Positions 1-64,000 of a stretch of DNA of 64,000 nt are shown piece after piece. Positions within the stretch are counted from its first letter, which is position 1. Each line of letters starts with the position of its first letter. This stretch comes from Prorocentrum cordatum (Eukaryota; Sar; Dinophyceae; Prorocentrales; Prorocentraceae). The stretch covers positions 336,979 to 400,978 of the forward strand of contig CAUYUJ010000758.1 of NCBI GenBank assembly GCA_963575745.1. Reading direction: 5' to 3'. The position numbers and the translations under genes were made by a program. The notes beneath the pieces are model-generated. The model saw only the letters and a list, made by a program, of their open reading frames with translations, was not told the DNA's origin and ran no database searches.

Positions 1-978
1 CACACTTATCTGGGCGTACTGCCACCTCTCGATGGCTCGATCTAGCAATCCTTTGATCGCCCGTGGCCCCACGCCTTCGCTCAGCTCCAGCTCCTCGCCG
101 TCGTGGGAGATCCACCTGCTGGCGGAGACAACCTGCCAGCCTATCCTCCTGGCCGTGGCAAGCATCGCACCCGCTGGCCCGACCACGGCGGCCCATGGGT
201 GCAGCTTATTCCTCTGAGTCGCCTCGGCTCGGTCCAGGGCTCCCTGAAGAATGTGGGTGGGGATGCGCTTGGTCCAGACCGCCTTCGCCCACTCGACCAG
301 CGGCGCCGCGTTGACGGCGTAGGCTGGGTCCTGCTTTTCCCGCTCCAGCATGAAGGACAGCGTGAGCGAGCGCCTCGCCGCGTCGGTGAACATCGCTGCG
401 CCGACCGCCGCCCTGATCCCGTGCAGCTGCGAGTCACTTCGGCCGAGCACGCTGGCGCCATACGTCATGGCGGGCTGCGTGCCCATCCTGCCCACCTTGC
501 CCGACTTGGCGCCCTGGCGTTTGAGGCACGTGACCCGTCCAAGGCGGCGCCTCTGCTTGTCGAAGTTCGCGTCCATGACCTTGGTGCGCCGCTTCGCCCC
601 CACCATCGAGTCCACGCCCATGTTGCGGTGGTGCTGTTTGACCTGGAGCCGCTGCGCCGTGTGCGTGCACACCCTGTCTGCGATCCACTTGCCAGCGTAC
701 GCCGTGGAGATGACGATGGTGGACTTCGAGCCGTTGGCCTCAAAGCCCAGCTTGCGGAGGAGCTCGATAAGGTACTGCAAGCCGTCCGCTGCTACCTTGA
801 GCAGGAAGCGCTGCGACCCGATGCAGAGGATGGTGAGGTCGTCGACGAAGGCGAACAGCTGGATGCACTGGTACCTGTCGCCAAAGAGCCGCAGGCTGCG
901 GAACATGAGGACCTTCAGCCATGATGTCGCGAAGCCGCAGCCCGCCAAGATGCTGCAGGCCAGCTCGACCCGCACGAG
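1..978 (-). pseudogene. LINE A ORF2, RT motif C (FVDD) and thumb, open to the window edge
   Basis: A frame of 326 codons without a stop runs from 978 to base 1 and so leaves the window. It begins LVRVELACSILAGCG, then FRSLRLFGDRYQ, then LFAFVDDLTIL at 835-849: motif C, with F-V-D-D in place of Y-A-D-D. LRKLGFEANGSKS is RT motif D/E. The following 250 residues are the basic post-RT region with TYGASVLGRS and a tryptophan-rich segment. No RNase H motif is visible before the edge. Confidence 0.8.
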
Positions 979-1436
979 ACCGCGTCGTCGACCTTGCACC
1001 GCCGTGGGCCTGCATAGATGCTGATGCTAGTGCGTAGTAGCACCAGGTTGGCGCCGCTAGCGCAGCCCTCATCCCAGAGCGTCTGGTGGCCCACCCTCTC
1101 GTAGGCCTTGGTCATGTCGAGCTGGTTCGAGGCCGTGACCATGCCGACCTTGAGGGCCCACTCCTGGTAGACGGCCTGGTCCCAGACGGCCCGCTCGGCC
1201 GTCCTACCGCTCGCGTTGTGGAAGCACGGCAGGTCGTGCTCGTCCTCCCACCGCTGCATCTGTGCCCGCCGCACCTTTGTCCATATCCGAAGAAATCCGC
1301 CTAGCAAGGCGATGGGCCTCACCCCGCCCTCCTTCTTGGCGAGGAAGACGATGATGGTGGTCAGCTGCTTCGGCTGGTTGCCGACCCTCTCCATGTATAC
1401 CATGAGCTGGCCTGGCCTGACAGCATCGCGAACCAC
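979..1436 (-). pseudogene. LINE A ORF2, RT fingers and palm (motifs 1-A)
   Basis: The frame reads VFLAKKEGGVRPIALL (RT motif 1/2 region) and then NQLDMTKAYERV, which is RT motif A with its catalytic aspartate (usual form LDxxKAFD). It runs on to CKVDD near 980 and then loses register; the motif B region VELACSILAGCGFATSW and motif C are in the neighbouring frame. This is the polymerase core that copies element RNA at the nicked target. The breaks at both ends show that the copy is dead. Confidence 0.8.
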
Positions 1437-2566
1437 CGTGGGTGGAGCGCGTCGGAGCCCAAGGCCGTCCGATGCTTGAACTTCCTGCTCGCGGCCCTGA
1501 TGGCTTCAACCGAGGGCGCGTCCAACACGTGGTGCTTGATCTCGTCCCAGCTGGTGTCCTTCATGGGCTCGCGGACGTTCCAGACCTGCTGGAGCCAGTC
1601 TGCGCAGAACTTGTCGGCGGCGTCCTGCACGTCCGCTGCTGCGCCGTTGTCCAGCAGCCCTGGCCCCGCTCCCGTGGGCCCACGTGTCCACTTGTGGGCG
1701 AGGCCCGCTCCGTTCAACGTGGCCTGCTTCGCCCAGGCGTCGAATGATCGGCAACGTGCTCTCTCGAAGTCTGTGGAGAGGCGCACGCTCACGTTCTGGG
1801 CCTGCTCCGCCAGCTTGGCCAGGTCGTCGATCGTGAGCTTGCGCAGCCGCTGCCAGTACGCCTCGAAGAAGTGCCAGTCCTGAGCCTTCTTGAGGGGGCC
1901 GTTCCAGTGCTCCAGGGCGTCGAGGAGCCGCTTCGCTGCCTGGCGGTGCCTCGGCTCGTCCCTCTCGTGCGCGCGCTGGAGCTCACGTAGACGGTCGTGC
2001 AGCCAAAGAGCCTGGCGCGCCTCGGGGGATGCCTTGGCCACCGCCGCGTTGTTCCGCCTCGTGGGATGTATCTTGACGAAGCGCGGCTCCAGCCCTCGCC
2101 CCGTGTACCTCGGCATGTCGTCCTGCGGGATATGGAACAAGCTGCCCAGCTCCTCCTCAGCCCCCTGCATGAAGGCCGCGAACCCGTTCGCCAAGGCTTC
2201 CTGGCAGCCTTCCGTCTCCCCCAGGGCCGCCATGGCCTCACCCCAGGATGTCGCCACCTCCCGACCAGGCCCGATGGGCCGTGTAGCTGGGAAGCTGGCG
2301 GGGGTCTTGTGGACCGTGATCAAGTCCTCCATCACACCGCTCTTCAGCTTGAGCCCAACTGGGCGGTGATCCTTGATGGTGGTGGTGTGAATCACGAAGC
2401 AGGACTCGACCCTCGGCACGAAGGCCTTCGGCAGGACCCAGTAGTCCAGCACGGAGCCCTCCGCCAAGTCGCCGAGCGTTGCCTCCTGGGTGAAGATCGG
2501 CTCGGCCATCAGCTTCTCGAAGATCCCTGACTTGGCTAGCTCCGTGGGGTGCATGTTGAAGTCGCC
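1361..2566 (-). pseudogene. LINE A ORF2, middle part: endonuclease C-half, linker, start of RT
   Basis: It continues in the same register as the N-terminal part after the TGA: GDFNMHPTELAKSG is the endonuclease GDxN motif. A SCFVIHTTTIKDHRPVGL segment gives the C-terminal DHxPV motif. A helical linker rich in W, R and E follows, then ALGSDALHPRW, which is the usual entry to the RT fingers in dinoflagellate LINEs. The frame is lost just after WFAMLSGQA. The RT continues in another register from about 1436 downward, so an indel lies between 1361 and 1436. Confidence 0.8.
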
Positions 2567-4252
2567 TCAGATGATGAAAGGCCGAGCCAGGCGCTTCAGC
2601 TCGCGTGCGAGGAGGTTGACCAGGAGCCTGTTCCTGTCCGTCATGCCCTCGCTGTGGTGCAGGTAGACGTTGGCCACCACCACGCCTCCTGGAATCCATC
2701 CTTTCCAACATCTCAGCTGTGCTCGGCCACGTGCGATGCTGAACCTCGTGCTCACGCACGGATAGCTCGCCAGTCCTCGCCACGGCTGCGCTGCAATACA
2801 TAAGCCGCCGCTGGTGCCTCCACGTCCTGTGGGTACTGCTGGGTCCAGCTGCAGGTGCCACTTGGCTCGCTTCGCCCAGTCCTCCTGCGTCGCGCACGCC
2901 TCGGCGCCGCACAGATGGGTCTCCTGGCCCAAGAAGATGTCCGCTCGGCGTCCCTCCACATCCAGCAGCAGGTCGGTGAGGCTCGACCATGTGGTGCCGT
3001 TCGCCGTGATGGCTAGCGTGTGCTCGCTCTTCGGTTGCTTCGGCTTGGCCGCCCTCCGCCGTGCAGCTCGGGCGGTGAGCAGTGCGTGCCCCGAGGGGTC
3101 GGTGCTCTCTGCCGTCCTGGCGGCTCGGCCCGCAGTGAGCAGCGCGTGCCCCGAAGGGTCGGTACCCTCTGCTGCGGGCTCCGCCACCTGATGCGCCTTC
3201 GCAACCTCGGGCGCGGTCTTCCGCCGCTCCAGCGTGGCCGGGAGGATCGGGAGGGGGGCCGTGAGTACTCGCACCCTGCGGAGCTCCTCCTCCGACGCGA
3301 CCTGCATGTCAAGCAGACCGTCCTGCCCCACCTGCAGGAACGCGTTGCTGTAGTTGGCGTCCTTGATGAAGTGCTGGCCTGACCCATGATCTTCCACCGC
3401 CAGGAGGCCGATCCGCTTGAAGTAGAGCACGGTCTCGCCAATCAGCTCGAGCACCAGGTCCACGAACTGCGACGCCGACTGTGCGCGCTGCTGGGCCGCG
3501 TGGGGCTCCTCGACGTGGCCCTTGACGAAGACTAGGCCTGCGGGCACCCTGGCGCCATCCAGCGCCTCGTAGGACGGTGTGGCTCGGGTCGCATCATGCA
3601 TTGAGGCTGGGGTGGCATGTAGGGCCGCAGCCCCGTCGTTATAGCCAATCCCCGCCTGGACCCCAAACAGTGAATGCCCTTGGTCAGGAGCTCCGACGGC
3701 GACCGATCCGTGGGGCACTGGCCCTGCACCTCGGGCTCCGTCTGAAGCTGCGGCGTCGACAGGTGGCGCACGAAGAACAGGTGGTGCAACTCCATCCAGG
3801 ACAGCCAGTGCCGCCTCGGCCTCCACACGCGGCCGCGGGACCACCTGTCCCGCAGGGCCGCGCGGGCGCGGGGCCACCTGCCCCGCGGGCCGCGGCTGCT
3901 CCGGCGCATCACTCGCCAATGCAGCCAGCGCCGCCTCGGCCCCCACACGCGGCCGCGAGACCACCTGTCCCGCAGGGCCGCGCGGGCGCGGAGCCACCTG
4001 CTCCACTGGCCTTGCCTGCTCCAGCGCCACGGCATTCAAGGCACAGTCGACCTGGAGTGGGAGGGGGGACCCAGTGACCCTGCGAGGGGACTTGAGCCCC
4101 CGCTCGATGGTGACTGCCGCGCCGCGGCTGCCTGCAGCAGCTGCCGCCTCGCCGAGGAGGTGACGGGCCGCTTCGTCCTCCGCCTCCCGCGCGTCCTCCT
4201 GGACCAGGTCGGGCGCGACGACGGTGCTGTTGCTCTCGCCCAGGCTCGCCAT
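2567..4252 (-). pseudogene. LINE A ORF2, N-terminal part: repeat-rich leader and AP endonuclease N-half, ending at an in-frame TGA
   Basis: The ATG at 4250-4252 (MASLGESNS) lies 10 nt past the ORF1 stop. The first roughly 280 residues are alanine/proline-rich with two 40-codon tandem repeats (3817-4035, protein motif APRPRGPAGQVV) and a doubled DPSGHALLTA motif (3070-3180). The endonuclease follows: a beta strand with FLGQETHL (catalytic Glu, near 2915-2940), GGTSGGLCIA and VVVANVYLHH. The frame stops at TGA 2567-2569, directly before GDFN, the conserved endonuclease motif; the same frame continues downstream. The endonuclease would nick target DNA for target-primed reverse transcription. Confidence 0.8.
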
Positions 4253-4262
4253 GGTGACGAGG

Positions 4263-5440
4263 TCAGTACGGCCCAGCTCGCATGCGCGCTGCGGCCCCGA
4301 TGAGCGGGCTAGCGGCAAGGCGAGAAGCAATGGCGCGCATCCCCTCCAGGTCCGTCGGCATGTCGGGCGCGAGGGCAGCAGGCCACAGCTCGTCGAACTC
4401 GGCGCGCAGCGCCTCCTCGGATGCCTTGCCGATGGGGTCCTCGGCGCTGGGCACGGCTCGGGCGGCTGCTGCGCTTGCCGCGCCCACAGGGGGAGGAGCA
4501 GGGCGCTCCGTGGGCACCGCCAGCTGCGGCAGCAACTCCTCCAGGAGCTTGGACACCGCCTCGGCGTGGTCGCCGAAGCCGCGCTCCCCGCGCTTGGCCA
4601 CCAGCGCTGCCTTGTTGATGCCGAACGTGTGGGTGACCGCCCCCGTCTCGCTGCCCCCGTCAGCGGCTGGGCCAGCCTGAGCAGCGTCAGCAGCCATCAG
4701 CTCGTGCACCACGGCCTTGGCACGGCCGAGCTCGGTCTCGCACTGCTCCCGCTGGGTCTTGAGCTCCTCCAGGCGAAGCTGTGCTGCAGCGACGGCCTCC
4801 ACCTGCTGCGCCAGGTTGTCACCTGCCTTGACCAGGGCAGCCTCCTTCCGCTTGACGTCCCGACGGGCGATCTGGAGCTTGGCGTCCGCGGGCTTGGCGT
4901 CGTGCAGCTTCTTCCGCAGCTCGTCCAACTCCTTCTGGAAGGAGTCGATGACGCCCTTGTAGATGCCATCCACGTCGTCACGGCCCTTGAGCAGCTTGAT
5001 CTCGGCCGCCAGCGTGTCGGCGCGCTTCCGCAGCGCGGCGGCGCCTGCAGCTGGGGCCTCGACTGCTGAGCCGTCGGTCTCCATGTCGCCGTCCTGCGAG
5101 GACTTGCTGCGCAGCTCCTGCTCCAGCGCCGCGATCTTGCCCTCGTAGATCTTCTTGTACTTAGCCTCGGCACGAGTGTCTGCCACGCTGGGCGCGCGCG
5201 TCGAGGGGGCACCTCCACCAGCAGGTCGATTGCTGCCGAAACAGGCGCCCTTGTGCAACTTGCATTTTGTACACCGCATCGACGAACCTGGGTTCCACCA
5301 GCGCTCGCCTTTCGCATTCTTGCAGGCGTCCTTGCAGCAGCGGGCTTGTCGCGCACGGTGCCGCTGCCGACTGGACCGCCGCGTGGCGCCCTGCTGCCGC
5401 CGCCGCTACCCGCAGCCCAAGGGGGCCTCCTGGTCGCCAT
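4263..5440 (-). pseudogene. LINE A ORF1: zinc-binding cysteine motif plus long coiled coil
   Basis: The main open frame (4263-5279) codes for about 338 residues; its upstream continuation adds the cysteine-rich segment CCKDAC, followed by CTKCKLHKGACFG, a plausible zinc-binding knuckle. Next come long lysine/glutamate/alanine-rich heptad stretches (for example AEIKLLKGRDD and LRLEELKTQREQCETEL) typical of LINE ORF1 coiled coils that trimerise and bind RNA. The first good ATG after the leader (5438-5440) opens a frame beginning MATRRPPWAAGS, which differs by one register from the cysteine frame, so a single indel lies between about 5310 and 5420. The role in RNA binding is inferred from position and architecture; the protein has no motif that I can name more exactly. 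Confidence 0.65.
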
Positions 5441-5586
5441 CCTGCACTTCTCCCTAGCGCCGCCGCGGCAATCAAGTAGATTAAGCGGATGGCGCCCCCC
5501 CAGGAGCTCACAGAAGGTCGGGAGGCAGGCCGCGGACTAGCGGCATCCTTTCTGCCTGGAGGCTTGCAGCCCCCCCAGTCAGACAC

Positions 5587-5608
5587 CTTGAGCCAAAATG
5601 GCTACGGA
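5587..5608 (-). other. Relict dinoflagellate spliced leader (DinoSL) at the 5' end of LINE A
   Basis: The minus strand matches all 22 nt of the DinoSL, starting TCCGTAGCCATTTTGGCTC. It is followed directly by GTGTCTGACTGG and, about 145 nt later, the ORF1 start. The SL is added to mRNA 5' ends by trans-splicing, so its presence in DNA means that a trans-spliced LINE transcript was reverse-transcribed and inserted. Upstream on the same strand lies a (CCT)n tract. Confidence 0.93.
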
Positions 5609-5613
5609 AGGGA

Positions 5614-5712
5614 GGAGGAGGACGAGGAGGAGGAGGAGGAGGACGAGGAGGACGAGGAGGAGGAGGACGAGGAGGAGCAGGAGGAGGAGGAGGAGGAGGA
5701 GGAGGAGGAGGA
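5614..5712 (+). repeat. (GGA)n/(GAC GAG GAG) tract, interrupted by the scaffold gap
   Basis: Nearly pure GGA with GAC and GCA variants, running into the N run. In any frame it gives poly-E, poly-R or poly-G, so long ORFs over it are meaningless. Confidence 0.95.
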
Positions 5713-5812
5713 NNNNNNNNNNNNNNNNNNNNNNNNNNNNNNNNNNNNNNNNNNNNNNNNNNNNNNNNNNNNNNNNNNNNNNNNNNNNNNNNNNNNNNNN
5801 NNNNNNNNNNNN
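5713..5812. other. Scaffold gap, 100 N
   Basis: Exactly 100 N, a conventional placeholder of unknown true length. It lies at the end of a GGA tract, which probably broke the assembly. Confidence 0.97.
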
Positions 5813-5844
5813 AGCGTAGTATCAACCTAGCATTTCATTGCATG

Positions 5845-6035
5845 CCGTGGCATGGCACGGGAAATGACGCCAGCGCTGCAGCGGGAGCACGGGTCGAAAC
5901 GAGCGGAAGCGCGGAAATGAGGCCAGCGCTGCAACGAGAGCACGATTCGGAACGAGCGGAAACACGGAAATGAGGCCAGCGCTTCAGCGAGAACACGATT
6001 CGGAACGAGCGGGGCCCGAAAATGAGGCTGGCGCC
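5845..6035 (+). repeat. ~60-bp minisatellite, about three units
   Basis: The unit contains AATGAGGCCAGCGCT, GCAGCGGGAGCACG and TTCGGAACGAGCGG and recurs at about 5870, 5920 and 5970. The same unit reappears at 6485-6575, flanking the next duplication. Confidence 0.8.
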
Positions 6036-6039
6036 AGAG

Positions 6040-6600
6040 CAGCATTTTGGGAAAAATCGCAAGCGAAAACCTAACTCCGGGGAAGGCTTCCCGGGCGCCA
6101 GAAGCAGAAATTCAGCATTTTCAAAAAAATGTATTGGAATGGCCTTTTTTCGGCGCCGCCTCGGAACTCGATTTTCCGGCGCTGCCCGGAACCGGCTCCG
6201 GACCGGCTCCGGACCCGGCCAGGGTGCCGGCCCAGGCGCCGGCTCGGGCGTCCGGCCCGGGCGCCGGCTCGGGCGCCGGCCTGGGCGTCGGAATCGGCCC
6301 GGGAGGCCTCCCGGGCGCCAGAAGCAGAATTCCAGCATTCTAAAAAGAAAAATGTGTATTAGAATGGCATTTTTTTTCGGCGCCGCCTCGGGACTCGATT
6401 TTCCGGCGCCGGCCGGAACCGGCTCCGGACCTGGCCCGAGCGCCGGCCCAGGCGCCGGCTCGGGCGTGCAGCCCGGGCGCCGGCGGGAATGATGCCAGCG
6501 GTGCAGCGGGAGCACGATTCGGAACGAGCGGGGCCCGAAAATGAGGCTGGCGCTTCAGCGAGAGCAGCATTTTGGAACAAAATGCAAGCGAAAACCCAAC
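6040..6600 (+). repeat. Tandem duplication of ~220-bp GC-rich unit
   Basis: CCCGGGCGCCAGAAGCAGAA starts two copies (about 6088 and 6308). Each continues through an AT-rich stretch, TTCGGCGCCGCCTCGG, and an array of GCCGG palindromic hexamers. Alternating CCGG and GGCGCC words make the region strongly self-complementary. No gene is evident. Confidence 0.75.
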
Positions 6601-7183
6601 TCCGGGGAAACCTGTGTGTAAAAAAACAGTACGCGGGGGGGGGGAGCGAGTATTCCCAAGACGTCATCAGGGGAAGAGGGAGAGTAGTATTCATATTGAG
6701 TAATTGTGGAGGTGGAGGGGGAGGATGAGGATGAGGAGGAGGAAGAGGAAGAAGAAGAGGAGAAGGAGGAGGCGGACCGCAGCCGCCCCTGGAAGAAGCA
6801 GGACGAAGATGATCACCAACGATTGCAGGTAAACGCCTTTCGTGAGCTTGCAACTCAACACCTGTTATTGGCAATATTTTCTTGAGGTTTCAATGTGCAA
6901 GGTTGAGGTTCTTACTTGGAAGAAGCAGGATGATGATTGTAATGAGTGAGGGCGTGACCTCAGAAATTCGCATCCATGGCATGCATGTCCGAGGAAGTGA
7001 ACGGGTGAGGGAGATGCAGACCGGAGCTACCCCCTGCGAGAAGCAGGAGGAGAGGGGATAAGGATAAGGGGGGAGGTGCCACCTCAGGATTTCGCCTCCA
7101 CGGGATGCCCGAGGAAAGAAAAGGGGAGGAGGAGGAGGCGGGCCGCATCAACCGTTGTTTAGGGCGGGGGGGCAGAAACGAAA

Positions 7184-7323
7184 ACAAGAGGAGGAGGAGG
7201 AGGAGGAGGAGGAGGAGGAGGAGGAGGAGGAGGAGGAGGAGGAGGAGGAGGAAGAGGAGGGGGAGGAGGAGGAGGGGGAGGAGGACGAGGAGGCTATGGC
7301 TATGGCTATGGCTATGGCTATGG
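7184..7323 (+). repeat. (GGA)n tract followed by (TATGGC)5
   Basis: About 100 bp of GGA, then a clean hexamer array CTATGG x5 at 7291-7322. In the forward frame it would read E-rich then alternating M-A. I see no reason to treat it as coding. Confidence 0.95.
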
Positions 7324-7484
7324 GCCTTAGGCAAAATCCGCCTCGCCGCCTCGGCGGCCGAACTACACTCAACGCGGGAGCGGCGACGAGGAACCCGAGG
7401 GTCCCACCTGACAGGTGCATCCCAACAGTAACCCTTCCAAGGGGGGCCGTTGCCAAGACTTCATCATCTCCGCGGGGACGGAGA

Positions 7485-7769
7485 TCAACGGGCAACCGAA
7501 CGCGGCCACGAGGGCCGCACTGAGCACGCGAGAAAACAGTCCAGCTCCTTCATCTTGTCCTTCTCGCCGAGGCCGTACACGGCCTGCATGCGGCAGTCCA
7601 CCACCTTGACCATGTCGATCGCGGTCCCCATGGTCACGTGCGGCGGCACGGCCACGCTGTTGACGTCCTCCACATCCTGGCGCAGGCCGTGCGAGTCGGG
7701 GCGGTCGCACTGCTCCTCCCCGCCGTCCGCGCCGAAGACCTGCAAGGCCTTCTCGTTCTCCAGCTTCAT
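7485..7769 (-). CDS. Coding-like exon, function unknown
   Basis: The frame opens MKLENEKALQVFGADGGEEQ and continues with mixed, non-repetitive composition (DVEDVNSVAVPPHVTMGTAI, VYGLGEKDKMKELDCF), unlike the low-complexity frames around it. An AG lies just before the coding segment (CAGGCGACGCCATG, near 7770-7780), so it may be an internal exon preceded by an intron rather than a true start. The 3' end is not fixed. I recognise no family. It lies between repeat tracts, which is compatible with a host gene whose other exons are distant or lost. Confidence 0.35.
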   Translation of the reverse strand: MKLENEKALQVFGADGGEEQCDRPDSHGLRQDVEDVNSVAVPPHVTMGTAIDMVKVVDCRMQAVYGLGEKDKMKELDCFLACSVRPSWPRSVAR

Positions 7770-8038
7770 GGCGTCGCCTGAGCCTGGTCCTCCCCCACGT
7801 GCTCGTGAATTCTATGTCTGCCCTTGCCCGCCTGGCCAGGGCTCCCCACAGGCCGCGCACCGTCGGGGGATACGGCCCGCCGTGTCTCCAGCGGCGCCCC
7901 CCCCCGACACGCCAGCTGGAGCAGTGCTGCGACCGCACACGTGCAGCACCGCGACGCCGCTCGACGTGCTGCACCCTCTCGTCACCCTGCTCGTCATCGT
8001 CCACCTCCAGGTCTGGGCTGCAGATCCCAGTTTTTCTG

Positions 8039-8156
8039 TTAATTAATTAATTAATTAATTAATTAATTAATATATATATATATATATATGTATATATAGG
8101 TGTATATATATATACATATATTATTTATTTATTTATATATTTATTTATTTATTTAC

Positions 8157-8187
<31 letters not shown>

Positions 8188-8192
8188 TAACG
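8039..8192 (+). repeat. (TTAA)n, (TA)n and (TTTA)n microsatellite cluster
   Basis: TTAA tetramers (8039-8070), then TA dinucleotides, then TTTA tetramers to 8190: an AT island in GC-rich DNA. Read on the minus strand it follows the small SL-bearing retrocopy directly, so the AAAT array may descend from its poly(A) tail. Confidence 0.95.
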
Positions 8193-8217
8193 AGCCCGCC
8201 GGGCTGTTCTCCAGCTT

Positions 8218-8406
8218 CTACCCGTCAGCGCTGCGCTGGCGGGCCGCCTTCTCGGCGACCCGCCGAACCTCGCGGCTGTCCTCGTCCTCCACCCTGGCGA
8301 AGAAGCGGGCCGCCGGCGCGTCGGCGATGGTGTAGGGGTGCGCCTCGAGCTCCGCGTCGCCGCGGCGTGCGACGAGGAGCGGCGGCGCGCTCGCCATGCC
8401 CACCAT
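8218..8406 (-). CDS. Short protein in an SL-bearing retrocopy, unknown function
   Basis: A 62-codon frame from the ATG at 8404-8406 to TAG at 8218: MVGMASAPPLLVARRGDAEL, then a charged helix-like segment ending KAARQRSADG. The spliced-leader copy lies 90 nt upstream, and about 30 nt after the stop begins an AAAT array. SL, short leader, intronless ORF and A-rich tail are together the hallmark of a processed mRNA put back into the genome. The peptide shows no family motif. It could be the truncated remnant of a longer protein. Confidence 0.5.
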   Translation of the reverse strand: MVGMASAPPLLVARRGDAELEAHPYTIADAPAARFFARVEDEDSREVRRVAEKAARQRSADG

Positions 8407-8496
8407 CACCCGAACATGGCTCGCCGCCGCGGGCCGCTCTGAAGAACGCGGTGGCGCGGCCCAGGCGCTCGGGGGCGCGGCCAGGGCCCAGAACGG

Positions 8497-8518
8497 CTTG
8501 AGCCAAAATGGCTACGGA
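8497..8518 (-). other. Relict dinoflagellate spliced leader (second copy)
   Basis: All 22 nt match the first copy (minus strand TCCGTAGCCATTTTGGCTC...). Downstream is CCGTTCTGGGCCCTGG and then the short ORF. Upstream on the minus strand is again a CCT-rich tract. Confidence 0.93.
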
Positions 8519-8639
8519 GGAGGCTGAGGAAGAGCAGGAATAGGCGAAGGAAGAGGAGAAGGAGGAGAAGCGGAGGACATTAGGTAGCCCTCTCCGCACG
8601 CAGCGGCTGCTGGAGGCGCCGGGCCGCATCCGCCACTAG

Positions 8640-9030
8640 CTGCCCGCGAAATCCTGGAGCGCAGCCGGGCTCTGGAAGGAGGAGAAGGGGGGGGAAACGT
8701 AGCAAGGGCAGGGGGAGGACGAGGAGCAGGAAACGTAGTGCGAGGAGGCGCCCAAGGCCGAAGGCGACGTGCAGGACGACGACGAGCACTGGGGGCGGGC
8801 GAGGAATGGCAGGAGGATGAGGAGCTGGAAAGAGCAGGAGGAGGAGGACGAGGAGGAGGAGGAGGGCGAGGAGGAGGAGGCGGAGGAGGAGGAGGAGGAG
8901 GAAGAGGAGAAGGAGGCGGAGGCGGAGGAGGAGGAGGAGGACAGGACAGGACAGGACATCCGCATGAGGGGGTCAACGTCAATGCGCTCGCGAAGGTGCA
9001 GTGCAGAGCGCATGCGTAATTCCCCTGCGT
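8640..9030 (+). repeat. (GGA)n-rich stretch
   Basis: GGA tract purest at 8826-8945, with flanking purine-rich DNA and a GACAG pentamer run (ACAGGACAGGACAGG). No coding evidence. Confidence 0.85.
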
Positions 9031-10038
9031 GAGTGTTATGCAGCAAGGACTCGACAACTCTTCGATGCCTTACCGAAGAAACTGCCAAGGCCGGCGCTCC
9101 CCCCCTCCACCGCAGGCGAGCGCGCGGCCCGTTCGCAGAAGGCCCTGTATTACCAGTCAGTAGCTCTCCGATGAAACCGAGGGGTGCGGCGCCGCTGGCG
9201 CTGAGTTGCCAGTGGCGCGTGCGAGCGAAGGGTTCCTGGAGCCCCTCTTCAACGCGCGAACCATATTCCGCTCTGTCCCACGGATAGGAGGACGGAGGGA
9301 GAGAAGAGAGGGAGGCACCATGCACTCCGAGATGCCCTCGCTAGTGCGATCGGCGCCCCCTGCGCCGAGACAGATGCTGTCCCCCGCGCCAAACGCGCTC
9401 AGAAATGCACGACCCCTGCTCTTGTTTCTTTCACCTCGCGCCGGCTCTCCTGTCACTTCGTCTTGTCGTCTCCTGCGAGGTCGCGCTCGATAACTCAGAA
9501 AATCAGGGCAAACATGCGCGTGCTGAATATTCGCATGACATCTCCGTCCAAAGAGAGAAAGGCTGCGTGTGCGAATTCGCCTCCAACTTAAGCGTGCAAC
9601 TTGGCCTGCGCTTGAATCTTCACGCGGCAGCACTTGCGTGCTTGTCTCTCAACGGGGCTTTGCCAGAGCGTGTTCCACTTCTCGCAAAGTACGGACCGCG
9701 CCGCTGTTTGCCAATTGGCGCCGCAATTCTTCCGCAGGAAGATACGGGCCACAATTGCTCCACATGCTGTCGTAGACGCCATCCAAAATTCATCCGTTGC
9801 GATTCCGCGCCCGCTCTTCGATGACAAACCCTTCGCCGGCTGTGTCTTTAACAGCGACGAGGTCAGAGAGAGCCTCCGTTGGGAAATTGTGCCGGTCCAT
9901 TCGCCGCAGTTTCCTACTCCTTCTCCACCTCCCCCGCACCTGCGCAGTCCAATACTTCAATAAATTATCCAATGGGTACCCCCCCTTCCGTGCGCATTGT
10001 TTGCAAGACGCCCTCAGTCATTCCTTCGAGGGTCGCGA
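9031..10038. other. Unassigned unique-looking DNA
   Basis: Moderate GC with no simple repeats. Short minus-strand frames (9588-9827 and 9790-9972) have mixed composition and may be exons, but I found neither convincing splice pairs nor a family motif. Nothing else is supported. Confidence 0.4.
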
Positions 10039-11010
10039 TCAACTGAAGAGCCCCAGGAGCGCTGCGATCTCAGGGCCATCTTTGAGGAGCATGGGTTTGC
10101 GAAGTTCGCAATCGGCACCACCCGGTGGCCTTTGAATCTCGGGGCCTCCATCTTCCCAGACCTCCTTCGCTATCCGGCGAACGAACGAGTCGATCTCCTG
10201 GGGCAACATGCCCAAATCCTTGGATTGACCTCCATCTGTCCAGACCTCCTTCTCGTCCGTCTCGCCGCGGGAGTCCATGGGTTGTCGAGGTTCATCCAAC
10301 TTCGTCCTCCGGCAAACGAGCGAGTGCAAAGCAAGGCCGATCGGGTTCCATTGGTTCAGTCGTGCTTCGATCTCCCGGGGCAACATTTCCACGCACTTCG
10401 GTTCGGGCATGGGTTTCCGAACTTCTCCATCGGAACTCGCCGGCTGCTTCCGAGCCTCGAGGCCCTCAACTTCCCGCGGACTTTTGCCGTCCAGCTTGGC
10501 TCGCCGGGGTACGGGCGAGTGCGAAGCGCTGCCAATCGAATTCCATATGCGCAGTTGTTCTTCTATCTCGTGGAACAGCTACGTCAAACGATTGGATTCG
10601 CCCGTGGTGGGCTGCTCCTGGGCCCGAGAGGGCGCAGGCGCTGAGGGGGACCGAGGCGGCTCAGCGAACACCCCTGGCAGCTCATCCCCCTGGGCCCCGC
10701 GGGGCGCAGGGGGAAGGGGGGGCCGAGCAAACTCTGCAAAATCCCCCGTTGCCTTTTGCCTGCCCCTCTCGCCGTCGCTGTTGCCCGCCAGGATGTCGGC
10801 GCCCATCTGCGCAACCTGTGGCGGCGGCCCCTGCGCTCTCTCTCTTTCCACCGACGTTGTCCAACAAACAGCGTGTCTCAGGGCGTGTGCAACCACCTGT
10901 TCACTAATTGCAACCCTGGCAAGCTGGCGTTTCCGGGCATGGGCGCGGCGGGCCCGTTCCTTGCGTCTTTGGCTCGTCGCGCCCGAGGTCGCACTCAAAT
11001 CTTTGACCGA
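10039..11010 (-). pseudogene. Unrecognised ORF with internal repeats, split by one in-frame TAG
   Basis: One register is open from about 11010 to the TGA at 10039 except for TAG at 10579-10581. Before the stop: arginine-rich (RRKERARRAHARKRQ), then P/A/G-rich. After it: about 180 residues with three related blocks, HEIEEQLRIWNSIGSASHS, PREIEARLNQWNPIGLALHS and a shorter PQEIDSFVRRIAKEV, separated by EVRKPM / ELRKPM motifs. The repeats are divergent and stay in frame, which argues that the sequence was under coding selection. No ATG lies at the 5' side of the frame, so an upstream exon or a lost start is likely. I cannot name a family. Confidence 0.5.
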
Positions 11011-11835
11011 AAATTAAAAATATGCGGCGCAAGAATTGTCCATCACCGAATCGCGACCCAGTCACGCAGAGAGGATCGCAAAGAGGTGGGGCGTTGGAAG
11101 AGCTGCAGGGGTTGCTGCGTTTTGTTGCCCTGGCCCCGGCCGAACAACCTGTGTGGGTGTCAGAGTCAGTAAATCGTGTGGGGTGGATGAGAATCTTTCC
11201 TCCGTCGGGGCTGAATTTGTTCGAGCTCCAACGCCGACTTGGAGGGAGAGGAGGAGGTGGAGGCTCGGCTCGGCTCGGAACCCTTGGGCGCGGCAAGACG
11301 GAAGTCTCGAGGCTGACTCGCACCTGGGCGTCGCTTCACGACAATCGAAAGAGGACTGGTCAATTGTCGTGGCCGCCATGGCCTGTTGGGCGCCGCCCGC
11401 GCGGCCGATTGGCGCGCAGCCTGGCGGGCGCCCCCCGCGCGGGGGCCAGCTCGCGGATCCGTCACTCCCGACCCACCCTCCTACCTCCCGCCCGTCCCAT
11501 CCGCGAGCCGTTCCCTGTGGGCACCGCTATTGCTGGCACACGCCGCCCCGACCTCCCTCGAAGAAATGAACTCCAGCGCAGGGGGTCGGGATGCACTGTC
11601 CGAGGTACGCCTTAAAACATTGGGTTCGGAGGCGACCGACACGGGCTGGCTCGGAACTGCAGCGCCCCCGCCTCCCGCTCCTCTCCTTCTACGCGCACGG
11701 CGGGTCGGGCTCGGCGCTTGGGCAGCAGACGTGGGCATGAGCGGCGATGCGTACTCCGTCGCCGCTCTGGGGGCGGACAAAACTGCAGGGCTGACAATGC
11801 CCCTCGCTATCAAGGATGCCGGCCTCTCACTGATG
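11011..11835. other. No gene seen
   Basis: GC-rich mixed sequence with short overlapping frames on both strands, none with convincing protein character, and no tandem repeats apart from a short GGCTC run (11263-11278). Confidence 0.4.
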
Positions 11836-11839
11836 GCCA

Positions 11840-12543
11840 TCAAAGCTGATTGAGAGCCTGGAGCAAGTCGCCAGCCTCTCGCTCCAAGGGGCCCCTCGGC
11901 GCGGGACCGTGCACCGCCTCCGCCTTCTCCACCTTCGAGGGGTCGTCCACAAGAACCGGGTACAGAGAGTTGGCGGACGGCGCCCTCGAGTTCAGCACGA
12001 ACGACAGGACCCCCTTGGCGTCCTCTCCCGTGGCCCTCGCCTTGCGGTACTTGCAGTGGAGGACCTCCTCCGCGATCTCCTGGGGCTTCTTGGCGACGAT
12101 GACCTGCTGCCAGTACTCCAGGGAGATCTTGTGCCCGTCTGCGTTCGCCCCCCCCCCCCCCCCCGACGCAGTGATCCCCATGCTGCGCTTGCGGCGCCGA
12201 AGAGGTGGGCGTGGGGCGGCCCGCGGGCCTTGAAGCCGACCGACTCCCCGCCCGCGACCCTCTCGCGGAGCCTCTTGCTCTCGCCGTCGTAGTCGATGCC
12301 GCTCTTGCGGCGCGCCTGCCCCAGTCTGCCCTCGGCCTCGCTGATGAACATCGTGGTGTAGCACGCGCTCTCGAGCTGCGCTGCCTGTCGGGCCGCGGCG
12401 AGGGCGAGCTTCGCGATGATGGCCAGCTGCTGGTCGGCCTTCTCCTTGGGGTTGCCTGCCTTGCCCCGCTTCGGGCGCAGCGCCGATGCAGGGGGCGAGG
12501 CCGCCCTCGCCATCCGAGAGGGCATCGCCACGTCCGGGGTCAT
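11840..12543 (-). pseudogene. Unrecognised protein, frame broken at a 16-C homopolymer
   Basis: From the ATG at 12541-12543 (MTPDVAMPSRMARAASPP) a frame runs through KEKADQQLAIIAKLALAAA, ACYTTMFISEAEGRLGQA and GFKARGPPHAHLFGAA. The downstream half is in another register: ANADGHKISLEYWQQVIVA, EEVLHCKYRKARATGE, GVLSFVLNSRAPSANSLYP, ending at 11840. The switch coincides with 16 consecutive C at 12149-12164. Both halves look like real protein, so either the homopolymer length is miscalled or the gene is freshly broken. I recognise no domain. The flanking LINEs make an element-related origin possible. Confidence 0.5.
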
Positions 12544-12677
12544 GGCGGAGACGCTGTCGCGCGAGGAAACACGCCCCCGAGGAAACCGACCAGGGAAGAT
12601 GAGCCCGAATATGGCTACAGAGGTCGTTGTAGTTGGCCGACTCGCACGAACAAATGCGGCGCCCAAGATCCCTCGGT

Positions 12678-13526
12678 TCAGCTCTGGTCGCAAATGCCCT
12701 CGGCCCTCTCGTGCCAGAGTGCCCCCCTGAATATCGAGCCCTCGAGGCGTCGATGGGCCGTTTGCCTATTCCAGAGAACCTTCCTACGCGCAATGCATTC
12801 GTTGGGCGGGCAAAGCAGTGCAGCTAAAATATAAACGACGTGCCCGTGCCTCAAGTGCTCAGTGAGGACCCGCTTCGTGCAGGAAGAAGCGCCACATTGC
12901 GCCCCCCCCTGTCGCCCAGGAGCACACGTACGGGGCAGCAGGGTCGGGGGAGGGGTCGAGCCCACCAGGGGCCCCAGGGTCCGAGACGCCGCGAACTGGG
13001 CCAAGGGGCGCAATCGTGGCCGTGAAATGGTGACTGCGCAGACGTCTGAAATCGAGGCGAACGAAATCCCCAGGTAATGCTTTATCTTCGATAAGGAGCC
13101 AGGGGCAGTCAGCAACTCGCAGATGCACATCCCTGTCATCGGGCATGACTTCGATCGCGGCTCGAGCGTCATCCTGGATGCGTTTGGCCAGGGGCTCGCA
13201 AGCTGACCAAGGCCATCAGCTGTGCACGGCCGCTTCTCCGCAGGTTCAAAAACAAGGGCCCCAAAGAGCACGGCCAGAACGCGCGCGTGCGCCCGAGTCC
13301 GAGCGGCCCAAGATTGATGCCAGACTCGCCTACGAATTCGGACCTGCGTTTCGCAGGGCACTAGTTCCCAAGAGGCTAGAATCTCTAGGGAACACATGCG
13401 GTCAGTGACCTCCCCTTGTTCGTTGCGTTCGCACGCAGCTCCATGCGTGGCGACCTTGCAGAAGGAGGCGAGACAGTGGTCCAGGAGCGAGAGTTGACGG
13501 GCAAGTTGACGGGGGCTGAGCAACAA
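12678..13526 (-). pseudogene. LINE B post-RT region
   Basis: The register opposite the RT end gives LSLLDHCLASFCKVATHGAA, then VTDRMCSLEILASWELVPCE and RIRRRVWHQSWAARTRAHAR, the tryptophan/arginine-rich post-RT region of dinoflagellate LINEs. After about 13200 the composition degrades and the remaining frame to 12678 is probably not element protein. No RNase H motif is seen. Confidence 0.55.
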
Positions 13527-14386
13527 AAAACCTCAAGTGCCGACAGGAGGGTGTTTTGCACTAAACCGATCACTACCGTGCGCCGCCAGCGTCGCGGCGC
13601 GCTGGCAGACCAAAAGCCTGCCATGGCGCAGAAAGCGGCACGGGCGGTCACCATCCTACGCTCCACCCCGATCGCCGCTGAGGCGTCCTGCGTGACGATC
13701 GGCCCCAAGTACCTCGTCGCCTCCTCGGCTCGTCCGTCCATTCGGCCCCGTGCGATGGCATGCTGGAGCCAACGCTTGCACTGCGAGCCCGCCCCCTGGA
13801 TCATGAAGCACGCCACCTGCTTGTCACGATTCTGCGCCAACCCATGCTGCAAGAGGCACTCGTCCAGGATGTCGTCGCTGCGCTTCATCCTCCTGAGGGC
13901 CTCGTCCATGTCGCGGCCGACCTCCAGGGGTATGACGCGGCACATGTCGCCGGCGTACTTGGACAGCGAGACGTCGATCGTGAAATCCTCGACCCCCCCG
14001 CGCAGCGGTCCCGTGACCCCCTCCGGCGTCAGCTGCCGGGGCCACTTGTCCACGGGGGCGACAAAGGCCGCCGCGGACGCCTGCGCCACGAACGGGCCCC
14101 CCATGAGTCCACCCTCGCCCGTCTCCAGGAAGAGGGCCCCGTCGCTCGCGCCCACCTCCGCGACTGACAGGCGGCGCCTGTCGCGGCAGAGCTTCTGGTT
14201 CTGCGGCTCCACCACGCCCTCGTCGAGGATGGCCTCATCGAACCTGCCCCAGGACACGCTGCCGAAGGCGTTCGCCATATCCTTCAGGGCTGCCACCCAC
14301 GACCACCCCGACTGCTTCAGGCGCCAGGCCAGCACCTGAGTCGCCAACAGAGCGCCCTCCCTGCGTCGGTGGGGGGGCGAACCCAT
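13385..14386 (-). pseudogene. LINE B RT palm with degenerate catalytic motif YAGD
   Basis: Residues about 32-44 read AALKDMANAFGSV: motif A, with the Asp kept but Asn in place of the usual Lys. GGLMGGPFVAQASAAAF (about 92-108) is motif B. SLSKYAGDMCRVI (about 141-153) is motif C, with the first of the two catalytic aspartates changed to glycine (YADD to YAGD). That change alone should abolish polymerase activity. The thumb follows (KRSDDILDECLLQHGLAQN). The frame then drifts after about 13520. Confidence 0.75.
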
Positions 14387-14831
14387 GATCCTGCGGGGCC
14401 AGCTGCGCCTTGAGCTTGCGCGCGAAATAGCCCTTCCCCACAGCAGGGAGAGAGTGAATAACTCGCCTTCCCTTCATGCCAGGCTTGCCATTCTTGGCGG
14501 GTCCGATACCCATTCTGCGGCGCCAGTACAGGGGCGTCTTCTCCGTGCGCCTGATCAGCGTCAGCGCGCGCAGGAGGGCCTCGTCGAACAGCTGCATCCC
14601 CTGCGCCGTCCTCTCGAAGCCCGCGCCATGAGGAAGATGATCCATGGCCCTGTCGGGCCAGAGGCAGGGATCCCAGAGTTCCAGCGCCGCCGCACCAGTT
14701 GGAACTGCGCGCCTCTTCTTGGCGCGACGGGCGTAGCGCCTCAGCTCCTTGAAGTCCTCCTGTGCGCAACTGATGTCCGTGGAGTCCGCGGGCGGGGCAG
14801 GGGGGGGGTGCCTGTTCTGCTTGCGAGCCAT
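14235..14831 (-). pseudogene. LINE B linker and RT fingers
   Basis: The stretch TEKTPLYWRRRMGIGPAKNG then RRVIHSLPAVGKGYFARKLK matches the RT finger motifs (K..GK....RVI), followed by QDHGFAPP. From about 14370 the RT continues in another register at a run of seven G. The upstream part is a charged helical linker (DFKELRRYARRAKKRRAV). Confidence 0.7.
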
Positions 14832-15194
14832 TCACTCCAACCAATTTCGTGTGCCCTCATGCGCCCCTGGGCGCCTGGCCTCCCCCAAGCCTCGACCCAC
14901 TCCGGCCGTGGCAGCGGGGGGGGCCAAGGCGGCGTCCGTCTCGTCGCTTCGCGCCCAGTCGGCAATGTCCGAGTAGCCGTGAAAGACGCATCGCCTCGGC
15001 CATATCCCTCCTCTCCCAGGCCTCATGTACCTCCTCCTGGAGCTGGTTCTTCTCTGCGATCCTGCGGGCACGGTGCTCCGACTTCAGCTCGGCCGAGAGT
15101 CTTGGGCGCCACCTCCAGCTCCCGAATTCGATCCTGATTTGCATCCAATCGTTCTTGTCGAAGTCGGGGGCGTTCCTGGAGGAGTTCGCGTCGA

Positions 15195-16325
15195 CTAGCA
15201 CATCGCTGGCTGCGCGCATCTCCTCCAGGTGTTCCCACGAAGTGCGCGGCTCCCGACGCCGTGAGGATGCTCTCCAGCTCCTCCCAGATCGCGTCGGGGG
15301 TACCCTCCATCATACATCCGTCGATATATATATTCACTCCTCTCCCGAATCCGCCGCATAACATCCTCCAAGAACTCCTTCCCCTTCCGTGGCGGACAGC
15401 CTGCATCAACCTCGTGGAGTCCAGGCGCGGTGGGGGCATCGGCGGCAGGGCCCAGGCATACTTCTCGTACGCTAGCTCGAGCAGGAGGGGGAGGTGGCCC
15501 CTCGGCGGCGCCCCTGGCAACACTTGCCACTGTGCTCCCAAGCCGTGCAGGACGTGACAGCGCAGCACGCGGGGCAGCCAATCCTGCGGGATGAAAAATG
15601 ATCGATGACCGAGCCCGAGGATGGTGTCCTGGTCGTGTAGAATGTGTACTCAACCTTGTCCGCGAAGGTGGACGGGGCGGCCATGTGCTGGGCGTCCAGT
15701 AAGCCCCCACCACCTCTCCAGCAGCTCGCCGCTGCTCACGGCAACGCAGGTGCCCAAGAGCCTGGGACGGCGGTGTGGACCATCCCCCCACCTGCTTCTG
15801 GATCCCCAACTCGTCGTTGAGGTCGGCGTAAAAAATTGGCAACGTCCTCGTAGGCGCCCCCTGAACTATCCGTTGCCACCGCTCTCTCAGCAGCCGCGCG
15901 GTATGAAGATAGCGGCTGACCTGGATGCGCTCCCTCGGCTGCGGCGGGAGGTAGATGACCCCGACGAGGATGTCGAGGCAGCCCTTGCGAGTCCGAGCCG
16001 CGAGGGCCCGCCCTCCCGCACCATGTGGCGACACCCACGTTCGGACAACGTGACAGCCGCGGAATGTTTCCCCCAGGGCGATGGCGCACCCGGCGCTGCG
16101 GTTGGTGTACGCCCCCTTGGTGTACGGCGCCTCCAGCACGAGCCGTCCTTCGCATCGACGGCGGAGCACTCCCTCTCCTCCAGAGTGGCACTGCACCTTG
16201 GTGCCCGCGAGGAGGAGCGCGTCCGCAGCCCGACAGCCAATCAGCAGCTCCGAGAGCCGAGCTCCAACAGCGTGGACCGGGTTGAACGCCAGGAGGCGGA
16301 GGGTCGACCTCAGCACTGGCGCCAT
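15195..16325 (-). pseudogene. LINE B endonuclease domain
   Basis: The frame opens MAPVLRSTLRLLAFNPVHAV and gives YTNRSAGCAIALG, CLDILVGVIYLPP and LPIFYADLNDELG, which corresponds to the GDxND motif with Y-A in place of the usual glycine. The C-terminal third sits in a second register at about 15684-15420: FADKVEYTFYTTRTPSSGSV, the IDHF motif, then RGHLPLLLEL, equivalent to the terminal SDHxPV motif with Ser-Asp changed to Arg-Gly. The catalytic Glu region reads LLLAGTKVQ with no clear Glu. The nuclease is therefore degenerate at several active-site positions. Confidence 0.7.
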
Positions 16326-16362
16326 GGCGGCTCGCGCAGGTCCTGTGGGAGGGCGACCTGCA

Positions 16363-18339
16363 TCAACTCTGCCTCGGTGCGAGGTGCCCCCAGTTCCTCC
16401 AAACAGGCCAGAACCAGAGGGGCTGGAGGAGGAGTAGGAGGAGGAAGAGGTTCACTGCCCTTAGAGGGAAGAGGGTCAGGGGGGAGAAAGGAAAATTGGG
16501 GTGGGTGCGCCCTTCAGACGAGATCTTTTTGTTCCCGCCCGAGGCTGTGACCCACCTCGGGCGGGCCCAGCCGACAGGGCCCCCCGCCCCCCCAGAAACT
16601 TGCACTTCAGCCTCTGGGTCCGCGGCACTCGCCGCCCTGGCGTGGGCAGAGGCTCGATCGAGGAGCATCTGCCGACCACGCTCATGCCCCTCCTCTCTGG
16701 AGCTGAAACCAAAAGCGAGCAGCACGGAATCCAAGCCGAGGCGCGAGGCCTCGGCCTGCCACGAAAAAGGGGCCACCCTCGGCGCACTTGGAGCCGCGGC
16801 CGCCCCTCCAGGGGCCTCCCCGAAACGCCGGGAGAAACGGCCCCTGGTCACCACGGGCGGGGCCTCCGAGGGCCCGAGCGCCACGAGAGGGTGCCCCACA
16901 GGATGAAAACCTTCTTTCAACCTCCGACGGACAGTGCACGCTGACCCACCCGAGAGCTTCACGGGCCCCTTGCAGACACCTGCAAGACCACGCCGCAACG
17001 GGGTGGCCGCAAATAGCCAACACGACGGGCAAAAAGAAAAGATCGGGGAGCCATTGGGCACGGAGCTCCGCACCGCGCCGTGCCCCTTCACCCTCCAGGG
17101 TTGAACGCCCTTGCCTAGAAGCCAGTCGGGGTCTTCTGAGGCGGGCCCAGGAGGCGCGGACGCAGCAGCACAAGCAGGAGGCGCAGGAGGAGGGGGGACC
17201 ACGTCGATGGACTCCGCCTCAGGGACCTCTGGGGCCGACAAACCGCGGTAGTGCCACAGCCCCAGGTCGCTTTTCCTGAGGTACACGGCCCTGGCATTGT
17301 CCCGAAATTCAAACGAGGCCATCGAGGCCGCAAGCTGGGCCGAAAACTTGGTCGCGAGCTTGGCAAACGACTGGCACCCTTCTACCAGCTCTAAGTCACA
17401 GACGGCGGCACTGGCATAGGCCGCCCCACACCTGGCGACCCCTTCTGCAGCATTGTTGCCGTTTCTGTCGAGAGGCGAAATCAGGCCCCTCTCTACGCTG
17501 GCGGCCGACGTGTGGGCCTTGACGTGCCCCATCGGCCGAGCACGGATATCTTCGCGCACATGCCCCCGCCTCCACAGGTGGGCCCGCGGGTTGCACACTG
17601 AAGTTGTTAATTTAGACGACTGGCAGCCACTTAGTGTACTCTTGCAGTCTGCCCGCCCAGTGAGCCGACCCAAAACATTCTGGGCGCGCATCAGCGTGGA
17701 AAAGTCCTCGCCAACTCTGGCCGCGCCCAAGATGCCGATGTCAGGCGGCACTGCTTTAAACATCGCTCCAACGTAGCACCTGTCGGAGTCATGTAGCACC
17801 ACTCTCCAGCCTGCACCTCTGCGGGGCGGGTGGTGCTGGTCCAGCCCCGCCCCATCAGTGAAGACGTACCCTCCTTCTATGACGACTAGCAGCTGGAGGG
17901 CGCCGTGCATCTGCCTCATTCTGTCGACCGACCTGGCCAACTCCGTGGGCATGCTGCCCCATTGAAAGGCATCGTGCGCGGGGCAGGCATAGCAACGGTG
18001 AACCATGGTTCCCCGGGTTCCTTCGCAACGTTTGCACACCTCTGGGAGATCTAGTAGGGGCCTCCAGCACCCGTCGGAGACCCAGGCGTCGTCCCGCAGG
18101 CCTAGCGCTCGGACGTCCGAGGCGCGCCTAGCCGCGAACGAAAACAGAGCTGCAGTGCAGGCAGGCGAGCATAATCGTTGATCCCAGTCGATCCCCCGAC
18201 CGTCCGACGCATCCCCCCCCCCCCCCCCCCCAGATCTCTGTGAGCTGACTCTCGGCTGGCAGCCAACTGCGGGGGCAGCTCTGCCGCCCAGGCAGGCGCA
18301 AGTGCACTGGTATTGGCCAGCGCTCCCGCCTTGTCCCAC
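16363..18339 (-). pseudogene. LINE C zinc knuckle and RNase H domain
   Basis: Residues 101-119 read VCKRCEGTRGTMVHRCYAC, the CxxC...H....C knuckle that follows the RT in LINEs. RNase H follows: YVFTDGAGLDQ (Asp162), AARVGEDFSTL (Glu211), GRADCKSTLSG (Asp231), and GHVKAHTS with DRNGNNAAEGVA for the final His/Asn/acidic motif, where the usual Asp is Glu. The tail has FCPSCW and LKEGFHPVGHP, a small cysteine motif. RNase H would remove template RNA after first-strand synthesis. The last ~130 residues over 16363-16750 are low-confidence. Confidence 0.75.
18213..18231 (+). repeat. Homopolymer C19
   Basis: Nineteen consecutive C, exactly at the junction where the RT core of LINE C is missing. Confidence 0.95.
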
Positions 18340-18683
18340 GAGATCGGCCGCTTGCGTGCCTGCACATCGGCAGCAACAACGTTAAAGGCCCTAGCCACAT
18401 GCCCAGACACCGCGGCCTCGCCCCCAATGTGAGCGATGCGCCCGCCCCTGAGCACTGAAGACTGAGCGAAATTCTGCCAGGCCTGCCTGGCCTGGGACGC
18501 TTGACTGGCTAGCCTGGTACCTACTTCCTTGGCAGTGGCGGCAACGAGGTCTGGGCACCTGTCGGGATCCTGCCGACCTTCCAGCAGTTCACGACCAGCG
18601 ATGGCGCTTAGCCCTTCGGCCTCCGCCGACAACAAACAGGGACTGACCTGATCGAGCGCCCTCCAGAGCCTCCCCCAAGTCAC
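18240..18683 (-). pseudogene. LINE C linker between endonuclease and RT position
   Basis: Helical, alanine-rich segment: SAEAEGLSAIAGRELLEG, QASQARQAWQNFAQSSVLRG and SGHVARAFNVVAADVQARKR. The pattern AW..F..S...GG...H is the usual pre-RT linker of these LINEs. The reading ends at the homopolymer 18213-18231, after which the zinc-knuckle/RNase H section starts, in a different register and without RT. Confidence 0.55.
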
Positions 18684-20373
18684 CCCCTGTCCGACGCCCT
18701 TTCATATTGGTCAGCCCTGGCAGCTGCGTCAGCACTCGTCTGAGCTGGCGCCGCTTCGCCGAGCTGGCCGTCGAGCGACGCGCAAACTCGCTGCCCCAGG
18801 CTGCGCGGGGCGGCATCGGTTGAAACTGGCATCCCTGCGCACGGCCTGGAAGCTTGGCCACGTCCCCTGCTGGGATCTGGCGCGGGCTGATCAAGAAGAA
18901 CTGTGCAGCTTTAGACCATTCCTTAGCCGCCTCCAGGGGCCTCGGAGGGAGGGGCCCAGCTACCCAATACCAAACGCTGCCTGAACGATCGGCCCCTGGG
19001 ACCATCGATCCGTCTGGATCGGTGGGAGGGTCGGGCGGAAAACCACAGGGCACAAAACGCAGCCACACTTTTGCAAGGCCTAATAGGCCTTTGAGCTCCA
19101 GGGAAACCGCAGCGCGTGGGCCCCTGGGCGTGCCCAGAAGCGCCTGGGCTCTAAAAACACATGGGCGGAGACACTGCCAGCTCAAAAGGAAGCCAAAGAC
19201 ATTGTCATTGCAAGTGTCGTCCTCGAGCTCAACAGACTGCGCATGCCGACGGCCTGGCCAGTCAGAGGCAACGATCTCGCCCCCGGTAATGTTCCAGTCG
19301 CCGCCGACCGCCGCAGGCCACTCCAATGCGTCAATGAACTCGCCCGAGATTGCCAGCAAGTCCTGGTTGGTCGGGCCCGGGCCTTCGTTCGCCCCCAGGT
19401 AGGCCGAGACGAACGCAAACTGGACATCCGACGTCACTGAAGCCAGCTGGGCGACCAAGCGAAGCCTCACTCTCTCGGGGGAATCCTCCTCCAAGGACCT
19501 GGCCCCGACCGAGGCCCGCGACCGTGTGGCCGCTTCTTCTGAGAGCTCCAGGGCCCCTTCGCCTGTGACCGCGGCCGCCCCAGCGTGCATCGTGAAGCCC
19601 GCCTTGCCTGCCCTCGAGGTTGGGGGCGCCGCTCTCCCCTGCTGCAAACGCGTCTCCTGAAAACGCAAGTTGTGAACCTCACGCTTCACCTCGTGGTGCA
19701 TCCTCTCCATGGCCGCCTGAGCCGTCGAACAAGCGTTGCCACTGTACGTAATCAGCGTGAGCGTGTCGTCGTTGAGAGCGCCCATGACCTTGGCCCCCCT
19801 GTCTTGAGTGCAAGGTGGCTGAGCAGCGCCCCCAGTCACGATATCTGCCTGAGCCAAGAGCTTTCCACCATCATTCCCCACGGCGACGGATGACTTCCCC
19901 GTGGACAGGGCGCCCAGCAGGGGAGGGTCACAACCTGCCCCTGCGGGGTCTCTCGTGCTCAGGCTCGCGTTCTCGCCAGTCGAGGCTCCCCGATGGTCGG
20001 TACCCTCAACCTCAGTTGCCGCTGGGGCTGGAGGCGAGCAGTGCGTGCCATCGGGGCCGGCCGCGTGACGACGAATGAGCCCCTCTGGGGCGCCTCCATG
20101 TCGCTCATGTGGCTGGGCCTCTCCAGTGGCCAGCGGCGCGGCGGCGGCGGGTCCCCGGGATGCTGGGGCCTCCGCGGCGGCGGCGCTCGCGCTGGCCGAG
20201 GGAGAGGCCTCTGCCCCTCCGCGTCGCTCATGTGGCTGGGCCCCCCTCAGGTACCAGAGGCGCGGCGGCGGCGGTCCCCCAGGCTGCTGGGGTCTCCGCG
20301 GCGGCGGCGTCGCTGCTGGCCCCGATGGGGGCCTGTGCCCCAGCAGCCGCAGCAGAAGGCGCCCACGATCCAC
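18589..20373 (-). pseudogene. LINE C endonuclease with P/A-rich leader
   Basis: The first 190 residues are P/A/G-rich with a roughly 123-bp direct repeat (QPHERRGGA / QPHERHGGA; DNA 20101-20330). The endonuclease follows: TLTLITYSGNACSTAQ, HNLRFQETRLQQG (catalytic Glu near residue 240), VQFAFVSAYLGANEG and AAVGGDWNITGG (GGDxN near residue 357). The C-terminal part (FGFLLSWQCLRPCVF, GLAKVWLRFVPCGFPPD) lacks a clear DHxPV motif. The downstream basic helix KRRQLRRVLTQLPGL starts the linker. The central active-site residues are kept. Confidence 0.7.
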
Positions 20374-20687
20374 TCGTGCCAGTAGCCTTGGAGCGGGTAG
20401 CCGAACGGGTTGTCCATGTGGGCGCGGGGGCTCGACGGTCGGGGGCTGAATCCCCTGCCCCCGCGCCTTTCGGCGGCCTCTCCATGGCCGCAGGCACTGG
20501 CTGTAGGTGCCAACGGCCAGCCAGCAACCGCTCGTCTAGGCCAGCTGCAGCTGCGACAGGGAACTTCAGGCCTGGCCAATCTAGGTCTTCAGGATTCGAA
20601 GCCCAGGATGTTGGCAACACGTCCAGCGGCGGGCAGCCTCTCGGCCGCACTGGCTGAGCGCCCTCAGAACGGTAGGGCTGGGCCCTC

Positions 20688-21370
20688 TCAGGCAACGGCG
20701 CCTGCGGGGGCCCCTGCCTGCTCCAACTTGGCCTTACTGTCCCGAGCACGAGTCCGAACATCAGGCACCACTGTGGGCATCTCCGCCGAGGGGTCCGCCT
20801 GCGACCGTGGCGCCTGGGCGGTGCCCTGCCCACGGCCAGAGGCAGCCGCTGCCTCACCTGCCGACCCGCTCGCGGTGCCATCCTCGGTCTTGCGCTTCTT
20901 CGTGAGCCTGGAGCACAAGGCGGCGTGCTCGGCTTTGAGTTTCTCGAAGTGCTCCTTTGCCTGTGCGAAGAGCGATTTTGCATTGTCTGCAATGAGCGAC
21001 TCCAGTTGCTGCTTGCGCTGCTGGAGTTCTTGCTTGTCTGTGTCTGACAGCTCATACTCCTCGTCACCCACCTCGAACAGGTTCCCACAATCGATCCTGA
21101 AAGAGCCGTCCAGGAGCGAGTCCAAACGCGCACCTGCAGACGCGGCAGCCTCGGCGTCGGCTGCCTGCTGGGAGTGCTCGGAGAGCCTGAGTTTGAGCCC
21201 TGCAATCTGGGCGTCGTAGGAGTCCAACTCGTCGCTGAGGTCCTGGATCTTCTGCCTCTGCCGAACCATACTCTTCTCCCACTTGTCGACCAGGTCGAGT
21301 TCTTTCTCCATCCGCTTGACATGGGCGTCCCTCTCTTCAACCAACCTGTAAAATTGTTTCTCGGGCGGGA
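20688..21370 (-). pseudogene. LINE C ORF1-like coiled-coil protein
   Basis: After a (CCT)n-coded serine run the frame gives EKQFYRLVEERDAHVKRMEK, KWEKSMVRQRQKIQDLSDEL, DAQIAGLKLRLSEHSQQAAD and ELQQRKQQLESLIADNAKSL: about 150 residues of near-continuous heptads. It ends in a basic KKRKTEDG segment and a low-complexity tail. This is the coiled-coil half of a LINE ORF1; no zinc motif is found. The downstream spacer continues in a neighbouring register, so at least one indel separates it from ORF2. Confidence 0.6.
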
Positions 21371-21375
21371 GCGCG

Positions 21376-21472
21376 GGGGAGGAGGAGGAGGAGGATGAGG
21401 AGGAGGAGGAGGAGGCGGAGGAGGAGGAGGAGGACGAGGAGGAGGAGGAAGAGGACGAAGAGCAGGCAGAGC
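21376..21472 (+). repeat. (GGA)n tract upstream of LINE C ORF1
   Basis: GGA with GAC/GAT variants; on the minus strand a (CCT)n pyrimidine tract. Confidence 0.95.
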
Positions 21473-21694
21473 TGGAACAGGAGCCGTAGGTGGAGGGCGG
21501 GGGTCCACAGCGCCTCCGGCGGATGGGGGCCGCCACTCTCAGGCGGGCGGCGGCGGCTGCGCGTCTGGTGGCAGCGGCGGCGCCAGCAGGGCCGCGTCGC
21601 CCCCGTCCATCCATCTGGCCCACCTGTCGGGGGACGAGGCGTCGCACCAGCCGGCGTGTCAAATTCGATGATTTCCCAGGTTCGTTTGTCATGG

Positions 21695-21723
21695 CCGTCG
21701 TCGTCGTCGTCGTCGTCGTCGTG
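21695..21723 (+). repeat. (GTC)9 microsatellite
   Basis: Clean GTC/CGT trinucleotide run. Confidence 0.95.
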
Positions 21724-21875
21724 GATGGGGGGAGGCAGCCAAATCGCCTTGACCTGCACGCTCATTTTCGGTTATCGTTTGGGGCCCAGGCCCCATCTTC
21801 GCCCCAAGGCGGAAAATTGACCGATCGGCGGAGTCGGAAAAAAAACCGTCGGGGAGACGCAAGTCTAGAAACCGC

Positions 21876-22208
21876 CCAGATGGGGTCAGAATAGATGGGG
21901 CCAGAGGATTGCGCCGCATCGTCGATGACGTCGGTGATGCGTCGGAGACATGGGCGCGAATGAATGGGGGGCGAAAAATGGGGGGGGCTCTGAAGGCCCC
22001 CTTCTGGGTCCTAAAGGGTCCTCTTTGGGGCCCCGAAAGGCCCCTTTTCGGCAGCCCTCGCTGCACCCCCCATTCATCGTCCCCCAGTGATCGCCGCCGA
22101 AGAGACGCCGGCGTATAGTAACACCGGGCTTCACATCGAGCCCCATCGCCGATGCCTCGGCGATGCGGCGCGATCCTCCCGCCCCATCTGCTGTCCCCCC
22201 CTGGGAGG
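21876..22208. mobile_element. CGATG-foldback element, copy 1, with a nested palindromic insert
   Basis: The left arm AGATGGGGTCAGA..AGATGGGG and GATTGCGCCGCATCG are mirrored on the right by GATGCGGCGCGATCCTCC and GCCCCATCTG. Inside lie CATCGGCGATG-type palindromes. A second inverted element (about 21961-22074, ends AATGGGGGGCG / CCCCCCATT) is nested in the loop. Same family as 25622, 37962 and 54421. Confidence 0.75.
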
Positions 22209-22391
22209 GAAGTTGGAGGATGGCCAATCGTGGACAACAGCGACCAAGGGGCAAAGGGGCAAAGGTCCCATCGGGCGTCCGAAAGCGTCACGCCCCGCTC
22301 GTGGGGACGGCGAAGATGCAACAACAGGCCTGCCGTGACGGGCAACGCTGGCGGCGAAGGTGAAACGTTGGACGCAGGCATTCTGAAGGGG

Positions 22392-22975
22392 CCCAAGGAC
22401 ACACAAATAAATACACACAAATAGCATGATTCCCCATATTTCCCCATATGTTTGGGTTTTCGTCTTCCCCCCCACTTCCCAGATTTTCGCAGTTTTCTGG
22501 GGAATCGACGATTCATTGTGTCTGTGTGTTTCTTCCCCTCCTGGAAAGGGGAACAGTTGGACGCAGGCATCCACAGGGACAGCAGCGACCCTCCCCCGCG
22601 CTCTGTCCACCCTCTCGAAGGGGCCCTGGGACACACAAGTAAAATACACACACCAATAACATGACTCCCTCATATTTCCGCATGTTCTCTGGGCTTTTGC
22701 CTTCCCCCCCACTTCCCATTCTTTCCCACATGTTCTGGGGAATCGACGATTCATTGTTGTGTCTGTGTGTTCTTCTTCCCCTCCTGGAAGGAGGGAACAG
22801 TTGGACGCAGGCATGCCCAGGGACGGCAGCGACCCTCCCCGGCGCTCTGCCCATCCTCTCGAAGGGGCCCTGGGACACACAAATATAAATACACACAAAT
22901 AACAGGACCCCTCATATTTTCGCATGTGTTCTGGGTTTTTGCCTTCCCCCCCACTTCCCATACAGTCATCGGCCT
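22392..22975 (+). repeat. ~232-244-bp tandem satellite, 2.4 units
   Basis: GGACACACAA marks unit starts at 22397, 22629 and 22873 (periods 232 and 244). Each unit contains ATCGACGATTCATTGTGTCTG and AACAGTTGGACGCAGG. The last unit is cut off at 22975. Units are diverged by several per cent. Confidence 0.85.
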
Positions 22976-23149
22976 GACCTAAGGAACGATAAATAAGGAA
23001 CGAAGCCCCTTTCTTCCAAGAAATAACGCGTAGGGAACGATGAACAAATAATACGTAACGCATAGGGAACGATAAATAACGCATGCAAGCCTAAGGAACG
23101 ACCGAGCCCCTTTTGAAAAGCAAGCGTTCCTTATTCAAGCCGCTCACTG

Positions 23150-23262
23150 TGCTTCCCCACATGTTCTGGGGAATCGACGATTCATTGTGTCTGTGCGTTC
23201 TTCTTCCCCTCCTGGAGAGGGGGGAACAGTTGGACGCAGGCCTTCCCGGGGACGGCAGCGGC
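23150..23262 (+). repeat. Partial copy of the 232-244-bp satellite
   Basis: CATGTTCTGGGGAATCGACG to GGACGCAGGC matches the unit above, separated from the array by about 175 bp containing repeated AGGAACGA words. A further partial copy is at 25012-25165. Confidence 0.8.
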
Positions 23263-23298
23263 CCTCCCCGGGCGCCCTGCCAAGTGGGCTCCCACCTT

Positions 23299-23480
23299 CG
23301 CGCCTCGCGCCGCGCGGAGGGCGAAGCGCGAATCGCTTCGCGCTCTCTCGCGCCGCCTCCCAAGGGGAGAAGGAGGAGGAGGAGGGATCGGGGCCGAGCC
23401 GCGAAGCGCGAAGCGCGAATGACTTCGCACCCTCGAGGGCGCCCTGGCTCCGTCCCCTCGAGGGCGCCCTGGAGGGCGCC
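23299..23480. repeat. TTCGCGC foldback repeat, copy 1
   Basis: TTCGCGCCTCGCGCCGCGCG, then GAAGCGCGAATC, CTCGCGCCGCCTCCCA and a closing CCCTCGAGGGCGCCCT. Very rich in inverted 6-8-mers. Other copies at 36685, 37060 and 48118. Confidence 0.75.
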
Positions 23481-23616
23481 CTTGCTCTGTCCATCCTCTG
23501 TGGGCCCCCTCCTCCTTGACGGGGCCTCGCTGAGGAGGCCTCTCGCCCCGCCACGGCCGGAGAGCCAGCCCCGGAAGCCCGCGCCGAGCCCCCATGGGGA
23601 CGGGGCGGCGGGGTCC

Positions 23617-23806
23617 AAATCGGGGGCGTCCCCCTAATACTCTAAAGTAAAAAAAAGCTCAGAAACCCCCTAATGCTCAGAGGGATTTTGGGCACTCCAA
23701 AACATACCCCCCCCAGATGCTCAAAAATAGGCAGCAAAAATCGTCCCCAGACTATTCCTTGACTATTTTTTGATATTCCCCCCTGTAGAGGGACACGCCC
23801 GAATTA
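23617..23806. mobile_element. MITE with AATCGGG ends, copy 1
   Basis: Left end AATCGGGGGCGTCCCC; right end GGGACACGCCCGAATT, its near-inverse. The interior is AT-rich with ATCGTCCCCAGACTATT, shared with the copy at 48873-49038. Confidence 0.65.
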
Positions 23807-23888
23807 GGGCCGGGTCCCGGGAGACCGATGCGGAACGGGTCCGGGGCCGTGCGGGAGAGCCGCCGTCGTTTTGGCTGGCACATCTCTA

Positions 23889-24083
23889 GGGGAACAGAAA
23901 GTCACAAAAACCTGAAAACTCGGAGGTCCGCGCGGATTTCTCGGATCGGCGCTGGGCCCCCCTCCCTGGCGCGCGGAGCGCGCCAGGGGCGGCGACGGAG
24001 GCGCCGCGGGGGGGCCCCAGCGCCGATCCGAGAAATCCGCGCGGACCTCCGAGTTTTTATGTTTATGTCACTCTTTGTTCCCC
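23889..24083. mobile_element. GGGAAC MITE, copy 1 (long perfect inverted repeat)
   Basis: The ends GGGGAACA and TGTTCCCC flank arms of about 80 bp that are almost exact inverses: AAAACTCGGAGGTCCGCGCG on the left and CGCGCGGACCTCCGAGTTTT on the right. A GC-rich loop (GGCGCGCGGAGCGCGCC) lies between. TA stands on both outer sides. No coding content, 195 bp: a non-autonomous DNA-transposon-like element. Further copies at 46500 and 59081. Confidence 0.85.
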
Positions 24084-24215
24084 TAATATCCGACGTGAGG
24101 CTGCAGTCCGGGGGACGGCCTCAGGGGGCTGCCAGAGTAAGGACGGGGGCCGAGTCTGAACTCTGACGCGAGCCCTCTCCCCCCCTGCAATCTTGGCGGC
24201 GTGCGAGGGGGGGGA

Positions 24216-24388
24216 AATGAGAAGGAGAAGACCTTCTCAGAAGGCGGCGGGGCTTCCCAGAAGCCCTCGCGCCTTCTGAGAAGGTTTGCGGTCTTCGGGG
24301 AAGTCGTAGAAAACTTCTGAGAAGGCCCGATGACTTCCGAATCTTCTGAGAAGGCCTTCTCCTTCTCATTTTCAATCTCGCCACCGAC
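24216..24388. repeat. CTTCTGAGAAGG palindrome cluster, copy 1
   Basis: CCTTCTCAGAAGG and its variants occur at least five times in 170 bp. Related clusters at 38403, 40272, 54066 and a single one at 58402. Confidence 0.8.
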
Positions 24389-25621
24389 AACTCACGTTTC
24401 CTTGAACCTGCCCTGGAAGTCTGGAGGAGGACGGGGGACCAGAGTGAACCCAGCACACATCGCTGATGCTGCGCTGCGGCCTTTCTAATGCCGAGACTGA
24501 CGTCATGATACGTTCGGAACAATAAGACATCTAGGACATCTTGGAACGCATCATTCTCATGACTTCTTGCTAATCCTCCCTGCGTCCCTCACCCGGGCGG
24601 ACTTAGCGAATCAGCTGCCGGCAGCTCGTTTTTCTGGCGTCTCCCTGCTCCTGAAGCAGCAGTGCGTCGAGGACCGCACCCGGCGTCGGGGCCGAAACGA
24701 GCTGCTTGCAGCTGCAGTCTTCCCAGACCCCCGACGTCATGACTTTTTCGTGACGTGACCCTCAGAAGTCTGGACCCTTTCCCGGGGACTTGTTTTTCAT
24801 CCCGAATCGTTTTTTTTGACGGTCCCGAGGCCCGGCGAGGGCCCCGGAAGACCGAACATAGTGACCCCCCCCCCGGTCGTGACTTTTCCCGCAGCGTGGG
24901 CAACCCTGGAGCGCTCTCCGCGGAGCGCAGCGGCTGGAGCGCACCCCGAGGCTGGGACATGGCCGGGAGAACCGACGAGAGCGCCCGAGGGCCCCTGCCC
25001 TGAAACTCAAGGGGCCCAAGGACACACAAATAAATACACACCAATAAAAATATTCCCCATATTTTCAAATATTTTCTGGGTTTTTCTCTTCCCGCCCAAT
25101 TCCCATATTTTCCTGTATTTTCTTGGGGATCGACAATTCATTGTGTCTGTGCAGTACCGCCGCTCCCTCCTCTGCAGTACCGCCCACCCGTCTAGCAAGG
25201 GTGCGCGGTAAGGGTGCAAGGGCCCTTCGGGGATGGACAGAACCCCGTAAACGTGGTTCAGTGAAAACGACCTCGGGCCCAAGCCTGGCGGGCCGCGGCG
25301 CCCTCTCGAGAACCGAGAATGGACAATTCACTAATCGACGTGTCAGGGTGGGGGTTCTGTCCACCCCCGAGCCCTGCAAGGCCGTGCTGACGTTTCTCGG
25401 GTGGGACTGGCCACCGAAAGGGGCCAAAGAAGGGCCGAACGGGAAGGATGGGAGGATGACCTTGGAAAATCGCTCATCCTCACTGTGCGGGTTGACTGTA
25501 CCGATGCCTCTACCCTGCGCCTCTTTTCCCCTTTTTCGGCCTCCTGGTAGGCCCTCGTCACCGCCGCTGGATTCGCCTCGAAACTCTGGCCTGAACGCAG
25601 CCTCGGAGAGGTCTGAGGGTA

Positions 25622-25783
25622 GAGGCCTCCTAGATGGGGTCGGAGTAGATGGAGTCGGAGGATTGCGCCGCATCGCCGATACATCGGCGATGCATCGGCG
25701 ACGCCGGCGAAGCATCGGCGCCATCGGCGTGGAGAATATCGGGCTCCACATCGAGCCGCATCGCCGATGCATCGCCGATGTTA
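25622..25783. mobile_element. CGATG-foldback element, copy 2 (right end lost)
   Basis: GGCCTCCTAGATGGGGTCGG, GATTGCGCCGCATCGCCGAT, then CATCGGCGATGCATCGGCGA arrays. It is preceded by a separate dispersed block (25255-25385, ATCGACGTGTCAGGGT) that also precedes copy 3. Confidence 0.75.
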
Positions 25784-26307
25784 AAAACTGAGAAACAACA
25801 CGAGCCGCCCTCCATCCATTCGGCTTCAGAGTCAAATACTTTATGGAAGCGTCAAGCGATATCTCGATTCAGGACGCGATTGGGTCCTCATGTTTGTGAC
25901 TGTTGGATTGCTCAAAACTTCAAAACCAGAACGTGCACAGGTGTCAAACGAGATGCCCAGCCAACCCTACCGACACGCCAGAGGGGAGGAAGGGGAGGAG
26001 GGCAGGGGAACGAACAACGACACGGCCATAAACTTTCGGAGGTCCGCACGGACTTGTTGGATCGGCGCGGACCCCAAACGCTTACCTTCGCACCGACTTT
26101 CACGGAGGACGAGGAAAGGTACGACAGGGTCTGACGACCCCAACGCTGGTTCTTGACACCGCGTGGATCGCTCAACCTTGAGCGATCGGCGGCTGTTCGA
26201 TCTTCAGATCGTTCCACACTTGCCGATTCTGGGGCACCATTTGGCGTTAAACCTGGAACGCCTGCGATGGGGTCGTCGCCGCGTCGACCACGACACGAAC
26301 CTGCAGC

Positions 26308-26481
26308 ACAGAGTCAACCATAATAAGGATGCGCGATCAGGATGCAAGGGCCTTGGGGGGCCACGTCGACACCTTGCGAGCGGGGCACGGGCAGCGAAAG
26401 CGGCCAAGGATGGGCCGAGGAGGCAAGGATGCAAGGGTACCCTTGGGAAGGTTGCCCATTCTTCCCGTGCGGGTTGACTGT
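26308..26481. mobile_element. GTCAACC-ended MITE, copy 1
   Basis: Left end ACAGAGTCAACC, right end GCGGGTTGACTGTA. The interior GATGCAAGGGCCTTGGG and GGCCAAGGATGG recurs in the copy at 46738-46913. Confidence 0.65.
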
Positions 26482-26570
26482 ATTTGCCAGTTCTGGGGCA
26501 CCATATGGCGTTGAACATGGAACACCCGCGCTGGGGTCGTCGCCGCGTCGACCACGACACGAACCTGCGG

Positions 26571-26740
26571 TACAGTGGAGGCCAGTCCACAAGAAACCTT
26601 CCACAAGAAACCCAACCCTGAGACCGCAGGACGTCCACTGATTTCTAGTGTGGGAACGCCACGCCTTCCATAGCAGAGCCGTCGAAACCCAGGGCACCCT
26701 GGAGGCCAGCAGGGTGCCTCTTGGCATGGGCCTCCACTGT
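26571..26740. mobile_element. TACAGTGG MITE, copy 1
   Basis: Ends TACAGTGGAGGCC and GGGCCTCCACTGT are inverse; GCGG stands on both outer sides, a possible 4-bp target duplication. Interior ACAAGAAACCTTCCACAAGA. Other copies at 34497 and 53178. Confidence 0.75.
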
Positions 26741-26869
26741 GCGGCGCTTCACCTGGAACGCCCACGCTGGGGTCGTCGCCGCGGCGACCACGACACGAAC
26801 CTGCGGTACGAGACCCGCCCACCTGCTCTGGCGAGTCTCCGGCACGCCGCAGCTCGGCGGCGCCGGGCT

Positions 26870-27010
26870 CGCCGTAGCGGCCAGCGGCACCGCGGGGCCC
26901 CCCGCCGCCTTCCGGGCCGAGGCCTCGGCGGCCAGGGCCAGGGCCTGCTGCAGCGCGTCCTGCGCCTCGCGGTGGGCCCCAGCGGCGGCGGGCTCCTCGG
27001 ACAGCGCCTC
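26870..27010 (-). CDS. Likely downstream exon of the KOW-repeat gene
   Basis: Same register as the upstream part: NLEALSEEPAAAGAHREAQD followed by ALQQALALAAEASARKAAGG. It closely parallels the alanine-rich helix between the two modules upstream (EQAQENLQRALTAAAA). A roughly 100-bp stretch with an in-frame TGA separates the parts. Limits are not fixed. Confidence 0.4.
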
Positions 27011-27031
27011 CAGGTTCTCCCCAGGGCCCCC

Positions 27032-27739
27032 TCAACGAGGACCTTGCCAAACAGGGCTTGGAGCATTCCGCCTGGAGGGAGCGAGGGATGGACCAGCGCC
27101 CTGGTTTAGCGAGGTCCCCGTCCACGGGGCCCTGCTCTCGGGCTTCAGGGCAACCTCCGAGCCCGACTTCAGCTTCACCTTGACCGTGCCCGCGATGTCG
27201 CCGGTCGCGCCCGTGCCCAGTGCGAGCACGGTGCCGCGGGTGCCGTTCATGTGGGCCATCTTCACGAGCCCAACGAGCTTCACCGTCTGCCCCGCGGCGA
27301 AGTCCTCCACGGTCGGCGCAGGCCGCTCGCCCACCTGGCTGCTCATGAGCGCGCTCAGCCACGGCGTGGGCGCCGTGGAGGAGAGGGCCGGGGACGCCGC
27401 GGGCTGCAGCTTCCTCGCCGCGGCGGCGGCCGCCGCAGTCAGGGCCCGCTGGAGGTTCTCCTGCGCCTGCTCCGGCGCGATCTGCCGCCTGGGAGAGGCC
27501 CGCCGCGCGGCCGGGGGCGACCGCGGCCGCGCGGCCGGCGCGGGCTCCGCGGGCGCCAGCACCAGGTTGGCTGGCTTCACCACGGCCTCCATGCCCGTCC
27601 TGAGCCTGACCTTGACCGTGCCCGGCGGGTCGCCCCGGGCGCTCGCCAGCACGAGGCCCGGAGTGCCGTTCAGCGTCGCCATCTTCGCCAGGCCGGCCAG
27701 CCTGACGGCCTGGCCAGGCGCGAAGCTGCTGGAGGTCAT
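27032..27739 (-). CDS. Protein with two SH3/KOW-like GTVKV repeats and alanine-rich helices (partial gene model)
   Basis: Start chosen at the ATG 27737-27739 (MTSSSFAPGQAVRLAGLAKM). Two copies of one module of about 50 residues are plain: AGQAVRLAGLAKMATLNGT...GTVKVRL...VKPANL (residues about 8-55) and AGQTVKLVGLVKMAHMNGT...GTVKVKL...ALKPE (about 150-205). They have the short beta-rich pattern of SH3/KOW-like folds. Between them is a helix, EQAQENLQRALTAAAAAAAR. In the same register past the TGA at 27032-27034, HREAQDALQQALALAAEAS repeats that helix (26880-27010), so an intron or a nonsense change falls between them. Probably a host gene; the binding partner is unknown. Confidence 0.6.
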   Translation of the reverse strand: MTSSSFAPGQAVRLAGLAKMATLNGTPGLVLASARGDPPGTVKVRLRTGMEAVVKPANLVLAPAEPAPAARPRSPPAARRASPRRQIAPEQAQENLQRALTAAAAAAARKLQPAASPALSSTAPTPWLSALMSSQVGERPAPTVEDFAAGQTVKLVGLVKMAHMNGTRGTVLALGTGATGDIAGTVKVKLKSGSEVALKPESRAPWTGTSLNQGAGPSLAPSRRNAPSPVWQGPR

Positions 27740-28214
27740 GGCCCTGGGCGGCCGCCACCACGCCCCGGCTCTCCAGCACGAGCTACATGGGCTTGAGCCG
27801 AGGTCTCTACAGATCCACCCGCCTCCCCGTTTTCCCGTCCTTTCACGCCCTTCCTCCCTCCCTTCTTCCACACATCACGCCAGAACATTGTACTGCCTCA
27901 GCCCCGAGCGGTTTCCCAGCCGAGCGTCAAGATCCCACCAGCCCTTGGGAGCGTGAGTGGTTTAGAGCGTTTCCTTTTCCAACCCACTTCTTCCCCTTCG
28001 GGAAGGGGCTTGCAATGGTGTACCCCTTCCTCTAATTACCCCCTCCCCCTGGGTCTGGAGGGGGGGTTCGCGACGCGTTGGAGCGTTCAAGATGGCCTCG
28101 GTGAGGAAACCCGAATCATTGATTTTTCTATGGCCCATTTTGGCCTCCTGGGGGGGACGATAATTTACTACGGCCCGTTCTTTGTTCGATTTCCTCCACG
28201 ATGGCTCCAGTATG

Positions 28215-28415
28215 GCCCGGAGGCTCCCAAAGGTGCCTCAAGACGGCCCCAAGACGTGCACAGGAGGTCCCAAGCGGCACCCCAAAGGCCCCCAAGATGC
28301 CGCCAAGGGGCTCCCACGAGGTTCCCAAGCGACTCCCAAGAGGCCCCCCAGAGGCCCCCAAGACGCCCCAAGTGGCGCCTGGGGCTGCCAAGTGACCCCC
28401 CAAGACGCCCCATGA
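28215..28415 (+). repeat. Degenerate CCCAAGANGCC minisatellite
   Basis: Imperfect 9-15-bp units built on CCCAAGACGGCCCC. A longer tract of the same type is at 54985-55655 and a weaker one at 30435-30720. Confidence 0.8.
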
Positions 28416-28439
28416 GGAGAGGCATCGAGGAGAGGCATC

Positions 28440-30200
28440 TAAGAGGCCTCTAGCCTTTCTGCTCTCCCTCCTCCTCCTCCTCCTCCTCTTCCTCATCCGC
28501 ATATTCCTCCTCCTTCCTCCTCCCTGCTCCCCTCCCCTCCCTACTCCTCCTCCTGCTTTTCCTCTACCCTTCCCCTCTTGGGGCATGCCGTCTTACCCAG
28601 TCCTCTATTCCACTGCATGCTCCTCGACACCGCTGATCAGTGCAACTCGTCTGGGCAACGTTTCTGGATGGGCTGGTGGGGTCATGCGAAGCGTCACCAC
28701 AGAATTTTTGACAGCTCCCAGAGGCCTGTCCTGAGCTACATATCTGCCACCACACGACCTGTGAACATCGACTGGCCAGCCCACTGGGCCAACGTCGCGG
28801 GAGATTCCTCTTGCTCGCTCTCCTCTTCACTCCTCCTCACCCCACGTCCTCATTGATCCTCCTCCTGCTCCTTCTCGCTCCACCGCACTCCTACGTGTTC
28901 TTTATCAGTCCCCCTCGTCACTCCCATTTCTCCTGCATCAACTTGTTGCATCAGGATGGCGAGCCTGACCCAGCAACTGAGTTTTCGATGGCTTCTCTCC
29001 AGGGGCGATGGCTGCTGGGTCAGCGAATAGACGTGAATGTTCAGACAGTCCCACTCCAACCCACTCCGCGAGCGTCTAGCCGTCTTCTCCACCCCGACCC
29101 GCACAATGAGGATCCTGACCACAGCAGTCGAGGATTTGATTGCAGCCGCACCCATGGGAAGCGAAACATGGCGGGGCAAGTGAGGCAGCGTTGCGATCCA
29201 AATCAAATCCCCCCCCTCTCTCCCCCTCTCCGTCTCGCTTCCAGTCGCTCAGGGCCTCGCCCCTTGGGACTGGAAACGATCTGTACTTCTCCCCGCTCTC
29301 CACTCTCGAAGACGGATAGTGCCGCATGCGGGCAGCTTGGTCTCCCCCGGCAGGTGTCCCGCAATCGGCCAGAGAAGGTAGTCGTTCCGCCGGCAGCCGC
29401 TGGCAGGCGTAGCCTGGGTACGTGTCACCCCAGCACTCTGAGTCTTGGTTCGCACCGGTTCTTGTCCTGTCTTGTCCTCCTTACTCCTTCTCCCCGTTGT
29501 TCGTTATCTGCAGCTGGATCTGGCAGAATCCTGGTTTGCAGCGTCCTGCCTTGAAGGGCCCTGAGAATGTCGCAGCGCTTGCGCTCCGGACGATTGTGTT
29601 TCTACCACGAGCACCGCGTGCCAGTGGCTGACGCGATGCCAGCACAGAACTCTTAAATCCTAAGCCAATATGGGAGAGGTCGCGACGTTTCTTTGTGGCA
29701 GAACGCGGATGTCTGGTCCAGGCATGTCCGGAACCTACATGGCACCAGCGCTGCTATTGCATGGGTACAAGAGGCTACACAGGGAAGTCGAGCTAGAAAT
29801 GGAGGAAAAGAAAGAAGCAGGAAGAGAGGAGGCATGCTGGGAGGGAAGAAAGGGCAGAGAAAAGTAGCGCCGACGACCAGAATGGGTAGAGGGAGAGGTT
29901 CACGTGATGATTCATGTGAAATATCGACTCACGCGAACAGCTCGTCGTGGATCGCCTGGATCGGAATTCTCTGCCTGTGGGCAACCGATTCGCGGTACAC
30001 GTCTGCCTGCCCCCTCATGGAGAAAGGGGGACGGAAAAAGCGCTCCGCGTGGAGCTTTTTTATGAGACTTGCCAATTTCATTCGCGAGTGTCCCCCACTT
30101 CGTTGCTCGAATTGTCTTTTTTAATGTTACATGTCCCTCTTTCTCTCTCTATGTATGGTCGCCACCCTGACCCCCTGGGACGCTAGGGGATGGTAGTGTA
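28440..30200. other. No gene seen
   Basis: CT-rich DNA (28450-28570 and 28810-28900) and mixed sequence of about 55% GC. Short frames on both strands lack protein character. No tandem repeats beyond CTC runs. Confidence 0.4.
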
Positions 30201-30203
30201 CCA

Positions 30204-30296
30204 AGTTGCTGCTGTTGATGATGATGGTGATGATGATGGTGATGGTGATGGTGCTGATGCTGATGCTGATGATGCTGCTGATGATGATTGATAGGT
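30204..30296 (+). repeat. (GATGGT/GATGAT)n microsatellite
   Basis: TGATGATGGTGATGGTGATG and TGCTGATGCTGATG runs. Confidence 0.95.
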
Positions 30297-30964
30297 TATT
30301 CATATCAGAACGGTGATGGCATCATGCATCGTCATCAGAATCAACCGCTGCCTGGTAGGGCGTCTGTAAGTCCTCGATAACCCACTCCCCCGTCTCACCA
30401 CGCCCAACTGCATGCGTCCCCCCCCCCCTCCGGAGACCCGCTGGCCGCCCAGACAAAACCCTGAGGCTCCAAGGCTCTCAAAGGCTTCCAAGGCGGCCCA
30501 CGAAGGCCAGCAAGGCCGCCAAGATGGCTCAACATTGGTTAAATACCCACCCAACGTCACTCAAGGCTGCAGGACATTCCAAACTTTAGCATATGTGTTC
30601 AGAAGATCCCAACGCAGCCCCCGGAGCCTTCCAACACATTCAAGAAGGGGCCCAAAGAAGCCCCATGGGGGCCCCGAGACAGCCCAAGAAAGCCCAAAGC
30701 CAGCCCACGTAGGCCTCATGAGAGCGCCTCAATGAATGGAGACGACAAATGTCACATGTTACGGCCTTCCCCTCCAAGCCGCTTGAAAAACGGCACCCAA
30801 ACCGAGGGACCGAGGTCGAGTTCAAGACCAATTCAGACAGCGCGCTGAAATGCCGTGGACCCTAAACTCAATCTCCTTCCCTCTGAGCTGCCGCGCTGGC
30901 ACGGCGGCGGAGTTTCGACTGGAGACATATGCAACACCCCGAAATTGCGGATAAGAACGAAGGG

Positions 30965-31150
30965 GCGGGCCGGGAGTGCGTCGCAGGTGGGTCGCGGGCT
31001 GGTCGCGGGTGGGTCGCGGGGTGGGTCGCGAGTGGGTCGCGAATGGGTCGCGGGTGGGTCGCAGGCGGGTCTCGGGTTGATCGCGGGTGGGTCGCGGGTG
31101 GGTCACGGATGGGTTGAGGGCGGGTCTTGGGTGGGTTGCGGGCCGGATCG
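30965..31150 (+). repeat. GGGTGGGTCGC minisatellite (10-11 bp)
   Basis: About 15 imperfect units of GTCGCGGGTGG. A tract of the complementary type (GACCCACCCGCGACC words) is at 35633-35745. Confidence 0.9.
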
Positions 31151-31309
31151 CGAGTGGGACGACGACCACAACAAGGTAGAGGCGAGCAAGGCGCCCCTGG
31201 GGTGCGGGGCTGGATCCGCCGGATTCACACCGGGGAGGAGGCCGACACCGTCCCCCCTGTCAGTCGGCAGGGGGGGGCTCGGCAGGGGGGGATCAACACA
31301 CCACAGCGC

Positions 31310-31965
31310 AACCTGAAGCCTGGAATCCCGAAGGGATCCTGGAGAGTCCCTAAGGAATCCGAAGAATCCTCCAGGAATCCTGTGTAGGGAATGAATCCTC
31401 AGGGAATCCGCAAGGAATGGATCCCAATGGAATCCTCTGGAATCCCTCTGGATGCCTGGAGATGCCACTGGGAATCCTGAGGAATTCCTCAAGAATCCGA
31501 TGAAATCATTCGGGAACCTGGAGGAATTCCTAGGGATGCCTGAAGATTCGTCAAGGAATTCCTGGGAATCCTCATTGAACCCTCAAGAATCCTTGAAGAA
31601 TCCGAATGGAGCCCTAAGGACTCCGTAGGAATCCCCAGGGAAGTTGCAAGGATTTCCGGAGGAAGTCCCAGGGACTTAGGGATCCAGAGGAATCCCTCGG
31701 GAATCCGGGGGAAACTTGAAGAATCTCTCGGGCAGCTCGTTGAGACCTTCGGGAATTTGACAAATTCCCCAGACAGAATCTGGAAACATTCTTGGAAATC
31801 TTGAGGAACCCGTGGAAATTCTGGGGGAATTCCTAGGCAATCCCCGGAGAATCCCAAGGGATCCTTTAAACATGACGCCCTGCGGATTCCTGATATCCGA
31901 AGTTTTTCCAAACATCCGCAAGATTTCCCAAGGAATCCTGAGCAACCAGTCGTGAATCATTCGGG
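31310..31965 (+). repeat. GGAATCC degenerate short repeat
   Basis: GGAATCC, GGAATTCC and GGATCC words recur every 8-15 bp over about 650 bp, many of them palindromic. No coding. Confidence 0.85.
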
Positions 31966-31984
31966 AAGCCCGAGACGTTCGTGA

Positions 31985-32700
31985 ATAGGGGGCCCTCGCG
32001 CGGGCAATGTATACGAATCGCGCTCTCGCTTTGGCCTTGCTCACGGTGTACTTGCGAATGGCGCAATCGCTCGAAATTTCCTCGCGATTCATGCTGGACT
32101 CACGCTTCAGCAATCCGCCCGCTCGACCTGGCCGTCAGGGCCCGCCTTCCCGACCCGCCCACTAGGGTCTGCCCGCCCTATCTGCCTGTCTGGTTATATC
32201 ACGTGCTTTCTGCTCCTAGCCCCAATCCTGCTAATTTCTCTTGTGCCCCATCCTTCTCCCTTCCCCTTTTTATCCGTCCTCGCCTCCCCTCTTTTAGGAG
32301 CTGTGTTGAATGCACGTGGGGCTGTGCTAAATTCACCTAGCAGGTAAGAAAGATATACCCCTAAAGGAGTACGATCGAAAACGAAGACGGCGAATACCCA
32401 GGGTCTGGGATATACTGGGTATGCATGTTGAACGGCACGCGAGCAGATAGGAGCGCGCAGTCTTCAAGTTGCTGCTGTCGTTGATGTTGTTGCTGCTGTT
32501 GTTGCCGATGAATGTGTTGTTGAAATCTCATTCTTGAAGAAACATATGGTTGATCCCCCCTCACCGGTGCACATTGTGTCGTTTGAATTGTAGGGCCCCC
32601 TCGGGGCTCGCACCCTTTTTATCAAAAAAAATCATGCTCAAACTGCGTTGTTAGGCCCCGATCTACAACAACACCTGCTCCCGGGCCCGACCGAATTATT
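31985..32700 (+). repeat. Dispersed composite repeat, copy 1
   Basis: Markers in order: ATCGCGCTCTCGC, CGCTCGACCTGGCC, GCCCACTAGGGTCTGCCCGC, a CT-rich stretch, GCAGGTAAGAAAGATATACC, GGTCTGGGATATAC, TTGATCCCCCCT, GGGGCTCGCACCC, then CTACAACAACACC. The same order is found in three further blocks. Confidence 0.8.
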
Positions 32701-33084
32701 GTTTTTTTGCACGCGCAAGCGTTTCGTTTTGGAGAGCTCGGCGCCCTGGCGAAACGGCCGAACGACCCCTGTCGCGGGACATTCTGGCGACACGGTTGGC
32801 CGCCACAAAAATCGTCGGTTCAACGCTGACCGCGCAAAGGCGCACACGCAAACTCGACGACGGCCGAGCGGACCCCACTGGTGCCTGACAGAATTATCGG
32901 TTTCTGCGCGCGCAAGCGTTTCGTTTTGCAGAGCTCGGCGCCCTGGCGCGAACGGCCGAACGACCCCCGTCGCGGGACACTCCACCACGGTTGTCCCCCA
33001 CAAAAAAATCGGTTTAACGCTGACCGCGCAACGGCGGGGCCGAACATAATGTACAGCGCGCAACTCGCGCGCAGCGAAGGCGGC

Positions 33085-33735
33085 AATCGCGCTCTCGCGT
33101 GGGACTTCCTCGCATTTGTTTCAAACGCCGCGTCCTCGACACTCAGGAATCACGCTCTCACAGTGGCCTTGTCCTGGTTGACTAGGGAAAGACGCTATCG
33201 CTCGACCTGGCCGCCAAGGTCCGCCTTCCCGACCCGCCCACTAGGGTTTGCCCGCCCGATCTACCCGTCTGGTTCTGCCACGTGATTTCGACTCCTAGCC
33301 TCAGTCCTGTTAATTTCTCTCGTGTTCCATCCTTCTCCCTCCCCCTTCCATTCGTCCCTTGTTTACCCTGTTTTCAGGGCTGGGCTGAAAGCGCGAGGCA
33401 GGTGAGGAAGATATACCCCCAGGGGGGTACGATCGAAGACGGAGAGGGGGGCACCGAGGGTCTGGGATGTACGTGAAGAAAATCACGTGACCAGATCGGA
33501 GCGAACAATTTGAAACTCACTGTTGTTGATCATGTTACCGTAATTGCTGAATCCTCGCTTCTAAAGAATGATTGCGTTTGCCCTCCATCCTCCGGTAACC
33601 ATTCGACTTTTTTTAATTAAGTCCCCCCTCGGAACTCGCACCCTGCTGTTATCAAGGAGCATTTTTTAGTTCAAAATTGACCCCTGGTCCGACCTACAAC
33701 AACAACGGCTCCCGCCTGATACATGCTCGCAGTGT
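33085..33735 (+). repeat. Dispersed composite repeat, copy 2
   Basis: AATCGCGCTCTCGCGTGGGA, CGCTCGACCTGGCCGCCAAG, GCAGGTGAGGAAGATATACC, GGTCTGGGATGTAC, CGGAACTCGCACCC and CTACAACAACAACGGCTCCC, in the same order as copy 1. A further partial start follows at 33785-33950. Confidence 0.8.
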
Positions 33736-33999
33736 ATTGAGGCATCCTTTCTCCGCCTGAGACGTCCTGGCGACGATTCCAGGAATCGCGCCCTCGGGCG
33801 GGACTTCTTCGCAATTCAATCAGGCGCCACGCCCTCGACGCTCAGAAACCACACTCTCGTCCAGGATTTCCTCGCCGCCTGCGACTTCTGGGCGACTCGG
33901 CCACGACTTATGCCTTCGCGACCCGCCCGCTCGACCCGCCCGTCGGGGTCTGGCAGCCCGCCCCGCCACGTCGTATGGCCCGCAGTCGCCCCTCGCCGC

Positions 34000-34450
34000 C
34001 CTTCGCTCGCCTCCGATGCCCCTCTCTGCCCCTCTTGGCTCCACAGTCGCCGCTCCTGGCCCCGTCGCTGCCCTCCTCGCCCCCAGCAGTGCTCCGGGTG
34101 GCCCGCCGTCTCGACCTCTCCGCTACCCTCCGTGGCCCCGCGGTCGCCCTTCCGTGGCCACCCCCTCTGCCCCGGCGTGGCCCCCTCTCGCTGCCCCTCG
34201 AGGCCCTGCTGCAGCCCTCCGTGGCCCCCTTTCGCTGCCCTGCGTGGCCCCCCGCGCGCCCTTCGTCGCCCCCGCTCGCTCCGTGGCCCCCCTTGCTCCC
34301 TGCGGCCCCCGCCGTCGCCTCTCGTTGCGCCCCCCCGCGCTGCCCCGCGTGGCCCCGCTGCTGCCCTCCGTGGCCGCCTCGCTGCCCCATCGTGGCCCCC
34401 GTGCGATCGCGCCCTGTAGTGGCCCCCGTGCTGCCCTGCGTGGGTCCCCG
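34000..34450 (+). repeat. Degenerate GTGGCCCC minisatellite
   Basis: Units of 12-13 bp around CCCTCCGTGGCCCC. It is open in several frames on both strands purely through composition. Confidence 0.8.
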
Positions 34451-34496
34451 TCGTTTTGCCTCCGCGCGGTTTGTTTCTCGCACCAGGTGGCTGCTG

Positions 34497-34686
34497 TACA
34501 GGTGGGGGCTCGGCCACAAGCAACCTCCGCAAACCACCCAACCCTGACATACGCGATTTGTTCCGTGAAAATCCACATGTGCCGATCGAACATCGTCAAG
34601 ATCTGATTGGGAGCCCATCAGAATCCAAGAAACCCAAGGCACCCTGGCAAAATCCAACAGGTTTCTTGGCACGCGCCCCCACTGTA
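34497..34686. mobile_element. TACAGTGG MITE, copy 2
   Basis: Ends TACAGGTGGGGGC and GCCCCCACTGTA; interior GAATCCAAGAAACCCAAGGC shared with copy 3. Confidence 0.7.
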
Positions 34687-34849
34687 GGTTCCCCTGTGGG
34701 GGTATCCACGCTCGGTTTTTCAAGGGGCTGTGCATGGCACAACTTCTGGAGAAACAAATGGCGAACCCTATTGTTGAGCTGTGTTTCAGCTTCTGGCGCC
34801 ACCCATGGCGCAAGCCGACTCGCAACCTACGGTGCCACTGGTCCTCCGC

Positions 34850-35260
34850 CCTCCCTCTTGCCCCTTCCGTCCTCCCTCCCTTCCTCCCCTCCCTTCGTCC
34901 CCGCTCTCTCCCTCCCCCTCGTTTTCCTGGTTAGGGGCTGCGCCAATTACACATGGCAGGGATGGAATACATCCCACGAATGGGGATAGGATCGAAGACC
35001 AAGAGGGCGAATATCGACGGTCTGGGATATACATGTTGAGCGACACGCGCGCAGGCAAGAGCGAACACTCTTGGGATGATTGTTGTCGTTGTTGTCGAAT
35101 TCTCACTGCTGAAAACTCAATATTGTTGATCCCCTCCGTGGCTGTTTTTTAAACTTGAGGCACTTCCCCGGGACTCGCACCCGGTTTTTTTTACAAAAGA
35201 CAATATTGAAACTCAAACTGCCTTGTTGCTCCCAGGTTTATTACAACAACGGCTCCCGCC
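34850..35260 (+). repeat. Dispersed composite repeat, copy 3
   Basis: GGTCTGGGATATACATGTTG, TTGATCCCCTCC, GGGACTCGCACCC and TTACAACAACGGCTCCCGCC, then tandem GAGACTTCCTCAC / AATCGCGGTCTCGC words to about 35420. Confidence 0.75.
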
Positions 35261-36204
35261 TGACACTTCCTCACAGTTTTGGGACTCCGGGATTTCGCTT
35301 GAGACTTCCTTCCGATGTAGCAAAGAATCGCGGTCTCGCCTGAGACTTCCTCACAATTTATTGACGAATCGCTCTTTCGGCGCTCTGGACTCGCGCTCGA
35401 GCTTTTGATTTTATCAAGAACCGCGTTCTCGTCTGTGAGAGTTCCTTGCCATCCCCTCTTGCGGATCTCGTTGCCAATCCTTCTCGTCCTCCAATCTTCT
35501 CCCTCTTCCCCTTTGGTCCCCTTCCCTCCTCCCGCCCATTGTTGTTGTGATTGTTGCTGTCAAATGATTGCTGTTGTTGTTGCAATTGTTATTGCTTGTT
35601 CATTGTTTGTTGTTATCGCCATCCGCGCCTGCGGCCCACCTGTGACCCGGCCGCGACCAATCCGCGACCCACCCTTGATCAACCCGTGACCCGCCCGTGA
35701 CCCAGCCGCGACTCACTTGCGACCAACCCGCGACCCACCAAAATGATTTTGACGAAAATTCGGCGCATGCGACGGACTCTTTGTGCAAGTCAGCGCCTGC
35801 GGCGGGCCTCTTTGGAGCCTTGCAGACGACCCAGCTGCAAACCGAGTGTTACCCACAACTGCGGGGGTGATGAGATGCACGCATTCTGTATTTATTTTCA
35901 CAAACATATACTTCTGTTGTTGCCATCGCATTTGCAGGCCACATCCCAGAAACAAATTCGAGCACCCCGAAACGTATCGTAGGAGTGTGCCCGGCACGCT
36001 GGCGAAGTGCAGAATGAGTCTCGCCTCCCAGGGCCCGACACGTAAACACCCTGAAGCTCTCATACTCGCTTGGTGCTCGAAATTCTTTCTGGTGGTCAAG
36101 GCAAATGCCGCCATATGCAGACTACACTTGCCATCGTCGCCCTCCTCCAACTCCCAATGTGTTCCGGCGGGCTGGCCAACAGCCTGCCGTCCCCGAGCCC
36201 CTTG

Positions 36205-36350
36205 AGCCCTTGAGCGGGCCTGGGCCACTCGGCAGGCGTCTGCGTGGTCCAGCAGCGCGATGTTGCCAGCGAGGGTGCGCCTCTCGCCAGGCCCGCGGAA
36301 CGGCCAGACGTGGTGCTGCAGCCACTGGGGGAACACGTAGAGGTACCCCT
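36205..36350 (-). CDS. 2OG-Fe(II) oxygenase-like gene, C-terminal exon
   Basis: The frame reads AEGYLYVFPQWLQHHVWPF then RGPGERRTLAGNIALLD. This is the C-terminal signature of the family known as putative 2OG-Fe(II) oxygenases (TIGR02466/2OG-FeII_Oxy_5): a strand ending in FPxWLxH, the distal iron-ligand histidine, and GERRxxAxN with the arginine that holds 2-oxoglutarate. A TTGCAG acceptor lies just upstream (36351-36356). It matches the N-terminal exons at 38.6-40.1 kb in family and strand, so one gene about 4 kb long is inferred. The end of the exon is not fixed. Confidence 0.6.
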
Positions 36351-36395
36351 CTGCAAGCTCACACTCCAGAGAGCCTCTGAGGCAAGACGAAGGAC

Positions 36396-36545
36396 GCACC
36401 TCTCTCCTCCTCCTCCTTCTCCTCCTCCTCCTCCTCCTCCTCCTCCTCCTCCTCCTCCCTCCTCCTCCTCCTCCCACCTCCCTCGACCCTCCGCCTCCCA
36501 CCTCCTCCGCCTCCTCCGCCTCCTCCCATCTCCTCCTGGAGTCCC
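36396..36545 (+). repeat. (CTC)n tract in the oxygenase intron
   Basis: CTC/CCT runs with CCCTCC variants. Confidence 0.95.
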
Positions 36546-36684
36546 CCGGGGTGCTCGTCGGTGCCTGGGCAGTCCAGGCTCTCGGGGCCCGCGCCCGCGT
36601 CGGCCTTCCAGAAGAAGCTCGTGGTGCCTCGAGGCGGCGGGCCGCGGGCGCCGCAAGGAGCAGCGACAACAAGACAGGGGCTCC

Positions 36685-36835
36685 CGACTTCGCGCTTCGC
36701 GCTGCGCGGAGCGCGAAGTGCGAACAGCTTCGCGCTCTCGCGCCGCCTCCCAGGGGAGAAGAGGAGGATGAGGGGGAAGCGGAGCCGAACCGCGAAGCGC
36801 GAATAACTTCGCGCCCTCGAGGGCGCCCTTGCTTC
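36685..36835. repeat. TTCGCGC foldback repeat, copy 2
   Basis: CTTCGCGCTTCGCGCTGCGC, GCGAAGTGCGAA, CTCGCGCCGCCTCCCAGGGG and CGAAGCGCGAATAACTTCGC, ending CCCTCGAGGGCGCCCTT. Confidence 0.8.
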
Positions 36836-37059
36836 TCTTGGGGCGTGACGGGGCGGCCCCTGCGGCTCCCGATCCTCCGCTCGGGCACGCGAGCGAACGA
36901 GCGAACGACCACCGGTGCGGACAGCAGCCCGGGCCTGCCCGAGGCCAGGGGAGCGAGGCCGTGGCCTCCGGCATGCTACGGCGGGGCACGCGCGCGAGGC
37001 GTGTGAAAATCATGGGGCAGGCGCTCGTCGTGGATTTGGGGCGCCGTGGATCTGCAAGG

Positions 37060-37196
37060 GCTCCCCACTTCGCGCTTCGTGCTGCGCGAGTAGCTTCGCG
37101 CTCTCGCGCCGCCTCCCAGGGAAGGAGAGTAAGATGGAGGGGGAATCGGAGCCGAACCGCGGAGCGCGAACGACTTCGCGCCCTCGAGGGCGCCCT
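37060..37196. repeat. TTCGCGC foldback repeat, copy 3
   Basis: Same order of words as copy 2, 225 bp further on; CTTCGCGCTTCGTGCTGCGC to CCTCGAGGGCGCCCTTGG. Confidence 0.8.
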
Positions 37197-37961
37197 TGGA
37201 TCTGTCGGGGGCTGCCGGAGGTGCCCCTGGCCCACGGTGCCCCCAGGATGTCCGAGGAGGCCCCGGCGGCCTCCAGAGAGACCTTCCACGGGGCCCGGAG
37301 GGCCCTCCCAGCTTCTCGCGCCACCTTGGAGCCTCTGGGGGGCCCCCTGGGCCCCGTGAGGAGGTCCTTTGGACGCCGCGGGGGCCTCTCCTTGGAAGTC
37401 GTGGGGGGGGGGGGGCACCTCTCGCCATCGCTCGGACGTCCATTCCCTGTGCTTTTTTCGGTTTCGTGCGTGGTTTTTTCGCCAAATGATCAAGGATGCT
37501 CCTCGATGGTCCTCGCCGAAGGAAAAATGCACACGTCCGAGCGATGCCAAGACCTTGGGCCAGTGGCACTTCGAGCAGCACCCAGGTCTGGTGCGTGGGC
37601 GCCAGATCCACGGATCGGAACAGGTCCCCCCCGACCCCCGAGGCTGCTGCCACCCGATGTTTGGCGACGGGTCGCGCCGCGTCCGAGCGGAAACGGGACC
37701 CCTCGCTGCGTGGTCCATGCGTCGCTAGTCCGTGGTTGCGTTTCCTCGACCAACGCCCTCTGAGAAAGGGTGTGCCCGCCACTCGGCGGTGGGCAAACCT
37801 CCCTTTAATAAACCTCCCCTCAGTGAAAACGGCCTGGGACCGAAACCGACGGACCTGAACCCGCAAAAATCACGGCCGCGACGCCCTCTCGCGAACCTAT
37901 AACGGCAAATTCCGGAATCGACGTGTCAGGGTAGGAGGTCTGTCCACCCCCGAGCCACAAG

Positions 37962-38157
37962 GAGGCCTCCCAGATGGGGTCCGAGCAGATGGGGCCCGAG
38001 CACCGCACCGCATCGCCGCTGCATTGCCGACGTCGGCGATGCCTCGGCGACGTCGGCGTGGAGAAGATCGGGCTGCACATCGAGCCGCATCTCCGATGCG
38101 TCGGCGATGCGGCGCGATCCTCCGACTCCATCGATTCTGACCCCATTCGGGAGGCCC
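37962..38157. mobile_element. CGATG-foldback element, copy 3 (most complete)
   Basis: Left end GGCCTCCCAGATGGGGTC; right end GACCCCATTCGGGAGGCC. Next inward, CGCACCGCATCGCC is mirrored by GGCGATGCGGCGCG. The centre is CATCGGCGATG-type palindromes with GAAGATCGGGCTGCACATCG. About 196 bp, no ORF. Confidence 0.8.
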
Positions 38158-38402
38158 AGATCACGGGCCCATCGTGAAAACGACGAGACCCCATCTGAAG
38201 TGTGATGCGAGCTCCCGCCCCAGACATCCCACGAACACTGGACCGTCAGAATCCAGGACGCGCTCGCCAAGAAGCGTCGGCAAACCCAAGTGCCAGCGTA
38301 CTCGAGTCTCACGTTTCCCCGATAATCCAAGGCGATAATCCAAGGCTGCGCTTCCTCGATCTATGCCCGTCACAAGTTGGCGGCGCGTAGAGGGGGGTAG
38401 GG

Positions 38403-38516
38403 GTAGGGGGGAAGGCTTCTCAGAAGCAGGCTGCTTCTTGGTGCCGGCCTTACATTTGTAGAGAAAGCCCGCGCCTTCGAAGAAGCAGCCTCCTTCCAAG
38501 AAGCCTTCCCCCCTGC
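38403..38516. repeat. CTTCTCAGAAG palindrome cluster, copy 2
   Basis: GGCTTCTCAGAAGCAGGCTG and TTCGAAGAAGCAGCC with GAAGCCTTCCCCCC. Confidence 0.65.
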
Positions 38517-38589
38517 CCCTACCCCCCTCTGCACGTGGCCGAACACGGATGACCCCCTGGCCCTGGGCCCTTCTGCTCGCGGCAGCGGC

Positions 38590-38700
38590 GCCGTCGCGGC
38601 GGCCGCAGCCCTGGCCCTCGGGCAGCCGGTGCTGGCTGAGGTTCAGCTGCGGGGGTAGCTGCAAGTGCAGGAAGGACGAGAAGCCGAAGTGCGACCCAGG
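38590..38700 (-). CDS. 2OG-Fe(II) oxygenase-like gene, middle exon
   Basis: GSHFGFSSFLHLQLPPQLNL fits the segment after the first iron-binding motif in this family (usually S.FL.L..P). It lies after a (CCT)n-rich intron on the minus strand. Limits are uncertain; the preceding CCT-coded leucines are probably intronic. Confidence 0.4.
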
Positions 38701-38927
38701 CAGGAGGAGAAGGAGGAGGAGGACAAAGGCTACATCACACTGGCTTAAGTTCGTGCAGCGTCAAACAAAGAAGAGGAGGAGGAGAAGGAGGAGGTATCGG
38801 AGTCCACAGGCCCATGTTGGCGCACCTCACATCTGGGAGCGGCCCTCGTCTGAAACGTGGGGCCGCTCCTGGGAGAAAAGCAGTGCGCCGGCCCCCGATC
38901 CCACAGCGCAGCACGTGCCCGCCAGAG

Positions 38928-39198
38928 GAAGAGGAGGGTGAGGCAGGAGGAGGATGAGCGAGGAGCGAGGAGCGAGGAGGATAAGGAGGAGGAAGAGGAG
39001 GAGGAGGAGGATGAGGGTCGAGGGAGGAGGAAGAGCGAGGAGGAGGAGGAGGAGGAGGAGGAGGAGGAGCAGGAGGAGAAGGAGGAGGAGGGCGAGGAGG
39101 AGGAGGAGGATGAGGAAGAGGAGGGTGAGGCAGGAGGAGAAAGAGCGAGGAGGAGGATGAGGAGGCAGGAGGAGGAAGTGCGAGGAGGAAGAGGAGAA
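38928..39198 (+). repeat. (GGA)n tract in the oxygenase intron
   Basis: GGA with GAGCGAGGAGCGAGG interruptions; on the coding strand it is a (CCT)n pyrimidine tract. Confidence 0.95.
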
Positions 39199-39200
39199 AC

Positions 39201-39403
39201 CTCTGGTTCGTGTGGAAATGCACTGGGTTGTAGTCGCCCGACATCTGGTGAACCGTCCACACGGTGTCCACTGCGTACTTCCACCCAAGGGCATCATCCC
39301 CTGTTATCGCCACCGCCAACTTTTTGGCGCTCTCCAAGAGTAGATCCTTGTACTCTTGGTCCACATGCTGAACCGTGAACTGCCTCCCTTCTTTCATCTC
39401 GGC
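39201..39403 (-). CDS. 2OG-Fe(II) oxygenase-like gene, exon with the HxH iron motif
   Basis: The exon begins right after TTTGTTTTTGCAG (acceptor, 39404-39416) and ends before a GT at 39199-39200. The protein reads AEMKEGRQFTVQHVDQEYKD, KKLAVAITGDD, then WTVHQMSGDYNPVHFHTNQ. GDYNPVHFHT is the characteristic iron-binding strand of the family. The register joins the preceding exon with no leftover bases (LLARLNAQ then AEMKEG). The acceptor is unusually clear. The enzyme would couple 2-oxoglutarate decarboxylation to oxidation of an unknown substrate. Confidence 0.65.
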
Positions 39404-39850
39404 CTGCAAAAACAAAGCGTGGCTCGGCGCTGACCGGGACGGGCGAAACGGGGGGTAGTAAAGGGGGATTGGCGAATCAGCGCTCGAGGCTCGTTTTCCT
39501 GGCGCCTCCCCGCGCCGGAGGCGCAAACGTATCGAGGAATGCCCCAGGCGGCAGACCCAAAACCAGCTGCACACAGCAAATTTCGTACCCCCTTCTTTCC
39601 ATATCCAGGGGAAGGACAAGATACCGACATCGCTACTCCCCGGACCTCTCCCGGAGCACAGTCTGACCAGAATCTCGAAGCGAATCCAGCCGTGGCGGGG
39701 AGGGACTCCCAGGGGGCCCGAAGCGGCGAAAACGAGGCCAGGGCAGCGCCATCGGTGCCTCTTTTCCCCCTCTGCACCGCCCCGCCCCCTTCCTGTTGCC
39801 CCCCCCCCACGTCCGACCCGAGCTGATCGGGACGCCACTATTGCGTCCAC

Positions 39851-40110
39851 CTGCGCGTTGAGCCGCGCCAGCAGGCCGTCCGGGACCCGCACGCGTATGA
39901 GGCCGGAGTACACCAGCGGCCAGAGCTGGTACGGGGCGCCCCCGGCCTCGGGCGGCAGACCGCCTGAGAGCTCGCAGCCGAAGGTCGTCAGCTGCGGGGA
40001 CTCCTCGGGGACAGGGAGGATGTCAAGAGAGTCGGGCCCAGGAGGCCGTCCAGGTCCACAAGGTCTGTCCAGCTCAAAGCAGGGCGTGCTGCGACATCGG
40101 CCCTCGGGCC
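39851..40110 (-). CDS. 2OG-Fe(II) oxygenase-like gene, N-terminal exon (partial)
   Basis: The frame gives SLDILPVPEESPQLTTFGCE, GGAPYQLWPLVYSGLIRVRV and PDGLLARLNAQ, with a GTGGAC donor directly after (39845-39850). The LVYSGLIRVRV strand corresponds to the family's N-terminal beta strand. The intron to the next exon is 447 bp and carries a copy of the MITE family best seen at 50623-50824. The 5' limit is unclear because two frames look coding around 40000-40110; a start codon was not identified. Confidence 0.5.
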
Positions 40111-40271
40111 CCCCCCCCACTCGCCGCCGGCTCGGAAGACTTCTGCGCTTGGGCTCAGGAAGTGTCGGTCCGGGGACCGATTTTGGAGCTGTTCTTGTCT
40201 CAACTCGCCCTGCTCCTACTAGCGGCAGAACGTTTCAGGACCCCTCGCTTTGCTCGCTTTGGAAATGATAA

Positions 40272-40418
40272 TACGAAGGCCTTCTCAGAAGGATTGGAAG
40301 TCCCCTGGCCTTCTGAGAAGTGTTGTGAGCACCCCCCGAAGACAAGAAAAAACTTCTCAGAAGGCGCGGGGGCTTCCGAGAAGTCCCGTCGCCTTCTGAG
40401 CAGGCCCCCTCTTTCTCA
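40272..40418. repeat. CTTCTGAGAAGG palindrome cluster, copy 3
   Basis: GGCCTTCTCAGAAGG, CCTTCTGAGAAGTG, AACTTCTCAGAAGGCGC and CGCCTTCTGAGCAGG. Confidence 0.8.
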
Positions 40419-41183
40419 TTTCATCCCCCCTGGCTCGTCGCCGCGTGGAAGGTGAACAACAAAAAGAGTCGAGGTCAGGATCTGCGCCGTGGTCGCGCCA
40501 CGAACGCACGCCATGAATGATACGCGCACCGACCTCGCCAGGCAGAGACCCCCCCGTGTCGGGCTCCCTTCTGGGAGGAGAGAGTGGTGTCGTGGTGCAG
40601 TGAACGCAGGACGCGTTTCAGGAGGTCCAGAGCATCCGGCGCCCACGAATCTACCCACTTGGGCGCGAGAATATATCCTCGACCTCGGCCGCGTTCGGAG
40701 AGGCGACAGCAAACAAAAAAAACGCTTTGGGCACAATGGCTGGCTGGGAGGGAGCCGGGGCAGCCGAAGCGGTACACTCCTGACCCAGGGATCGGGGATC
40801 TTCCGACCCAGGTCAATCCAGACCCGGGTCAATCAGGCCTTGCAGAATCCTGCAAGATCCTGCTCCCAAACCCGGGTCAATGTGAACGATCCTGCAAGAT
40901 CCTGCACGTAAGCCCGGGTCAGTGCGCCCCTGGCACTGCAGGATCCTGCAAGATCAGGCGCTCTGGCTGACCCCCGTCTGCATTGACCCCCGTCTCAAGG
41001 CTCTCGAAGGGAAAGACTGGCACCATGTCCGGCCAACGCCGCCCCAGCCCCACGCCCTCGTTTCTGGCCGTGATGCAGGAAGTCCAGAGCATGCAGCAAT
41101 CCTCGTTTTCTGGGCCCCGTGCGGCACAACAGGGTGGTTGGCACGCTTGGAACACTCCTAGAGCGCATGTGTCGCATTGTTGC

Positions 41184-41432
41184 GAGGAGGAGGAGGAGGA
41201 GGAGGAGGAGGAGGAGGAGGAGGAGGAGGAGGAGAGAAGGAGGGAGGGAAGGAGGAGGGAGGAGGGAGGAGGAGGAGGAGAGGAGGGAGGAGGGAGGAGG
41301 GAGGAGGGAGGAGGGAGGAGGAGCAGGAGGGAGGAGGGAGGAGGAGGCGGAGGAGGGGGAGGGGGAGGAGGAGTAGGAGGAGGAGGAGGAGGAGGAGGAG
41401 GAGGAGGAGGAGGGGGAGGAGGAGGAGGAGAC
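41184..41432 (+). repeat. (GGA)n/(GGAGGAGGGA)n tract
   Basis: About 250 bp, including a GAGGGAGGAGG minisatellite section. Confidence 0.95.
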
Positions 41433-41839
41433 TCAGAGAGCGAAGCGCGATCGCACGAAAAGCGTCCCACTCGCCATCGCGAAATGTGAAACAATCGAGT
41501 TTGGATCTGCGCCATGCTCGCTCCACCAGCGCACGCCGTTACACGCGCGTCGACCTCACCAGACAGAGCCCCCAGTGTGGGAGGCTCCTCTAGTGCGAGA
41601 ATGATGCCATGCTAGCAAGGTATATATATATGTATGTATATATAAGGATGCTTGCTTCTGGACCCCGTGCGGAACAACATTCTTTGTTGGGGGCAACTTT
41701 GAAGATCTTGGGACGCATGATCAGAATGGGGGGCCGAACGGTCGTGGACCAGACCCAAGTAATTGCGTGGGTCAAGTGGCATTCCGTGGCCTGGATGTTG
41801 CTTGCCTGTTGTCTGTTGAGTTCTCACTCGGATCGAAGA

Positions 41840-42645
41840 CTTGTTGATCCCCCCCCTCTGATTCACATTTGTGTCACCCGTCCCGGGGCTCGCACCGTTT
41901 ACAAAAGAAAACCTTGGGGCTCACACTGGCCCCGTCAACCGAACTACAACAACACCGGCTGGCGCCTGATAAGTTCCAGCCATGTATTACATACCGCCCT
42001 CTCGAGCGGGATTTCCTCAACATTCACCCAGGCATCGCGCTCTCGCGCGGGACTTCCTCTCAATGTGTTACCAGCGCCGCGCCTTCGACACTCAAGAATG
42101 ACACTCTCGCTCTGAACTTCCCCCACGTTTTACCTTGGAGCCGCTCCGCGCGATTCATGCCAGACAGGCGCTCCAACGACGTGCCCGCTCGACCTGGCCG
42201 CCCGCCCTCTCGACCCATCCGCCGGGGTCCGCCCGTCCGCCCCGCCCGGCTGGTTCTGTCGCTCATGCTCCTGCTCCCCCCCTCCTGCCAATCTCTGTTG
42301 TGCTCCGTCCTTCTCTCCCCCCCTCTCTGTTCCCTCCTCTCACTTTCCCCTGTTTTGGGGGCTGCGCCAAATACGCCTCGCAGGTAAGTTGTACCCCCAA
42401 GGGGGGCACGGTCTGAGACGAAGAGGGCGGGTATCGAGGGTTCGGGATATACATGTTGAGTGACACGCGAACGTATGTAAACGACAAATCCGAAGTCGAA
42501 CAGTCCTGGATCCCCCCTTCGGTGTCCATTATGTTCTTTCGATTACAAAGTTACTCCCGGGGTTCGCACCCTGTGTTTTTCACAATGGAAATGATCGCGC
42601 CTCAGATGGTGCTGTGGGCTCCCGGCTTACAACAACAGCGGCTCC
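41840..42645 (+). repeat. Dispersed composite repeat, copy 4 and start of a fifth
   Basis: TTGATCCCCCCC, CGGGGCTCGCACCG, CTACAACAACACCGGCTGGC, ATCGCGCTCTCGCGCGGGAC, CGCTCGACCTGGCCGCC, GCAGGTAAGTTGTACCCC and GGATATACATGTTGAG, then again CCCGGGGTTCGCACCC and TTACAACAACAGCGGCTCCC at 42545-42650. Confidence 0.8.
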
Positions 42646-43077
42646 CGCCTGATGCTTACTCACCATGTATTCCAAAATTGCTCTCTCGCTTGGGACTTTT
42701 CTGGATGTATGCAACAATCGAGCTCTCCCTCTGTATAGATTCGCAGTTTCGTGAAACGCCGCGCCCTCGTCACGTGGGAATCGCGCTCTCGCTCTTGCCT
42801 TTGACTTCGCTCCCCAGACTATGTTTTGCCTAGTTTGCCAGATTTCCCCTGTAGAAGGAAATGCTTGTGGATGGCATGACCATGGACACTCTAACAACCC
42901 TATCATTGAGCTAAAGATGTGTTACACTGTGTGCAACATGTTCTAACCATGTTTCCAACAGATGTAAAAAACATGTTTGAAGCATTTTTTCAGACATGTG
43001 ACAATTAGCTGACAGCATGCTCCCTCTCCATGAACAGACTTCCACAAGGATATGCCCGATTTCACCCTCGGCTCCTC

Positions 43078-43219
43078 CGCCCCGTCCACCAGCTCCAGGC
43101 GCGAGGCCGCCACGGCGCGCAGCTCCCCCGTGCGCAGGCGCACGAGCCACCGCCCGCGGTCGGCGTCCCACGAGGTCGCCACGCCGCGGGGGCCGCACTC
43201 CTCGCCCGAGGCCGCCTGC
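43078..43219 (-). CDS. Exon of a protein with an SH3/KOW-like strand repeat
   Basis: The frame reads GVATSWDADRGRWLVRLRTG then ELRAVAASRLELVDGAEEPR. The pattern W..D.GRW.VRL..G....V....LELVDG is a small beta-barrel repeat common in dinoflagellate proteins. An acceptor-like TTTATTCTAAAGCAG precedes it (43220-43234), and GGTGAAAT gives a possible GT donor at its end. Neighbouring exons were not found. Confidence 0.45.
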
Positions 43220-43258
43220 TTTAGAATAAAGAAAGCGCAGCCCAGGAGGCCGACTGCT

Positions 43259-43425
43259 CTGGGAGGAAGAGGGGGAGGAGGAGGCGGAGGAGGAGGTGGA
43301 CGAGGAGGAGGAGGACGAGGAGGGGGAGGAGGAGGAGGAGGAGGAGGGGAGGAGGAGGAGGAGGAGGAGGAGAAGGAGGAGGAATCGAAGGAGGCGGCGG
43401 AGACGGAGGAGGCGGAGGATTTATT
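43259..43425 (+). repeat. (GGA)n tract
   Basis: GGA with CGA and GGG variants, just upstream (minus strand) of the KOW-like exon. Confidence 0.95.
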
Positions 43426-43549
43426 TCATCATCACGAGCGTGGTGGCTGCTGCGCCGTCGGCTGGCAACACACCGCTACCCACTGGCCTGTGTGGCAATA
43501 AGCGCTTCGGGAACGGATGCAAGGCGTGAAACCGACCAGGCAGCGAGAA

Positions 43550-44284
43550 TCACTGCATCTTCGCCGCACCTGGGATGCTTACCCTTGAGGCATCGCCTCC
43601 GCCTGCCCGCGCGGCCACGTTCATCTCCCACCCAAGGAGGGAAGCAGGACACGGGCTCCCAAGTCCAGCAGGCTTGCTGGTGGCATACATGGAGCACCGC
43701 TTGCAAAACAACAAAACCTCGCCCACAGGAGCTCCTGGCCTGGCTGAGCGCCCGCACCAGTCAACGTCGTGCGAGTCCAAGTGGGCCTCCACACGCACAA
43801 CACTGGAAGGCCGATCCTCGAGTCGGCTCTCCGTGCGATCGAGGGCGGCAATCCTCGACGTCTTGCATCTGCGGCAGCGCACGCATTGCCAACGGCCCTT
43901 GCCGACCACAACGAAGTCGTGGGCGATTGCAGCGGCCGCTACACGATAGCGCGGCGGCCTGCGCAGATCAGCCCATTCTTGCTTGGGCGAGGGGCCAGAG
44001 CGCAGCACTCGGGCGACCCCAATCAGGTACTTCCTGACCTTCGCCAGCTGATCCTCGAGGCCCGCGACGAGGGTGGCAGAGATGCCGTGAAGGCGCGCTC
44101 CCTGCCTGGCGGCCTTGTCAGCCTGATCGTTGAGCCAGGCAGCCCACTCGCCGTCGGTGGTGGGCTGCTCGACGACGTGCACGTGCGACTTCTGCTTGGC
44201 GAGCCCAGCAAAGGCCCCATCCTGCCGCGGGAGGGCCCTCCAGAAGCTCGCGAAAGGGCCCGAAGGCTTGCCCGCTTGGGCCAC
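43550..44284 (-). pseudogene. LINE D RNase H C-terminus and cysteine tail
   Basis: VEQPTTDGEWAAWLNDQADK carries the last RNase H motif (N..AD, residues about 51-58). The tail has CVRCRRCK, FCKRCS and other cysteines that could bind zinc. The upstream RNase H half with the first catalytic Asp is not recognisable. Confidence 0.55.
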
Positions 44285-44470
44285 CCCCAGTCGGGCCGCT
44301 TCTAGGACCGAGGAGCAATCTCCTATCTATGTGCAAGTGCCGTCTGAGACCTCGGCAACTGTGAAACAAAAACACGGGTGTTCAACACAGACGGCGGACT
44401 GCGGTATCCCGACAGGGATCGAGCCCATTATCTTGCGAAGCTCCTGTTGCCCCACCTCCCATTGCACGAC

Positions 44471-44800
44471 TCACCAGCCCGCCCGAACGAGGGAGGTCAG
44501 AGGGGAGGTGTAGCAATACCCGTCCCCCGCGATGGCCACACCTGGCAGAAACGAGCAGCTGCTTACTGGCACCTCGCGCTCGCCAAAGGAAGCTCGCATG
44601 CTCCCGCGGGGCGGGTCCAGACAACGGGCAGGCGCGCACGGTAGGCACCTGTTCAGCAGCAGGCCGTCGTCGAGCGAGCGGCCCGCCGAGAGCGCCTCTG
44701 CCCACCCTTCCTCGGCACGTCCTGCGGCGAACCGCGAGCACGTCTGTACACGGTGCTCAGTGGTGTCTGGCACACCGCAGCTCAAGACAGAGGCCATCAT
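44471..44800 (-). pseudogene. LINE D zinc knuckle
   Basis: LSCGVPDTTEHRVQTCSRFA is the Cx..TxxH....C half of the LINE zinc knuckle. The rest of the frame is mixed, with no catalytic RNase H Asp motif visible. Confidence 0.55.
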
Positions 44801-45001
44801 GGAGGCACCCGACGTCCCGCACGCGCTCGCCCGTCAAGTACGTCCCGCACAGCAGCGAGGCGATCACGTGCCGCTCGAGGGGCGAGACCCCGCGGCGCTG
44901 GAGGATCTGCTGGACGCCCTCCCACCAAATGCCGCCGAACGAGTCGTCAATGCCGAACCTCCTCCTGACGGCATCGTCGGCGCGCCGCTGGGTCTCCAGC
45001 A

Positions 45002-45574
45002 TCACGTTCTGGTTGAAAACCCTCGCCACCTGGCACTGGGAGACGCGGCTTCCCAGCCAGCCCAGTGGAGGCTGCGGAGCATGGCGCCCAAGGGCCCTGC
45101 CTCGCCCAGCTGCTTGGCGTAGCTGGCGTGGGCAGCCTCGAACACGCTCCGCAGCTCAGGGACGCTGAGGACATGCCCGTTCCGCTGCCGCTCGTCCGAG
45201 GCCCTCCACCACGCCTCGGCATACGTCTCGACGGTCAGCGCCGTCGCGCGCCCCAGGGGCGACCATGCGGGCAGCGCGGCCTCCAGGATGTCGGAGGAAG
45301 CGTAGGGGTGGCCCGCCAGCGCCTCGGCGCGCGTGCGCAGGGCGCCCAGCTCCTGCACACAGAGGCCCGAGACCTCTCGTCCCCAGATGGCCGCGGGGAC
45401 GATGGCCGTGTGCCAGATCCGCTTGCAGCCCGCCTCCTGCCTGATGGCCCGCATGGCCTTGCGCAGCCGACGCCGTCCATCGTCGATGCGGCGCTGCCTG
45501 ACAGGCCCCGCGCCGTGCGCCACGCCCAGCACACCTGGGCGCCCACGGCCCCGCCTGCCCGAGCGGAGGTCCAC
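45002..45574 (-). pseudogene. LINE D post-RT domain
   Basis: RLRKAMRAIRQEAGCKRIWH, AAIWGREVSGLCVQELGALR, LTVETYAEAWWRASDERQRN and GWEAASPSARWR: the tryptophan-rich post-RT region of dinoflagellate LINEs. It continues in another register at 45029-44757 (FNQNVMLETQRRADDAVRRR, GIDDSFGGIWWEGVQQILQR). Confidence 0.6.
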
Positions 45575-45719
45575 GCCGAGGTGGCGCGTGGACGCGTTGG
45601 CCGCCCTGCGGGCCCGCTGCAGCGGAGGCGCCGCCAGGGGGGCCCGTGCGCCGAGCCAAGAAATCCGCGCGGAGCGCCAAAAGTGTATGGTTATGGCGTT
45701 TTCTCTTTTTCGATGCTCG

Positions 45720-45905
45720 GCCGCCTCCTCGTCCTCCTCCTCCTCCTCCTCCTCCTCCTCCTCCTCCTCCTCCGCCTCCTCCGCCTGCTCCTCCTTCTCC
45801 TCCTCCTGCTCCTCCTCCTCCTCCTCCTCCTGCTGCTCCTGCTGCTCCTGCTGCTCCTGCTGCTCCTTCTCCTCCTCCTCCTCCTCCTCCTGCCTCCTCC
45901 CCTGG
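45720..45905 (+). repeat. (CTC)n / (CTGCTC)n tract
   Basis: CTC runs with a TGCTCC section at 45830-45865. Confidence 0.95.
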
Positions 45906-46054
45906 TGGCGGCCCTCCTCTCCTGAATGCCGCCTGCTCTGCGGGCGGCCCCGGGCCGCGGACGCCCACCAGCGCGCCCACCCGCAGGCCGGAGGCCGGGC
46001 CCGTCCTTGCCGGGAGGAGCGCCCACGGGGAGATACACACCGCGCAGATCCACA

Positions 46055-46154
46055 NNNNNNNNNNNNNNNNNNNNNNNNNNNNNNNNNNNNNNNNNNNNNN
46101 NNNNNNNNNNNNNNNNNNNNNNNNNNNNNNNNNNNNNNNNNNNNNNNNNNNNNN
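46055..46154. other. Scaffold gap, 100 N
   Basis: Exactly 100 N; followed by a pure (CTC)n tract to 46226, which probably caused the break. Confidence 0.97.
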
Positions 46155-46499
46155 CCCCCTCCTCCTCCTCCTCCTCCTCCTCCTCCTCCTCCTCCTCCTC
46201 CTCCTCCTCCTCCTCCTCCTCCTCCCTCCTCTCACACCCTCCCCGCCGGGAGAAGAGCCCACGGGGAGAGGGCCACGCCGCGCCGATCCACGGGCCAGGC
46301 CCCTGCAGGCCTCGTGCGCTCGGTGCACGGCCATGGGAACGAAACGTGGCATAAACATAGCTCGGACGCCAAATCGACGCCAACTCGACGCTTAACCGGA
46401 CGCTAGCTCGGCGCTACCTCATCGACTCCAGAGGCTCATCGACGCCGATCCACGCTGAAGACGGGGAATTGGGAGGGTACACCAGCTCCCATGATTCAG

Positions 46500-46689
46500 G
46501 GGGCGAACAATGACATAAACATAAAAACTCGGAGGTCGGCGCGGAGTTCTCGGATCCGCGCTGGACCCCCCTGGCGGCGCCTCCGGCGCCGCCCCTGGCG
46601 CGCCCCGCGCGCCAGGGAGGTTCCAGCGTGGATCCTTGAAATCCGCGAGGACCTCCGAGTTTTTAATGTTTGTGCCATTTTTCGTTCCC
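46500..46689. mobile_element. GGGAAC MITE, copy 2
   Basis: Left GCGAACAATGACATAAACAT, right TTTTTCGTTCCC. The arms AAAACTCGGAGGTC and GACCTCCGAGTTTTT are inverse; the GGCGCC-rich loop lies between. A stray end of the same family is at 46331-46360 (GGGAACGAAACGTGGCATAA). Confidence 0.8.
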
Positions 46690-46737
46690 ATAGCTCGGTG
46701 CACGGTAAGTCTCCGTGTCCATGGCAGCCCCTGCGCT

Positions 46738-46913
46738 CCAGCCAACCCGTATCATGAGGACGCACAGTGCGGATGCAAGGGCCTTGGGAGGCCACTCTGA
46801 AGCTTCTCGAGCGGGGCGCGGCCAGAGGAAGTGGCCAAGGATGGACCGAGGAGGCAAGGATGCAGGGGTGCCCTGGAGCAGGTTGCCCATACCTACTGTG
46901 CGGGTTGACTGTA
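46738..46913. mobile_element. GTCAACC-ended MITE, copy 2
   Basis: Left CAGCCAACCCGTATC, right TGCGGGTTGACTGTA; interior GGATGCAAGGGCCTTGGGAG and TGGCCAAGGATGGACC shared with copy 1. Confidence 0.65.
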
Positions 46914-47186
46914 GTTTTTGGCACCGCGTGGATGGTTCAGCCTGGAAAGATCGGCAGACTCTCGATCGCCCGATCGTTCCATGCCGGTCGATTCTGGGCC
47001 ACTGGCGGCGTGCAACCTTGAACGCCCGCGGCGGGGTCGCCGCCGCGTCGACACGACGCAGGCCAGTCGCCCCGCACTAGGAGTCGATATGTTTTTTCTC
47101 AACCATCCTGTGGTGTTGGGTCCTCGTTTTGAAGAGACGGTCCCCGCGTTCCCTCCTTCCTTCCTCCTCCCCCTCCTCCGCGTCCG

Positions 47187-47470
47187 GCGCACCCCTCACA
47201 CGTCTCGTGGCCCCATTGGGAGCTCCACCGAGGTCCCCAACGGCAGGGTCCACATGGCGTACCCGCACCCGATTCGGCGCACCCCTCACACGTCGCGTGG
47301 CCCCATTGGGAGCTCCACCAAAAGATCCAGCGGCAGGGTCCACATGGCGTACCCGTGCCCGATTCGGCGCACCCCTCACACGTCTCGTGGCCCCATTGGG
47401 AGCTCCACCGAAGGCCCCAGCGGCAGGGTCCACATGGCGTACCCGCACCCGAACCGGCACACCTTTTACA
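47187..47470 (+). repeat. 90-bp tandem repeat, three units
   Basis: GCGCACCCCTCACACGTCTC starts units at about 47188, 47278 and 47368, each ending in CACATGGCGTACCCG. The period of 90 keeps every frame open, so six-frame ORFs here are not evidence of coding. A diverged copy pair is at 59955-60075. Confidence 0.9.
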
Positions 47471-47519
47471 CGTTCCATTTCGGCGTGCACCTGGTACGTT
47501 TCGTGGCCCCCTAAGTAGC

Positions 47520-48117
47520 TCCACCAGAGGCGGTATTCACAACTGCGGCACTCACAACTGAAGATGGTTGGGTCCTTCGCCAGGCTAATGATTTGAGCGT
47601 TGGAGTATCAAGGCGTTTCTGCACGTCCTAAGCCAAGATCCTGACCCGAAGTCCAACTCGTCCTGCGTCATCGTTTTCTCCTGTGGTTGGTGCCTTCGAC
47701 TTGTTGCTGGAATTGCTCTATTCCTTGGATCCCTAGGACTGCGCCTGCAGGCTATATGCTCAGCCTTCTCGCGACCAAACCGGCCCAATTGTACTTCGAT
47801 GCTAGACGTCGTTGCCGCCGCGGGGGGAACCTGCACAGGAAACACCAATCCCTGTTTGGACGCCCGAAATGGGTACGGAAAGAATGGATGCAATGCCCAG
47901 CAACAAATGTTGTCCCAACCCATCAGCGGCCGCTGTTGGGCAGGCGGCTTTCTGTCTCGAATGGACACAGGCCGCGGCGACACCGACGGCGAGTCCTGTT
48001 CAAAATGAACAGGAACTGCTGCTGGGCATTGTACCCATTCTTTCCGTACCCATCTCGTTCGTAACGAATGGCGTTCTCTCTTCTTCGATACCCTGCGCTG
48101 CACGGCTTCTAACCAAG
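47520..48117. other. No gene seen
   Basis: Mixed DNA of about 55% GC. It contains GCCGCCGCGGGGGGAACCTG near 47810, related to a block at 48360 and to the 26.2-kb block family. Confidence 0.4.
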
Positions 48118-48269
48118 GGCTCCCAACTTCGCGCTTCGCGCTGCGCGAAGCGCGAAGTGCGAATACCTTCGCGCTCTCGCGCCGCCTCCCAGGGAAGAAG
48201 CGGAGAATGAGGCGGAATCGGAGCCGAACCGCGAAGCGCGAATAACTTCGCGCCCTCGAGGGCGCCCTT
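48118..48269. repeat. TTCGCGC foldback repeat, copy 4
   Basis: CTTCGCGCTTCGCGCTGCGC then GAAGCGCGAAGTGCGAA, ending CCCTCGAGGGCGCCCTTG. Confidence 0.8.
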
Positions 48270-48872
48270 GCCCGTACCACTAGATCGGGCACGTCCCCCC
48301 AGAGGCGGATGTTGGACGCAATTGAAACAGATGCCAACAAAGATCCCCCGAGTGGACGCACCTGCCGCCGCGGGGAGAACCTGCACCGGAGGAGGCACCA
48401 ATCCCTGGGCCCAGGCTCGGCCCGCCCAGGATCGGCCAGGTGGCCCCCCGCGACGGCTACACCCTGTGTGGGCAGACCTCAACGCGGCAGGCGCTCATGG
48501 AGCCGCTCTCCCCCAGCGAATCCACTGGTGAAACTTTCTGATCTCAGTCGAAAAAAACCTTTCGTGGTGCCTCAACGCCTTGGCGCAGCCGCCGAGACGT
48601 GTCTTGCACAACCTGGCTGGGCAATTGAGCAACTGGGGCCACAAGTCGCCTGAATGCGCCCGGTGGTCACAGCTTGCTCAGGCCGGATCCATCCGCGTGG
48701 TTGACACGGATGCTTCGGGACAGACAGGCTGGTCTTACCATCTGTGTCCCCACCCCCCCACCCCCCGATCCTGGCGGGGCTGGGGCCGCGCCCCAGGTGC
48801 CTGCGCAGCGCGGCGCACGCCTCGCGAGCAGGAGGCCGGCCACGCACCACCGTGCATGGAAGGCTCGTAGAT

Positions 48873-49038
48873 TTAGGTCGGGCCTGTCCCCCATACAGGG
48901 GGCTTTTGGACGACGAATTCAAAAAAAAGTAATCAAACAATACCCTAAAATATTTGAGAATGGTCAAAAAATCGTCCCCAGACTATTTTTTGCCTATTTT
49001 TGAATCTTCCTCCTGTAGAGGGACAGGCCCGACTTAAT
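48873..49038. mobile_element. MITE with 7-bp target duplication, copy 2 of the AATCGGG family
   Basis: Left end TTAGGTCGGGCCTGTCCC, right end GGGACAGGCCCGACTTAA. CGTAGAT stands directly outside on both sides (48866-48872 and 49039-49045). AT-rich interior, 166 bp, no ORF. Confidence 0.8.
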
Positions 49039-49426
49039 CGTAGATCTACGAACAGTCAAACTATTTTTCGCAGACTCGATGAACATTCCAAGAAGATGCA
49101 GATCGGGCTCGCAAATCTACGAACAATGGCGGATTCCGGAAACTCTGAAACACAAAAACGATTTCATCTTTTGGGGACACATCTTTTACTTCCGCCGCCT
49201 TCCGCTGGCCTTCCGCACGCATCCGCCGGCTTCCGCCAGCGGAGGCGGCCTCGTTTTACTTCCGACGACCTTCCGCCGCCTTCCGCGGAGAAGGAGGTGA
49301 TATGTCTTCCTATCCTCGAAAACAAGGCCCGTGTTCCAACGCCCCACATATAATGCTCGTAGGTCTACGAACAGCCCAACTATTTTTCCTGGACTCGACG
49401 ACAGCTTCAAGCTCGGGATACTTCAA

Positions 49427-49648
49427 TCAACTCTGTGGTCGATCTGCTGCTCGAGCCTCGTCGGCCTCCGCGGTGACCCTCTCCAGCTCCGCCCTGAGCG
49501 CCCTGAGCTCCTCGCTGTCCGCCACAGGCGCGGGCGCTCCCGCTGCCGCGGCGTCCCCCGCGGGAGCTCCGCAGGGCACCCCCGCCGCCTCGCAGGGGCC
49601 CTCCGCCTCCCCGTCGAATCCGCGCGCTCGCCGCAGCTGTGCCTCCAA
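49427..49648 (-). CDS. Coding-like exon, coiled-coil, unknown
   Basis: The frame ends VADSEELRALRAELERVTAE then ADEARAADRPQS and a stop: regular heptads without simple repetition, preceded by an A/G/P-rich segment. It could be the last exon of a gene whose other exons I cannot place. No family recognised. Confidence 0.3.
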   Translation of the reverse strand: MEAQLRRARGFDGEAEGPCEAAGVPCGAPAGDAAAAGAPAPVADSEELRALRAELERVTAEADEARAADRPQS

Positions 49649-49749
49649 GGGGAGGCTTCCACCTGTACGCGCGCCTGCGCCGATCCTGGCCAGGCCCGTC
49701 CTAGGCCCAGGATCGGTGTCTGCGCCCTACCTCCTTCCTTGGCCAGAAG

Positions 49750-49787
49750 AACGTAACACACGTGTGTGTGTGTATGTATGTATACAC

Positions 49788-49821
<34 letters not shown>

Positions 49822-50140
49822 GTACACATATGTACGTATATAGCACACACATATTTATACGTGCGCATACAGAACGCAAAACACCTGCGTGTCAATGTAT
49901 GCAGGTGTTTGTGTATAGATGTACGTGTATATATATATATATGCACATGTATATGCACATGTATGTATGTATGTATATTTAGATGTGTATATATGTAAAT
50001 GTCGACACCTGTAGGCATATATGTGCATACATCCATATACACATACAAACAAACAAACAAACAAACAATTAAACAAACCAACGAACAAACAAACAAACAA
50101 ACATACATACATACATACATACATATCTATATATATAGAT
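49750..50140 (+). repeat. Microsatellite cluster (TG/TA, GTAT, CAAA, CATA)
   Basis: ATATATATATATATAT, GTATGTATGTAT, CAAACAAACAAA and CATACATACATA runs; a second AT-rich island. Confidence 0.95.
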
Positions 50141-50624
50141 ACCGATCCTGGGCCTGGAATCGGTGTCTGCGCCCGCTCTCAAGCCCTGGCCAGGAACGCG
50201 TGCACACCGGTCTGGGGCCATGGCTCTCGCCCCGGGGCCCAGGCTTGGCCTGTGCGCCCTCCCTCCCGGCCTTTCCAAGGGAGTGTGCACGCCGAGCCCT
50301 GCGCCCAGGGTCGCCCTGGCCAGGGTCGGGGCCCAGACGCGCGACGCGCTGACATGTTCAACACGGGGTCCCTCCTCCTCCTCCTCCTCCTCCTCCTCCT
50401 CATCCTCCTCCTCCTCCTCCTCCCCCCTCTCCTCCTCCCGACCTTTCCCCGAAGCCTCGCTCTCATCCCGGCGAGAGGCCCGGGACCCGGTGAGGGCCCC
50501 CGAGGCCGAACACGGCCCAAGCCCAAAGCCTCCCGGCGTGGCTTCCCTCACGACGCGATCGTGTCTGGGTGGAGGTTTACGTTGTTCCCATCGTGCTCGA
50601 GGACCACGCCCCAGAAATAGTTTC

Positions 50625-50822
50625 TCGGGCCGGGCGAAAAGGGGGGATAGCAAAGGGGGGGGGGTGAGAATCAGCTCACGTAGCTGATTTTCTCGGCGCC
50701 TCCCGGCGCCGGAGGGGCGGCTACGTATCAAGGAGTGGGCCCGTATGTGAGGCCGAAGCCAGCCGCATGCAGCAGATTGCGTAACCCCCCCTTTCCCAAT
50801 CCCCCCCTTTCGCCCGGCCCGA
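50625..50822. mobile_element. MITE with 17-bp inverted ends and a 26-bp flanking duplication
   Basis: Ends TCTCGGGCCGGGCGAAA (from 50623) and TTTCGCCCGGCCCGAGA (to 50824) are exact inverses, then AAGGGGGGG/CCCCCCCTTT arms. GAGGACCACGCCCCA..AATAGTTTC stands on both sides (50599-50624 and 50823-50848; one mismatch in 26). The interior GGCGCCTCCCGGCGCCGGAG recurs, diverged, in the oxygenase intron (39425-39610) and at 24590-24740. Confidence 0.8.
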
Positions 50823-50999
50823 GAGGACCACGCCCCATAAATAGTTTCGAGCACCCAGAAGAGTATCGAAACAATGTCGAACGAGTATAGCCTCCCAGGG
50901 CGAGGCGAGGCGAGGCGAGGCGAGGCGCGCTGTGTCCGCGGGCCAGCCGGCGGGCCCCTCAGGAGCAACGCGGGTGGGCCGGAGCCCTCAGAGGACGTG

Positions 51000-51668
51000 T
51001 CAGGGGCAGGAGTCGGAGCCGGAGCCGGGGTCGGAGAGAGGAGAAGAGTGGGAAGAACACGTAGAGGAGCCAGAGGCAAAATTGAGAGCAGGAGTCGGAG
51101 TGTAAGGGATATCGCTAGAATACCTTAGTCGGTTCGTGCCTTCGAAAAGGTCGGGATCGGATGCTGGAGGCCGCCGGACGGAACGTTGTTCTGCCGGAGG
51201 CTCTTGGTCAACAGGAGCTTGAAGAAGAGGTCGGGCAGCAGCGTCTTGTAGTAGAAGTGGTTGTGCGGACTCCTGCGATAGGGGTCCGAACTGGTCCTCG
51301 CGGTAGTCGTAGAAGCGATAGCACTCCGGGCGTTCAGCTCCATGGTCCCCGGCGCCGGAGTCAGTCCCAATGTGGGTTGATGATGGCAGATGCCCGTGCC
51401 GACAATGATCCGGTACAGGTGGAAGTAAAGAAAGGCACGACTCGTCGGTAGATTTGCCCGCTCCTGCCGAATCCGTAACAGTGGAGAAGTGATAGCCGTA
51501 GTCGGAGGTTGGAAGAGGAATGTTGGAGTCATAGAGATGACGTGTTGGGGGGGGACGGGTAGCTTTGCCCCGGTACCCTGTGACGTCACCGTGGTAGCTG
51601 TAGGTATCAAAATGCCTGTACTCGTCGATGGAAGCGGCTCCGGTGCTGATCTGCGGCTTCATCAGCAC
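51000..51668 (-). CDS. Unrecognised ORF downstream of the ORF1-like gene
   Basis: About 222 residues, beginning MLMKPQISTGAASIDEYRHF and FDTYSYHGDVTGYRGKATRP, with ordinary composition, then a serine/glycine-rich C-terminus. Competing frames overlap it. No motif. It follows the ORF1-like frame by about 12 nt, so it could be the decayed start of an element's ORF2, but no endonuclease motif is visible. Confidence 0.3.
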   Translation of the reverse strand: MLMKPQISTGAASIDEYRHFDTYSYHGDVTGYRGKATRPPPTRHLYDSNIPLPTSDYGYHFSTVTDSAGAGKSTDESCLSLLPPVPDHCRHGHLPSSTHIGTDSGAGDHGAERPECYRFYDYREDQFGPLSQESAQPLLLQDAAARPLLQAPVDQEPPAEQRSVRRPPASDPDLFEGTNRLRYSSDIPYTPTPALNFASGSSTCSSHSSPLSDPGSGSDSCP

Positions 51669-51680
51669 CAGCCGGATATC

Positions 51681-52337
51681 CTACTTAGAGACCGTTCCCT
51701 TCGATAGGCCTTTCGGGTTGCCCTGCATGCCTTTGGCAGTCCGCGTCAATAGGGTGCCACATTTTTCCGTAAGCTTTTGAAGCTGAGGATGGCTATGGGA
51801 TTCCTCCCACGCTCCCCAAGATTCCGCCCAATCCCGCTTCAAGTGATTCCCTTCTGTGGTGATGGTGATGGCAAGCTCCCCGCCCACATGCACCTGGTAG
51901 GGATTCTCGTCGATAGCGTTGATTGTATACGGTAGTTTCATCGTCTCCTTCAGCATGTACTTCAAGCCGAAACAAACATTCCGGGCGGCCCGTTCCGTAG
52001 GTGCACGATTTGGTGTAGCCCACACATGTTTGTCGCCACGTGTCAACTTCTGGCTCCTGACGAGTGCTACGGCAGTGTCACGGTCGAAGATCGAATCGAA
52101 TTCGACAAATCGGATATTCTCAGTATCGCCCTTCGTGTACATGTTGCATGGAATGGGGCCGTCGTTCGTCGTAAACTTTTCACGTGTCCACTCCGATGGT
52201 GTATTGTTCATGTCGAAGCCCTCTAAGTTGCCAAAGACCCCAGTCACCGCGCGTTTGCCCTGGACGTGGTAGGCGGTCGCCGACGTCATGGTGTTGCCGA
52301 GTGCTCCTGGAGACGCTTTCCCCTGCAACTTGGCCAC
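51681..52337 (-). CDS. LINE ORF1-like nucleic-acid-binding protein
   Basis: Frame of 218 residues from MAKLQGKASPGALGNTMTSA to KGLSKGTVSK. The core AVTGVFGNLEGFDMNNTPSE, GPIPCNMYTKGD, ENIRFVEFDSIFDRDTAVAL and KHVWATPNRAPTERAARN has the beta-alpha-beta pattern of an RRM-like domain seen in dinoflagellate retroelement ORF1 proteins. GC and codon use are lower than in the neighbours, which suggests separate origin. An upstream coiled-coil segment in another register (52550-52729) probably belongs to it. Confidence 0.5.
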   Translation of the reverse strand: MAKLQGKASPGALGNTMTSATAYHVQGKRAVTGVFGNLEGFDMNNTPSEWTREKFTTNDGPIPCNMYTKGDTENIRFVEFDSIFDRDTAVALVRSQKLTRGDKHVWATPNRAPTERAARNVCFGLKYMLKETMKLPYTINAIDENPYQVHVGGELAITITTEGNHLKRDWAESWGAWEESHSHPQLQKLTEKCGTLLTRTAKGMQGNPKGLSKGTVSK

Positions 52338-52549
52338 CTCGCGTCCAACTCGTGTAACTTGTCCCCAATCGTGGAAGTCATGCTGGGGGCTGCCCCGGAA
52401 GCTGCCGATAAAGGTCTGGAAGTTGAATAGTTAGTCTCACTTGCTACCACACGCGAAGTAAGGTCGTCGACAGCCGATTGTAAAGGTGATATCCTCTTCG
52501 TCAGATCTTCATGAGAAACACCATGTCGCTTAATCGCCGCAGTGTCAGT

Positions 52550-52729
52550 CTAAATCGGCTCCAGCTGCTCCTGCACCATGCGTGACAACATACCTGCTGT
52601 TAGGGGGGCATTGTCTGAAGCTGCGATTTCCAGACGCTCTTGAATTTGTGCCTGTTGTTCCTTGGTGCCGTCGTTCACGTTTCCGACGCCATCTGCGGCA
52701 ATTCCGGCTGCGTCGTCCAACACGTCCAT
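52550..52729 (-). pseudogene. N-terminal coiled-coil segment of the ORF1-like gene
   Basis: MDVLDDAAGIAADGVGNVND, then EQQAQIQERLEIAASDN and AGMLSRMVQEQLEPI before a TAG. The same register goes on after the stop with KRHGVSHEDLTKRISPLQSA and DDLTSRVVASETNYSTSRP, coding-like to about 52370. One nonsense change and one frame change thus separate it from the 51681-52337 frame. Confidence 0.45.
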
Positions 52730-53059
52730 CTCGTGCAGCGGGCTGTTAGTCCTCAAATGCTTTGCCTTTGGCCGCGTTGGAGTACTGAGAGAATGACGTT
52801 CCGGCATCCCCGCCCAGAGTGGTGGCACGAGAAAACCGAATATATTGTAGTAGAAAGTGTGAGGGAAGTATGCCTTGAGGGAAGTATGCCAAAACTTGAG
52901 CCAATCTTGAGCCTTCCAGGGCCCGACACGTGAAAACCCTCCGGTTTCGGTACTTTCTTGGTGCTCAAAATTCTCTCCGGTGGTCTCAAGACTAAAGTAG
53001 GCTGGAACATCAAGTGTAGGTGTGCAGGTTGGCGCCTCCCGGCCTCGAGCCGCTCGTCG

Positions 53060-53182
53060 GGTGCCGAAGACGCCGAGGGCGTCTTCGCGGCGCCCGCCGC
53101 GCTCTGCACGAGCAGCAACGACGACTGCGCCGCGGGCCGCGGGGTGAAGTCCAACCACCTCAGGGCGACGAGATATGTACGG
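53060..53182 (-). CDS. Exon-like segment, unknown gene
   Basis: TYLVALRWLDFTPRPAAQSS, LLLVQSAAGAAKTPSASSAP and DERLEAG. Mixed, helix-friendly composition. Joins the previous segment in register across the MITE. No family recognised. Confidence 0.35.
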
Positions 53183-53357
53183 TGGAGGCCAATCCACAAG
53201 AAACCTTCCACAAGGAACCCAACCTTGAGACTCCCGGGCGTCCATGGATTTTTGGCGTCGGGACGTCGCGCTGTCCACCGCAAAACCATCGAAACCCAAG
53301 AAACCCAGGGCACCCTGGAGGCAAGCAGGGTGTTCCTTGGCCTGGGCCCCCACTGTA
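53178..53357. mobile_element. TACAGTGG MITE, copy 3, inside coding-like sequence
   Basis: Ends GTACGGTGGAGGCC and CCCCCACTGTAC; interior CACAAGAAACCTTCCACAAG. On the minus strand GTACA stands on both sides. The flanking frames (53419-53358 and below 53180) join in register when one GTACA is kept. Confidence 0.75.
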
Positions 53358-53419
53358 CACATCCACCGCCCCATGCCTGGCCCGTCATCGGCAAGGGAGC
53401 AGTACACACGCCCTCCTGG
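53358..53419 (-). CDS. Exon-like segment, unknown gene
   Basis: GRVYCSLADDGPGMGRWMC, after a CATGCCAG acceptor-like site. It is bounded on its 3' side by the TACAGTGG MITE. Confidence 0.35.
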
Positions 53420-53695
53420 CATGGCCAGCCAGGGATTGGGCGTGGCTTCATGGGGGGGTCATCGATGGGGGGGTCAGAAACGGTCCCTTCTCGTGCCCCT
53501 TTCGGGCCCCTCCGGAGCCCCAGGGGGCTCGTTTAGATACTGCTTGGGTACCTTTTCGGACCACCCTCGCCACACCCTCATTTATGACCCCGCATCACGT
53601 ACGCAACGCCCAAAGGAAAACACATACACCGCTCCCGGGCCCAGGCGGGGCCAGGCCCGGGGCAGTGGACATGCACAAACCTCGAAGCCCCACAC

Positions 53696-53783
53696 CTGGA
53701 ACCGTCGGCCGTTCGGTTCCACCAGTAGCGCTCCGCCACGAAGTTCTCGCCCACCGGCTCGTCGAAGGCAGGAGGAGAGCCGC
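53696..53783 (-). CDS. Exon of an unrecognised gene, after a GC-AG introner candidate
   Basis: GSPPAFDEPVGENFVAERYW then WNRTADGS, ending at a GTGTGG donor (53690-53695). Eighty-eight bp. It joins the exon at 53959-54028 in frame when 53784-53958 is removed. Confidence 0.5.
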
Positions 53784-53958
53784 CTGCATGAGCACAACCT
53801 TTCGGAAGCCCGCGCAGCTTCTTGCATCGGCGCTCGCCCCCCTCTCTGCGCGCGGAGGGCGCGCCAAGGGCGGAGCCGGAAGCGCCGCCAGAGGGGGGGG
53901 GTCCAGCGGCGATTTACGAAATCCGCACGGACCTCCGAACAGTTCTGCTCATGCAGGC
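53784..53958 (-). mobile_element. Inverted-repeat element forming a GC-AG intron (introner candidate 3)
   Basis: Ends CCTGCATGAGCA and TGCTCATGCAGG are exact inverses; the arms TTCGGAGGTCCG and CGGAAG... relate it to the GGGAAC MITE core (GGAGGTCCG..CGGATTT), but the outer ends differ. On the minus strand the element gives GC at its 5' edge and CAG at its 3' edge, and removal leaves the frame intact. Confidence 0.7.
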
Positions 53959-54028
53959 TGCTCTTCTCCGAGAGGAGCTCGTAGATGGCGAAGCCGTGCA
54001 CGACTGGCAGCCCGGCGCGCCTCTCCAC
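53959..54028 (-). CDS. Exon of an unrecognised gene, before a GC-AG introner candidate
   Basis: VERRAGLPVVHGFAIYELLS then EKSS, after a CCGCCCAG acceptor. Seventy bp. Together with the next exon it gives about 52 residues of ordinary protein, motif unknown. Confidence 0.5.
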
Positions 54029-54065
54029 CTGGGCGGCGCGCGCAGTGGGGCAAGAGGGCGGGGGA

Positions 54066-54170
54066 TTGCCAGGCTTCCGGGAAGGAGGCCGCTTCTCAGA
54101 ATGCGCGGGCCCTGTTTCCTTCGACACGGCCCGCGCCGTCTGAGAAGCAGGGGTGGTCCTCAGAAGCCTC
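54066..54170. repeat. CTTCTGAGAAG palindrome cluster, copy 4
   Basis: GGCCGCTTCTCAGAATGCGC, CCGTCTGAGAAGCAGG and CCTCAGAAGCC. Confidence 0.6.
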
Positions 54171-54420
54171 CCCCCTCCCCCCATGCCCCCTTACTGCACG
54201 TGGCTGGCCACCTCCCGCGCGTTGGCGAAACTCTGCAGCGGCCGCAGGCGAAGCCCCGCGACCCGCGCCCTGTCGTCGGCGTCCGGCGCCCCCACCACGG
54301 ACACCCGCTGCCCCGCGCAGCGGCCCTTTTTGCCCACCAGCGACTTGAGGGCCCGGCTGCTGCTGTAGACGGCCGGCCAATCTCGCGGGAAGCCCAGGGC
54401 GCCGAGGCTGCCGACCTATA

Positions 54421-54649
54421 GAGGCCTCCTGGATGGGGTCGGAACAGATGGGGTCGGAGGACCCCGCCGCATCGCCGATACATCGGCGATGCATCGGTGA
54501 TGAACCAGCGATGCATCGTCGACATCGGCGAGGCATCGGCGACGCCGACGTGAAGCACTTCGGGGGCCACGTCGAGCCACATCGGTGCTGCATCGGCGCT
54601 GCGGCGCGATCCTCCGACCCCATCTGCTCCGACCCCCCCTGGGAGGCCC
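54421..54649. mobile_element. CGATG-foldback element, copy 4
   Basis: Ends GAGGCCTCCTGGATGGGGTC and GACCCCCCCTGGGAGGCC; GACCCCGCCGCATCGCCGAT is mirrored by GCTGCGGCGCGATCC; interior CATCGGCGATGCATCGG. Confidence 0.8.
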
Positions 54650-54984
54650 AGACGACCGCGCACGGCCCTTCCCTGGTCCACGCGATGCCGACCAGCCATA
54701 ACTGGGGGAGCTGTGGCCCTTACCCCCCTGTGGGGAACCCATCGCGTCGACGACCTCTCGAGAGGGGTGTCGAAATCGATGTGGTCCCCCAGGGGGTCAA
54801 TGCGGGATGACGATTAATTCGCCGGCCCATCGGGCCAGAGGCGTGCTAAGATCTCCAGTAACTACCTAACAGTATTTCTAATTCGCGCGCGCGGGGCGGC
54901 CCTGGGGACCCCCAGGCGAAAAGTACCCCGACCGCAGCCCAAGAAGGTCCCGGGAAGGTCTACTTAGAGATGGTTTTCCTCCTG

Positions 54985-55655
54985 GGTACGGCCTCTCAGG
55001 CCCCCCGAAGCGCGCCAACAGGGCCCCAAGAGGCCCCTAAGACTGCCCAAAAGGCCCCCGAGACGCCCAAAGGACGCTCCAAGACGCCGAAGATGATCCC
55101 ACGACGGCCCAAGAAGCCGCCAAGACGCTCCAAGTGGCCTCCAAGAGGCCTCACAAGAGCGCCCCGAGAGGCCCAAATCATGAATTTTACGATGGTTTTG
55201 GAAGGATGTTGGCCTTGTCGCTTTTTCGGTTTTCCGATGCTCCAGGACGGCCCAAGAGGCCCCCAAGAGCGCACGAAGACGGCTCAAGAGGCTTCCAAGA
55301 AGGCCCCCAGAGAGCCCAAATGGGCCCCGAGACGGCCCAAGAGTCAAGACGGCCCAAGAGAGCCCCAAGACGGCCCCAAGAGGAGCCCAAGATGGGGACC
55401 ACGAGCCGAAACCTCGAGCCCTCCGCCCCAAGAGGGCCCCAGGAAGCCCCGAGAAGCCCCCAAGATGGCCCAAGATGCCGCCAAGAGGCCCCCAAGAGAC
55501 CCCAGGAGGCTCCAAGGAGGCTCGAAAGAGGCCCTACAAGGCTTCAAAAATGCCCCCCCAAGCGCCCCCGAACGGCCTCTCAACAGACCCCAGGGCCTCC
55601 CAAAGAAGCATCTGGACGACGGCCCTGTTTGGCCCCGAAAGCGCCGCAAGATGCC
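54985..55655 (+). repeat. Degenerate CCCAAGANGCC minisatellite, long tract
   Basis: About 670 bp of imperfect 9-15-bp units such as GCCCCCAAGAGGCC and GACGGCCCAAGAG. It leaves long proline/arginine frames open on both strands by composition alone. Confidence 0.85.
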
Positions 55656-55686
55656 ATCAAGAGGGCTTCCTCCTCCGCCCTTTTCT

Positions 55687-55745
55687 CTTCCTCCTCCTCC
55701 TCCTCCTCCTCCTCCTCCTCCTCCTCCTCCTCCTCCTCATATTTA
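55687..55745 (+). repeat. (CTC)n tract
   Basis: TCCTCCTCC run. Confidence 0.95.
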
Positions 55746-56059
55746 TATTCATCCTCCTCCGTTCTTTCTCATCCTCTTCTCCTCCTCCCCTCCCCCTCCC
55801 CATCCTCATCTTCCTCTTTCCGGCGGCGCCGAAATGGCCCCGAGCCCGCGCCGAAGTGGTAGCGATCATGCAATACGGGCCGGCGGAGTGGGCGAACCGG
55901 GAACGGCGCGTGAGATCCCCGCCGCATGGTCTGCACGAACTCAGTCCCCTCAATATGCGCGCGCACGAACTCCTCGTACCAATACACATTCCTCAGACCC
56001 CTTGCGACCCCTCCTGGGGTCCTCCCCGCGGTCTGCTCATTCCGCCGGCCCGGGGGCCA

Positions 56060-56950
56060 CAGCTGCGGAATGAGCGCTCTTTGGCCATCACTTTCGTTTC
56101 AGAACTCATCTCGTTGGAAATGTTCGTCTTCAAGGCGCCGCCGGCCTCTCTCAGAGGCCTCTCCGGGAGCTCAATGACTCGATTTTGGAAGCCTCCAAAC
56201 GCTCTCCTGGGGCGATCTTGGCCGTCCTCCAGGCCATTTTGGTCCAGTCTGGCAGCCCGCCCACCTCTCCTCGCCCCACTTCGACTACAAAAAACCAACA
56301 TGCAAAAAAACCTCGTAAAACACAAATGATTATGTTCATTCTGGCCTTGTCGAGCCTCTATTCTTGCTTCGTTTCGAGCTCACGTGCGTCTTCGCGGGCT
56401 CTTGGAAGCACGTTGGAATCAGCGGGCGCTCTCTACGGCTGTCGTCCGCGCCTCCCGACCCCGGCCTGGGCCGTCTGGCAGCATTTTTTGGGTTTTCTTG
56501 GGCCGTCCTGGGCGCGCCCAGGGGGTCCCTGGAGTCCCTTTTGAGGCCCCAAAACTAACTCGGATCTCGTTTGTACGCCTCTCCGTATGCCTCTTCCTTT
56601 CGTCCACACTTTTGCACATCCTCAGGCGTCCTTTTTAAATCATTATCAGACTCTCTTAGGGCTTTCTGGCGTCTTTTAAACTCATTTTCCGCCATCCGCT
56701 CCGCGTTCCAAAAAAAAGTGGGGCGGCGGTGTCTGCCCCCTCAGGGGCGTTCAATTGAATTAGAAAATGGGAGACAAAGATTAAACAACAAGCTTTCTGC
56801 ATTTCTGCTTAATTTTCTTATTGGAGGAAAACGATAAAAAATACTAGTTTTCCAGCCCGCGGCCGGTTTTTTCTAATCGTCATTCCGGGCGCCGCCGCGT
56901 GAACACGACCCCCGGTCATTTATTAATCGTCATCCTCCATTCAGGACCAC
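56060..56950. other. No gene seen
   Basis: Lower-GC mixed sequence with AT-rich patches (56750-56860). No convincing frame or repeat. Confidence 0.4.
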
Positions 56951-57157
56951 AGCTCCCCCAGTTGTGGCTGGCCTGCGAAGTCGTCCTCCTCGAGCCACGG
57001 CCCTGCCTCCGGCCGCAACCCCGCCTTGGCGCCGGCGCTCGAGGGCCGCGCGCCCGCGCCCGGCGCGCCAGCGTCCGGGCGGCGCATGGCCGGGGCGGCT
57101 TCTCTCGCCAGAACGCCGCGAGTGGAGCAGAACAGCTGACGACGGCGTCCCCCTGCG

Positions 57158-57305
57158 CTGAGGAGGAGGAGGTGGAGGTGGTGGAGGACAAGGAGGTGGA
57201 GGAGGAGGAGGGGGAGGAGGAGGGGGAGGAGGAGGAAGAGGAGGAGGGAGGAAGATGGAGGAGGAGGAGGAGGAGGAGGAGAAGGAGGAGGAGGTGGAGG
57301 ACAAG
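57158..57305 (+). repeat. (GGA)n/(GGT) tract
   Basis: GGAGGAGGTGGAGG runs. A second tract lies at 57660-57880. Confidence 0.9.
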
Positions 57306-58544
57306 CTTCCTGCACCGTGCGCGCCTCGAGTTGCCGTCCCCGTCACATGTCAAGAGTAGCTGAAGCGATCGTAGTAGCAGCAGTGCTTTGATTCATGGTA
57401 TGTATGGCTCACATGAGAGCAATAGCAACCACCGCCGCAGTAACGCTGTCTGTGAATGACTTTCTCAAGATTGACAATCTTGCCAGCATCAGTACTAATA
57501 CTAATGGCGTGCTCATAAGCAACTGAAATCGTAGTGGCATGAACGGCGGCACCAATAGTAACGGCGGCAACGGCGGCACCAACATCACAAAAACCCTGAC
57601 CAGGGAACCCTGGCCAAGGCAGCAACCATCTTCAACGCAGGCAGCAGCCTCCGAACCTCACGTGAAGGAGGAGGAAGAGGAGGAGGAGGAGCAGGAGGAG
57701 GAGGGAGGGGGAGGGAGGAAAACCAAGGAAAAATAAGGACGAGGAGAAAAGAGGATAAAGGAGGAGGGAGGGAGGGAGGGACGGGGGAGGAAGGGGGCAG
57801 AATCAGGAGGGATGAGGAACAGCAGGAGGAGGAGGAGGAGGCGGAGAAGGAGGAGGAGAAGGAGGAGGAGGATCGATCCCCAGACGACCCCCTGTGACTA
57901 CATTGGACCCCCCCTGCTCCCCCTTGATCGCATGAGCACTCGGACCGACCGGACGACCAGACCGAACCCCAGCCGCGCCACGGGAGCCCGTGGCCGAATC
58001 GACCGAGCCCTCGCGCCGGTGCCCGGACAAAAAGTGTCCTCACCCATGGCGGGAAGGCGATGCAACATGATAACAACCACAACTGCGAAATGCCCTCACG
58101 TCGCACCCCTCCCCCCAAACCGAAAATTGAAATGTCCACGTTTTGTCCCTGGCCTTTGGCCTACCGCCTAAACCCGTCAACTTTGAATTTAGGGGAAGGG
58201 GGGTATACATGTTGGTCCGACGTACTTTAATGACTCAAGGTCTTGGCGAGACACGGGTGGACACTCTTAGTCCACCCGCCGGCGCGAAGACACACCTCGG
58301 CACGCGCATGCTCGAACCGACCGAACCGTGGACGGCCCTCAACGTTGCGAGGGAGAAAAATCGGCGGCGAGCCCAGGGGGGAAAGCGAGAGGGGGGGGTA
58401 GGCCTTCTCAGAAGGCGGCGACCTGGGCTCGTCGCCGAACTGGGAGCAGGAGGCGGAGAGAGTAGGAGGATGCGGAGCAGGAGGAGGAAGAAAGAAGATG
58501 GTGAGGCGAGCCGTCGCAAAGCAGCGGATGAGGAGCGCCCGGCC

Positions 58545-59085
58545 TCACCACCACACCCCGTAACGGCTCAGCGCTGGCACCACCGCTTTCATGGCTTCCG
58601 CAGCCTGCTCGAACGAGGACGCCTTGGTGACGACCATCGAGCCCCTTCGATGCACGCGCACACCCACGTCGTGGCCCTCCACCAACACCAGCGCCTCCTG
58701 GCCGTCGCTCTGCTCTACCCGCAAGCCCCCTATCGGAATAGCTCTGGCTGCGCCCGGCTGGCAGGTCGCGGAGAGCTGCTCCACGTCCACATTAAACGGC
58801 AACGCGCACATCACCTGTACGTTCTCCACCCGGTAGCGCTTGAAGCCAACGTTGGCGGAATAGCGCTGCTGCAGCAGCCGGGCAGCCTTCTTCGCCGCAA
58901 TGCGAGCTTCCTCGTCGGGAAGAGTGGTGGACACGCGCACCTGGCCGTTGGCTTGGATCACCGCGCACCACTTGGGCGGCCGGAGCGAGCGCACTGTCAC
59001 TCTGCCCGAGTCAGCGCCCAGCTCCGCGTTGGGAACCGCCGCCGCCAACGCCACGGGGTCCACCGGTGCGCCGAGGTTAAGGGAA
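58545..59085 (-). CDS. TBP-family (TATA-binding-protein-like) protein, last exon with most of the saddle domain
   Basis: The frame reads NLGAPVDPVALAAAVPNAEL, RVTVRSLRPPKWCAVIQANG, QVRVSTTLPDEEARIAAKKA, ARLLQQRYSANVGFKRYRVE, NVQVMCALPFNVDVEQL, and in the second repeat VGVRVHRRGSMVVTKASS with EQAAEAMKAVVPAL. This follows the TBP/TBP-like-factor fold (NLG..LD...A...NAEY, R.PK..A.I...G.....T......A...A........G, the linker ..N......PF....L). About 180 residues cover both direct repeats, the usual core length. Many DNA-contact residues differ from canonical TBP, as in dinoflagellate TLF. It stops at TAG/TGA 58545. Expected role: promoter recognition in the nucleus. Confidence 0.7.
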
Positions 59086-59269
59086 CTAACAATGACATAA
59101 ACATGAAAACTTCAAGGTCCGAGCGGATTCCTCGGATCGGCGCTGGACACCCCTCCTGGTCGCGCGGAGCGCGCCAGGGGCGGCGGAGGCGCTGCAGGGG
59201 TCTCAAGCGCCGATCGTAGGAATCCGCGCGGACCTCTGGGTTTTCATGTTTACGTCCTGGTTCGTTCCC
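59081..59269. mobile_element. GGGAAC MITE, copy 3, forming a GA-AG intron of the TBP-like gene (introner candidate 2)
   Basis: Ends GGGAACTAACAATGACATAA and GTCCTGGTTCGTTCCC; the arms GGTCCGAGCGGATTCCTCGG and GGAATCCGCGCGGACCTC are inverse. On the minus strand GA at 59267-59266 and AG at 59087-59086 bound a 182-bp intron. Removal joins HLSG to SLNLGAPVD in frame. Removing 188 bp instead would give HLS-VNLG, also in frame. Confidence 0.7.
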
Positions 59270-59344
59270 CGAGAGGTGGAAGCTCGCCCCGTGGTGCCTC
59301 ACGCGCGGGTTCAGCAACGCTGCGGCGCCTTCCGCACTGCTGGC
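59268..59344 (-). CDS. TBP-like gene, middle exon
   Basis: Seventy-seven bp: ASSAEGAALLN-type start, then NPRVRHHGASFHLSG, running into NLGAPVD of the next exon. It lies between two inverted-repeat elements; both junctions keep frame (25 codons plus 2 nt, completed by the T at 59085). Confidence 0.55.
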
Positions 59345-59595
59345 CTTAGTGGGCTCCGGAAACGGCAGGGTCGTTTTTCACCGTTTTCGAAAAAGTGTCC
59401 CTTGAAAATGGAAACGGCAAAAAAAACGGCGACCAGAAAAGGCAACAAAAACGGCTCCAGGATTGGAACCGGAGCGGGAAGCCGCGAAAGAACGGCGACG
59501 GAACTGGGAAAACAACAGCGTCGGAACCGGCAACAAAAAACGGCAACACGGAACCGGGAACAAAAACGGCCCCGTCGTCTCCGGGGCCCACTGAG
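59345..59595. mobile_element. Inverted-repeat element with 8-bp target duplication, forming a GT-AG intron (introner candidate 1)
   Basis: Ends CTTAGTGGGCTCCGGAAAC and GTCTCCGGGGCCCACTGAG are inverse with three mismatches. CTGCTGGC stands directly outside on both sides (59337-59344 and 59596-59603). On the minus strand CTCA/GTGGGC gives the donor (GT at 59591-59590) and ACTAAG the acceptor (59346-59345); both flanking frames agree. The interior is AACGGC-rich degenerate sequence. Confidence 0.75.
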
Positions 59596-59898
59596 CTGCT
59601 GGCGCCTAGGGTGATCGCGGCGGCCGCGAGCTGCCCCGCCGCGAGAGCGCCGTCAGCGGCGGCCGCGGGCGGCGCGTCGGCGGCGGTGCTGGCCGCCCGC
59701 ACGGCCAGCGCCTGCGGCGGGTCGAAGGCGACGGCCAGCGCCTGCGGCGGGCACCCGTCCCGAGCGGGCCAGGCGCCGCCCGTGGGCACCATCGCCGCCC
59801 CCCGCGGCCGCCCCCAGAGCGCGCCCCGGCGGCGGCAGGCGGCGGCAGCCGCGGCCTCGAGCCGCTCGGCCAGCGTCGCCCCGCTCCCGCGCGTGTCG
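59592..59898 (-). CDS. TBP-like gene, upstream exon (partial)
   Basis: The frame reads LHDTRGSGATLAERLEAAAA, ACRRRGALWGRPRGAAMVPT, PPQALAVAFDPPQALAVRAA and AAGQLAAAAITLGASSS. Alanine-rich N-terminal region. It joins the middle exon in register across a GT-AG intron. The 5' limit and the start codon are unknown; a 90-bp-type repeat lies just upstream. Confidence 0.45.
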
Positions 59899-60544
59899 TG
59901 GAGAAAAGCGGCACAAATGTACGTACACTTGCTCGCAGGCGTCCCACCGACCAGTTCGGCGCACCCCTCACACGTTCCGTGGACACACGGTGGGCTCCAC
60001 CGAAGTCTCCTGTGGCAGGGTTCACATGCGACCCCCCGCCCGGTTCGGCGCCCCTCTCTACAGGCTTCGTGGCCCCACAGGAGCTTCCCCCCTGCTTCGT
60101 CCCACGTGCCTTGCGGTATTCACACTTGCACATGGTTGATTCCTTTGCCAAGATAATTTCTCTGGCGGGCTGGCCACTGCCCTGGCGTAGCGACAGAAAC
60201 AAATCCAGTTTGTTCCTGTCCCTGTTTCCCCAATCAGTGCTTGCACTGAAGGGGTCCTAGCGAATCTTGAAAGATTTGGCTACAATTCCGGGTCGATTTC
60301 AGTGGGCGATCGGGCTCCTGTATTCCCGGTTCTGGGTACCCGGGTTCCCGATTGCTGGTTCTAGGCCGAATTCGGTGGGCTACGGGGCTCACAGGTTTCC
60401 GGGCTTCCAGTCGATCTCCTTATCGATGTCTTTATCGATCTCACGATCGAACTCACTACCGATCTCATGGGCGATCTAACTATCTATTTCACTCTATCGA
60501 CATCACTATCGAGATTTCATTGTCGATTACAAGACGTAGACAAA

Positions 60545-61180
60545 CGCCCACCCCAACCCAACACGGCGACTTAACAAAATAGGGTCCCCCCGCTTTAGCC
60601 GGCCAACGCAGCGCAGCCCAACCCAGCAAGGTAACTTAACAAAATGGGGTCCCCCTGTCTTTACCAGGCTAATCCGGCCCACCCCAGCCCAGCACGGCGA
60701 CTTAACACAATAGGGTCCCCCTGGCGTTAGCCGACCAACCCAGTACACACTAGCCCACCACGGCGACTTGACAAAATGGGGTCCCCTGGCTTTAGCCGAC
60801 CAGCCCAGCCCACTCCAGTCCAGCACAATGGGTTAACAGTGGATGATGATGAGGAGGACAATCAGCATGGGGAGGAGGAAAGAAGGAGGAGGAGGAGGAG
60901 GGAGGAGATGCAAGGAAAATAAGGAAGCTGACGAGCACCCTCAGAAAAGAGGCCAACCACACGTTAAACGCCGCCCACCCCGGCCCACGCCAGCGAATTC
61001 ACAAAATGGTGTCCCCCTGGCTTTACTTGGCCAGCCCGGCCCACCCCAGCCCAGCACGGGTCCCCATAGCGTTTGCCGGCCAATCCGGCCCACCCCAACC
61101 CAACACGACGACTTAACAAAATGGACCCCCTGGCTTGCACCGACCAGCCAGGCCCACCCAGTCCAGCACAGCGTTTTCAC
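60545..61180 (+). repeat. 65-66-bp minisatellite, interrupted by a GGA tract
   Basis: GGCGACTTAACAAAAT (or variant) at 60565, 60630, 60696 and 60762, then AGGGTCCCCC and GCTTTAGCCGGCCAACC. It resumes at 60975-61175 after GGA-rich DNA (60845-60925). Confidence 0.9.
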
Positions 61181-61339
61181 ACAGTGGAGGAGGATAATAA
61201 CATAATGGAAGAGAAACAGGGCTATATTAGGCCGTCGACGGGCCCTCTGAAGTCGTCTATCTTGGTGGCTTCTTCGGCCGTTTCCAACCGACGCATGCCC
61301 GATAAGGCGTGAATGCCACAACCCTTGCAAAACTGGCCA

Positions 61340-61880
61340 AGAATCAGTAGTTAGGGCCTCTTTGGACCCTACGGCGAAACTGCGGCCAGGTATGGTGCCT
61401 CCCAAATGTTCAAAGCATCCGCTGATATGTTTTTTGGTCTCAGGTGCAATGACAGAAAATTGCACTGGCGCAGGGATCGGGTTAGACAAGATAACCTGCA
61501 CCACGGATGGAACAAATCGCCGAGGCATCTGACCACATCCCCAGCCCACCTGGAAGGATCTGGAGTGGACTCCAACGGGACCCAATCGCAGTGGCGGCAG
61601 GAACGCCTAGGGGAATCTCCTCAGCCTCTTTCACGGTCTGGCTTGAGCCCAAAGGGGTCGTCGGACTTTCTCCCCCCCGACTGCGTTGCCTCATCAAGCA
61701 CGAGCTTCAAGCTGAACCGTCGCACTCGAGAAGGCAGAACACGTCCTGTCCTCGGGTGGTACATCGAGGCGGTACACCAGACCTCTGGTCCCGCAAAAGG
61801 GTAATGCAACCCTGACCCATAATCTGCCTCCGCCTCCTCCTCTGCCTCCTCTGCCTCCTCATCGGCCTCCTCCTTCAAAC
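61340..61880 (-). other. Unique, possibly coding stretch
   Basis: Non-repetitive sequence. Minus-strand frames include LHYPFAGPEVWCTASMYHPR and CFEHLGGTIPGRSFAVGSKE, which look like protein but lie in different registers. No family recognised. Confidence 0.3.
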
Positions 61881-61984
61881 TCCTTCAAGCTGCGGAACGT
61901 CTGCCTCCAGATGAAACGCGACGCTCAGGTGAAGGGGGGGTGAATTAAGAGATGGTTGGGCGGAAGCTTCTGCCCACCACCCGG

Positions 61985-62190
61985 CTGGTGGACGGGTCCT
62001 TCCCCTCTCCGCCTCCTCCTCCTCCTCCCCCTCCCTGCTCCCTCCTCCCTCCTCCTCCTCCCTCCTCCTCCCTCCTCCCTCCTCCTCCTCCTCCCTCCTC
62101 ACTTCTCCTCCTCCTCCTCCTCCTCCTCCTCCTCCTCCGACTCCAACTCTGCCTGCTCCTCCTGCTGCTCATCCTCCTTCTCCTCCTTCA
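61985..62190 (+). repeat. (CCT)n tract
   Basis: CTCCTCCTCCCTCCTC runs. Confidence 0.95.
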
Positions 62191-62284
62191 TCCCTTCTTC
62201 TTATCCTGTCGCACCCCGGGACGCGCTGGCAGGGCGGGCTGGGCGATCCGCCTGAGACTTCCGCGGCATGTGTGATCCTGAAGC

Positions 62285-62880
62285 TTAAAGGTCGCAACAA
62301 CTTCACGGATGGAGGGCGGGCCGTTTTCGAAACGGAACCCTCGCCTTAGCGCCACGAACCTTCGTCTTAAACATTTGCATCCACTTCACGCATGGAGGGT
62401 AAGCCGTTTTCAAGATGTGGCTCTCGCCTTGGCGCCGCGCGCATTCGTCTTAAACATTTGCAACCCGTGTCCCGGATGGAGGGCAGGCCATTTTCAAACT
62501 GTGGCTATTGCCTCAGCACCGCACATATTCGCTTTAAATATAATCACAGCTCCACGGATTGAGGGCGGCTCCTTTTCAAAATGTGGCTCTCGCCTTGGCG
62601 CCGCGCAAATTCGTCATAAAAGTTTGCAGCCAACTCCCTCATGGAGGGCACGCCGCTTTCAGATTGGCTCTCGCGTTAGCGCCGCGCACCTTCGCTTTAA
62701 ACGCGAACCACAGTTTCACAGATGGAGGGCGGCTCCTTTTCAAAATGTGGCTCTGTCCTTGGCGCGGCGCTCATTCGCCTTAGAGGATGGAGGATTCGCT
62801 GTGCAACAACTTCACGGATGGAGGGCTGCTCCGTTTCAAGATGTGGCTCTCGCCTAAGCGCCGCGCATATTCACTGAACG
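62285..62880 (+). repeat. ~82-bp minisatellite, seven units
   Basis: GGATGGAGGGCGGGCCGTTTTC-type starts at 62308, 62390, 62474, 62556, 62638, 62719 and 62816, each followed by TGGCTCTCGCCTTGGCGCCG and TTCGTCTTAAACATTTGCA. The 82-bp period is not a multiple of three, so the long forward frame over it is not a repeat protein. Confidence 0.9.
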
Positions 62881-62934
62881 GTTAACAACAAGTTCGAGAA
62901 TTCCTGTGGTCAAAATGCCCAAACTTGTGTTCTG

Positions 62935-63090
62935 ATATGATTTGGGAACCTCCGGACGCAACAATCACACTGAATCGCGGTGTTGAAGTCCCAGGAACGG
63001 CGTTCTGGTACCATTTAGAACCGTCAGGGAGCAACAATTACGTTGATCCACGACGTTCAAGTCGCAGGTACGGTGCTTGCGCACGACCGA
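62935..63090 (+). repeat. ~73-bp direct repeat, two units
   Basis: GGAACCTCCGGACGCAACAA and AGAACCGTCAGGGAGCAACA start diverged copies; GTTGAAGTCCCAGGAACGG matches GTTCAAGTCGCAGGTACGG. Confidence 0.65.
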
Positions 63091-63219
63091 GAATTCTGGA
63101 ACGATTGTCTTCTCATGGGCCACATCCCGCAATGAAAACAACGTTCTCAAGAGACCTAAGAAGAGGGAACTTTGAGGAGGCTTTACTGCAACGTCGTTGA
63201 TACATCATGGGCTTGCACT

Positions 63220-64000
63220 GGTCCTCCTCCTCCTCCTCCTGCTCTTCCTGCTCCCTCGCGCTCTTCCCCCTCACGCCCCGTCGCGGTTTCGCGCGTCCAG
63301 CTGGGCAAGGGAAGCATCGTCCAGCCGCGGCCGCCTAAACGCCCGAGCTCTGTGCCGGCGGCGCGCAAGCGCAAGCTGCAGCGGACTGCAGCGGAAAAGG
63401 AAGCAGAATGGGGAGGGGGACGAGGAGGAGGACGAGGAGGAGGAGGAGGAAGAGGAGGAGGAAGAGGAGGGGGAGGCGGAGGAAAAAGTGGAGGAGGAGG
63501 AAGAGGAGGAGGGGGAGGCGGAGGAGGGAGAGGAGGGGGAGCGGAGGAGGAGGGGGGGAGAGGAGTGAGGAAGAGGAGGGGGAGGGAGGAGGAGAAGGGG
63601 GAGGGGGAGGAAGACGGCGACGACGACGCACAGGAAGAAAGAAAGGGGTGAGACGTGTGGCCCTCCGGCCCAGGCCGCAAGGCGTGGGGAGCGGGGACCT
63701 TCGCGCCCCCGGCCGGGGGGGAGCCAGAGGAGGGAGGGAGAACGACGCGGGAGAATCGACGGCGAGCGTCCTCCTCCCTCCTCCTCCTCCTCCTCCTCCT
63801 CCTCCTCCTCCTCCTCCTCCTCCTGTTCCTCCCTCCTTCCTCCTCCCTCCTCCTCCTCCCTCCTCCTCCTCCTTCCTCCTCCTCCTCTCTCCTCCTCTTC
63901 CTGTTCCTCCTCCTATTCCTCCTCCTCCTCATCCTCCTCCTCCATCCTCTCTCCTCCTCCTCCTCCTCCTCCCCTCTCCTCCTCCTCCTCCTCCTCCTCC
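63220..64000 (+). repeat. (CCT)n, (GGA)n and (CCT)n tracts to the window end
   Basis: CCT at 63220-63250, GGA at 63410-63620, CCT from 63770 to the edge. The opposed tracts can form a large hairpin. No gene. Confidence 0.9.

Follow-up and report, generated by a model that had tools for sequence, protein, structure and literature searches.

A MITE-type element in the TATA-binding protein gene of Prorocentrum cordatum: a probable intron whose splice donor may come from the duplicated target

Is a repeat element that interrupts the coding region of a gene for TATA-binding protein (TBP) removed from the message as an intron, and if so, which bases serve as its splice sites? This question is raised by a locus within a stretch of 64,000 nucleotides of Prorocentrum cordatum DNA, referred to here as the window. 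A preliminary description had answered it with an inverted-repeat element that brings its own intron borders, a GT at one end and an AG at the other. The G+C content of the window was 57-70% in 2-kb steps, and the genome is reported to comprise 4.15 Gb in 22,724 scaffolds with 59.7% G+C (PMC10666404).

The gene that hosts the element lies on the minus strand, and its proposed identity as a TBP-like gene was borne out by the Pfam profile PF00352 and by comparison with solved TBP chains (Table 1). The TBP core is open over 188 codons with a clear codon bias. When the assembly was searched for further cores, only this one matched among 42 scored candidates, and no paralogs that might represent empty sites were found; since the core is single copy in the assembly, the cell would be expected to depend on a working message. 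When the TBP exon was compared with a protein database, 3,482 candidates were obtained, none of them at E 1e-3, and Rfam at gathering scores and a tRNA scan gave no match in the window. We also calculated a codon-position score trained on the TBP-core exon. One frame scored positive between about 59925 and 59605 and again over 59271-59344. To either side of the element the same frame scored highest, and the two stretches connect in frame across it.

A second inverted-repeat element, of another family, is located at 59078-59272, directly before the TBP core (arms 61/74 alike, with the 5-bp repeat GAGGT outside), and more copies of it occur in the window and in the retrieved loci. Its right arm reads IVSSLNLG, which we take to resemble the start of TBP. 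Reading of its sequence revealed no in-frame GT-AG junction; only GA donors fitted.

Table 1. Features of the TBP locus, in positions of the window. Splice sites are candidates predicted from the reading frames.
Feature	Positions	Strand	Remarks
Open frame with TBP core	58545..59111	-	PF00352, E 3.2e-13; solved TBP chains, best E 3.3e-8; exon start not fixed
Short exon flanked by the two repeat elements	59271..59344	-	From codon-position score; 3' limit approximate
Target duplication CTGCTGGC	59337..59344	.	Exact; downstream copy in gene sense
Candidate acceptor AG	59345..59346	-	Element end, then G
MITE-type element	59345..59595	-	251 bp; CTYAGTGGGCYCCGG inverted at ends
Candidate donor GT	59590..59591	-	Inside terminal repeat; in frame; adds 12 nt
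Target duplication CTGCTGGC	59596..59603	.	Exact; upstream copy, GCCAGCAG in gene sense; would give GC donor
Candidate donor GC	59602..59603	-	From duplicated target; in frame; message would be unchanged
Upstream TBP exon	59604..59925	-	Codon-position score positive in one frame; 5' limit approximate

The element ends in CTTAGTGGGCTCCGGA and, on the other side and read inwards, in CTCAGTGGGCCCCGGA, with 14 of 16 positions identical. Over 34 positions the terminal repeats match at 28, and each of the six mismatches is a transition. Together with the exact copies of CTGCTGGC on both sides, this agrees with the inverted-repeat element and 8-bp duplications of the preliminary description, although the span given there (59345..59603) includes the right-hand duplication along with the element and leaves out the left-hand copy. 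Among 3,610 pairs of identical 8-mers lying 60-800 bp apart in the window, the inner ends were alike at 14 or more of 16 positions in three, including the element in the TBP gene; a control with one end shifted reached 14 in 5 of 72,160 trials and never 15. Two further elements in the window, at 48865-49045 and 46321-46703, belong to other families and have inverted ends and exact 8-bp duplications (TCGTAGAT and CGGTGCAC).

The assembly (4,128,499,153 bp in 21,875 contigs) was searched for relatives of the element. The 20-bp consensus end gave, with at most one mismatch, 2,608 + 2,549 = 5,157 matches, and the reversed control gave none. Because a single element can match at both ends, these counts correspond to a family of some 2,600 to 5,200 elements. 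In a search with the element itself, the best 40 of 3,539 candidates were scored, and 39 other places were retrieved along with the region of the window. The retrieved set contained 43 full copies, one partial match being left out, and 25 of the 43 were flanked by an exact repeat of 8-10 bp when the ends were allowed to shift by at most one base. The consensus, built from 42 copies, is 249 bp long and its two ends match at 42 of 46 positions; copies in the family measure about 250 bp. The median divergence from the consensus was 4.8%, and that of the window copy 7.7%, for copies chosen as best matches to the window. A further 40 places, taken from the first exact end matches listed, held full copies in 16/20 and 14/20 loci. 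For 65 copies with canonical ends (loci L009-L088), the 8-bp duplication was exact in 37, had one mismatch in seven and two or more in 21, and thus had at most one mismatch in 44. Three loci (L034, L035 and L044) were seen to carry two family copies each within 5.5 kb.

The reading as a DNA transposon, in line with the cut-and-paste transposon that had been proposed, is well supported by the thousands of end matches, by the constancy of the ends and by 8-bp duplications that differ from site to site. The element is almost certainly a MITE, i.e. a non-autonomous cut-and-paste DNA transposon; it is presumably too short to encode a transposase.

If the element were kept in the message, the TBP frame would be shifted and a stop gained, whereas its removal joins both flanking exons in frame. 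Since retention shifts the frame and adds a stop, splicing is likely, and we consider it probable from the frames and the codon bias that the element is removed from the TBP message as an intron. It is unlikely that the element instead stays unspliced, either in a broken copy of the gene or because the assembled insertion is an unexpressed allele. Such a reading would fit with the second element, for which no in-frame GT-AG junction was found, but the open, codon-biased core of the assembly's only TBP match speaks against it. Another way to account for the locus is that the element landed in an intron that was already present, as P. cordatum introns are often long (mean 4,709 bp; PMC10666404). 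Against this, the duplication lies directly next to the element, taking out one target copy brings the exons together in frame and leaves nothing of an intron behind, and the codon bias reaches close to the element on both sides; we therefore regard a pre-existing intron as most improbable.

Two junctions keep the frame, one GT-AG and one GC-AG. The GT-AG junction, with a predicted intron of 247 nt, reads ...LGASSS-ASSAEG..., i.e. LGASSSASSAEG, and the splice of ASSS to ASSAEG named in the preliminary description is therefore indeed in frame. The claim that the splice sites lie within the terminal repeats holds to the extent that this junction is possible, but it is not the sole option, as a GC-AG junction with its donor in the duplicated target is also in frame, with a predicted intron of 259 nt and the predicted product LGASSAEG. 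The element is likely to serve as an intron, as had been proposed, and the GT-AG junction proposed for it has a rival.

According to the data reported for P. cordatum, donors are GC in 51.4%, GT in 24.7% and GA in 23.8% of cases, and acceptors are AGG in 79.7% (PMC10666404). The GC-AG junction is slightly favoured: GC is the commonest reported donor class, and the message would stay as it was before the insertion. The GC donors here look ordinary and are not strong. Given splicing, we would put the chance of the GC donor over the GT donor at a little over one half. Both splicing and the choice of donor are what we infer from the frames, the duplication and the codon bias. The account that we tentatively prefer, at somewhat less than an even chance as a whole, is as follows. 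A transposase that makes 8-bp duplications would have moved the MITE into one of the coding exons of TBP, with duplication of CTGCTGGC. The acceptor would be CCCACTAAG from the element, with G as the next base, and the donor would most likely be the GC that opens the duplicated target (in gene sense GCCAGCAG). The resulting intron would consist of one target copy plus the element, and the mRNA would be the same as before the insertion.

That the donor and the acceptor are both located in the terminal repeats (CTCA, then GT ... AG), with 12 nt or four codons added in frame, is possible but does not seem probable to us. This arrangement is in frame at TBP, and both GT and AG were present in 36 of 48 copies in the TBP orientation and in 37 of 48 in the mirror orientation; on the mirror strand the element of the TBP gene has a GT near its 5' end and an AG at its 3' end too. 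The 12 nt are composed of eight duplicated bases and four from the element, and the same 4+8 bp arithmetic, with an 8-bp duplication and element-borne splice sites, is published for the introners of Aureococcus sp. (Gozashti et al. 2022, PMC9860276). Aureococcus is, however, another lineage, and for the element in the TBP gene a second, message-neutral junction is possible. On the other hand, GT accounts for just 24.7% of the donors reported for P. cordatum, and with the consensus end CTTA the 12-nt scar gives a stop in one phase when the first target base is A or G. The coding-like copy C21870 is such a case and would gain a stop in the GT (12-nt) mode.

To return to the GC donor derived from the target, other copies of the family were examined for coding flanks and for the bases at the start of the target. 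GT, GC or GA stood at the target start, in the orientation of the TBP gene, in 21 of 48 copies. In addition to the general searches, we used coding-enriched patterns consisting of the repeat end plus VNS codons, in three phases and one orientation. These gave 20, 18 and 24 matches (some in more than one list), with 1, 0 and 2 for the reversed controls; 20/20, 9/18 and 10/24 were retrieved, the latter two sets being picked by eye for their coding look. Few of the retrieved loci were coding-like on both sides, and no clearly coding copy was seen, by judgement, at the 40 places from the listed exact end matches.

Five copies were judged coding-like on both sides: the window copy, L038, L103, L106 and C21870. 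Three of them came from the codon-enriched searches in one orientation. With canonical ends kept, the target in sense orientation starts with GC or GT in all five, a choice made post hoc. In L103 and L106 the target starts with G only with canonical ends, with one mismatch in each duplication; when the ends are shifted by one base, the duplications are exact and start with GG and TC. These starts lend weak support to a donor derived from the target. Pfam searches with the flank peptides of L038, L103, L106 and C21870 gave no match over the cut-off.

An automatic score gave a similar picture. With a same-frame margin of at least 0.3, 4 of 117 copy-orientations passed versus 5 of 234 frame-shifted controls, and with a margin of at least 0.2 the numbers were 8/117 versus 7/234; an alternative cut of the coding test gave 9 vs 9/116. 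The coding excess over the frame-shifted controls was thus at most about two-fold in this test. Of the eight copy-orientations with a margin of at least 0.2, six have GC, GT or GA as the first bases of the sense target, versus the 21 of 48 copies given above; the exceptions are L107 and C5055. With respect to copies between coding exons, the TBP copy is a likely introner, judging from its frames, but few other copies look coding, and these are coding-like at best.

The copy L103 (C16663:131611-132185) apparently has a further inverted-repeat insertion inside, and the locus runs into a high-copy repeat. At about 480-560 it contains a repeat that translates like ANIGGVPPPREEDSDL and is widespread in the genome (150 scored matches, of which three were read). 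The idea that L103 belongs to a multigene family was rejected, as the 150 scored matches (of 8,314 first-look candidates) mostly rest on the repeat at the downstream end, and three paralogs considered as empty sites were unconvincing on reading.

The duplicated targets resemble G(T/G/C)CCGG..C. Symmetrising the target gives GTCCGGAC, which ranked first of 256 palindromes relative to the flanks; single target sites were no more palindromic than column shuffles (1.25 vs 1.48 of 4 pairs). The published target motif of the P element is GTCCGGAC, and that of hobo (hAT) is GTNCGNAC (PMC3276498). These Drosophila elements also make 8-bp duplications at similar targets (PMC3276498, PMC7776569), but no transposase was linked to the ends of the family in the TBP gene (CTTAGTGGGCC). 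A domain search with PF21787 (P type) gave no match in the genome, and none in the control genomes as well. PF05699 (hAT dimerisation) gave eight matches over the cut-off, located in open frames at C20171:31927-32130 (G000) and seven other places, with one frame of 1,245 codons; these eight places are candidate transposases of the genome. Candidate mobilisers are hAT, P and others that make 8-bp duplications.

A broader view, which we regard as rather doubtful, is that the target preference of the transposase makes the splice donor, with the GT of the repeat as a back-up. Many duplications begin with G[T/C/A]; with the AG of the element they would give introns of the form G[C/T/A]...AG, followed by G, leaving the message unchanged, and such introns would be of the dinoflagellate type. 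The back-up GT would lie exactly 12 nt further in, the frame being kept either way except where the scar creates a stop, and a single gene could yield two isoforms differing by four codons.

Introners with 8-bp duplications, one of them adding 4+8 bp, are already published. None of the literature consulted names the family in the TBP gene; the work of Roy et al. 2023 on dinoflagellate introners was taken into account via a review (PMC11453091). The introners of the dinoflagellate Symbiodinium microadriaticum resemble the element in having terminal inverted repeats, and their donors are reported to be borrowed from the target, but they have 4-bp duplications as opposed to 8 bp here (PMC9860276). 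The same source reports that introners of different species share no homology unless the species are close. In P. cordatum itself, introns with inverted repeats at both ends are reported to be enriched, but the account cited defines these introner elements through general repeat features (inverted repeats of 8-20 nt, direct repeats of 3-5 nt) without naming a family (PMC10666404). The introner elements of the dinoflagellate relative Amoebophrya likewise carry inverted repeats at both ends of the intron, with direct repeats spanning its borders, but these direct repeats are of 3-5 nt and the splice motifs are described as mostly non-canonical (PMC7789003).

The family is concrete, high in copy number and fairly recent, so that insertion, target choice and the supply of splice sites can be studied together in one genome. 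If it is true that the donor comes from the duplicated target, the target preference of a transposase would be tied directly to the birth of introns and to the GC donors that make dinoflagellate introns unusual.
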